The notes under the pieces were generated by a model. The model was not told the origin of the DNA, made no database searches, and saw nothing but the letters and a program-made list of their open reading frames with translations. Below, in pieces: positions 1-36,073 of a DNA stretch of 36,073 bases. Source of the stretch: Thermoplasmata archaeon (GTDB taxonomy: Archaea > Thermoplasmatota > E2 > UBA202 > JdFR-43); the NCBI GenBank assembly GCA_021162815.1, contig JAGGXW010000038.1, positions 1 to 36,073 on the forward strand, written 5' to 3'. How positions within the stretch are numbered: position 1 is the stretch's first letter; the number at the start of each line of letters is the position of its first letter. Made by a program: the position numbers and the translations under genes.

Positions 1-177
1 GGAGTATTTGGAGGATTGGAAAACAGGAGATTATTATTCACAAGATACAGGAAAAAATCAATGAGAATGAAACATATAATTGCCATGGCAATTGTTCATA
101 ATATAAACACTTACATGGCAATTTCCTTATTCATTCTGATTTATTCGACAAACCCTCCCGTGACAGAAAATTTTTAA
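1..177 (+). mobile_element. 3' end of an insertion sequence: C-terminal fragment of a DDE-type transposase, with the right terminal inverted repeat at about 144-155
   Basis: Open frame from base 1: GVFGGLENRRLLFTRYRKKSMRMKHIIAMAIVHNINTYMAISLFILIYSTNPPVTENF*. The GGLENR...RYRKK...MAIVHNI pattern resembles DDE transposase C-termini. TTCGACAAACCC (144-155) is the exact reverse complement of GGGTTTGTCGAA at 35934-35945. Confidence 0.7.
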
Positions 178-198
178 ATAAAAAAATTTTTTGAGATT

Positions 199-1371
199 AT
201 GAAGATAAAAACTCTTGCAGTTTCAATTATTTTTGCTACAATTTCATTTCATGTTTTTGCCTCTGGAGAGAATTTTGATGGAGCCGTAATGACACTGAAA
301 GACATAATTTATGTTGGCGGCTCCGGCGAAGGCAATTACACAAGCATCCAGGCTGCCATACATGATATATCCAAAAATGGCACGATAATCGTGTATCCTG
401 GTGTTTACAATGAAAATCTTTTCATTTACAAGCCTCTTATCCTGAAATCGAGAAATGGCTCAAGTTCCACCATAATTTCTTCATCTTTTGATGTGATAAA
501 GATATACGCCAATTATGTGAAAATAGATGGATTTACCATTGAAAATGGGCATGAGGCAGGTGTGCTGATAAGTGGAAAAAATTGCAATGTGGTCAATAGT
601 ATAATAAAGAATAACATCAAAGGAGTTTATATGGATGGCTGTTATAATGTAACACTGGTTAATAACACATTTGAGGATAATTTAAAGGTGGGAATTCATG
701 TAATGTATTCTTCAAATTTTGAATTGCTTGGAAACAAGGTTAAGAATAGCAATTATGGTATCCACATTTACCATTCTTCAAATGGAAGTGTATTGAATAA
801 TGAGGTCAGCAACGGGATAAATGGCGTTACCCTGGACAAAACGGAAAATGTAACAGTATCTGCAAACCGCGTTTCAAATACCCATGGAGGAATATTTCTT
901 TATGAATCCAGTAACATATCGGTGGTGAAAAATTTTCTCTATCATAACAATTACAGCATAAGCACGGCATACTCATCCAATAATACAATTTTAAAGAACA
1001 GAATTGTTTATGGAATGGTAAGTGGCATCTATCTTGATCAATCCGATAACAATACGATAAGAGGAAACATGGTTGTTAGAGGAAAAGGATATGGTATCGT
1101 TCTTTCATTCTCCAACAACAATGACCTGGAAAGAAATCTGGTATTCTACAATAAAAATTATGGGATAGATGTCTCCCATTCAAAAAATAATACGGTAAAA
1201 ATGAATATTGCCCTCTTCAATGGATGTGGTTTTTACCTTAAGAATGCAGATAATAATACAATTTCATTCAATGTTGGATTATTCAACGGAATTGATCTGA
1301 AAATGTACTGCTCACCTGACAATTATTTCATGATGAATATATTTTTAACACGCTCTCAATCTGCTGTTTGA
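199..1371 (+). CDS. Secreted parallel beta-helix repeat protein (NosD-like)
   Basis: N-terminal signal peptide (MKIKTLAVSIIFATISFHVFA) followed by many ~22-24 aa repeats of the type NNTIxxNxxxxNxxGIxLxxSxN. AT-rich promoter (TTTTTAAAT) about 25 nt upstream. Confidence 0.85.
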   Translation: MKIKTLAVSIIFATISFHVFASGENFDGAVMTLKDIIYVGGSGEGNYTSIQAAIHDISKNGTIIVYPGVYNENLFIYKPLILKSRNGSSSTIISSSFDVIKIYANYVKIDGFTIENGHEAGVLISGKNCNVVNSIIKNNIKGVYMDGCYNVTLVNNTFEDNLKVGIHVMYSSNFELLGNKVKNSNYGIHIYHSSNGSVLNNEVSNGINGVTLDKTENVTVSANRVSNTHGGIFLYESSNISVVKNFLYHNNYSISTAYSSNNTILKNRIVYGMVSGIYLDQSDNNTIRGNMVVRGKGYGIVLSFSNNNDLERNLVFYNKNYGIDVSHSKNNTVKMNIALFNGCGFYLKNADNNTISFNVGLFNGIDLKMYCSPDNYFMMNIFLTRSQSAV

Positions 1372-1495
1372 ACTGCAACCAATTAATTCAAATAAGGGAG
1401 AACCAGTAGCAAATGCTGTGTAAAAAGATTTAAAGGCAAAATGAGATATGAAAAATAGGGGTCGTTTTTGTAGAGCAATTTTACTTACAGTTAAC

Positions 1496-1609
1496 GAGTT
1501 TATCGAAAAAATGATGAAATTTAAATTTCCGTCCCTGCGGGGATATAGAGGAAGGAAATTTAAATATCCCGAACTTTTTTCATATCCATTTATTTTTTCA
1601 TTGACAAGC
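1496..1609 (+). repeat. Degenerate solo copy of the IS 5' end, possibly a MITE
   Basis: GAGTTTATCGAAAAAATGATGAAATTTAAATTTCC...GGGGATATAG aligns with the IS start at 35934 (GGGTTTGTCGAAAAAATGATGAAATTTAAATTCCC...GGGGATATAG), about 11 differences in ~62 nt. 12-bp inverted repeat ATTTAAATTTCC (1519-1530)/GGAAATTTAAAT (1554-1565). Possible degenerate right end TTTTTTCATTGACAAGC ending at 1609. Confidence 0.6.
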
Positions 1610-1648
1610 AAAAATATTAAAAGGGTTATCTAATGCTGGAATGATAAC

Positions 1649-2044
1649 ATGGTGGAATTTAAAGTGGTGGTTAGTGATGGGCCAAAATCATGGCAGATAG
1701 TGGTGGATGGACACCATGCCAACTCACTGGTGGGCAAGAAGATAGGAGATGAGGTTGACGGTATATTCGTCTCCCTTCCGGGATATAAACTTCAGATAAC
1801 GGGAGGCGTGGATAGAGATGGCTTCGTGATGAGAAAGGATATACCGGGTATAACAAGAAAGAAGATACTTACCGCAAGGAGCACTGGCTTTAAACCAAAG
1901 GACAAGGGAGTGAGGAAAAGAATAACTGTGGCCGGCAACACCATCAGCCTTAATATTGCCCAGATAAATATGAAGGTTATAAAGAAGGGAGCCAAGCCGG
2001 TGGAGGAGCTGCTGAAGGCGGCGGGCAAACTGGAGGAGAAATGA
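1649..2044 (+). CDS. rps6e: 30S ribosomal protein S6e
   Basis: Typical archaeal S6e sequence (DGPKSWQ...[10 protein letters not shown]...[21 protein letters not shown]) directly followed by aIF2-gamma. Confidence 0.95.
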
Positions 2045-3258
2045 GTCAGCCTGAGGTTAATATAGGCATGGTGGGCCATGTTGACCATGGTAAGACCACA
2101 TTAACTCAGGCTTTAACGGGCAAATGGACAGATGAGCATTCTGAAGAGTTGAAGAGAGGTATATCAATAAAACTTGGTTATGCGGATGCAGTTTTCTATA
2201 AATGTCCAAACTGCCCTGAGCCGAGATGTTATTCAACAAAGCCTGTATGTCCTTATTGCGGGGCGGAGACGCAGCCATTGAGGAAGGTTTCATTTGTTGA
2301 CGCTCCAGGTCATGAAACGCTCATGGCTGTTGTTCTTTCAGGGGCTGCAATAATGGATGGAGCATTACTCCTCATAGCTGCCAATGAGCCATGTCCACAG
2401 CCCCAGACAGAGGAGCATCTCATGGCGCTGGATATTGTGGGGGCAAAGAACATAATAATTGTTCAGAATAAGATTGACCTTGTAACACCTGAGGAGGCAA
2501 AGAAGAATTATGAGCAGATTCTTGATTTTGTTGAGGGAACAGTTGCAGAAGGAGCTCCAATAATACCTGTTTCAGCCCATCATGAAACCAATCTTGATGT
2601 TCTGATAATGGCAATAGAGGAGAATATTCCAACTCCAAAGAGGGATAAGAGCAAGAATCCAATAATGTATACAGCCAGAAGTTTCGATATAAATAAGCCC
2701 GGCACTCCTCCCGAAAAACTGAGAGGGGGTGTGATAGGTGGTTCAATAAAGCAGGGCGTGCTGAGAGTTGGAGATAAGATAGAGATAAGGCCGGGAAGAA
2801 TGCTCGAGGAACATGGCAAGGAGAAATATGAATCAATATTCACTGAAATTACTTCAATCGTCACCGGTGGAGAGTCTGTTGAGGAAGCCGGGCCCGGTGG
2901 CTTGATAGGAATTGAAACATATCTTGATCCCGGTTTAACCAAGGCAGACAGACTGGCGGGAAAGGTTGTTGGGCTTGAAGGTAAACTGCCATCTATCTTT
3001 TACGAACTTCAGCTGGATATTCACATGCTTGAGAGGGTTGTTGAAAAGGATAAAAATGCAGGAAATATAAAGCCAAATGAACCCATAATGCTGAGCGTTG
3101 GTACAGCTACAACCCTCGGTTTTGTAAAAACAATAAAGAAAGATTATATGGAGGTGAAGTTAAAAATACCCGTATGCGCTGAGGAGGGACAGCGCGTTGT
3201 CATATCCAGAAATATAGGCAGGAGATGGCGCCTTGTGGGATATGGAGAGATAAAATGA
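2041..3258 (+). CDS. eif2g: Translation initiation factor aIF2 subunit gamma
   Basis: G1 [20 protein letters not shown], zinc-knuckle cysteines [11 protein letters not shown]...CPYCG. Confidence 0.96.
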
Positions 3259-3638
3259 AGAATGTCGTTCTGGACACAAATGCTCTAATGATTCCATATC
3301 AGTTTGGCATAAATGTTGAAAAGGAGCTGAGCAGGCTCCTTGGAATATGCAGAATAATTGTCCCAAAAAGCATAGTGGAGGAGATGGAGAGAATAACGGA
3401 GAGGGGAGGAAGCGAGGCAAGGGCGGCTCAGCTTGGATTGAGCATAGTCAAGAAGAAGAACTACAGGGTTGTTGAAACAGAGGCAAGAGGAGATGATGCG
3501 GTTCTTGAGGCAGCCCTCAAAATGGATGCCGTTGTTGTTACCAATGATAAGGAGCTTAAGAACAGGGCGGCTGAACTTGGATTATCTGTTGTTTACATGA
3601 GAGGGGAAAATAAGCTTGAGATGATGGGTGAACCATGA
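3255..3638 (+). CDS. PIN-domain protein (FCF1/VapC9-like archaeal ribonuclease)
   Basis: VLDTNALM at the N-terminus, conserved [13 protein letters not shown] overlap with the aIF2-gamma stop. Confidence 0.85.
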
Positions 3639-4015
3639 AGTATGGAGAGAAAGCAATAAAGAATGCAAAGCTGGAGGCATGGGAAAATCCATATAAGGAC
3701 AGAGATTATGAAATTGAACTCACATTCTCTGAATTCACCTCTCTGTGCCCCCGCTCCGGCTATCCGGATTTTGCCACAATAAGGATAAGGTATGTTCCTG
3801 ATGAATACATTGTTGAACTCAAGTCATTGAAGCTTTATCTGAACTCATTCAGGGATAAGTACATAACACATGAGGAGGCAACAAATAAAATTCATGATGA
3901 TTTGAAGAATCTGTTAAAGCCGAGATATATAGAGGTTGTGGGAGAGTTTAATATAAGAGGGGGAATAAAAACCGTTGTCAGTGTTAAAAGCGGAATGAAG
4001 AGTGATGAAAGCTAA
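3635..4015 (+). CDS. queF: QueF-family protein (preQ0 reductase or QueF-like amidinotransferase)
   Basis: Catalytic motif [10 protein letters not shown] and ELKSLKLY matching the QueF motif E(S/L)K(S/A)hK(L/Y)(Y/F/W). Confidence 0.88.
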
Positions 4016-4075
4016 TCTGAATTGATAAATATAGGCAAGTTTTAAATATTGATAAAATCTTTTCTTTTGATTGAT

Positions 4076-4915
4076 ATGGAAGAGGTTCACGGAATTGAAG
4101 AGTTAAAGGAAAATTTTGATAAGGTACTTGAGGAAATAGACTCAATTGTTAAGGGTTCATATAGAGAAAAGGAGGCACTTGAAAAATTGAAAAAGCTGGT
4201 TTCGAGAGAGCATATAGAGAGACTCGAAGCCATGATGGAATCAATGAAGAAGAGGTTGCAGGAGACGGAGGATAGAGCCATAGCTGCATTGCAGGAGGCT
4301 GAGAGATATAAAGGAGAGCTGGAAAAGGAGCAGGTGAGACTTGAGAAATTATGGGATGCATATAAAAAGCAGGAGGATGACATATTTGATATAAAGCAGA
4401 GGGAGGAAGAACTCAAGGAGCAGATAAAGGCAAGAGAGGAAGAGATAGAGAAACTCAGAAAGGAAATAGAGGAAATGGAGGAGTTAAAGGATGACAGAGA
4501 AATGCTTGAGAGAACAAGGATGGAACTGGAGCAGGTGAGCAAGGAGGCGCAGGAACTCAGAATGGAGCTGGCAAGAGAGAAAGAGAAGAGGGCAACTTTG
4601 GAAAAGGAAGTGGAGGAGCTGAGAGAATACATTCCATACAAAAAGATGGTTGAGGAACTGGAGAAGAAGGTAAAGGAGCTGGAGCCTTACAGGGCATATG
4701 AAAAATACAAGGAAGAGTACGCAGAGATGGAAAAACTGTACAAGAAGGAGCAGGAGAGACTTGCCAAACTTTACAAACTTTATGAGGAGACAAAGAATGA
4801 GCTTGATGAGGCAAAAGAGAAGCTGGAGAAATGGCAGAGATGGTTCGATGAGAACAGGGAGTTTTTAGAAATGGCAATGAAACTTTCAACAAATCTCAAG
4901 ATGCCCGAGATTTAA
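4076..4915 (+). CDS. Long coiled-coil protein of unknown function
   Basis: Heptad-rich E/K/L sequence through almost the whole length. Preferred ATG at 4076. Confidence 0.8.
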   Translation: MEEVHGIEELKENFDKVLEEIDSIVKGSYREKEALEKLKKLVSREHIERLEAMMESMKKRLQETEDRAIAALQEAERYKGELEKEQVRLEKLWDAYKKQEDDIFDIKQREEELKEQIKAREEEIEKLRKEIEEMEELKDDREMLERTRMELEQVSKEAQELRMELAREKEKRATLEKEVEELREYIPYKKMVEELEKKVKELEPYRAYEKYKEEYAEMEKLYKKEQERLAKLYKLYEETKNELDEAKEKLEKWQRWFDENREFLEMAMKLSTNLKMPEI

Positions 4916-5676
4916 TTTCTTTCTAAATCCTCCCCCCCATAAAATATGTGCTGAATCATGGAATATAAATCTTCCATTCCCTCCCATGTTTCCGATGATA
5001 CAGGAATCAGATTTGTCAGCGCTTTCGTTTCCTTTATCACATTTATCATTCCCTCGCTGAGCTGGTAGAAAAGAGTTGGATTTTTTATCATCAAATCTTC
5101 ATGGAGCACGTCAGGATTTTCTCCCCATTCCAGTATCATTTTCAGGGCAGAGGGGTCCACAATATCCTTCTTTGTGAGAACATTTATCAATGGCAGATTC
5201 AGCCTGAACTGGGTTGTGGCGGAGAGCATGAGCTGGGATACAAATGATGCGGGAGTTGTGGCCATTGAAGGGTCCATGAGGTAGAATAATATGGAATTCT
5301 CCCTCCCCAGCTCGTCAATAATAACCTTTCCAGTACTCCTGAAAACAAACAGTTCAAGCTGTCCTGGTGTATCAAATATGAGATAATCGGCCCTGTATTC
5401 TCCAATCCTCTCCTCCAGTGTTTTAATATTCAACGCCAGCATGTCCGCCGCCAGCACCTGCGCCCCGTTGGGACCGAGTTCATAGTCCTTCATTATCTCA
5501 TCTATGGATATCCATTCTCTCACATCTACCTCTGGCTCGTAGGGAAGAGTTACAACACCTGGATCAAGATTTATTGCTATGGAATCATATCCCTGGCGGT
5601 GGCACCATTCATTGAATGCGTGGGTGAGATATGTTTTTCCAGAGCCTGCTGTGCCAACTATGTATATGTGAATCAT
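4912..5676 (-). CDS. GPN-loop GTPase (XAB1/Gpn family)
   Basis: P-loop GTAGSGKT, diagnostic GPN motif (LGPNGA), DTPGQLELF, TKKD. Confidence 0.95.
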   Translation of the reverse strand: MIHIYIVGTAGSGKTYLTHAFNEWCHRQGYDSIAINLDPGVVTLPYEPEVDVREWISIDEIMKDYELGPNGAQVLAADMLALNIKTLEERIGEYRADYLIFDTPGQLELFVFRSTGKVIIDELGRENSILFYLMDPSMATTPASFVSQLMLSATTQFRLNLPLINVLTKKDIVDPSALKMILEWGENPDVLHEDLMIKNPTLFYQLSEGMINVIKETKALTNLIPVSSETWEGMEDLYSMIQHIFYGGEDLERN

Positions 5677-6998
5677 ATTCCTCTCAGCTCTTCCATATGC
5701 TTTATTCTTTTATCTATCAGCTCTTTCGTTCCTATATCATGCCTTATGAAGACATTTCCCTTTACATGCTTCAGCCCTTCCTCGCATATTCTCTCTGCCT
5801 CCTGCAATTCATTGGCTATTCCAACGATTGCAAGACTCCTTGATGTTGTTGTGTATATTTCCCCATTGACTTCATTCACGGATGCATAGAAAAGCACGGC
5901 TCCTGCATCCTTTATTGCCCTTTCATCCACCTCTATTTTTTCTCCTGCAGCAGGCTTTATTCCATAGCCAGATGGGACCACATACTTACATACCGTGCTT
6001 TTATTCTCAAAATCTATGCTTATGCCGTTCAAATCCCCATCTGCCATTCCACTGCATATTTCCACAAAACTTGTTTTCAGTGTGGTGAGGACATTCATGG
6101 CTTCTGGGTCACCAAATCTTGCGTTTATTTCCACAATTTTTGGTCCCTCAGCGGTGAGCATGAACTGGCCATATATAACACCTCTGTACTCTCTTCCTTC
6201 CATCCTCAGTGCATCTATAACACGTTGAAGTATTGTAGGTGCTGCCTCATAATCATCTGCTGTCAGGAATGGAAGCAATCCATCAGAGCAGGAATATGAG
6301 CCCATGCCTCCTGTATTCGGTCCCTTATCATCAGGCAGCAATCTTTTATGGTCCTGAACAGCCGGCATGGGATATATTGATTTTCCATCACAGAATGCCT
6401 GGAGGGTGAACTCTTCTCCAACTATCTTTTCTTCTATGAGAACTCTATGTTTTCCTCCAATGCCTTTCTCTATGATTTCTCTTGCATACTCCACAGCCTC
6501 TTCAATGCTATTGAAGTGATCTCCAGCCACCTTGACTCCTTTACCTCCTGTCAATCCAATGGGCTTTATTGCAACCTCTCCATCAAGCATCTCTATGTAT
6601 TCTCTTGCAAGCTCTATATCCGAGAAAGCCCTGCTTTTCACACTTCCCTTTATATTATGTTTCTCCATTAACAAGCGCATGAATTCCTTGTTTGTTTCTA
6701 TTTCCGCCGCCGCCCTGGTGGGAGATGCCACCTTTATTTCATGCTTCAGCAGTTCATCTGTCAATCCTGCTTCCTCTGGTGCTTCAGGACCTATTATGGC
6801 GAGTTCAATGCCCTTGTTTCTTGCATACTCTGCCACCTTTTCCACATCTGTTTCATCGTGCAGGAGGTAATCGGATGCAAGCCTCTTTATGCCGGGATTC
6901 AGGTTTTTCATGACGGAGTATATCTCCACATCATCCTTCGATAATGCATGCACAATTGCATGCTCTCTTGCTCCTCCCCCAACAACAAGAATTTTCAT
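5673..6998 (-). CDS. purD: Phosphoribosylamine-glycine ligase
   Basis: MKILVVGGGAREHAI, GGKGVKV, INARFGDPEAM. ATGA overlap with the GPN gene. Confidence 0.95.
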   Translation of the reverse strand: MKILVVGGGAREHAIVHALSKDDVEIYSVMKNLNPGIKRLASDYLLHDETDVEKVAEYARNKGIELAIIGPEAPEEAGLTDELLKHEIKVASPTRAAAEIETNKEFMRLLMEKHNIKGSVKSRAFSDIELAREYIEMLDGEVAIKPIGLTGGKGVKVAGDHFNSIEEAVEYAREIIEKGIGGKHRVLIEEKIVGEEFTLQAFCDGKSIYPMPAVQDHKRLLPDDKGPNTGGMGSYSCSDGLLPFLTADDYEAAPTILQRVIDALRMEGREYRGVIYGQFMLTAEGPKIVEINARFGDPEAMNVLTTLKTSFVEICSGMADGDLNGISIDFENKSTVCKYVVPSGYGIKPAAGEKIEVDERAIKDAGAVLFYASVNEVNGEIYTTTSRSLAIVGIANELQEAERICEEGLKHVKGNVFIRHDIGTKELIDKRIKHMEELRGI

Positions 6999-7102
6999 TA
7001 AAAAGTAATACGCGAGAAGTTTAAATTTTTGTTTATGGCAGAGGTCTATTCTTCCATCAATTTTTAAATGAAATCTTTTTTGTTTGGATGCCTGTGTTAG
7101 AA

Positions 7103-8149
7103 TTATTCATTTGGATTCATGTTATTTTTGGCATTCTTTATACCCTCCAAAAACGTATTTAGTTCATGCATTGTTTTGAAATATCCTTCACAACCTGACA
7201 TATCAGAAGGTGCAGTTTCGTAATATTTCCATTCCTTCCTGTTTTCAGGTAACCAAGATTCTACAATTTTTTCATCTATCCCAAAGTATTGTGCCATGCG
7301 AGGAACATAAATCTGGAATTTAAGCCCTTTATCTGAATCACTTTCACCGGGTAAAAGACTGAATACGCGTTTTCTACTACCTTCCAATATAACCTCAAAT
7401 GCAACAGAACTGCGTGTGGTTTGTCTTCCATCGAAATAATTTGGCAATTCTTCTAATAGCATTTCATATAATTCACTGACTCCTGCTCGTTCTGCCATCT
7501 CTCTCAATTCTTCATACGATAGTGGTGGTTTTCTTTTAGAGTGTGTTTTTGTTTGTGTCCTATATTCCACTTCCTTGGGTTCAATTAGGAATATCCTTGC
7601 TAAATACTCATTTTCATATTCATCAACAAAATAATGGAAAGTGATTGCATTTATGTTTACTCCATAAGTATCGGAAAGATAATTGATTATCCTTTCTGAG
7701 CTACTATCAACATCTGATGCCACAATCAGCATTTTATGATGTTCATTTAGTATGTCTGGTAAATCTTCATCAAATTTTCTTCTAAATGCCTCATCAAGCA
7801 GACCATTATTCCTGAGATATTCGTTTGCAATTTCTGTTATTTTTTCATTTGATAGATCCTTCACCCAAGATGCATAATCCAAAACTTGAGCAGTAATCTC
7901 TCTTGGTGTTTTGTCTCTTTTTAATTCAATGATGACCACATCTCCCATCCTATCCAAGCACAATATATCAATTACACCTCCAAAATCTGTTTCCACCTGT
8001 CTTCCAATTACAAGTAAATCATCAGAAACTATTGAAATATCTTTTGTAATCCACTCTTCAATTCGTTCTTCTAAATTTAGTTTTGATTTTTTAAGCTCTT
8101 TTAAATCATCTTTTTCAACAATTCTCCATATTCTCAAGTCTTCTGGCAT
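7103..8149 (-). CDS. DUF91/NucS-like PD-(D/E)xK nuclease domain protein
   Basis: N-terminal GVIDILCLDRMGDVVIIELKRDKTPREITAQVLDYASWVKDL fits the D...ExK core and Q motif of NucS/DUF91 nucleases. Unassigned C-terminal domain. Confidence 0.75.
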   Translation of the reverse strand: MPEDLRIWRIVEKDDLKELKKSKLNLEERIEEWITKDISIVSDDLLVIGRQVETDFGGVIDILCLDRMGDVVIIELKRDKTPREITAQVLDYASWVKDLSNEKITEIANEYLRNNGLLDEAFRRKFDEDLPDILNEHHKMLIVASDVDSSSERIINYLSDTYGVNINAITFHYFVDEYENEYLARIFLIEPKEVEYRTQTKTHSKRKPPLSYEELREMAERAGVSELYEMLLEELPNYFDGRQTTRSSVAFEVILEGSRKRVFSLLPGESDSDKGLKFQIYVPRMAQYFGIDEKIVESWLPENRKEWKYYETAPSDMSGCEGYFKTMHELNTFLEGIKNAKNNMNPNE

Positions 8150-8225
8150 TATCTTAGTAATACGAATTTAATTTATTTAGGTTTAGAATTTTTAATGAAA
8201 GCAACTTTTTAGCGTTCTTTACAAA

Positions 8226-8235
8226 CATATATATA
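8226..8235 (+). promoter_or_regulatory. Putative TATA box for the cold-shock protein gene
   Basis: catatatata about 30 nt upstream of ATG 8264. Confidence 0.45.
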
Positions 8236-8263
8236 CCATGGAGGGATGTAGAAGGGGATAAAT

Positions 8264-8464
8264 ATGGAAGGAACGGTTAAAAAGTGGATAAACAGAAAGG
8301 GATATGGTTTCATCGGAGTGGATGGAGAAAAGGATGTTTTTGTCCATTACTCTGATGTTAAGAAAGACGGTTTTGTGAGCCTTGAAATAGGGCAGAAGGT
8401 GAAGTTTGATCTGGTGGATACGGATAAGGGGCCAAGGGCCAAGAATGTCGAACCTGTGGAATGA
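8264..8464 (+). CDS. Cold-shock domain protein (CspA-like)
   Basis: [33 protein letters not shown]1/RNP2 motifs. Confidence 0.93.
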
Positions 8465-8907
8465 TTCTGTCAGATAGAGACATTAAGAAGGCCATTCTGG
8501 CAGGCGAGATAGGCATTACGCCTTTTTCCGAGAACAAGTTAACTCCAAATGGTTATGATCTCACCATAGATGAGATACTGATTGATGGGGAGAGGAAGAA
8601 GGAGGCAGTCATCCCGCCAATGAAATGGTTTGCTGTATCAACCTTAGAATACATAAAGTTGAAGAACCATGTTGCCCAGCTCTGGCTCCGCTCCTCCTAT
8701 GCAAGGAAGGGGGTCATGGCTTCATTCGGCAAGGTTGATGCAGGTTTTGAGGGGAATCTCACCATATCAGCATTCAATACCCGTAAGGAAATCCATCTCA
8801 TTGCTGGAGAGACATTCTGTCAGATTGTATTTGAGGAGTTAAAGTCTCCGCCTCTAAAACTCTACAATGGCAAATACAAGGGCCAGAGAGGAATTAAACT
8901 TGAGTAG
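8461..8907 (+). CDS. dcd: dCTP deaminase family protein
   Basis: [35 protein letters not shown] overlap with the Csp gene. Confidence 0.92.
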
Positions 8908-8933
8908 AAAATAAGGAAAAAAAGAGGAAGAGA

Positions 8934-10364
8934 TTACCACTTCTTTGCTATCTCCTCTATGAGCTTTACCAGGTAATCCCAGAATTTCTGCACACTGCTT
9001 ATTCTCACATTTTCATCGGGGCTATGTGGATGCTCTATGTCAGGTCCTATTGAAATCATCTCAGTTATTCCCACTCTCTCTCCTATGACCCCAGTCTCCA
9101 GTCCTGCATGTATTGCCTTTATTTCCGGCTCCTTGCTGTAAAGGTTTTTGAACACTTCCTCTGCAATCTTCAGCAACTTTGAATCCCTGTTGGGCTTCCA
9201 TCCTGGATAGCGGCTTCCCTCCTTAACCTCGCATCCCGCAAGCTCTGAAGCGCATCTTATTGTCTGGAGTGTTGCATCAAGGGCAGAGTTTATGGAGCTT
9301 CTGCTGCTCATCACGATGTGCATCCTGCTTTCATCCATCTCAACTTTGGCAAGGTTGGTCGATGTTTCAACCAGACCCTCAACCTCCTGACTCATCGCCA
9401 GCACTCCATGAGGCAGAGCCATCAGAAGCTTTATGACTCTTTCATTGCTCTCCTTATCCAGCACTTTATTCACATCTGCATTCTCCACCACCACGGTTAT
9501 ATCGGGGTCACTTCTTTTATACTCGTCTCTGAATGCAGCTTCCAGCTCCTTTATCTTTTCCTTTGCCTTTTCCTCGTCCTCCACCTGCACAAGTGCAATT
9601 GCCTCTCTTGGAATTGCATTGAATTTATCTCCTCCCTCAACTTTACTCACTCTCGCATCTATATTGTAAAGAACCCTTGCCATCAGTTTGAGGGAGTTTG
9701 CCCTTCCCTTGTCAATCTCTACGCCAGAATGTCCTCCTCTTAGCCCTTTAACAGTTATCTTCAATCCCTTTCCGGCTCTATCCTCAAATTTGAGGGGCAT
9801 GATTATATCGCTGTTGGCTCCTCCAGCGCATCCTATGTATATGCTTCCAAACTCCTCGCTATCAAGGTTTATAAGCATATCTCCCTTGATATACTCCTTC
9901 TCTATGTTGAATGCCCCTGTCATTCCCGTTTCCTCATCTACCGTAAACAGAAACTCCAAGGGCCCATGCTCTCCGTCCCACTCCATCATGGCAAGGCAGG
10001 CAGCCACGCCTATGCCATCATCCGCTCCAAGCGTCGTGCCCTTTGCTCTAACAAAATCGCCATCCACATAGGCGTTTATGGGATCCTTGCTGAAGTCATG
10101 CTGCACATCTTTATTTTTCTCGCACACCATATCAATATGGCACTGAAGTGTGATCATTGGCTTGTTCTCATAGCCGGGTTTGGCTTTCTTCCTCACAATT
10201 ACATTGCCAACCTTATCCTGTGTAACCTCCAGTCCCATCTGTTTGGCAACATTTACAATGTACTCTGCAATCTTTTCCTCATGTTTTGAGCATCTTGGAA
10301 TTTTTCTTATCTCATCAAAATACTTCCACAAAATTTTCGGCTCAAGGTCTTTAATTTCAGTCAT
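8934..10364 (-). CDS. pepD: PepD-type aminoacyl-histidine dipeptidase (M20 family)
   Basis: EIRKIPRCSKHEEKIAEYI, LQCHIDMVCEKN, LGADDGIGVA, DEETGMTGA. Start chosen at MTEIKDLEPK. Confidence 0.92.
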   Translation of the reverse strand: MTEIKDLEPKILWKYFDEIRKIPRCSKHEEKIAEYIVNVAKQMGLEVTQDKVGNVIVRKKAKPGYENKPMITLQCHIDMVCEKNKDVQHDFSKDPINAYVDGDFVRAKGTTLGADDGIGVAACLAMMEWDGEHGPLEFLFTVDEETGMTGAFNIEKEYIKGDMLINLDSEEFGSIYIGCAGGANSDIIMPLKFEDRAGKGLKITVKGLRGGHSGVEIDKGRANSLKLMARVLYNIDARVSKVEGGDKFNAIPREAIALVQVEDEEKAKEKIKELEAAFRDEYKRSDPDITVVVENADVNKVLDKESNERVIKLLMALPHGVLAMSQEVEGLVETSTNLAKVEMDESRMHIVMSSRSSINSALDATLQTIRCASELAGCEVKEGSRYPGWKPNRDSKLLKIAEEVFKNLYSKEPEIKAIHAGLETGVIGERVGITEMISIGPDIEHPHSPDENVRISSVQKFWDYLVKLIEEIAKKW

Positions 10365-10410
10365 AATTAGGTAATGCAAAAGGCTATTAAATTTTTCCAT
10401 GCTTAGCCTC

Positions 10411-10818
10411 ATGAAAGGTAGCTATGTCCTCCTTATAAAGCTCGATAGGGAAAGAAAAATAAGGGTTGGAGCTCTTGGTGAAATTTACTTCAAGCCAGGA
10501 TATTATGCCTATGTGGGCTCTGCCATGAATGGAATTGAGGCAAGAGTTAGCAGGCATTTGAGGAAGAATAAAAAGATGAGATGGCATGTGGATTATCTTT
10601 TACAATATGCGGAGGTGGAGAGGATTTATTACAAACAGTCCAATGAAAAGGAGGAGTGCAGCATAGCATCTCTGTTTTCTCTTCCATTCATTCCTCGCTT
10701 TGGCTCCTCTGACTGCAAATGCAAAAGTCATCTTTTTTATTCAGAGAAAACGGAGGAGATTGATGAAGTCATGAAAAAGGCAGGAATGAAAATTTTGGAA
10801 AGGCTAAATTTTAAATAA
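10411..10818 (+). CDS. GIY-YIG nuclease-like DUF123 protein
   Basis: KGSYVLLIKL...GYYAYVGSAMNGIEARVSRHLR, RWHVDYLL, C-terminal FGSSDCKCKSHLFY typical of DUF123. Confidence 0.87.
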   Translation: MKGSYVLLIKLDRERKIRVGALGEIYFKPGYYAYVGSAMNGIEARVSRHLRKNKKMRWHVDYLLQYAEVERIYYKQSNEKEECSIASLFSLPFIPRFGSSDCKCKSHLFYSEKTEEIDEVMKKAGMKILERLNFK

Positions 10819-10834
10819 TGAGGTATTTACCTTT

Positions 10835-12205
10835 ATGAAAGAGTATGATATCATAGCAATAGGAACGGGCTCAGCAATGAATATAGTATCCGTCCTTGTG
10901 GAGGGCCAGCCTGACATAAAGGTGGCTGTTGTTGAGAAGGATGATGTTGGGGGGATATGCCTGACGAGGGGATGCATTCCATCCAAAATGCTTCTTTATC
11001 CAGCAGAACTGGTTAAGAAGATAAGAGAGGCAAAGAAATTTGGAATAGATGTTGAGATAAAGGGCATAGATTTTGCAGGCATAATGAGAAGAACGAGGGA
11101 GAGTATAAGGCATGAAATAAAGATGATTGAAAATGGATTGAAAAGTTCACCAAACATAGATCTGTATCAAACTGCGGGAGAGTTCATAGACGACTACACC
11201 ATGAAGGTTGGAGATGAGGTGATAAAAGGGGAGAAGATATTACTCTGCTCTGGTTCTAAACCATTAATTCCTCCAATAGAAGGGCTTGAAGAGACAGGAT
11301 ACATAACCAGTGATGATTTTCTAATGATGGAAGAGTTGCCAGCCTCCATTGCCATAATTGGAGGGGGCTACATAGCCATGGAATATGGATTTTTCCTGGC
11401 AATGATGGGAGCGGATGTTACTGTAATAGAGATGCTTCCACGCATAGTGGCAGGCGAGGAGCCTGAAATATCCGAATTGCTTCAGAAGGAGATGGAAAAG
11501 ATAATGAAGATTTATACAGGCTACAAAGTAAAGGAAGTGAGGAAAGAAGGGAACATGAAAAAAATCATTGCTACTGGCAAGGATGGCAGAATAGAGGTGG
11601 AGGCAGAGGAAATCATAGTTGCTGCTGGAAGGGCATCAAATGCTGATATACTCAAACCAGAGAAAACCGGAGTCAAGACAGATGAAAATGGATGGATTGT
11701 AGTTGATGAATATCTCCAGACGACCAAGCCGAACATATGGGCATGTGGAGATGCAACGGGAAAGCACATGTTCAAGCATGTTGCCAACTATGAGAGCCAG
11801 ATAGTTTATTACAATGCTTTTGCACATCGCCGCATCAAGGTTGATTATCACGCAGTTCCCCATGCCATCTTTACATACCCAGAGGTGGCGGGCGTTGGTA
11901 TGAAGGAAGAGGAGGCAAGGAAAAAGGATGACATAATGGTTGGCTACTATCTTTATGAAAACACTGCAAAAGGAGAGGCAATGATGGCAAAGGATTACTT
12001 TGTGAAGGTGATACTTGAAAGAAACACATATCGCATACTGGGGGCGCATATTATCGGGCCCGAGGCATCCATACTGCTTCAGGAAATAATAAATCTCATG
12101 TACACCGATGATGGTTCAGCCTCCCCAATATACAGAGGAATGCACATACATCCCGCTCTATCTGAAGTGGTGGAGAGAGCCTTCTACAACCTTGAGGAGA
12201 GATAG
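10835..12205 (+). CDS. Dihydrolipoamide dehydrogenase-like pyridine nucleotide-disulfide oxidoreductase
   Basis: Redox-active GGICLTRGCIPSK, NAD-binding GGGYIAMEYG, FAD motif ACGDATG, C-terminal HIHPALSE. Confidence 0.9.
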   Translation: MKEYDIIAIGTGSAMNIVSVLVEGQPDIKVAVVEKDDVGGICLTRGCIPSKMLLYPAELVKKIREAKKFGIDVEIKGIDFAGIMRRTRESIRHEIKMIENGLKSSPNIDLYQTAGEFIDDYTMKVGDEVIKGEKILLCSGSKPLIPPIEGLEETGYITSDDFLMMEELPASIAIIGGGYIAMEYGFFLAMMGADVTVIEMLPRIVAGEEPEISELLQKEMEKIMKIYTGYKVKEVRKEGNMKKIIATGKDGRIEVEAEEIIVAAGRASNADILKPEKTGVKTDENGWIVVDEYLQTTKPNIWACGDATGKHMFKHVANYESQIVYYNAFAHRRIKVDYHAVPHAIFTYPEVAGVGMKEEEARKKDDIMVGYYLYENTAKGEAMMAKDYFVKVILERNTYRILGAHIIGPEASILLQEIINLMYTDDGSASPIYRGMHIHPALSEVVERAFYNLEER

Positions 12206-12834
12206 GCCTGATGGCATATTGCAGCAGCTAAAGCAATGCCATTCTCCATATCTTTTTCATCCATTCCATACCATGCCTGAGATTTCAGAGGAGGCAGATG
12301 TATGAAGGAAACCATGGCATTCTTTTCATAATCAAGGATCATGTAAAAGACATAGTTGCATGAGTATATTCCGGCATATATTGATGGCCTGGCTTTTATT
12401 CCTCTTTCCCTCAATGCACTGCATATCTCCATTGCAGGGGCATGAGAAATGAGGATAAGATTGCCATCCTTTATCCTGCTGCATTTCCATCCATTGCATT
12501 TCAGATTCAATGCCACTTTCTCCACATGCATGCTCCTGCTTCTTCCATTCAATCCGAGCATCATTACAACAGATGGATGGTACTTTTCTATTGCCCTCTT
12601 TATCATCATAAAAGACATGTTGAAATCCACAGGAAGTATCAAGGAAACAACTCTTGCATTATCTATAATGCTGCCATTCAGAGATGAAGCAATAATCTGG
12701 GATGGATTCTCATTCCATTTATCAAAGGGCTCGAATCCTGTGATGAGGATGGTATCCTCCTCATCCATTCCTGTTGCTATAGAAGGAGCAATTAAAATGG
12801 CAATCATCATGGCCAAGATAACTGCATTTTTCAT
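12184..12834 (-). CDS. Predicted secreted pyroglutamyl-peptidase I (C15)-like protein
   Basis: Signal peptide MKNAVILAMMIAILIAPSIATG, then ILITGFEPFDKWNENPS. Candidate catalytic residues in HVEKVALN (Glu), YSCNYVFY (Cys) and FIHLPPL (His). Confidence 0.82.
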   Translation of the reverse strand: MKNAVILAMMIAILIAPSIATGMDEEDTILITGFEPFDKWNENPSQIIASSLNGSIIDNARVVSLILPVDFNMSFMMIKRAIEKYHPSVVMMLGLNGRSRSMHVEKVALNLKCNGWKCSRIKDGNLILISHAPAMEICSALRERGIKARPSIYAGIYSCNYVFYMILDYEKNAMVSFIHLPPLKSQAWYGMDEKDMENGIALAAAICHQAYLSSRL

Positions 12835-12943
12835 TGTCATTAATCCGCATTGCCAATTTCAATTTTCTGCTTCAGGTCTGACAGGAGTAATTTATTAATA
12901 TGTAAAAAATTTTTTTAAAAATTATACATAATATTAACGATAG

Positions 12944-12958
12944 TGCATAATTTATGCA
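12944..12958. promoter_or_regulatory. Perfect palindrome upstream of the mbh operon; candidate operator
   Basis: TGCATAA-T-TTATGCA inside a very AT-rich ~100-bp intergenic region upstream of mbhA. Confidence 0.4.
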
Positions 12959-12980
12959 AAACCGAGCAAATTTTTAAGTA

Positions 12981-13003
12981 ATCACTTCCATATCGCAAGT
13001 GAT
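12981..13003 (+). promoter_or_regulatory. Inverted repeat overlapping the mbhA start codon
   Basis: ATCACTT-CCATATCGC-AAGTGAT; the 3' arm includes the first two bases of ATG 13002. Confidence 0.4.
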
Positions 13004-13508
13004 GCGAGTGTTTGTATCTGCAACAATATTGAGCTTCATTCTGTGGCTTTTGCTTACATTTAACGGCAGCCTGTGGCAGGCGGATGAGATACTGGCTGGC
13101 ATAGTTTTTTCCATTCTTGCTGGCCTGATAACGGCAAAGATAAACATAAAGGAGCATAAGAATCTTTCATTAACAAGGTGGCTCATGTTCATAGCATATT
13201 TTCCCCGCTTTTTCTATGAGATGGCAAAGGCAAATTTTGATGTCGCGTACAGGGTTATAACCGGAAAAATAAAGCCGGGTATAGTAAAAATTTCCCCCGG
13301 ACTCAAAAACAATCTTTCTGTTACTCTCCTGGCAAATTCAATAACTCTAACACCAGGCACTTTAACTGTGGAGGTGGATGAGGATAAAAATCTCTACGTT
13401 CACTGGATAAATGTGAGAGATGATTTCTTCCAGGAGCATGAGGAGAAATGCAGATGCAAATATGTTTGCTCAACATTTCCTGATTGGGCAAGGAGGATAG
13501 GAGAATGA
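13002..13508 (+). CDS. mbhA: Membrane-bound hydrogenase subunit A (MrpE-like)
   Basis: MrpE-type sequence (LWLLLTFNGS...TLTPGTLTVEVDEDKNLYVHWINV), first gene of the operon. Confidence 0.9.
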   Translation: MRVFVSATILSFILWLLLTFNGSLWQADEILAGIVFSILAGLITAKINIKEHKNLSLTRWLMFIAYFPRFFYEMAKANFDVAYRVITGKIKPGIVKISPGLKNNLSVTLLANSITLTPGTLTVEVDEDKNLYVHWINVRDDFFQEHEEKCRCKYVCSTFPDWARRIGE

Positions 13509-13762
13509 ATGTGTTCATGCTTACTCTGGCATTGATGGGCATTTCCGTTTTGATAGCCATGATAAGGGCAATACTGGGCCCAACTATACCGGATAGAGTT
13601 GTTGGGCTGGATACGATAAATACGCTGGTAATATCCGGCATGCTTGTTTACGGAGCTGCCGTGAAGGAGATAATATACATTGATGTTGCCATTGTTTATG
13701 CCCTTCTTTCATACATAACGACTGTGCTAATTGCAAAATATCTGGAGGGTGGTAAACTATGA
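13505..13762 (+). CDS. mbhB: Mbh subunit B (MrpF-like)
   Basis: RAILGPTIPDRVVGLDTINT is an MrpF signature. Confidence 0.92.
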   Translation: MNVFMLTLALMGISVLIAMIRAILGPTIPDRVVGLDTINTLVISGMLVYGAAVKEIIYIDVAIVYALLSYITTVLIAKYLEGGKL

Positions 13763-14112
13763 TATGGTGGATAATATATGTATGTCTTGGCATAGGAATT
13801 GTCTTCAATCTGCTGGCATCACTTGGCTTGCTAAGATTTCCTGATGTTTACACCCGTCTTCATGCTGGAACAAAATGCACCACCTTTGGAAGCATATTCA
13901 TAGCCACAGCTGTAATGGTATATGGCTTATATGAATGGTGGAAAGGAAATGATGCAATGATTTCAATGACAGTTCATTCTTTCCTTGCCCTGCTTGCCAT
14001 TCTCATAACCAATCCCACAGGGGCTCATGCCATTGCGAGAGCAGCTTACAGGAGTGGAGTTAAGCCAGCAGGAGCTGTAGTGGATGAGCTGGGAGGTGAG
14101 AAAGATGATTGA
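13759..14112 (+). CDS. mbhC: Mbh subunit C (MrpG-like)
   Basis: LGLLRFPDVYTRLHAGTKCTTFGS; NPTGAHAIARAAYRSG. Confidence 0.93.
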   Translation: MIWWIIYVCLGIGIVFNLLASLGLLRFPDVYTRLHAGTKCTTFGSIFIATAVMVYGLYEWWKGNDAMISMTVHSFLALLAILITNPTGAHAIARAAYRSGVKPAGAVVDELGGEKDD

Positions 14113-14371
14113 CATGTTTGGTTTGATTCTCATACTTCTGTCAATATTCACGATAATTCCTGCCATAATGGCTGTTGTTATGAAAGATTTACTCTCATGT
14201 ACCATAGCACTGGCCATAATGAGTTTAATATTATCTCTTTACTTCTATCTTTTGCAGGCTCCTGATGTTGCCATAGCGGAGGCTGGCGTGGGAGCATGCC
14301 TCACAACAGCTCTTTTCATAGTTGCCATAAGGGCTACGGAGAGATATGAGGGGGGTGAAAATGAAGATTAA
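14105..14371 (+). CDS. mbhD: Mbh subunit D (DUF4040/MrpB N-terminal-like)
   Basis: [23 protein letters not shown]; position in the operon; GGAGGTGA-type ribosome-binding site upstream. Confidence 0.9.
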
Positions 14372-14624
14372 GGCAATTGCATTCATTGTTTTTGCATTTT
14401 TCATTCTTCTCGCAGCCGTGAGGATGCATCCTTTCGGTGACATCTCCCATTCCACCATGGATGATTATATGATAGAAAATGGACAGAATGATACCGCTGC
14501 CAACAACATTGTTACAAGTGTTGTGTTTGACTACAGAGGTTATGATACTTTAGGTGAGGCAACCGTGCTTTTCACAGCCATAGCGGGTGTGCTTGTCGTT
14601 TTAAGGAGGGAGAAAAATGAATGA
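14346..14624 (+). CDS. mbhE: Mbh subunit E
   Basis: [30 protein letters not shown]. Confidence 0.88.
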
Positions 14625-15084
14625 TGGAAGAATGAGCATAGTGGTGAGAACAATAGCGAGCAGCATATTCCCAATGGCACTAATCTTCTCCTTCTATGTA
14701 ATCATGCATGGTCATCTCACTCCTGGAGGCGGATTTCAGGGTGGAGCCATCGCAGCAAGCGCTGTCGTAATGCTTCTTGCTGCCCATGGTTATAAGAGGA
14801 TGGAAAGCAAACTCAGCATGGATGGGCTTTCATTTGTGGAATCCACAGGAGCCATCATATTTGTTGTTGTGGGACTTGCCGGACTTATAGCTGGTGTGTC
14901 ATTCATGTATAATTTACTTGTGGGCTCACCTATTTTTGGATATGTTCCTCATGGTGCAAATGGAGGATATCTTAACAGCGGGGGCATTCTTCCAATACTC
15001 AATCTTGCAGTTGGATTGAAGGTTATAGCAGGACTTTCATCCGTTGTTCTTGCTATGATTCTGTTCACGGAGGGAGAGGAATGA
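14617..15084 (+). CDS. mbhF: Mbh subunit F (MrpB-like)
   Basis: [26 protein letters not shown]. Confidence 0.93.
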
Positions 15085-15437
15085 TATACAACATACCATT
15101 CATAACGACGGCAATACTGGCTGTGATAGGCTTATATGCAGTCATATTCAAAAGAAACCTCATAAAAATTGCAATTGGCATAACTATTTTAGAAAGTGCA
15201 GTCAATCTTTCCCTCATTGCAATTGGCTATAGAAAGGGTGGTGTTGCCCCAATCTATACAAATCTTCCTCCCAATGTTGATATTCCACATGGTATGGTGC
15301 TTCCTGTTCCTCAAGCATTAACACTCACAAGCATTGTCATAGGTGTTGCCACCCTTGCCCTGATACTTGCCTTTGCAATGAAAATTTACAAACATTATGG
15401 AAGTCTTGATAGCCATTCAAGGAGGTTGAAAGAATGA
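15081..15437 (+). CDS. mbhG: Mbh subunit G (MrpC/NuoK-like)
   Basis: KIAIGITILESAVNLSLIAIGYRKGG, PVPQALTLTSIVIGVA. Confidence 0.92.
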   Translation: MIYNIPFITTAILAVIGLYAVIFKRNLIKIAIGITILESAVNLSLIAIGYRKGGVAPIYTNLPPNVDIPHGMVLPVPQALTLTSIVIGVATLALILAFAMKIYKHYGSLDSHSRRLKE

Positions 15438-16969
15438 ACATAATGCTTCATATGCCGGCCCTGCTCATAGTGCTTCCGCTGCTTGCAGCATTTGTAACTC
15501 CATTAATTGACAAGCTTAGCAGAAAAGCCAGAAATGCGTTTGTTATAGCCATTGTTGTGATAGAGGAAATAATGATGCTTTTCTTTGCCTTTCACATTTT
15601 CTCAGGAAACATTGCCATCTATACCATGGGTAGCAGTGAGCCAACAAAACTTGTTACAGAGGCTGCAGTCCCCATAAGAATTGTTCTTGAAGTGGATGCA
15701 ATGAGCGCCTTCATGGGCATTATAAGTGCCACAGTTGCCATGGCTGCTGCCATATACTCCATTTCATTTGTGGAAGAGAGCAAGGGAAAGGGCAAGTTCT
15801 ATACATTGCTCCTGATCATGCTTGCCGGAATGATTGGAATGGAATTTACAGGAGATCTGTTCAACATGTTTGTTTTTCTTGAAATTCTCTCCATATCTTC
15901 CTGTGCCCTCATAGCATATCGCAACAGTGATGGAAATGCGGTGGAAGGAGCATTCAAGTACATGGTTGTTTCCAATATTGCAGCTTTGCTTGTGCTATTC
16001 TCCATAGCTCTTCTTTATTCCCAGTATGATTTGCTCAACATTGCAGCTTTAAGCAAGGTGATAAGCTATACGGAGCTTGATAAAGTAGCTCTCGTTCTGC
16101 TTGTTACATCTTTTGCCATGAAGGCCGGAAGTGTGCCAATGCATTACTGGGTTCCAGATGGCTATTCCCCAGCCCCAGCTTCCATTACAGCAATGCTTGT
16201 TTCCGCCACCCAGGCCAGTTTATATGCCCTCTTCAGAGTGAGCTTCACCCTCTATGGAAAGGTTATTACAGCCTCATACATTGGTGTATTCTTAATTATT
16301 CTTGGCCTTCTTTCCATGTTCATAGGAGTTACAATGGCTCTCTCCCAGAAGGACATAAAGAGGCTGATGGCATATCATTCTGTGAGTCAGACTGGATACA
16401 TGCTTCTCGGAGTTGGTATTGGATTGTACCTTCTCAACACCTCCGATTTTAACACTTATGGCATAAAGGCAATGGAGGGGGGGATATTCCACATAATAAA
16501 TAATGCAATGTACAAGGGCTTGCTTTTCCTTACGGCTGGAGCAATATTTTACAGGCTTAAAACCAGAAATTTAAATGAAATGGGCGGACTGGCTCATTCC
16601 ATGAAATACACTACCCTGTTCTTCATAATAGGGGCACTTGCCATAGCGGGAATACCTCCGTTCAATGGGTTTGCATCCAAATTGCTGATATACGAGGCTG
16701 CATATAGAGTAAGTCCAATTCTATCCATAGTAGCCATGATTGTGAGCATTCTCACACTGGCATCATTCGTTAAAGTATTTCATTCAGCATTCATGGGAGC
16801 AAAGATATATGAGGTGGAGGAGGCGCCGAAGAGCATGCTCATCGGGATGGCAATTCTGGCAGCGGTGATAATAATCCTCAGCATATTTCCAGGCTTGGTG
16901 GTTGATAAGATTGTCGCTCCGGCGGCTCATGCCCTTGCCAACTGGCAGGTTTATGCAGGAGGTGTTTAA
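15434..16969 (+). CDS. mbhH: Mbh subunit H (MrpD/NuoL-M-N-like antiporter subunit)
   Basis: GDLFNMFVFLEI, HYWVPDGYSPAPASITAMLV, KDIKRLMAYHSVSQ, AGIPPFNGFASK. Confidence 0.95.
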   Translation: MNIMLHMPALLIVLPLLAAFVTPLIDKLSRKARNAFVIAIVVIEEIMMLFFAFHIFSGNIAIYTMGSSEPTKLVTEAAVPIRIVLEVDAMSAFMGIISATVAMAAAIYSISFVEESKGKGKFYTLLLIMLAGMIGMEFTGDLFNMFVFLEILSISSCALIAYRNSDGNAVEGAFKYMVVSNIAALLVLFSIALLYSQYDLLNIAALSKVISYTELDKVALVLLVTSFAMKAGSVPMHYWVPDGYSPAPASITAMLVSATQASLYALFRVSFTLYGKVITASYIGVFLIILGLLSMFIGVTMALSQKDIKRLMAYHSVSQTGYMLLGVGIGLYLLNTSDFNTYGIKAMEGGIFHIINNAMYKGLLFLTAGAIFYRLKTRNLNEMGGLAHSMKYTTLFFIIGALAIAGIPPFNGFASKLLIYEAAYRVSPILSIVAMIVSILTLASFVKVFHSAFMGAKIYEVEEAPKSMLIGMAILAAVIIILSIFPGLVVDKIVAPAAHALANWQVYAGGV

Positions 16970-17308
16970 ATGCTGAAAACATATGCAGGCTCATGGGATG
17001 CAATTACATGGATTATTGCATTCATAACAATAGCCATAGTTGTTTACATAATAAGGTCATTTGGAAGAAAGGACTACAGAAAGGGTGAGGCTCAAAAAGC
17101 ATTTTTCTCTGGAGAGGATGTCCTTTCCCCTGAAGAAATGCATGTGAGGGCATCCAATATTTACTGGGGTTTCGTGGAGGCGATGAAGGGATATTATGCA
17201 TGGATGAGAAAGATACACAATGGTATAATAAATGATTACATAGCCTGGTTTGTGGGTGTGGCTGCCATAATGTTCATTGTTTTCTTCATTCAGGAGGTGA
17301 TAAAGTGA
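16970..17308 (+). CDS. mbhI: Mbh subunit I
   Basis: Small protein with two predicted TM segments between mbhH and mbhJ; Mbh-type gene order. Confidence 0.85.
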   Translation: MLKTYAGSWDAITWIIAFITIAIVVYIIRSFGRKDYRKGEAQKAFFSGEDVLSPEEMHVRASNIYWGFVEAMKGYYAWMRKIHNGIINDYIAWFVGVAAIMFIVFFIQEVIK

Positions 17309-17736
17309 TTCCAAAGGCTTTTAAACGCTCGTTATGGGTCTTTCATGTTAACAGCGGTTCATGCAATGGATGCGATATTGAGATAGTTGCTGCTCTCACT
17401 CCAAGATATGATGTGGAAAGATTTGGAATAAAACTTGTTGGCTCTCCCCGCCATGCTGATGTGATAGCATTCACGGGGCCTGTAACGAAAGATATGGAAG
17501 AGAAGGTGAAACGTGTTATAGCTCAGGCGCCCGAGCCAAAGGTTATTGTTGTTGTTGGAGCCTGTGGCATAGGTGGAGGAGTGTTTCATGAATCATATCA
17601 TCTCTCTGGTCCCATAGACAAACTCATTCCCGATGCAAAGTTCTTCTATGTGCCAGGCTGCCCTCCCAGGCCGGAGGCAATAATACAGGCATTTGCCAAG
17701 GCATGGGAGTATCTGGAGGAGGTGGAGAAAAAATGA
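17305..17736 (+). CDS. mbhJ: Mbh subunit J ([NiFe] hydrogenase small subunit, NuoB-like)
   Basis: GSCNGCDIEIVAALTPRYDVERFG, VVGACGIGGGVF, PGCPPRPEAI. GTG start with AGGAGGTGAT upstream. Confidence 0.95.
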   Translation: MIPKAFKRSLWVFHVNSGSCNGCDIEIVAALTPRYDVERFGIKLVGSPRHADVIAFTGPVTKDMEEKVKRVIAQAPEPKVIVVVGACGIGGGVFHESYHLSGPIDKLIPDAKFFYVPGCPPRPEAIIQAFAKAWEYLEEVEKK

Positions 17737-18254
17737 ATGCAGAGGAGGCAATGAAAAAATTCCAGGATAATGGCTATGAGGCATGGCTCAGCTCCAGAAA
17801 TGCAGGAGTGAAGAACAGGGTTGAGAGAAAAACATTATGGGTTAAGGTGGAGAGAGATTCTATAAGGGAAGCTGCAGAATTTTTGAAGAATATGGCAGAT
17901 GAGTATCCTCATTTCAGTATAATCTCCTGCTCAGATGAAGGAGAGTACATGTGTTTGAACTATCACTTCACACTTTCCTATGCAAGGCGTTTACAGGAAT
18001 TCATTGTAACCCTGAAGGTGGATGTCCCCAAAGATGATCTGAGAATAGATTCAATTGCGGATATATTTCCCGCCATAATATATTCGGAAAGAGAGATAAA
18101 AGAGATGGCAGGAGTTGAGTTCAACGGCATACCCGATGACAGACACATGTTCCTCACCAAAGATTTTCCTTCTGGCGTATATCCATGGAGGAGAGATGAA
18201 ACAGCTCCAAAGGAAACAAACAAACTGTATGAGAGGTGGAAAAATGGCGCATGA
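17733..18254 (+). CDS. mbhK: Mbh subunit K (NuoC-like)
   Basis: SEREIKEMAGVEFNGIPDDRHMFLTKDFPSGVYPWRRDE. Confidence 0.93.
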   Translation: MNAEEAMKKFQDNGYEAWLSSRNAGVKNRVERKTLWVKVERDSIREAAEFLKNMADEYPHFSIISCSDEGEYMCLNYHFTLSYARRLQEFIVTLKVDVPKDDLRIDSIADIFPAIIYSEREIKEMAGVEFNGIPDDRHMFLTKDFPSGVYPWRRDETAPKETNKLYERWKNGA

Positions 18255-19464
18255 ATATGAGCTTTCAATAGGTCCAATTCATCCGGCCCTTAAAGAGCCA
18301 ATAATGATAAGGGTGAAGGTGGAGGGTGAGGAGATAGTTGATGTTGATGTTATAGCAAGCCAGAATCACAGAGGAATAGAATGGCTGGGTATGAACAGAA
18401 ATAATGCCATACAGAGCATATATCTTGCAGAGCGAGTATGTGGCATATGCAATTTCTGTCATCCTTCCTGCCTTGTAATGGCAGTTGAGGAAATAGCGGA
18501 TATAGAGGTGCCTGAAAGGGCACAGTATATAAGGGTAATACAGGGAGAGCTTGAGAGAATACATTCTCATCTACTCTGGGCTGGTGTCGCCGCTCATGAG
18601 CTCGGTTTTGATACACTTCTCCACTATGTATGGATGGTTAGGGAGAAGGTCATGGATGTTCTTGAACTTGTTAATGGTAATAGAGTAACAAAATCCATAA
18701 TAATGTACGGGGGTGTGAGGAGGGATATAAAAGAAGAGCATGTTGAACATATAAGAAAAATGCTTGATTACTACAGAAATGCCTTCTCAAAGCTTGCCAA
18801 GTTCTTCCTTGAGGATAAAACCATGGAGAAGAGAACAAGGGAGATAGGCATCCTTACAGAGAGAGATGCTATTGAACTCGCTGCAGTAGGACCAACAGCA
18901 AGGGCAAGTGGCATAAAGAAGGATGTGAGACAGGATTTTCCATACTTTGCGTATCCTGATTTTGATATCCATGCCATCACTCCAGACGAGCTTACTGGCT
19001 ATACTGTAGGAGATGTTTATGACAGAATTGTTGTGAGATTGCTTGAAGTGAAGCAGTCCATTGACATAATAGAGGAGGCATTGAATGAGATGCCATCTGG
19101 TGAGATAATTGCTGAGAAGAAACTTGTTAAGCTGATGGCAAAAATTAAAGCAAGTGAAGGGGAGGCTGTTGCCAGATATGAAGCGCCGAGAGGAGAGGAC
19201 ATACATTATGTTAAATTGAAGAAAGGTTTTGAACCCCTTTACTCCTGGAAGGTGAGAGCTCCCACATATATAAACATACTATCATGGCGCCCCATGCTTG
19301 TGGGTTATCAGATAGCGGACATTCCCATCATCGCGGCATCCATAGATCCATGCATGTCCTGCACCAACAGAATTGCTGTGGTTAAAGATGGGAAGGAAAG
19401 GATATTCACATCAGATTACTTCCACGAGTTATCTGTTAAAAAAACCAGGAGGTTGATGAAATGA
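18244..19464 (+). CDS. mbhL: Mbh subunit L ([NiFe] hydrogenase large subunit, NuoD-like)
   Basis: IGPIHPALKEP, RVCGICNFCHPSC and DPCMSCTNR: both CxxC pairs for NiFe ligation. Start at ATG 18244. Confidence 0.95.
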   Translation: MAHEYELSIGPIHPALKEPIMIRVKVEGEEIVDVDVIASQNHRGIEWLGMNRNNAIQSIYLAERVCGICNFCHPSCLVMAVEEIADIEVPERAQYIRVIQGELERIHSHLLWAGVAAHELGFDTLLHYVWMVREKVMDVLELVNGNRVTKSIIMYGGVRRDIKEEHVEHIRKMLDYYRNAFSKLAKFFLEDKTMEKRTREIGILTERDAIELAAVGPTARASGIKKDVRQDFPYFAYPDFDIHAITPDELTGYTVGDVYDRIVVRLLEVKQSIDIIEEALNEMPSGEIIAEKKLVKLMAKIKASEGEAVARYEAPRGEDIHYVKLKKGFEPLYSWKVRAPTYINILSWRPMLVGYQIADIPIIAASIDPCMSCTNRIAVVKDGKERIFTSDYFHELSVKKTRRLMK

Positions 19465-20459
19465 ACGGAGAATTTATTTTAAAACTGGTGCTTGAATGCA
19501 TTCTCCTTCCATTTTTCGCCATATTTTTTGGATTGCTGTTGAAGGGTATTGACAGAAAGCTTGTTGCAAGAATGCAGGCCCGTGTTGGTCCTCCAATAAG
19601 ACAGCCATTTCTTGATGTTATAAAACTTTTTTCCAAGGAGAATATTGTTCCGGAGCATGCTGTAAAGTGGATTTACAATGCCATGCCCCTTGTATGCCTT
19701 GCATCCTCCATAATGGTTCTGTTTTACATTCCTCTTGGCTTTCCTCCTCTATTGGCAGGGCATGGGGATCTTGTGCTTGTGCTGTACATACTCATTATCC
19801 CTTCCCTTGCCATGATTGCAGGTGGCTTCGCTTCCTCTTCCCCCTTCGCCACAGTGGGGGCGCAGCGTGAGATGGTGACAATGATTTCATATGAGCTTCC
19901 TCTCTCCATTGTCATAATGTCCATAGCATTTTATCTTCCAGGAAGCAATTCCTTCAGCCTTGATTTCATCTCCTCCCATCCTCTCTGGAATAGTGTTGGT
20001 GTTCTTGGCTTTGCTGGCCTCATATTGCTTTTAATGAGCCTCATAATTGTCACTCCCGGAGAGCTTGCAAAGGTGCCATTTGATGTTGCTGAGGCAGAAA
20101 CGGAAATTGCAGAGGGAGTGATGGTGGAGTATTCAGGCAGAAATCTTGCTTTATTCTACATGGCGGATGGAGTCAAAATATTTGCGTTTGCTTCTCTCAT
20201 CGTTGCCATTTTCTTCCCCTACAGCATTTCACCCCTGCTCAATCTTACTGGATTATATGCTGATATTGCAAATTTCCTGTTTTTCATTCTCAAGGTGGTG
20301 ATTGTTATGATATTCTCTGTCTCCATCATAAGGGCGGCGGTGGCGAGATACAGGATAACAAGCGTTGTCACAGGCTACTGGGTTACTGTTGCCATGATGG
20401 CATTGATTGGTTTGCTGCTGCTCATGTGGGATATGCATTATCATGTGAGGTGGTCATGA
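19461..20459 (+). CDS. mbhM: Mbh subunit M (NuoH-like)
   Basis: RVGPPIRQPFLDVIKLFSKE, GAQREMVTMISYELP, PFDVAEAETEIAEGVMVEYSG. Confidence 0.95.
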   Translation: MNGEFILKLVLECILLPFFAIFFGLLLKGIDRKLVARMQARVGPPIRQPFLDVIKLFSKENIVPEHAVKWIYNAMPLVCLASSIMVLFYIPLGFPPLLAGHGDLVLVLYILIIPSLAMIAGGFASSSPFATVGAQREMVTMISYELPLSIVIMSIAFYLPGSNSFSLDFISSHPLWNSVGVLGFAGLILLLMSLIIVTPGELAKVPFDVAEAETEIAEGVMVEYSGRNLALFYMADGVKIFAFASLIVAIFFPYSISPLLNLTGLYADIANFLFFILKVVIVMIFSVSIIRAAVARYRITSVVTGYWVTVAMMALIGLLLLMWDMHYHVRWS

Positions 20460-20863
20460 TGTTTCCAATGTTCAAGCAGCTGATTGTGCAGATGTTCAGA
20501 AAACCTTTCACAAATCCTTTCCCTGCAAAATATGCTCCAAAAAGTATGAAGAAATTCATGGAAGATGTGGAGAAGGGCAAGGCAAAGATAAATCCTCCTG
20601 TTGAAATACCTGATGAGGAAACATTCAGGGGAAGGATTTTATATGATAGGGATAAATGCATTGGATGCCAGCTTTGCATAAAAGTATGTCCATCAAAGGC
20701 AATAGAATTCAAGAAGGAGGAGAAGAAAATAAGAATTTACATAGGAAGATGCATTTTCTGCAGCCAGTGCAATGATATATGCCCCACAAATGCTTTAAGC
20801 ATGGGAAATGAGTTTCTTCTTGCATCAGACAGCAAGGTAAATGATGAACTCGTGGTAGAATAG
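20456..20863 (+). CDS. mbhN: Mbh subunit N (NuoI-like, two [4Fe-4S] clusters)
   Basis: RDKCIGCQLCIKVCPSKAI and GRCIFCSQCNDICPTNAL. Confidence 0.95.
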   Translation: MMFPMFKQLIVQMFRKPFTNPFPAKYAPKSMKKFMEDVEKGKAKINPPVEIPDEETFRGRILYDRDKCIGCQLCIKVCPSKAIEFKKEEKKIRIYIGRCIFCSQCNDICPTNALSMGNEFLLASDSKVNDELVVE

Positions 20864-20897
20864 GACATAACTATAAAAACATGCATTTCATTGTTTC

Positions 20898-21971
20898 ATG
20901 ATGTTTCATTACAGGGATGCCAAGCTTGTGGCAGAGATAGCAGATAAGCTAAGAAAAAAGAATCTTAATTTAAGAATAATGCATGTATGCGGTACACATC
21001 AGGATACAATTGTGAGATACGGGCTTGATAAAATTTTGAGAGATGCTGGCATAGATGTAAGAGAAGGCCCGGGCTGTCCTGTATGTGTGACAACCACAAG
21101 GGAAATAGAAGAGGTGAAGGCAATAGCAGAGCATGGAATCACCATCGCCACCTACGGAGATATGGCTCATGCTCCTGGCATGAACGGAAGCCTGTTTGAT
21201 ATGAAAAGTTATGGACATGATATAAGAATTGTTTACAGCATAGAGGATGCCATTAAAATTGCATCCAGCAAAAAAGTGGTTTTCTTTGCAGCAGGTTTTG
21301 AGACAACAGCTCCTTTAACAGCTCATATCATAAAGAAGAGGCCAAAAAATTTTTATGTTTACAGCTCCCATCGCCTCACACCACCTGCGGTTAAGGCAAT
21401 AGCCGCCATGGGGAAAATAAAGCTTCATGGATTGATACTGCCAGGGCATGTCTCCACCATAATAGGGAGCGAGCCATGGAAAGAAATCTCTATCAAATAT
21501 AAACTGCCGCAGGTGATAGCAGGATTTGAGCCTCTTGACGTGATGATGGCAGTATACATGATTGTTAGGCAGATTGAGGGGGGAAGACATGAGGTAGAGA
21601 ATGAATACAGCAGGGTTGTGGATGAAAGGGGAAATGAAAAGGCCCTGAAGGAAATGAATGAGGTGTTTAGGAGGGAAGACATTGAATGGAGAGGCTTTCC
21701 CATCCTTCCAGGCAGTGCACTTGAGATAAGAGAGGAATATGATGAAATGAATGCCAAAAAGGTTTTTGAGGAGTTTATTCCTTCTGGCAGAGAATATCAT
21801 GATCCTCCAGGATGCAGATGTGGTGAGGTGATAAGAGGAGAAATTTATCCATGGGAATGCCCTTTATTTGGAAGGGTATGTAAGCCCTCCAGTCCTGTTG
21901 GACCATGCATGGTTAGCGCAGAAGGGGCATGTGCAATAGAGTATAAATACGGGGCTAATCATCAACTATGA
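20898..21971 (+). CDS. hypD: Hydrogenase maturation protein HypD
   Basis: IMHVCGTHQDTI, GPGCPVCVT, AAGFETTAP, PPGCRCGEVIRG, C-terminal cysteine cluster. Confidence 0.96.
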   Translation: MMFHYRDAKLVAEIADKLRKKNLNLRIMHVCGTHQDTIVRYGLDKILRDAGIDVREGPGCPVCVTTTREIEEVKAIAEHGITIATYGDMAHAPGMNGSLFDMKSYGHDIRIVYSIEDAIKIASSKKVVFFAAGFETTAPLTAHIIKKRPKNFYVYSSHRLTPPAVKAIAAMGKIKLHGLILPGHVSTIIGSEPWKEISIKYKLPQVIAGFEPLDVMMAVYMIVRQIEGGRHEVENEYSRVVDERGNEKALKEMNEVFRREDIEWRGFPILPGSALEIREEYDEMNAKKVFEEFIPSGREYHDPPGCRCGEVIRGEIYPWECPLFGRVCKPSSPVGPCMVSAEGACAIEYKYGANHQL

Positions 21972-22332
21972 TTTTTGCATTTTTCACCATGCATTCCTTT
22001 CCTTCTATGATGTCAATTTCTCCTCCACACTTTGGACATTTAAAGACTGGCAGTTCAAAATGATATTCCTTGCTTTCCTCAACATGCATGCTTCCCTCAT
22101 ATCCGCATTTTCTGCATTTTATCCTCGCCTTCTTCACCTCAATATTTAACTCCGCTCCTTCAAGCAAGGTTCCTTCTGTAAGCACATCAAATGCAAATTT
22201 CATTTGCTCTGGGGATAAAAATGTGAGTTCGCCAACAATCATATCAACTCTCTCCACTCTCTTAACATTCATTCCCTTAATTTTATCAAGAATGGAATTT
22301 ACAACTCCTGTCATAACGGAATATTCATGCAT
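21955..22332 (-). CDS. hypA: Hydrogenase nickel incorporation protein HypA
   Basis: MHEYSVMTGVVNSI N-terminus, zinc site CRKCGYEG...CPKCGGEIDIIEGKEC. Start chosen at 22332. Confidence 0.94.
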   Translation of the reverse strand: MHEYSVMTGVVNSILDKIKGMNVKRVERVDMIVGELTFLSPEQMKFAFDVLTEGTLLEGAELNIEVKKARIKCRKCGYEGSMHVEESKEYHFELPVFKCPKCGGEIDIIEGKECMVKNAKIIVDD

Positions 22333-22540
22333 TTTCCAGCAATTCCTTCCATGCTTCAATACTCTTCCTTGCCTCCTCTTCCCTAATCTTCTGTATTGCA
22401 AATCCAGCATGAACTATGACATAATCCCCAACCTTAACATCAACAAGGCTTATGTTGGCCTTCCTTTTTGCTCCTCCGTAATCTATGATGGCATGCTCTC
22501 CTTCTATTTTTTCCACTCTGCCCGGTATGGCAAGGCACAT
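22325..22540 (-). CDS. hypC: Hydrogenase assembly chaperone HypC/HupF
   Basis: MCLAIPGRVEKIEG...VDVKVGDYVIVHAGFAIQKI. Confidence 0.95.
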   Translation of the reverse strand: MCLAIPGRVEKIEGEHAIIDYGGAKRKANISLVDVKVGDYVIVHAGFAIQKIREEEARKSIEAWKELLENA

Positions 22541-22587
22541 GATTCCCTAATCGGCAATGTTATTTATAATTGATGGGTTTTAAATCA

Positions 22588-22983
22588 ATGAAGGTGATAT
22601 GTGTAGGCAGACTCAGGGAAAAATTTTACATTGAAGCCCAGAAACATTACCAGAAAATGCTGGAAAGAATAGCTCCTATCTCTATAGTGGAGGTGGAGGA
22701 GAAGGATATTGAAAGGCATGTGAGAAAATGTGATTATGTTATCCTGCTCAACGAAAATGGCAAGGAAATGGATTCAATGCAATTTTCATCTTTTCTGAGC
22801 AGGTTGATTGTGGAAAAGAAGATATGCTTTGTAGTTGGAGGATGGAGCGGTTTGAAAATTGATGCCGATTTTGTTCTTTCCCTCTCAAAAATGACATTTC
22901 CATATCAGATGGCAAGAATAATTCTTCTTGAGCAGATATACAGAGCCATGGCCATTTCAAAGGGCATAGACTATCACAAATGA
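22588..22983 (+). CDS. rlmH: RlmH-family 23S rRNA (pseudouridine) methyltransferase
   Basis: MKVICVGRLREKFY...FVVGGWSGL...MTFPYQMARIILLEQIYRAMAISKGIDYHK: SPOUT/RlmH pattern with C-terminal YHK. Confidence 0.87.
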   Translation: MKVICVGRLREKFYIEAQKHYQKMLERIAPISIVEVEEKDIERHVRKCDYVILLNENGKEMDSMQFSSFLSRLIVEKKICFVVGGWSGLKIDADFVLSLSKMTFPYQMARIILLEQIYRAMAISKGIDYHK

Positions 22984-23009
22984 TTTTTACCAGAAAAGTA
23001 TAGAGTTGT

Positions 23010-23663
23010 ATGTATTATCCAGAATCAAAGGTTGAACTCCGTGGCTTCACAGCAAAACATTATGATTTTCTCATAAGCACCTTAACCCTCGGAAGCCATT
23101 ACAGAATGATTGGAAAAGCGATAAAGGAGATGAAATTAAAAGATGGAGAAAGAATTCTTGACCCGGGCGCAGGCACAGGCAGAATAGCATGCATGATGCT
23201 TGATGAAGCCAATGTTAAAATAACCGCAATGGACATAAGCAAGGAAATGATAAGTTCATTCAGTAAAAGATGCGGAGGAAGAGCTGAAATAGTTGAAAGG
23301 AGAATAGATATTTCATTTGAATTTGAAGAAAAGTTTGATAAGGCATTCATATCCTTCGTTCTTCACGGATTTCTCCATGAGGTGAGGCTTGAAATAATAA
23401 AAAATGTGCATAGAAATTTGATGAGCAATGGTGAATTCTTCATTCTTGATTACAGTGAATTTTCAATTGAAAATGCACCTTTTATTGTGAAAGCTTTATT
23501 CAAAGCAATTGAATGTCCTTATGCCTTTGATTATATAAAACATGACTGGAAGAAGATACTGGCGGAGAATGAATTCAACAAATTCAGAGAAAAATTCTTC
23601 TTTAACGGGTATGTAAGGCTTTTAAGGGCGGTTAAAAATGATGCTGTGGAAAATGGAAGCTGA
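23010..23663 (+). CDS. Class I SAM-dependent methyltransferase
   Basis: ILDPGAGTGRIACMML motif I, AMDISKEM, NGEFFILDYSEF. Confidence 0.85.
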   Translation: MYYPESKVELRGFTAKHYDFLISTLTLGSHYRMIGKAIKEMKLKDGERILDPGAGTGRIACMMLDEANVKITAMDISKEMISSFSKRCGGRAEIVERRIDISFEFEEKFDKAFISFVLHGFLHEVRLEIIKNVHRNLMSNGEFFILDYSEFSIENAPFIVKALFKAIECPYAFDYIKHDWKKILAENEFNKFREKFFFNGYVRLLRAVKNDAVENGS

Positions 23664-24129
23664 AGGTTATGAACTTCTTCTTAAACTCATTGAAAAGTAT
23701 ATTGGCAACAGAAAAAAATTGCTTGAGGTTGGATGCGGAAATGAAAGGCTGATGAATAAAATTTCTTCTCTCCACAATGTTGAGATAAAATGTGCAGATC
23801 CATATGCCTATGGAAGGAATGTTATAAATATTGAGGGGGAGAAAATTGATGAATTGAATGAAAAATTTGACATGATATACTCCATAATGAGCTTTCATCA
23901 TCTTCATGATCCAAAAAAATTTCTGAATGCTTCGCTGAAGGCAATGATGGAAAATGCAGTTCTCATAATAGTTGACTGGAAAAATGGTGTTAATACAGGC
24001 TTTCCTGAATATTATTATTCCGTTGATGAATTGCTCTCCATGATGCATTTTTATGATATTCTCGGACATGGGAATGGAAAATATCACCTTTATGTGGTTG
24101 CATCGCCAAATCAGCAAAGCATATATTGA
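23638..24129 (+). CDS. Class I SAM-dependent methyltransferase-like protein (short)
   Basis: LLEVGCGNERLMNKI, SFHHLHDPKKFLNASLKAM, ENAVLIIVDWK. Overlaps the upstream methyltransferase gene. Confidence 0.75.
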   Translation: MMLWKMEAEGYELLLKLIEKYIGNRKKLLEVGCGNERLMNKISSLHNVEIKCADPYAYGRNVINIEGEKIDELNEKFDMIYSIMSFHHLHDPKKFLNASLKAMMENAVLIIVDWKNGVNTGFPEYYYSVDELLSMMHFYDILGHGNGKYHLYVVASPNQQSIY

Positions 24130-24149
24130 TTTTTTATATACCCTTTATA

Positions 24150-24608
24150 ATGGCCACAACTGCCACAAGAGATGTTGACAAAATTCTTGAGAATAAATAC
24201 AGGGATGGGCTCAAAATCATAAGAATGAGCAAGACATCCAAGCAGCTTTTGGAGCAGCTTAGGAAGGAATGCCCCGATGTGGATGAGAAGGAGCTGGTGA
24301 GCTTATTCAAATCTGTGGCTGCTGGCACAAAAATGGTGGACTCTGCCATAATAGCCGCTGCCCATAACATGCAGTACAATGCCAGGCATCCATCAAAAAA
24401 GGATAAGACATGGATTGATGATATAATGACGGAAACATCCCTGAAAATGATGAAGCCGAAGGAAATAATGAAAAATAAGGAGCTTTATCATGAATTAATA
24501 GACATGATAAGCAGGCTGGAGAGCAAATACGATGATGACGATGTGCCGGATATAGCCATATTTAAGAGAAGAGTCACAACATTTCTTAAGGAGAAGGTGA
24601 ATAAATGA
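24150..24608 (+). CDS. Hypothetical helical protein
   Basis: ORF with archaeal-like coding bias; TTTTTATATA about 10-20 nt upstream. No family recognised. Confidence 0.65.
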   Translation: MATTATRDVDKILENKYRDGLKIIRMSKTSKQLLEQLRKECPDVDEKELVSLFKSVAAGTKMVDSAIIAAAHNMQYNARHPSKKDKTWIDDIMTETSLKMMKPKEIMKNKELYHELIDMISRLESKYDDDDVPDIAIFKRRVTTFLKEKVNK

Positions 24609-26053
24609 GGGTAGAGCAGCATCCGATCCTGAAATTTTCTCATGGAGGGATGATTAAATTTTATTTTAATGGTATAGAGATGTATGGTTTTGAAGGCGAT
24701 ACCATTGCTACAGCTCTCTATGCCAATGGAATAAAGGTTTTCGGACACAGTGCAAAGAAAAAAAGGCCGAGGGGCTTCTTTTGCGGTATAGGAAAGTGTT
24801 CATCCTGCATGATGCGTGTGAATGGTGTGCCAAACATCAGAACATGCATCACTCCTTTGCAGGAGGGAATGATTGTTGAAAGCGATAAGTATGACCTTCC
24901 TGAGACAGCGCCCTACAGAAAGCCAGAAAGGAAAACAATGGATGTGGACATAGCAATTGTTGGCGGCGGCCCGGCAGGCATGGCTGCCGCAATAGAGGCA
25001 GGAAAGCATGGTGATGTTAGTGTATTGATCATAGATGAGCAGCCCCGTCTTGGAGGACAGCTTATAAAGCAGACCCACAAGTTCTTTGGTTCTTCGATGG
25101 AAGGAGCTGGAAAGAGGGGTATAGAGATAGCTTCTGAGATGGAGGAAGAGGCAAGAAAGTATGCCGATATTCTTCTTGAAACAAGTGTTATCGGATATTA
25201 CAATCGAGGCCATCATTTTCTTGCCGCCGTGAATAAGCTGAAGGGAATAGTATATGAGATAAAGGCAAAGAAAATCATATTTGCCACAGGTGCACAGGAA
25301 AATTACCTGGTATTTGAGAATAATGATTTGCCCGGCGTATATGGGGCTGGAGGAATACAGACTATAATGAATGTTTATGGAGTAAAGCCTGGTAAGGCAG
25401 GAATAATAGTTGGTGCAGGAAATGTTGGGCTAATCCTTGCATACCAGCTTTTACAGGCTGGAGTAAAGGTGAAGGCGATAGTTGAGGCAATGCCCAGAAT
25501 TGGAGGCTATTTCGTTCATGCTGCCAAGGTGAGGAGGCATGGAGTGCCGATATATACAAAACATTCAATAATGGAAGCTGTGGGCAAGGAAAGTGTTGAG
25601 GGGGCAATAATAGCGCAGCTTGATGAAAAATGGAATTTCGTTCTTGGAACAGAGAAGAAGATAGATTGTGATTTCATAGCAATAGCCATTGGATTAACTC
25701 CATCTGCCAGATTGGCACAGATGGCAGGAGCTAAAGTTAAATTCATAAGAGAGGCCGGAGGATGGGTTGCATTGCACAATGAATTCATGGAAACAACAGC
25801 CAATGGCATATACATTGCAGGGGATGCTGCCAATATTGAAGAAGCATCAGCTGCCATGGTGGAAGGAAAGATAGCAGCTGTTCATGCTCTTAATTCCATA
25901 TCTCCTCTAACTAATTTTGAGGCGATTGTCGAGGAGTTGAGAAACGAAATTTCATCTCTCAGGAAAGGAAAATTTGGAGAGAAGGCAAGGCTGGCAAAGG
26001 AAAGAATATATGAGGGATATTATGAGGAGTTACGAGGAAACAGGAGTGGTTGA
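24605..26053 (+). CDS. 2Fe-2S/FAD-NAD(P) oxidoreductase, alpha subunit of dye-linked proline/sarcosine dehydrogenase type
   Basis: N-terminal FCGIGKCSSCMMRVNGVPNIRTC (2Fe-2S), VDIAIVGGGPAGMAAAIEAG, GIIVGAGNVGL, GIYIAGDAA. Confidence 0.88.
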   Translation: MRVEQHPILKFSHGGMIKFYFNGIEMYGFEGDTIATALYANGIKVFGHSAKKKRPRGFFCGIGKCSSCMMRVNGVPNIRTCITPLQEGMIVESDKYDLPETAPYRKPERKTMDVDIAIVGGGPAGMAAAIEAGKHGDVSVLIIDEQPRLGGQLIKQTHKFFGSSMEGAGKRGIEIASEMEEEARKYADILLETSVIGYYNRGHHFLAAVNKLKGIVYEIKAKKIIFATGAQENYLVFENNDLPGVYGAGGIQTIMNVYGVKPGKAGIIVGAGNVGLILAYQLLQAGVKVKAIVEAMPRIGGYFVHAAKVRRHGVPIYTKHSIMEAVGKESVEGAIIAQLDEKWNFVLGTEKKIDCDFIAIAIGLTPSARLAQMAGAKVKFIREAGGWVALHNEFMETTANGIYIAGDAANIEEASAAMVEGKIAAVHALNSISPLTNFEAIVEELRNEISSLRKGKFGEKARLAKERIYEGYYEELRGNRSG

Positions 26054-26486
26054 TATTGGCATGCTCAAAATGCCGGCAGAGGAGCAACTTCGCAAAGGAG
26101 TTGCAATAACAGAGTGCATACAGCCGATTCCATGCAATCCATGCAAGGAAGTCTGTCCCACAGATGCAATAAAGATGGATGACATAAATGACCCTCCAGA
26201 CATAGATTATGAAAAATGCATTGGCTGCTCCCTCTGCGTTGAGGTTTGTCCAGGGCTTGCGATGTTTGTTGTGAGGAAAAGGAAGGGAAAGGCACAGATA
26301 ACATTGCCATATGAGATGCTTCCAATGCCTGAGAGAGGTGATATTGTCAAGGCACTGGATAGAGAGGGAAATGTTGTTGGAGATGCAAAGGTTATAGCCA
26401 TAAAACATGGCAGAACAAACATAATTACAATAGAGGTGGATGAGGAGCTTGCCATGGTGGTGAGAAATATAAGGGTGGAAAAATGA
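26022..26486 (+). CDS. Ferredoxin-like [4Fe-4S] subunit of the dehydrogenase cluster
   Basis: CIQPIPCNPCKEVCPTDAI and CIGCSLCVEVCPG. Start inferred at MRSYEETGVVD. Confidence 0.87.
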   Translation: MRSYEETGVVDIGMLKMPAEEQLRKGVAITECIQPIPCNPCKEVCPTDAIKMDDINDPPDIDYEKCIGCSLCVEVCPGLAMFVVRKRKGKAQITLPYEMLPMPERGDIVKALDREGNVVGDAKVIAIKHGRTNIITIEVDEELAMVVRNIRVEK

Positions 26487-26746
26487 AAATTGTTTGCAGA
26501 TGTGAGGATTTGACGGAGGAGGATATAGTAAACGCCATCAGAAAATATGATATGAGAACTTTATCAGAATTGAGGCAGATACTCCGCCTTGGGATGGGGC
26601 CATGCCAGGGCAGAACATGCCTTCCAATTGCTGCAAGAATTCTTGCCAGGGAAACGGGGCAGAAAATAGAGGATGTGATGCCTCCTGCCTCCCGCCCCCC
26701 TGTTGTACCTGTTGAGATAGGTGTGGTGGGTGAAGATGAAGAGTGA
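26483..26746 (+). CDS. BFD-like [2Fe-2S] subunit
   Basis: MKIVCRCEDLTEEDI...LGMGPCQGRTCLPIAARILA is a BFD-type CxC...CxxxxC motif. Confidence 0.87.
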   Translation: MKIVCRCEDLTEEDIVNAIRKYDMRTLSELRQILRLGMGPCQGRTCLPIAARILARETGQKIEDVMPPASRPPVVPVEIGVVGEDEE

Positions 26747-27881
26747 GGCTGATGTTGTCATAGTTGGTGCTGGCATAAATGGATGTGCCCTTGCCTATGA
26801 ACTCAGCAAGAGAGGGAAGGATGTTGTTGTTGTGGACAGAAGGCATATTGCTGCTGGAGCCACTGGAAGGTGTGGAGCGGGTATAAGGCAGCAGTGGAGC
26901 ACAAAGGAAAATGCATTGCTGGCAAAGAAGAGTGTGGAGATTTTTGAGGGGCTTGAGGAGGAACTGGGTCATCCAATTGGTTTCAGACAGGGAGGATATC
27001 TCATAGCCATACATGATGAGGAGGATATGAAGCAGGCAAGGAAGAATGTGGAAATGCAGAAGAGCATTGGATTGCCTGTGAGAATAATAGATAGAGAAGA
27101 AATAAAGGAAATTGTTCCGATTCTTGACCCTGATGGAATGAAAGCCATAGCTGCCACATTCTGTCCCACAGATGGACATGCTGATCCGTTCAAGACAGCC
27201 AATGCCTATGCTCTCGCTGCCATAAGAAATGGAGCCACATTCTATAAATTTACTGAAGTTAGAGGAATAAAGGTTGAGAATAGAGAGGTGAGGGAAGTAA
27301 TTACAGATAAAGGCAGCATAAAAACAAAATTCGTTGTGGATGCCGCAGGAGCCTGGAGCAGCAGGATAGCGGAGATGGCAGGTATAAAGATACCCAATAA
27401 GCCAGTTAGAAAGGAAGCTCTTGTTACAGAGCCACTGCCAAGAATATTCGATGCAATGGTGATATCATTCCGTCACGGAATATACTTCAGCCAGATGGCA
27501 AGGGGAGAGATTCTTGGAGGTATACCCTCGCCAGAGGAAAAGATTGGCTATCACTTTGAGCCGACATGGTCTTTTCTGAAAAAGATGGCTTACATGCTTG
27601 GCAGATATGCACCTATTCTGAAGGGAACAAATATACTCCGTCAGTGGACGGGATTCTATGATGTTACTCCAGATGCTCTTCCAGTGCTGGGAGAAGATAA
27701 AAATGTGAGGGGCTTTATTCACTGCCATGGTTTCAGCGGGCATGGTTTCATGATAGCCCCCATGACTGCCCGTTTGCTTGCACAGCTTATAACAGGTGAG
27801 AAACTTGATTTACCAATAGAGAGGCTGAGCCTTGAAAGATTTGAGAAAGGTACTGTAAAGGAAAAATCTGTTGTTGGATGA
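26736..27881 (+). CDS. FAD-dependent DAO-family oxidoreductase (proline/sarcosine dehydrogenase beta-type)
   Basis: ADVVIVGAGINGCALAYELSKRG, GRCGAGIRQQW, GFYDVTPDALPVLGE, CHGFSGHGFMIAP. Confidence 0.9.
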   Translation: MKSEADVVIVGAGINGCALAYELSKRGKDVVVVDRRHIAAGATGRCGAGIRQQWSTKENALLAKKSVEIFEGLEEELGHPIGFRQGGYLIAIHDEEDMKQARKNVEMQKSIGLPVRIIDREEIKEIVPILDPDGMKAIAATFCPTDGHADPFKTANAYALAAIRNGATFYKFTEVRGIKVENREVREVITDKGSIKTKFVVDAAGAWSSRIAEMAGIKIPNKPVRKEALVTEPLPRIFDAMVISFRHGIYFSQMARGEILGGIPSPEEKIGYHFEPTWSFLKKMAYMLGRYAPILKGTNILRQWTGFYDVTPDALPVLGEDKNVRGFIHCHGFSGHGFMIAPMTARLLAQLITGEKLDLPIERLSLERFEKGTVKEKSVVG

Positions 27882-27894
27882 AGATTTATAAGAC

Positions 27895-29070
27895 ATGCCA
27901 TATAACAATGTGGATATTGAAAGAGCAAAAAAGATAGCATCATTTGGCTTATGCGATACCTGCCTGGGAATCGTATTCAGAGATGTTGAGGGCGAGAGCA
28001 GCAGGGAGAGGGGAAAGAAAGTTAGAGAGGAGCTTGGCATTGAGGAAAGCAGGGAATGCTGGCTGTGCGATGGCATAATGAATGATATTGAAAAACTTGC
28101 CTCCATGGCAATGGATGCATTGAAGGAATATGAGTTTGATACATTTTTGGTTGGATGCATTGTTGATGATGAAATTTTAAAAAAGGAGAAAAGGCTTGGA
28201 ATTGAGGAAGGAGTTAAGAGGGAGATAAATAGAGAGATAGGGAAGATTATAGAGGAAAGGACAGGAAAGGAGGTGGATTTTAAACTTCCTGATATCAACA
28301 TAATTGTCGATACCATCTGTTATAACATAGAAATAAAATCCAGAGCCATATACATATATGGCAGATACAGAAAACTTATAAGGGGAATACCTCAAACAAA
28401 GTGGCCATGCCGTCACTGCAATGGTATTGGATGCATTCACTGCAATTTTACAGGCAAGATGTATCGGGAGAGTGTGGAGGAGATAATTGCTCATGAACCA
28501 GTAAAGATTTTTGAGGCAAAGGATGAAAGTTTTCATGGTGCAGGGAGAGAGGACATAGATGTCCTCATGCTTGGAAATGGTAGGCCATTCATACTTGAGC
28601 TTAAGGAGCCAAGAAAAAGAAAGGTTTCTTTGAAAATGCTTGAAGAAAAAATAAATGAGTTTGCATCTGGCAAGGTTGAAGTTTATGGGTTAAGATATGT
28701 GGATAGAAAGGAGATTGAAAAAATAAAGAGTGCAAAATACCCAAAAATTTATAGAGTGGTTGTGGAATACACCAATAAAGAAAATCTCCAAAAGGCTGTG
28801 AATGCGATGGTAGGCATAACTATTAATCAGAGGACTCCAAAGCGAGTAATGCATAGAAGGGCAGACTTAGTGAGGAGAAGGAAAATACTGGATATGAAGC
28901 TTGAAAAAGCTGAAAATGGCATTGCTGATATAGTGGTGAAGGCGGAGAGCGGCACATACATAAAGGAGATGGTTACAGGAGACGAGGGCAGAACAACACC
29001 ATCGCTGAGCCAGCTGGCTGGAGAGGAGATTAAGGTGGTAAGTCTGGACGTAATAGGTATTGGTGATTAA
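27895..29070 (+). CDS. pus10: tRNA pseudouridine synthase Pus10
   Basis: CDTCLGI...CWLCDG zinc/THUMP region, GAGREDIDVLMLGNGRPFILEL, KAESGTYIKEMVTGDEGRTTPSLSQLAG. Confidence 0.95.
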   Translation: MPYNNVDIERAKKIASFGLCDTCLGIVFRDVEGESSRERGKKVREELGIEESRECWLCDGIMNDIEKLASMAMDALKEYEFDTFLVGCIVDDEILKKEKRLGIEEGVKREINREIGKIIEERTGKEVDFKLPDINIIVDTICYNIEIKSRAIYIYGRYRKLIRGIPQTKWPCRHCNGIGCIHCNFTGKMYRESVEEIIAHEPVKIFEAKDESFHGAGREDIDVLMLGNGRPFILELKEPRKRKVSLKMLEEKINEFASGKVEVYGLRYVDRKEIEKIKSAKYPKIYRVVVEYTNKENLQKAVNAMVGITINQRTPKRVMHRRADLVRRRKILDMKLEKAENGIADIVVKAESGTYIKEMVTGDEGRTTPSLSQLAGEEIKVVSLDVIGIGD

Positions 29071-29071
29071 G

Positions 29072-29359
29072 ATGAAGAGGTCGAGAGGATTTAGGAGTAA
29101 GAGCAGAAAGAAGCTGACCAAGAAATATAGGAAGGGCAGGACAAATCTCATAACGAAGGCAATGCAGGAGTTTGAAAATGGAGAGAAGGTTGCAATAGTG
29201 ATAGATCCATCATACCATTCAGGAATGCCTCATCCTCGCTTCCATGGAAGAGTGGGCGATATTGAGGGTAAACAGGGAGATGCATATGTTGTCAAAATAA
29301 GGGATGGAGAAAAGATAAAACATCTGATAGCATCTCCGGTTCATCTGAAAAGGTTATAA
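29072..29359 (+). CDS. rpl21e: 50S ribosomal protein L21e
   Basis: MKRSRGFRSKSRKKLTK...IDPSYHSGMPHPRFHGRVG. Confidence 0.95.
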   Translation: MKRSRGFRSKSRKKLTKKYRKGRTNLITKAMQEFENGEKVAIVIDPSYHSGMPHPRFHGRVGDIEGKQGDAYVVKIRDGEKIKHLIASPVHLKRL

Positions 29360-29360
29360 A

Positions 29361-29672
29361 ATGAAGCCTGTGTTGATAGCCGAGGTTAAGGAAATCCTTT
29401 CAAAGCTTGCTCAGGAAAGAGAGCTTAATAGAGAGCAGAGGATAGCCCTTGAACACAGCGAAAAAGTCAGCATGATTGATGCTGAGAAAGCCAGAGAGCT
29501 GGTTGAAAAACTTATGGAATTTGACAGGATTGAGGAAAAGCAGGCTTATAAAATAGCAGATTTGTTGCCTGAGGATGAGGATGAACTTCTTGCAATATTT
29601 GCCAAGAGCACATATATGCCTTCCGAAGATGAAATTAAGAAGATATTGGAGCTGGTGAGGGAGTATATTTGA
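29361..29672 (+). CDS. rpoF: RNA polymerase subunit F (Rpb4)
   Basis: Rpb4-like sequence and conserved position between L21e and DUF655. Confidence 0.87.
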   Translation: MKPVLIAEVKEILSKLAQERELNREQRIALEHSEKVSMIDAEKARELVEKLMEFDRIEEKQAYKIADLLPEDEDELLAIFAKSTYMPSEDEIKKILELVREYI

Positions 29673-29681
29673 GGAGGCATA

Positions 29682-30233
29682 ATGGAGGATTATGTTTATA
29701 TTCTGGATTATTTACCAACAGGCAGACCTGGTTACAGGAGAGGAGCGGTAGCCTATGGTATAGGAGAAAGTCAATTCACATTGCTTGAGCTGATTCCTAA
29801 GCAGGGAATCAATCTCAATATTGGAGAGAGAGTTTATGTGGGTAAAGATCTGGCTAAAAGAGACAAGATAGCAAAGGTTAAGGGAAGAATAAATTATGAC
29901 AATCTCACATCAACCGCCCATGGAGAGTTATATTATGTTATACTTGACATTGTGAAAAATAATGAGGAGAGATTTGTGAAATTTTTCAATGAATGTCCTG
30001 CAATAACAACAAGATTTCACGCTCTTGAGCTTCTTCCGGGGCTTGGTAAAAAAACAATGCAGGAAATTGTGGAGGAGAGGAGAAAAAAACCATTCACAAG
30101 TTTTGAGGACATATCCAGCAGAATAAAAAATCTTCATCATCCTGAAAAATTGATTGCCAAGAGAATACTTGAGGAACTTGAGGACCCGCACCAGAAATAC
30201 CGTCTCTTTACAAGACCACCTCTGTCGAGATGA
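29682..30233 (+). CDS. DUF655 protein (OB-fold/HhH)
   Basis: VYILDYLPTGRPG..., ALELLPGLGKKTMQEIVEERRKKPF (HhH). Confidence 0.88.
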   Translation: MEDYVYILDYLPTGRPGYRRGAVAYGIGESQFTLLELIPKQGINLNIGERVYVGKDLAKRDKIAKVKGRINYDNLTSTAHGELYYVILDIVKNNEERFVKFFNECPAITTRFHALELLPGLGKKTMQEIVEERRKKPFTSFEDISSRIKNLHHPEKLIAKRILEELEDPHQKYRLFTRPPLSR

Positions 30234-30982
30234 AACTGGGACAGCATTTTCTTGTTGATGAAAGAATCGCGGAAAGACAGATTGAATATGCACAGCTTAA
30301 TCCACATGATACTGTGCTTGAGATAGGAGCAGGCAATGGCATTTTAACAAAAAGAATGGCAAGAATTTCAAAGGTGATTGCCATTGAAATTGACAGAAGA
30401 TTTATAGAAAGTCTTGAGAGGATACCAAATGTTGAGGTGATACATGCAGATGCAACAAAAGTTGATTTCAACAGCCTTGATTTTAATAAAGTGGTGTCCA
30501 ATCTTCCATATCAGATATCCTCGCCAGTAACATTCAAATTGCTTGAGACCAGCTTTGAAAAAGCCATATTGATGTACCAGAAAGAATTTGCCGCCCGTCT
30601 TATAGCGTCGCCAGGAAGCAAGGATTATTCCCGTCTCACCGTCATGGTGGCTCCCAAGGCTAAGGTGAGGGTGCTGGAGGAAGTGCCGAGATGGGCTTTC
30701 AAGCCAGTGCCCAAGGTTTCTTCATGCATTGTTGAAATGGTGCCATCAGAAATGGACATAGGAATAGATTATGAAACATTTGGAAAGGTTGTGACAGCCC
30801 TCTTTTCTCATAGAAGGAAAAAAATAAAGAATGCAATGGTTATGGCATCAATGGTGAGGAAGGAAGATGCAGATGATGTTCCATATGGTGATGAGAGGGT
30901 GGAACATCTTGATGTTAATCAGGTTGCTGAAATAGCCAGATTCTGGAGGGGTTATGTTGAGAAAGATAAAAAGACTGTTTGA
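30230..30982 (+). CDS. ksgA: rRNA adenine dimethyltransferase RsmA/KsgA
   Basis: LGQHFLVDERIAERQ, VLEIGAGNGILTKRM, VVSNLPYQISSPV. Confidence 0.95.
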   Translation: MKLGQHFLVDERIAERQIEYAQLNPHDTVLEIGAGNGILTKRMARISKVIAIEIDRRFIESLERIPNVEVIHADATKVDFNSLDFNKVVSNLPYQISSPVTFKLLETSFEKAILMYQKEFAARLIASPGSKDYSRLTVMVAPKAKVRVLEEVPRWAFKPVPKVSSCIVEMVPSEMDIGIDYETFGKVVTALFSHRRKKIKNAMVMASMVRKEDADDVPYGDERVEHLDVNQVAEIARFWRGYVEKDKKTV

Positions 30983-31925
30983 TATGGTGGGTGTTGATAC
31001 CATAATAATAAAAAATGCATCCATGCCCTTTATTGACGAAAACTTTTTTTACTTCACTGGCAGGGAGGGAGTGTGGGAGGAGAGCATTGCTGTTGTAAAG
31101 GAAGATGGTGTTTTTACAATCTCATCTCCTCTTGAGGAGGGCGATTATGTCTATAAAACAAAGGAGGAGAGAGACAGAATATTGAGAAGTATCGTTGAGG
31201 GTAGAGTGGGTGTGAATGAAGAAAGACTCTCTCACAAAGATTATTCTCATCTGAAAAAATTATTTGGAAAACTTCATGATATTGGAAAGGAAATAAAACT
31301 TCTGAGGGCTGTTAAGGAAAGAGAGGAAATAAATAAAATTAAGAAAGCTGTTAGAATCGCTAAGAGTATTGCAGATGAGGTGGATTTTCATGGGAAGGGG
31401 GAGAGAGATGTTAAAGCAGATATAGAATGCATGATGCTCAGGCATGGAGTTAAGCCATCTTTCGATACCATAGTGGCATTTGGGAAAAATTCATCGAAGC
31501 CCCATCATGTTTCATCAAATAAAAAATTCACATATCCTGTTTTAATTGATCTCGGCACAAGATACAAAAATTACTGTTCAGATATCACCATTACCCATCC
31601 CGGCAGGCATTTGAGGAAATATGAGGTGATTCATGATGCTCTCATGCTTGCCATTGACCTCATGGAGCCGGGAACAAGAGCAAGAGATGTTTTTTTATCT
31701 GTTGATAGATATCTCAGCAGATACGGCATAAAAATGATTCATGCTCTGGGTCACTCCATAGGGATAAATGTTCATGACGGGCTTGCCATAAACAGCAGGG
31801 CGGACTTTGTATTTGAAGAGAATATGACCTTTGCAGTTGAACCAGCCTGCTACTGCAAAAATTTTGGTATAAGAATTGAAGAAGATGTTGTCATAGGAAA
31901 AAGAAAAGCCAGAATAATATTATAG
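30954..31925 (+). CDS. Xaa-Pro aminopeptidase-like M24 metallopeptidase
   Basis: Metal-ligand pattern DLGTRYKNYCSDITIT, HALGHSIGINVHD, MTFAVEPACY, RIEEDVVI. Confidence 0.88.
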   Translation: MLRKIKRLFDMVGVDTIIIKNASMPFIDENFFYFTGREGVWEESIAVVKEDGVFTISSPLEEGDYVYKTKEERDRILRSIVEGRVGVNEERLSHKDYSHLKKLFGKLHDIGKEIKLLRAVKEREEINKIKKAVRIAKSIADEVDFHGKGERDVKADIECMMLRHGVKPSFDTIVAFGKNSSKPHHVSSNKKFTYPVLIDLGTRYKNYCSDITITHPGRHLRKYEVIHDALMLAIDLMEPGTRARDVFLSVDRYLSRYGIKMIHALGHSIGINVHDGLAINSRADFVFEENMTFAVEPACYCKNFGIRIEEDVVIGKRKARIIL

Positions 31926-31944
31926 TGCGCCGCATTTACATTTT

Positions 31945-32625
31945 ATGAACAATCTGGATGATGTTGCATCCCATATTGAAGAAAAGCTCAATGAAAAGGA
32001 TGATTTGAGAGAGCTGGCTTTAAAAAAATGCAGGGATGTAGTGAGATACAGCAGGAAAGCTATAAAGAAAATACATAGCAATGAGCTTAAAAATGCAAAA
32101 AAGAGTTTGAAAAAGGCTGAGGAAATAATAGCGGAGTTAAATGAAAAGTTGAAGGAGCATCCCGATATTTTTACCTCTGGCTATATGGAAAATGCCATGC
32201 AGGAGGTGGCGGAGGGTGAGATATTCCTTTCAATACTTGAGGATAAGGATCTTCCATATCCTGAAGATATAGGAGTCAGCTATACATCCTATGTTATGGG
32301 AATGGCTGATGTGATAGGTGAGCTGAGAAGGCTTGGCGTTTACAGATTGAAGGAAGGAAAGGTGGCAGAGGTTGAGAAGATATTGTCTCTCATGGAGGCA
32401 ATATATGACAGAATAGCGGAATTTGATTATCCCTCTGGTCTTGTCCCAATAAAGAGAAAGCAGGATGTTATGAATAGGGTGCTGGAAAAGATGAGAGAAG
32501 ATATGGTTCTTTTCAGGAAAAGCAAGGAACTGGAGAGCAAGATAGACATTCTTCTCCAGAAATTGAAGGAAAAGGAGGAGAAAGGAGAAGGTGAGACGGG
32601 CTTGGATATTGACTCATTGCTTTAG
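31945..32625 (+). CDS. Translin-family protein
   Basis: RDVVRYSRKAIKKIHSNE..., YPEDIGVSYTSYVMGMADVIGELRR...YDRIAEFDYPSGLVPIKRKQD. Confidence 0.85.
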   Translation: MNNLDDVASHIEEKLNEKDDLRELALKKCRDVVRYSRKAIKKIHSNELKNAKKSLKKAEEIIAELNEKLKEHPDIFTSGYMENAMQEVAEGEIFLSILEDKDLPYPEDIGVSYTSYVMGMADVIGELRRLGVYRLKEGKVAEVEKILSLMEAIYDRIAEFDYPSGLVPIKRKQDVMNRVLEKMREDMVLFRKSKELESKIDILLQKLKEKEEKGEGETGLDIDSLL

Positions 32626-33780
32626 GTAGTAAGGAACTCCATCCTTAACAACCACATCTATGAGATTGCTTCCCACATGATATGGAATGAACTCTGGTGT
32701 TTTCACTGATGTTATCAGTATGTCTGCATCCTTTCCTACTTCAATGCTTCCCTTCATGTCATCTATTCCAAGTGCCTTTGCTCCATTGAGCGTTGCTGCT
32801 TTAAGAGCAGTTATGACAGGAATGCGCATCCTGTAAACAGCAAGCTGGATTATAAACTGCATATTCGATACATAGCAGTTGGGATTCATGTCTGTTGCTA
32901 TGGCTATATCAACTCCATTTTCAATCATTTTTACTGCATCTGCATACTTTTCATTTAAAACAAATGGTGTTGCAGGAAGAAGTGTGGCAACAACATTATT
33001 GGATGCCAGTAACTTCATCTCCTCCTCTCCCGTTTCGAGCAGATGATCTGCTGATGCTGCTTTAAGCAACGCCGCCAGCCTGCTGCAGCCGCAGCATGAA
33101 AATTCATCTGCATGTATTTTTGGTGTCATTCCATGCTGCATTGCGGCTCTCAGTATTCTCTCGCTTGAAGTGACGCTGAAATATCCTTCCTCGCAGAACA
33201 CATCTGCAAATCTCGCCAGTTTTCTTTCTCCCACCTCCGGTATTATTTCATCTATGACATAATCTGTGTATTCCTCTTCATTCATCTCCTCAGGTATGGC
33301 ATGTGCGAGAAATGTGGGGACTATTGTTGCCTCTGCATCCATCTCATTTATGGCTTCAAGCAATTTTATCTCGTTTTCTCTATCCAGGCCATAACCGCTT
33401 TTCACCTCTATGGTTGTTGTTCCATGATGGAACATGTCTCTTGCTCTCTCCATCATCTCCTTCTTTATTCTTTCCTTTGTTGCTTTTTTTGTTTCCCTGA
33501 CAGTGTAGAGTATACCCCCTCCTCTTTTTGATATTTCCATATAGCTTGCTCCCTCCACCTTCCAGTTTATCTCAAAATCTCTGTAGCCTGCAAATGCAAT
33601 GTGGGTGTGAGAGTCAATGAAGCCAGGCATGACAAGATTTCCATCAGCATCTATAACTTCTTCAGCCCTTTCCTTTCCTCCAATCTTTTTTATTTTTCCG
33701 TTTTCTATGTAAATTTCCTTTTCATTTATGATTTTTCTTCCATCAAAAATTTTACCTATGTTCCTTATCAGCAGGTCCAT
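32614..33780 (-). CDS. hutI: Imidazolonepropionase
   Basis: MPGFIDSHTHIAFAGYRDFE, GGGILYTV, KSGYGLD, KIHADEFS, ATDMNPNCYVSNM. Confidence 0.93.
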   Translation of the reverse strand: MDLLIRNIGKIFDGRKIINEKEIYIENGKIKKIGGKERAEEVIDADGNLVMPGFIDSHTHIAFAGYRDFEINWKVEGASYMEISKRGGGILYTVRETKKATKERIKKEMMERARDMFHHGTTTIEVKSGYGLDRENEIKLLEAINEMDAEATIVPTFLAHAIPEEMNEEEYTDYVIDEIIPEVGERKLARFADVFCEEGYFSVTSSERILRAAMQHGMTPKIHADEFSCCGCSRLAALLKAASADHLLETGEEEMKLLASNNVVATLLPATPFVLNEKYADAVKMIENGVDIAIATDMNPNCYVSNMQFIIQLAVYRMRIPVITALKAATLNGAKALGIDDMKGSIEVGKDADILITSVKTPEFIPYHVGSNLIDVVVKDGVPYYLKQ

Positions 33781-33816
33781 GTTTCTAATGTTGGCAATGA
33801 ATAAAAAAGTGATGCT

Positions 33817-34758
33817 TCATCCATTTATTTTTTCCAGTATCTTTTCCACAAATTCATCGCATTCATTCTTTGGAACTATGGCTCCCATAACATTTTTCTT
33901 GCCTCCAGAAACATATCCTCTTTCAGCTGCCATTTTTATAAAAGGCGTTGCATCCTCGCCTCTAACATAAACCTGGCAATCATCTCTGAAAAAATCACAG
34001 TTTATTACAATAACATACTCATCTCCCTTCCATATCTTCCTTGCCACGGTGGATATTATGTTGTACTTGCTCTTTATCCTCTTCACTACTGCCTTTCCTA
34101 TTCTTTCTTCTTTGCCATTAATTGCATCTTCTATCTCCCTTTCAATCTCCTCTTTTCTCCTTCTCCACTTGCTATTATTCATTATATAATCTGCTGGATT
34201 TGGTGTTGTTTTCAATTCTCTCACAGCTTTTTCCACCTCTTCCTTATCTCCCGCCTTGTAATTGGAATCCATGAGGTACACCATTTCATGAAGTTCCTCA
34301 AATGTGAACCCATTTTTTTTCATGAATTCATCCAGCAGGGGAAAGAACCTTGTATTTTTGATTCTCTCCTCCCAGTCTCCAACAACACCAAGAAAAGCCA
34401 GGAGTTCATCTCTTCTATTCAAATAATCTGCCACAACCCATGATGCGGAGGGGTAATCCTCCTCATCCTTTCCATCCAGTATTGGATTTATGTACTCTAT
34501 TCCCTCAACCCTCTTTGTAATGTGATGGTCGAATACCCTCACCTTTGTAATCTCTGCCAGCCTCTTCATGGTATCGGGATGAAGAGCCACATCAACCACA
34601 ACTATCTCATCATAATTGCCAACTGAAATCATGGCAAACTCGTCCTCCTCCAGAAAATAGTTTCCTATTTTTGGCGACATGTTGCTGTCATCTTTCTCAT
34701 AAAGGAGGGCGGCGGCGGCGATGCCATCTGTGTCCCAGTGATGGATTATGAGGCGCAT
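33817..34758 (-). CDS. DHH/DHHA1-family phosphoesterase
   Basis: IIHHWDTDGIAAAALL, VVVDVALH, VFDHHIT, C-terminal GGKKNVMGAIVP. Confidence 0.87.
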   Translation of the reverse strand: MRLIIHHWDTDGIAAAALLYEKDDSNMSPKIGNYFLEEDEFAMISVGNYDEIVVVDVALHPDTMKRLAEITKVRVFDHHITKRVEGIEYINPILDGKDEEDYPSASWVVADYLNRRDELLAFLGVVGDWEERIKNTRFFPLLDEFMKKNGFTFEELHEMVYLMDSNYKAGDKEEVEKAVRELKTTPNPADYIMNNSKWRRRKEEIEREIEDAINGKEERIGKAVVKRIKSKYNIISTVARKIWKGDEYVIVINCDFFRDDCQVYVRGEDATPFIKMAAERGYVSGGKKNVMGAIVPKNECDEFVEKILEKING

Positions 34759-34759
34759 T

Positions 34760-35872
34760 TTAATCAACAAATGGATTTTCGTATTTCATTATTACCTCTG
34801 CCACCTCTCTTCTCATCATTGTTTCAGGAGGAATTTCTTTATTCACAAGCATTTTTCTTATTGCTGTTCCGCTGAAGTAGATGTGTTCCTCTTTGCCATG
34901 AGGACATATTTTTTCATTTACCACTCCTCCGCACTTTTTGCAGTAGAAGAAGGAGCGGAAGAATACTGGCTTGATACCAAGATCAGGGAACTCTCTGAAT
35001 ATTTCATGTGCATCGTAGGGGCCATAATAGTTTCCCACTCCTGCATGGTCTCTTCCCACTATGAAATGGGTGCATCCAAAATTCTTCCTCATTATTGCGT
35101 GGAATATTGCCTCTCTTGGCCCCGCATATCTCATCATTGTCCTCAAAGTTGACATTGCAACCCTGTTTTCAGGATAATAATTTTTTATGAGAGCCTCATA
35201 TGCCTTCAATATTACCTCATCTCTGAAATCACCCTTCTTTTTCTTTCCTATGATTGGGTTTATGAAAAGCCCATCAACAAATGTTAAAGCCGTTTTCTGC
35301 ACATATTCATGACCAATATGGGGCACATTTCTTGTCTGGAATGCCACCACTTCCTTCCATCCCTTACTCCTGAAAAGTTCTCTTGTCTCCTTTGGTTTGA
35401 GGTAGTGCTTCTTAAATTCATCTCTGCCCTCTCTTATAAGAGTTATTTTTCCTCCCGCAAGTTTACCCTTCATTTCCATTACTCTCGCCACTCCTGGATG
35501 ATTGACATCTGTTGTTCCGAACACCTTCTCAGCATATCTCTTTCTATCATATGCATAAGTTTCCTCCACTTCAAACAATGCCATTGTCCCATTGTTTGAT
35601 TTCAGGATTATCTCGTCCCCCTCCTTTATGCCATCATCAAAATCAAACACTATGGGTATTGTCCATGGTGTGTCATCTTCCAGCCTCATATTTTCCACAA
35701 CATTTTCAAAATCATTCCTGTTCATGAATCCCTCAAGAGGGGAAAATACACCATGGGCAATGTTCTCCACTTCCTTTGCCATATCTTCATCAATTTTCAT
35801 TACATTCATGTCTTTGGTATCAATGCTTTCATCAACTCTATACACCAGTTTTCCTCCGTGCGCTTCAATCAT
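34760..35872 (-). CDS. sat: Sulfate adenylyltransferase (ATP sulfurylase)
   Basis: QTRNVPHIGHEYVQK, VGRDHAGVGNYYGPYDAHEIF, zinc motif CKKCGGVVNEKICPHGKEEH. Confidence 0.94.
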   Translation of the reverse strand: MIEAHGGKLVYRVDESIDTKDMNVMKIDEDMAKEVENIAHGVFSPLEGFMNRNDFENVVENMRLEDDTPWTIPIVFDFDDGIKEGDEIILKSNNGTMALFEVEETYAYDRKRYAEKVFGTTDVNHPGVARVMEMKGKLAGGKITLIREGRDEFKKHYLKPKETRELFRSKGWKEVVAFQTRNVPHIGHEYVQKTALTFVDGLFINPIIGKKKKGDFRDEVILKAYEALIKNYYPENRVAMSTLRTMMRYAGPREAIFHAIMRKNFGCTHFIVGRDHAGVGNYYGPYDAHEIFREFPDLGIKPVFFRSFFYCKKCGGVVNEKICPHGKEEHIYFSGTAIRKMLVNKEIPPETMMRREVAEVIMKYENPFVD

Positions 35873-35933
35873 GGAAAGGTATTGGCATCATGTTTATAAA
35901 CTATTTCCATCAGAATGATGAAAAATTTCCATC

Positions 35934-36073
35934 GGGTTTGTCGAAAAAATGATGAAATTTAAATTCCCATCCCCATGGGGATATAGGGGATGGGAATGAG
36001 ATATTGGAAGAGATACGACAGAAAATATAAAATGTGGAATATAAAAAAGATTTACTATTTTATTCAATCAAAA
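35934..36073 (+). mobile_element. 5' end of an insertion sequence: left terminal repeat, leader hairpin and transposase N-terminus (truncated by the window end)
   Basis: GGGTTTGTCGAA (35934-35945) is the reverse complement of the tip at 144-155. Nested palindromes at 35965-35996. ORF from ATG 35990 runs off the end: MGMRYWKRYDRKYKMWNIKKIYYFIQSK. Confidence 0.65.

Follow-up and report, generated by a model that had tools for sequence, protein, structure and literature searches.

A conserved hairpin at the transposase start of an archaeal insertion sequence may protect against read-through expression

What is a long inverted repeat doing directly at the start of a transposase gene? The question is raised by a stretch of 36,073 nucleotides (the window), which is contig C14 (one of 78) of an archaeal genome of 1.2 Mb and is cut at both ends inside copies of one insertion sequence (IS; positions 1–155 and 35934–36073). 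A sequence-only reading of this DNA had proposed pairing between two segments of the IS leader, and this pairing is borne out: 11-nt arms at 35964–35974 and 35986–35996 enclose an 11-nt loop and abut the transposase start. The relevant features, all on the plus strand, are as follows.

1–155, plus strand: right end of a second IS copy, with the transposase C-terminus and the right terminal inverted repeat (TIR, 138–155).
156–164, plus strand: TCCCGTGAC, 9-bp target duplication, the same as the left-end flank in contig C5 of this genome (G000).
1497–1566, plus strand: solo left-end remnant with a decayed hairpin and without transposase.
35934–35951, plus strand: left TIR GGGTTTGTCGAAAAAATG, matching right ends that finish in ...TTWTTCGACAAACCC and resembling the IS903B end GGCTTTGTTGAATAAATC.
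35958–35965, plus strand: TATA-like box TTTAAATT, the predicted native promoter; all copies carry TTTAAATT, TTTATATT, TTAATATT or TTAATGTT immediately 5' of the 5' arm.
35964–35974, plus strand: hairpin 5' arm TTCCCATCCCC; changes in intact copies are solely C to T (U-G wobble).
35975–35985, plus strand: loop ATGGGGATATA, 11 nt here, variable among copies in sequence, length (11–20) and orientation.
35983–35987, plus strand: predicted native transcription start region, +25 to +29 from the start of TTTAWA, the spacing at the host's own genes.
35986–35996, plus strand: hairpin 3' arm GGGGATGGGAA, which is also predicted to serve as the native mRNA's short 5' leader; its pairable part GGGGATGGGA is invariant in 20 leader variants.
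35996–36073, plus strand: transposase start ATG AGA TAT TGG (MRYW...), truncated by the contig end, with in-frame homology to the full-length copies G001:C96 and G059:C26.

The full-length transposase, read in G001:C96 and G059:C26, scores 34.9 bits against the DDE model PF01609, above the cut-off of 23. Its best NCBIfam model is IS5_2 (1.5e-16), but the score of 60.7 bits is below the 140-bit cut-off; the nearest named bacterial relatives are ISAae1 and ISTth7 (IS5-like). The TIR of ∼18 bp begins GG(C/G)TTTGT and is identical to the IS903B end at 16 of 18 positions (GGGTTTGTCGAATAAATC vs GGCTTTGTTGAATAAATC). TCCCGTGAC flanks the right junction in C14 and the left junction in C5, and CGTCATAAC the left junction in C23 and the right junction in C19; because both recur at opposite junctions, the target duplication of this IS is 9 bp, as in IS903. 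The duplications also let contigs C5 and C14, and C23 and C19, be joined. We call the element, from these sequence features, an IS5-family, IS903-like insertion sequence, a family placement on which the protein models are not conclusive. It differs from IS903 in that protein similarity is low and the IS903B leader lacks a conserved stem at the start. Related copies sit in Thermoplasmata MAGs, taken from their isolate names to come from hydrothermal sites; a search of viral contigs returned no relative.

The hairpin stands out from its surroundings. Perfect inverted repeats of at least 11 bp with a spacer of up to 30 occur at two sites in the 36-kb window, the leader and the solo copy (at 1519), and shuffling the 64-nt leader gave an 11-bp perfect repeat in 2 of 20,000 trials. 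The predicted energy of the long stem is −20.8 kcal/mol, and the leader RNA folds with a z-score of −4.9, a stability equalled by none of 200 shuffles. No known RNA family in Rfam was matched in the window. Inspection of the right IS end shows that the hairpin is absent there, and a role as a transposase-used part of the TIR was rejected for that reason. A terminator was likewise rejected: no T-run follows the stem on the sense strand, which is also the strand favored by the U-G pattern described below, and the outward T-run that the TIR offers on the other strand lies ∼20 nt away from the stem.

The earlier proposal had further parts. It put the putative transposase start at ATG 35990, a codon that in the G059, G013:C15, G006 and G005 copies lies in a different frame or is followed by a stop; the start conserved among the relatives is therefore ATG 35996. 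It also envisaged a switch between two exclusive hairpins. The inner palindrome ATCCCCATGGGGAT does exist, but at −5.0 vs −20.8 kcal/mol it is not confirmed as a true alternative to the long stem; it depends on the loop ATGGGGATATA, which is unique to this genome, and no loop in any other genome contains it. A conserved two-hairpin switch is therefore rejected, as the inner hairpin is weak and confined to one genome. As to covariation, the solo copy does carry one C-G to T-A change, but its stem has 2 of 10 pairs broken and one wobble, and a formal count finds a single pair changed on both sides, with a score reached by 94 of 500 shuffles; the change thus lends the pairing no support.

Copies within this genome are nearly identical and hence reveal little, and it is the comparison across genomes that carries the information. 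Among 390 genomes of the phylum, the pattern CCCATCCYC-N3-30-GGGGATGGGAA is confined to 11 (reversed control, 0), ten of which belong to one Thermoplasmata family and one to another; the sites listed are left ends of this IS. Three sets were compared: G001–G004, G007, G008, G010, G013 and G014; G006 together with G013:C15/C36; and G059, from the other family. Transposase identity is ∼57% for the second set and 57% for G059, and coding DNA is 66–71% identical between the groups. A TCCCATCC(C/T)C-like 5' arm and the 3' arm GGGGATGGGA are nonetheless kept throughout the three sets; in G059, 20 of 20 stem bases are identical and the loop is unalignable. The hairpin is thus real and conserved, and it is probably functional.

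What stands out, contrary to the covariation claim, is how fixed the letters of the arms are. Among the 20 leader variants, a set that leaves out the two decayed copies (solo and C8), the 3' arm shows no change, and the 5' arm is altered in six, each time by a C to T change that leaves a U-G pair on the sense strand. Because half of all transitions keep a pair, six of six would arise by chance about once in 64, a modest figure, and the one-sided pattern would also be expected if the 3' arm were fixed for some other reason. That the 3' arm is open to mutation follows from the decayed C8 and solo copies, which carry changes there. The intact copies contain no compensatory changes, so that the arms are conserved as sequence and not by pairing alone; at such divergence, compensatory change would be expected were pairing the sole constraint.

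Loops in other genomes (for example GTAGGAGGCACA, TGTTTCTCCTAC and ATTTCATAATTGAAAAAAGA) range from 11 to 20 nt. Related copies carry the loop in both orientations, as with GTAGGAGAAACA vs TGTTTCTCCTAC (G001:C48 vs G001:C96; G004:C75 vs G002:C44; G003:C9/C52/C67), so over short evolutionary times it flips between the arms. The variable length and the inversions indicate that the stem matters rather than the loop. Three G003 contigs (C9/C52/C67) terminate within the hairpin loop.

The most diverged copies (G005:C61/C6/C63, 42% transposase identity) have lost the 5' arm, and their hairpin is reduced to −4.0 kcal/mol; the hairpin is therefore not universal. They retain the 3' arm (GGGGATGGGAAA; AAGGGGATGGGAAA ahead of the ATG), which probably has a separate role as initiator or leader. 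A canonical Shine-Dalgarno sequence within this arm was considered and rejected, as host genes use GGAGGTGA-like motifs that GGGGATGGGA matches poorly.

In order to place the native transcription start, we used the host's own promoters, sampled as 124 promoter-proximal genes from 318 kb of its genome. Ahead of these genes, TATA-like hexamers are most frequent 30 to 21 nt from the ATG, with 35 hits in the 5-nt bin from −30 to −26 against ∼5 in each of the other bins; for the starts of TTTAWA the maximum is at −29 to −25, as leaderless transcription predicts. Applied to the TATA-like box of the IS, this spacing predicts that native transcription starts at approximately 35983–35987, on the border of the 3' arm. 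TATA box, arm and predicted start are arranged alike in all copies, with predicted leaders of 9–13 nt (∼20 in G059, whose loop is 20 nt). With the 5' arm downstream of the TATA box but upstream of the predicted start, a native mRNA would be unable to form the stem. The sequence-only reading had named a transcription start downstream of the hairpin as evidence against a regulatory leader; in part, and by prediction, this is where the TATA-like box puts it, which would limit the action of the hairpin to read-through RNA.

From these observations we infer that the hairpin protects against read-through expression of the transposase, in the manner of IS10, IS50 and IS200, a reading to which we assign a probability of roughly 0.55. 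The element's own promoter would be the TATA-like box at 35958–35965, with transcription beginning near 35983–35987, so that the native mRNA would start at or just 5' of the 3' arm, carry a leader of ∼9–12 nt and leave ATG 35996 accessible. Where the IS lies behind an active host gene, incoming transcripts would carry both arms and fold into a stem of 10–11 bp that hides the leader together with the first base of ATG 35996, and the read-through RNA would make no transposase. Read-through is a real exposure, because for approximately 10 of 25 copies a co-directional ORF is found no more than 100 bp upstream.

Folding predictions are consistent with such a block. According to sequence and predicted structure, the stem covers the translation start of the entering RNA in 21 of the 22 leaders examined. 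Across the 21 copies with a stem, the predicted stem energy at 37°C is −18 to −26 kcal/mol and at 70°C still −7 to −14 kcal/mol. The predicted probability that the 13 nt around the start are unpaired is 0.01–0.16 in read-through RNA and 0.63–0.98 in native RNA at 37°C, and 0.06–0.23 and 0.75–0.99, respectively, at 70°C. The start-sequestering leader first proposed thus survives in altered form: conservation, changes limited to one arm and to U-G pairs, and the predicted occlusion of the start all speak for it, and the two-hairpin switch falls away.

Leaders of this kind have bacterial precedents. In IS10 and IS50 (Tn10, Tn5), the leader occludes transposase translation in read-through RNA. As in those elements, the archaeal stem overlaps the transposase start region and external transcripts would fold; the TATA-like box and the spacing seen in the host predict that the transcript from the native promoter would be without the upstream arm. 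Action on read-through RNA alone is, by analogy, what the comparison with IS10/IS50 implies. Unlike them, the present element is archaeal, has a TATA-type promoter, an IS5-family transposase and arms of invariant sequence, and shows no sign of antisense RNA or Dam control. The stem-loops of Salmonella IS200 terminate transcripts that run into the element and mask the ribosome-binding site (summarized in PMC3196728), and there, too, a leader structure by the IS end acts against incoming transcription; IS200 differs in having no TIRs and another transposase, and the archaeal element in having one hairpin and no sense-strand U-tract after it. Predicted hairpins in the first 50 bp have been mentioned, as data not shown, for Amoebophilus IS elements that include the IS5 members ISCaa2 and ISCaa9 (PMC3196728). 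Like the hairpin described here, these are at the left end of IS5-family elements and were proposed to limit expression, although they are bacterial and cross-genome conservation was not shown there. In ISPpu9, mRNA structure over the ribosome-binding site of a 244-nt native 5'-UTR limits transposase translation, and two small RNAs are involved (PMC8450116); translation would be limited by mRNA structure here as well, but the archaeal native leader is predicted at ∼10 nt.

The archaeal case would thus be an addition to an already known kind of IS leader. It would extend bacterial IS self-restraint, in which external transcripts are ignored, to archaea that use TATA promoters and have very short leaders, and would suggest that IS elements arrive at such a solution wherever they insert behind active genes. 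The arrangement is compact, as native and read-through RNAs would differ by a single hairpin arm. A literature search for impinging transcription in archaeal IS elements, far from a full one, found no paper.

The main rival, which we consider unlikely, is that the arms act in DNA, as the half-sites of an operator between the TATA box and the start at which a repressor (a host protein or the transposase) blocks transcription. Arm letters that are invariant beyond what pairing demands would suit such a site, as would a location between TATA-like box and predicted start that fits an archaeal repressor and the survival of the 3' half-site alone in the G005 copies. A spacer that ranges from 11 to 20 bp and inverts is hard to reconcile with a rigid dimer site, however, and changes confined to one arm and exclusively C to T argue against it, as does a right end without such a site.

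Quite improbable is the original model, in which transcription from upstream of the 5' arm yields a native regulatory leader whose hairpin, possibly with a switch, represses all transposase translation. The hairpin would indeed occlude the start once transcribed, and the TIR contains another A-rich stretch (GTCGAAAAA) that might in principle act as a TATA box, but transcription from that stretch would start within or at the end of the 5' arm and not upstream of it. Use of the best TATA-like box would leave the 5' arm out of the transcript, and the inner hairpin that would compete is neither strong nor conserved.

The arms could also be a double-purpose site for one protein, the transposase or a host factor, used as an operator in DNA and as a translational operator in RNA. 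We give this little credence; it would explain why the arm letters are fixed while the spacer drifts in length and orientation and, if true, would make this an autoregulatory archaeal IS leader of an undescribed kind. Very improbable, lastly, is that the 3' arm alone matters (as initiator or ribosome-binding leader GGGGATGGGAA) and that the 5' arm arose as a by-product when the IS end was duplicated in inverted orientation and has persisted through recent shared ancestry: the G005 copies retain just the 3' arm and the fold-back and inverted-loop copies show the palindrome rearranging, but the 5' arm is identical across 57% transposase identity with unalignable loops, and its changes always preserve a U-G pair.

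Several exceptional copies are recorded here. In one copy (G000:C10, 10886–10963) the whole stem is gone and the reading frame is broken too. In the solo remnant (1497–1566), the 3' arm is followed not by the transposase but by ATTTAAAT, a mirror of its TATA box, and the remnant may, judging from this arrangement, have originated as a fold-back that then decayed, and not by simple deletion. Locus L072 (G002:C34:1–201) is a perfect 95-bp fold-back palindrome centered on the hairpin and includes flanking chromosome; it may be an artefact of assembly or amplification, or else a genuine snap-back inversion. The copies in four contigs of this genome (C5, C10, C28 and C76) share a 1-nt frameshift, one extra T ∼75 nt past the start (CTATTTTTATTC vs CTATTTTATTC), which may mean either that these copies are mobilized in trans or that the position is a recoding site. 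Finally, two regions of G011 (C72:3614 and C60:5443; L080 and L085) contain elements of ∼145 bp with ends GGGGTTGTCGA...TCGACAACCCC and target duplications of 8–9 bp, which from their sequence are apparently MITEs of a related IS.
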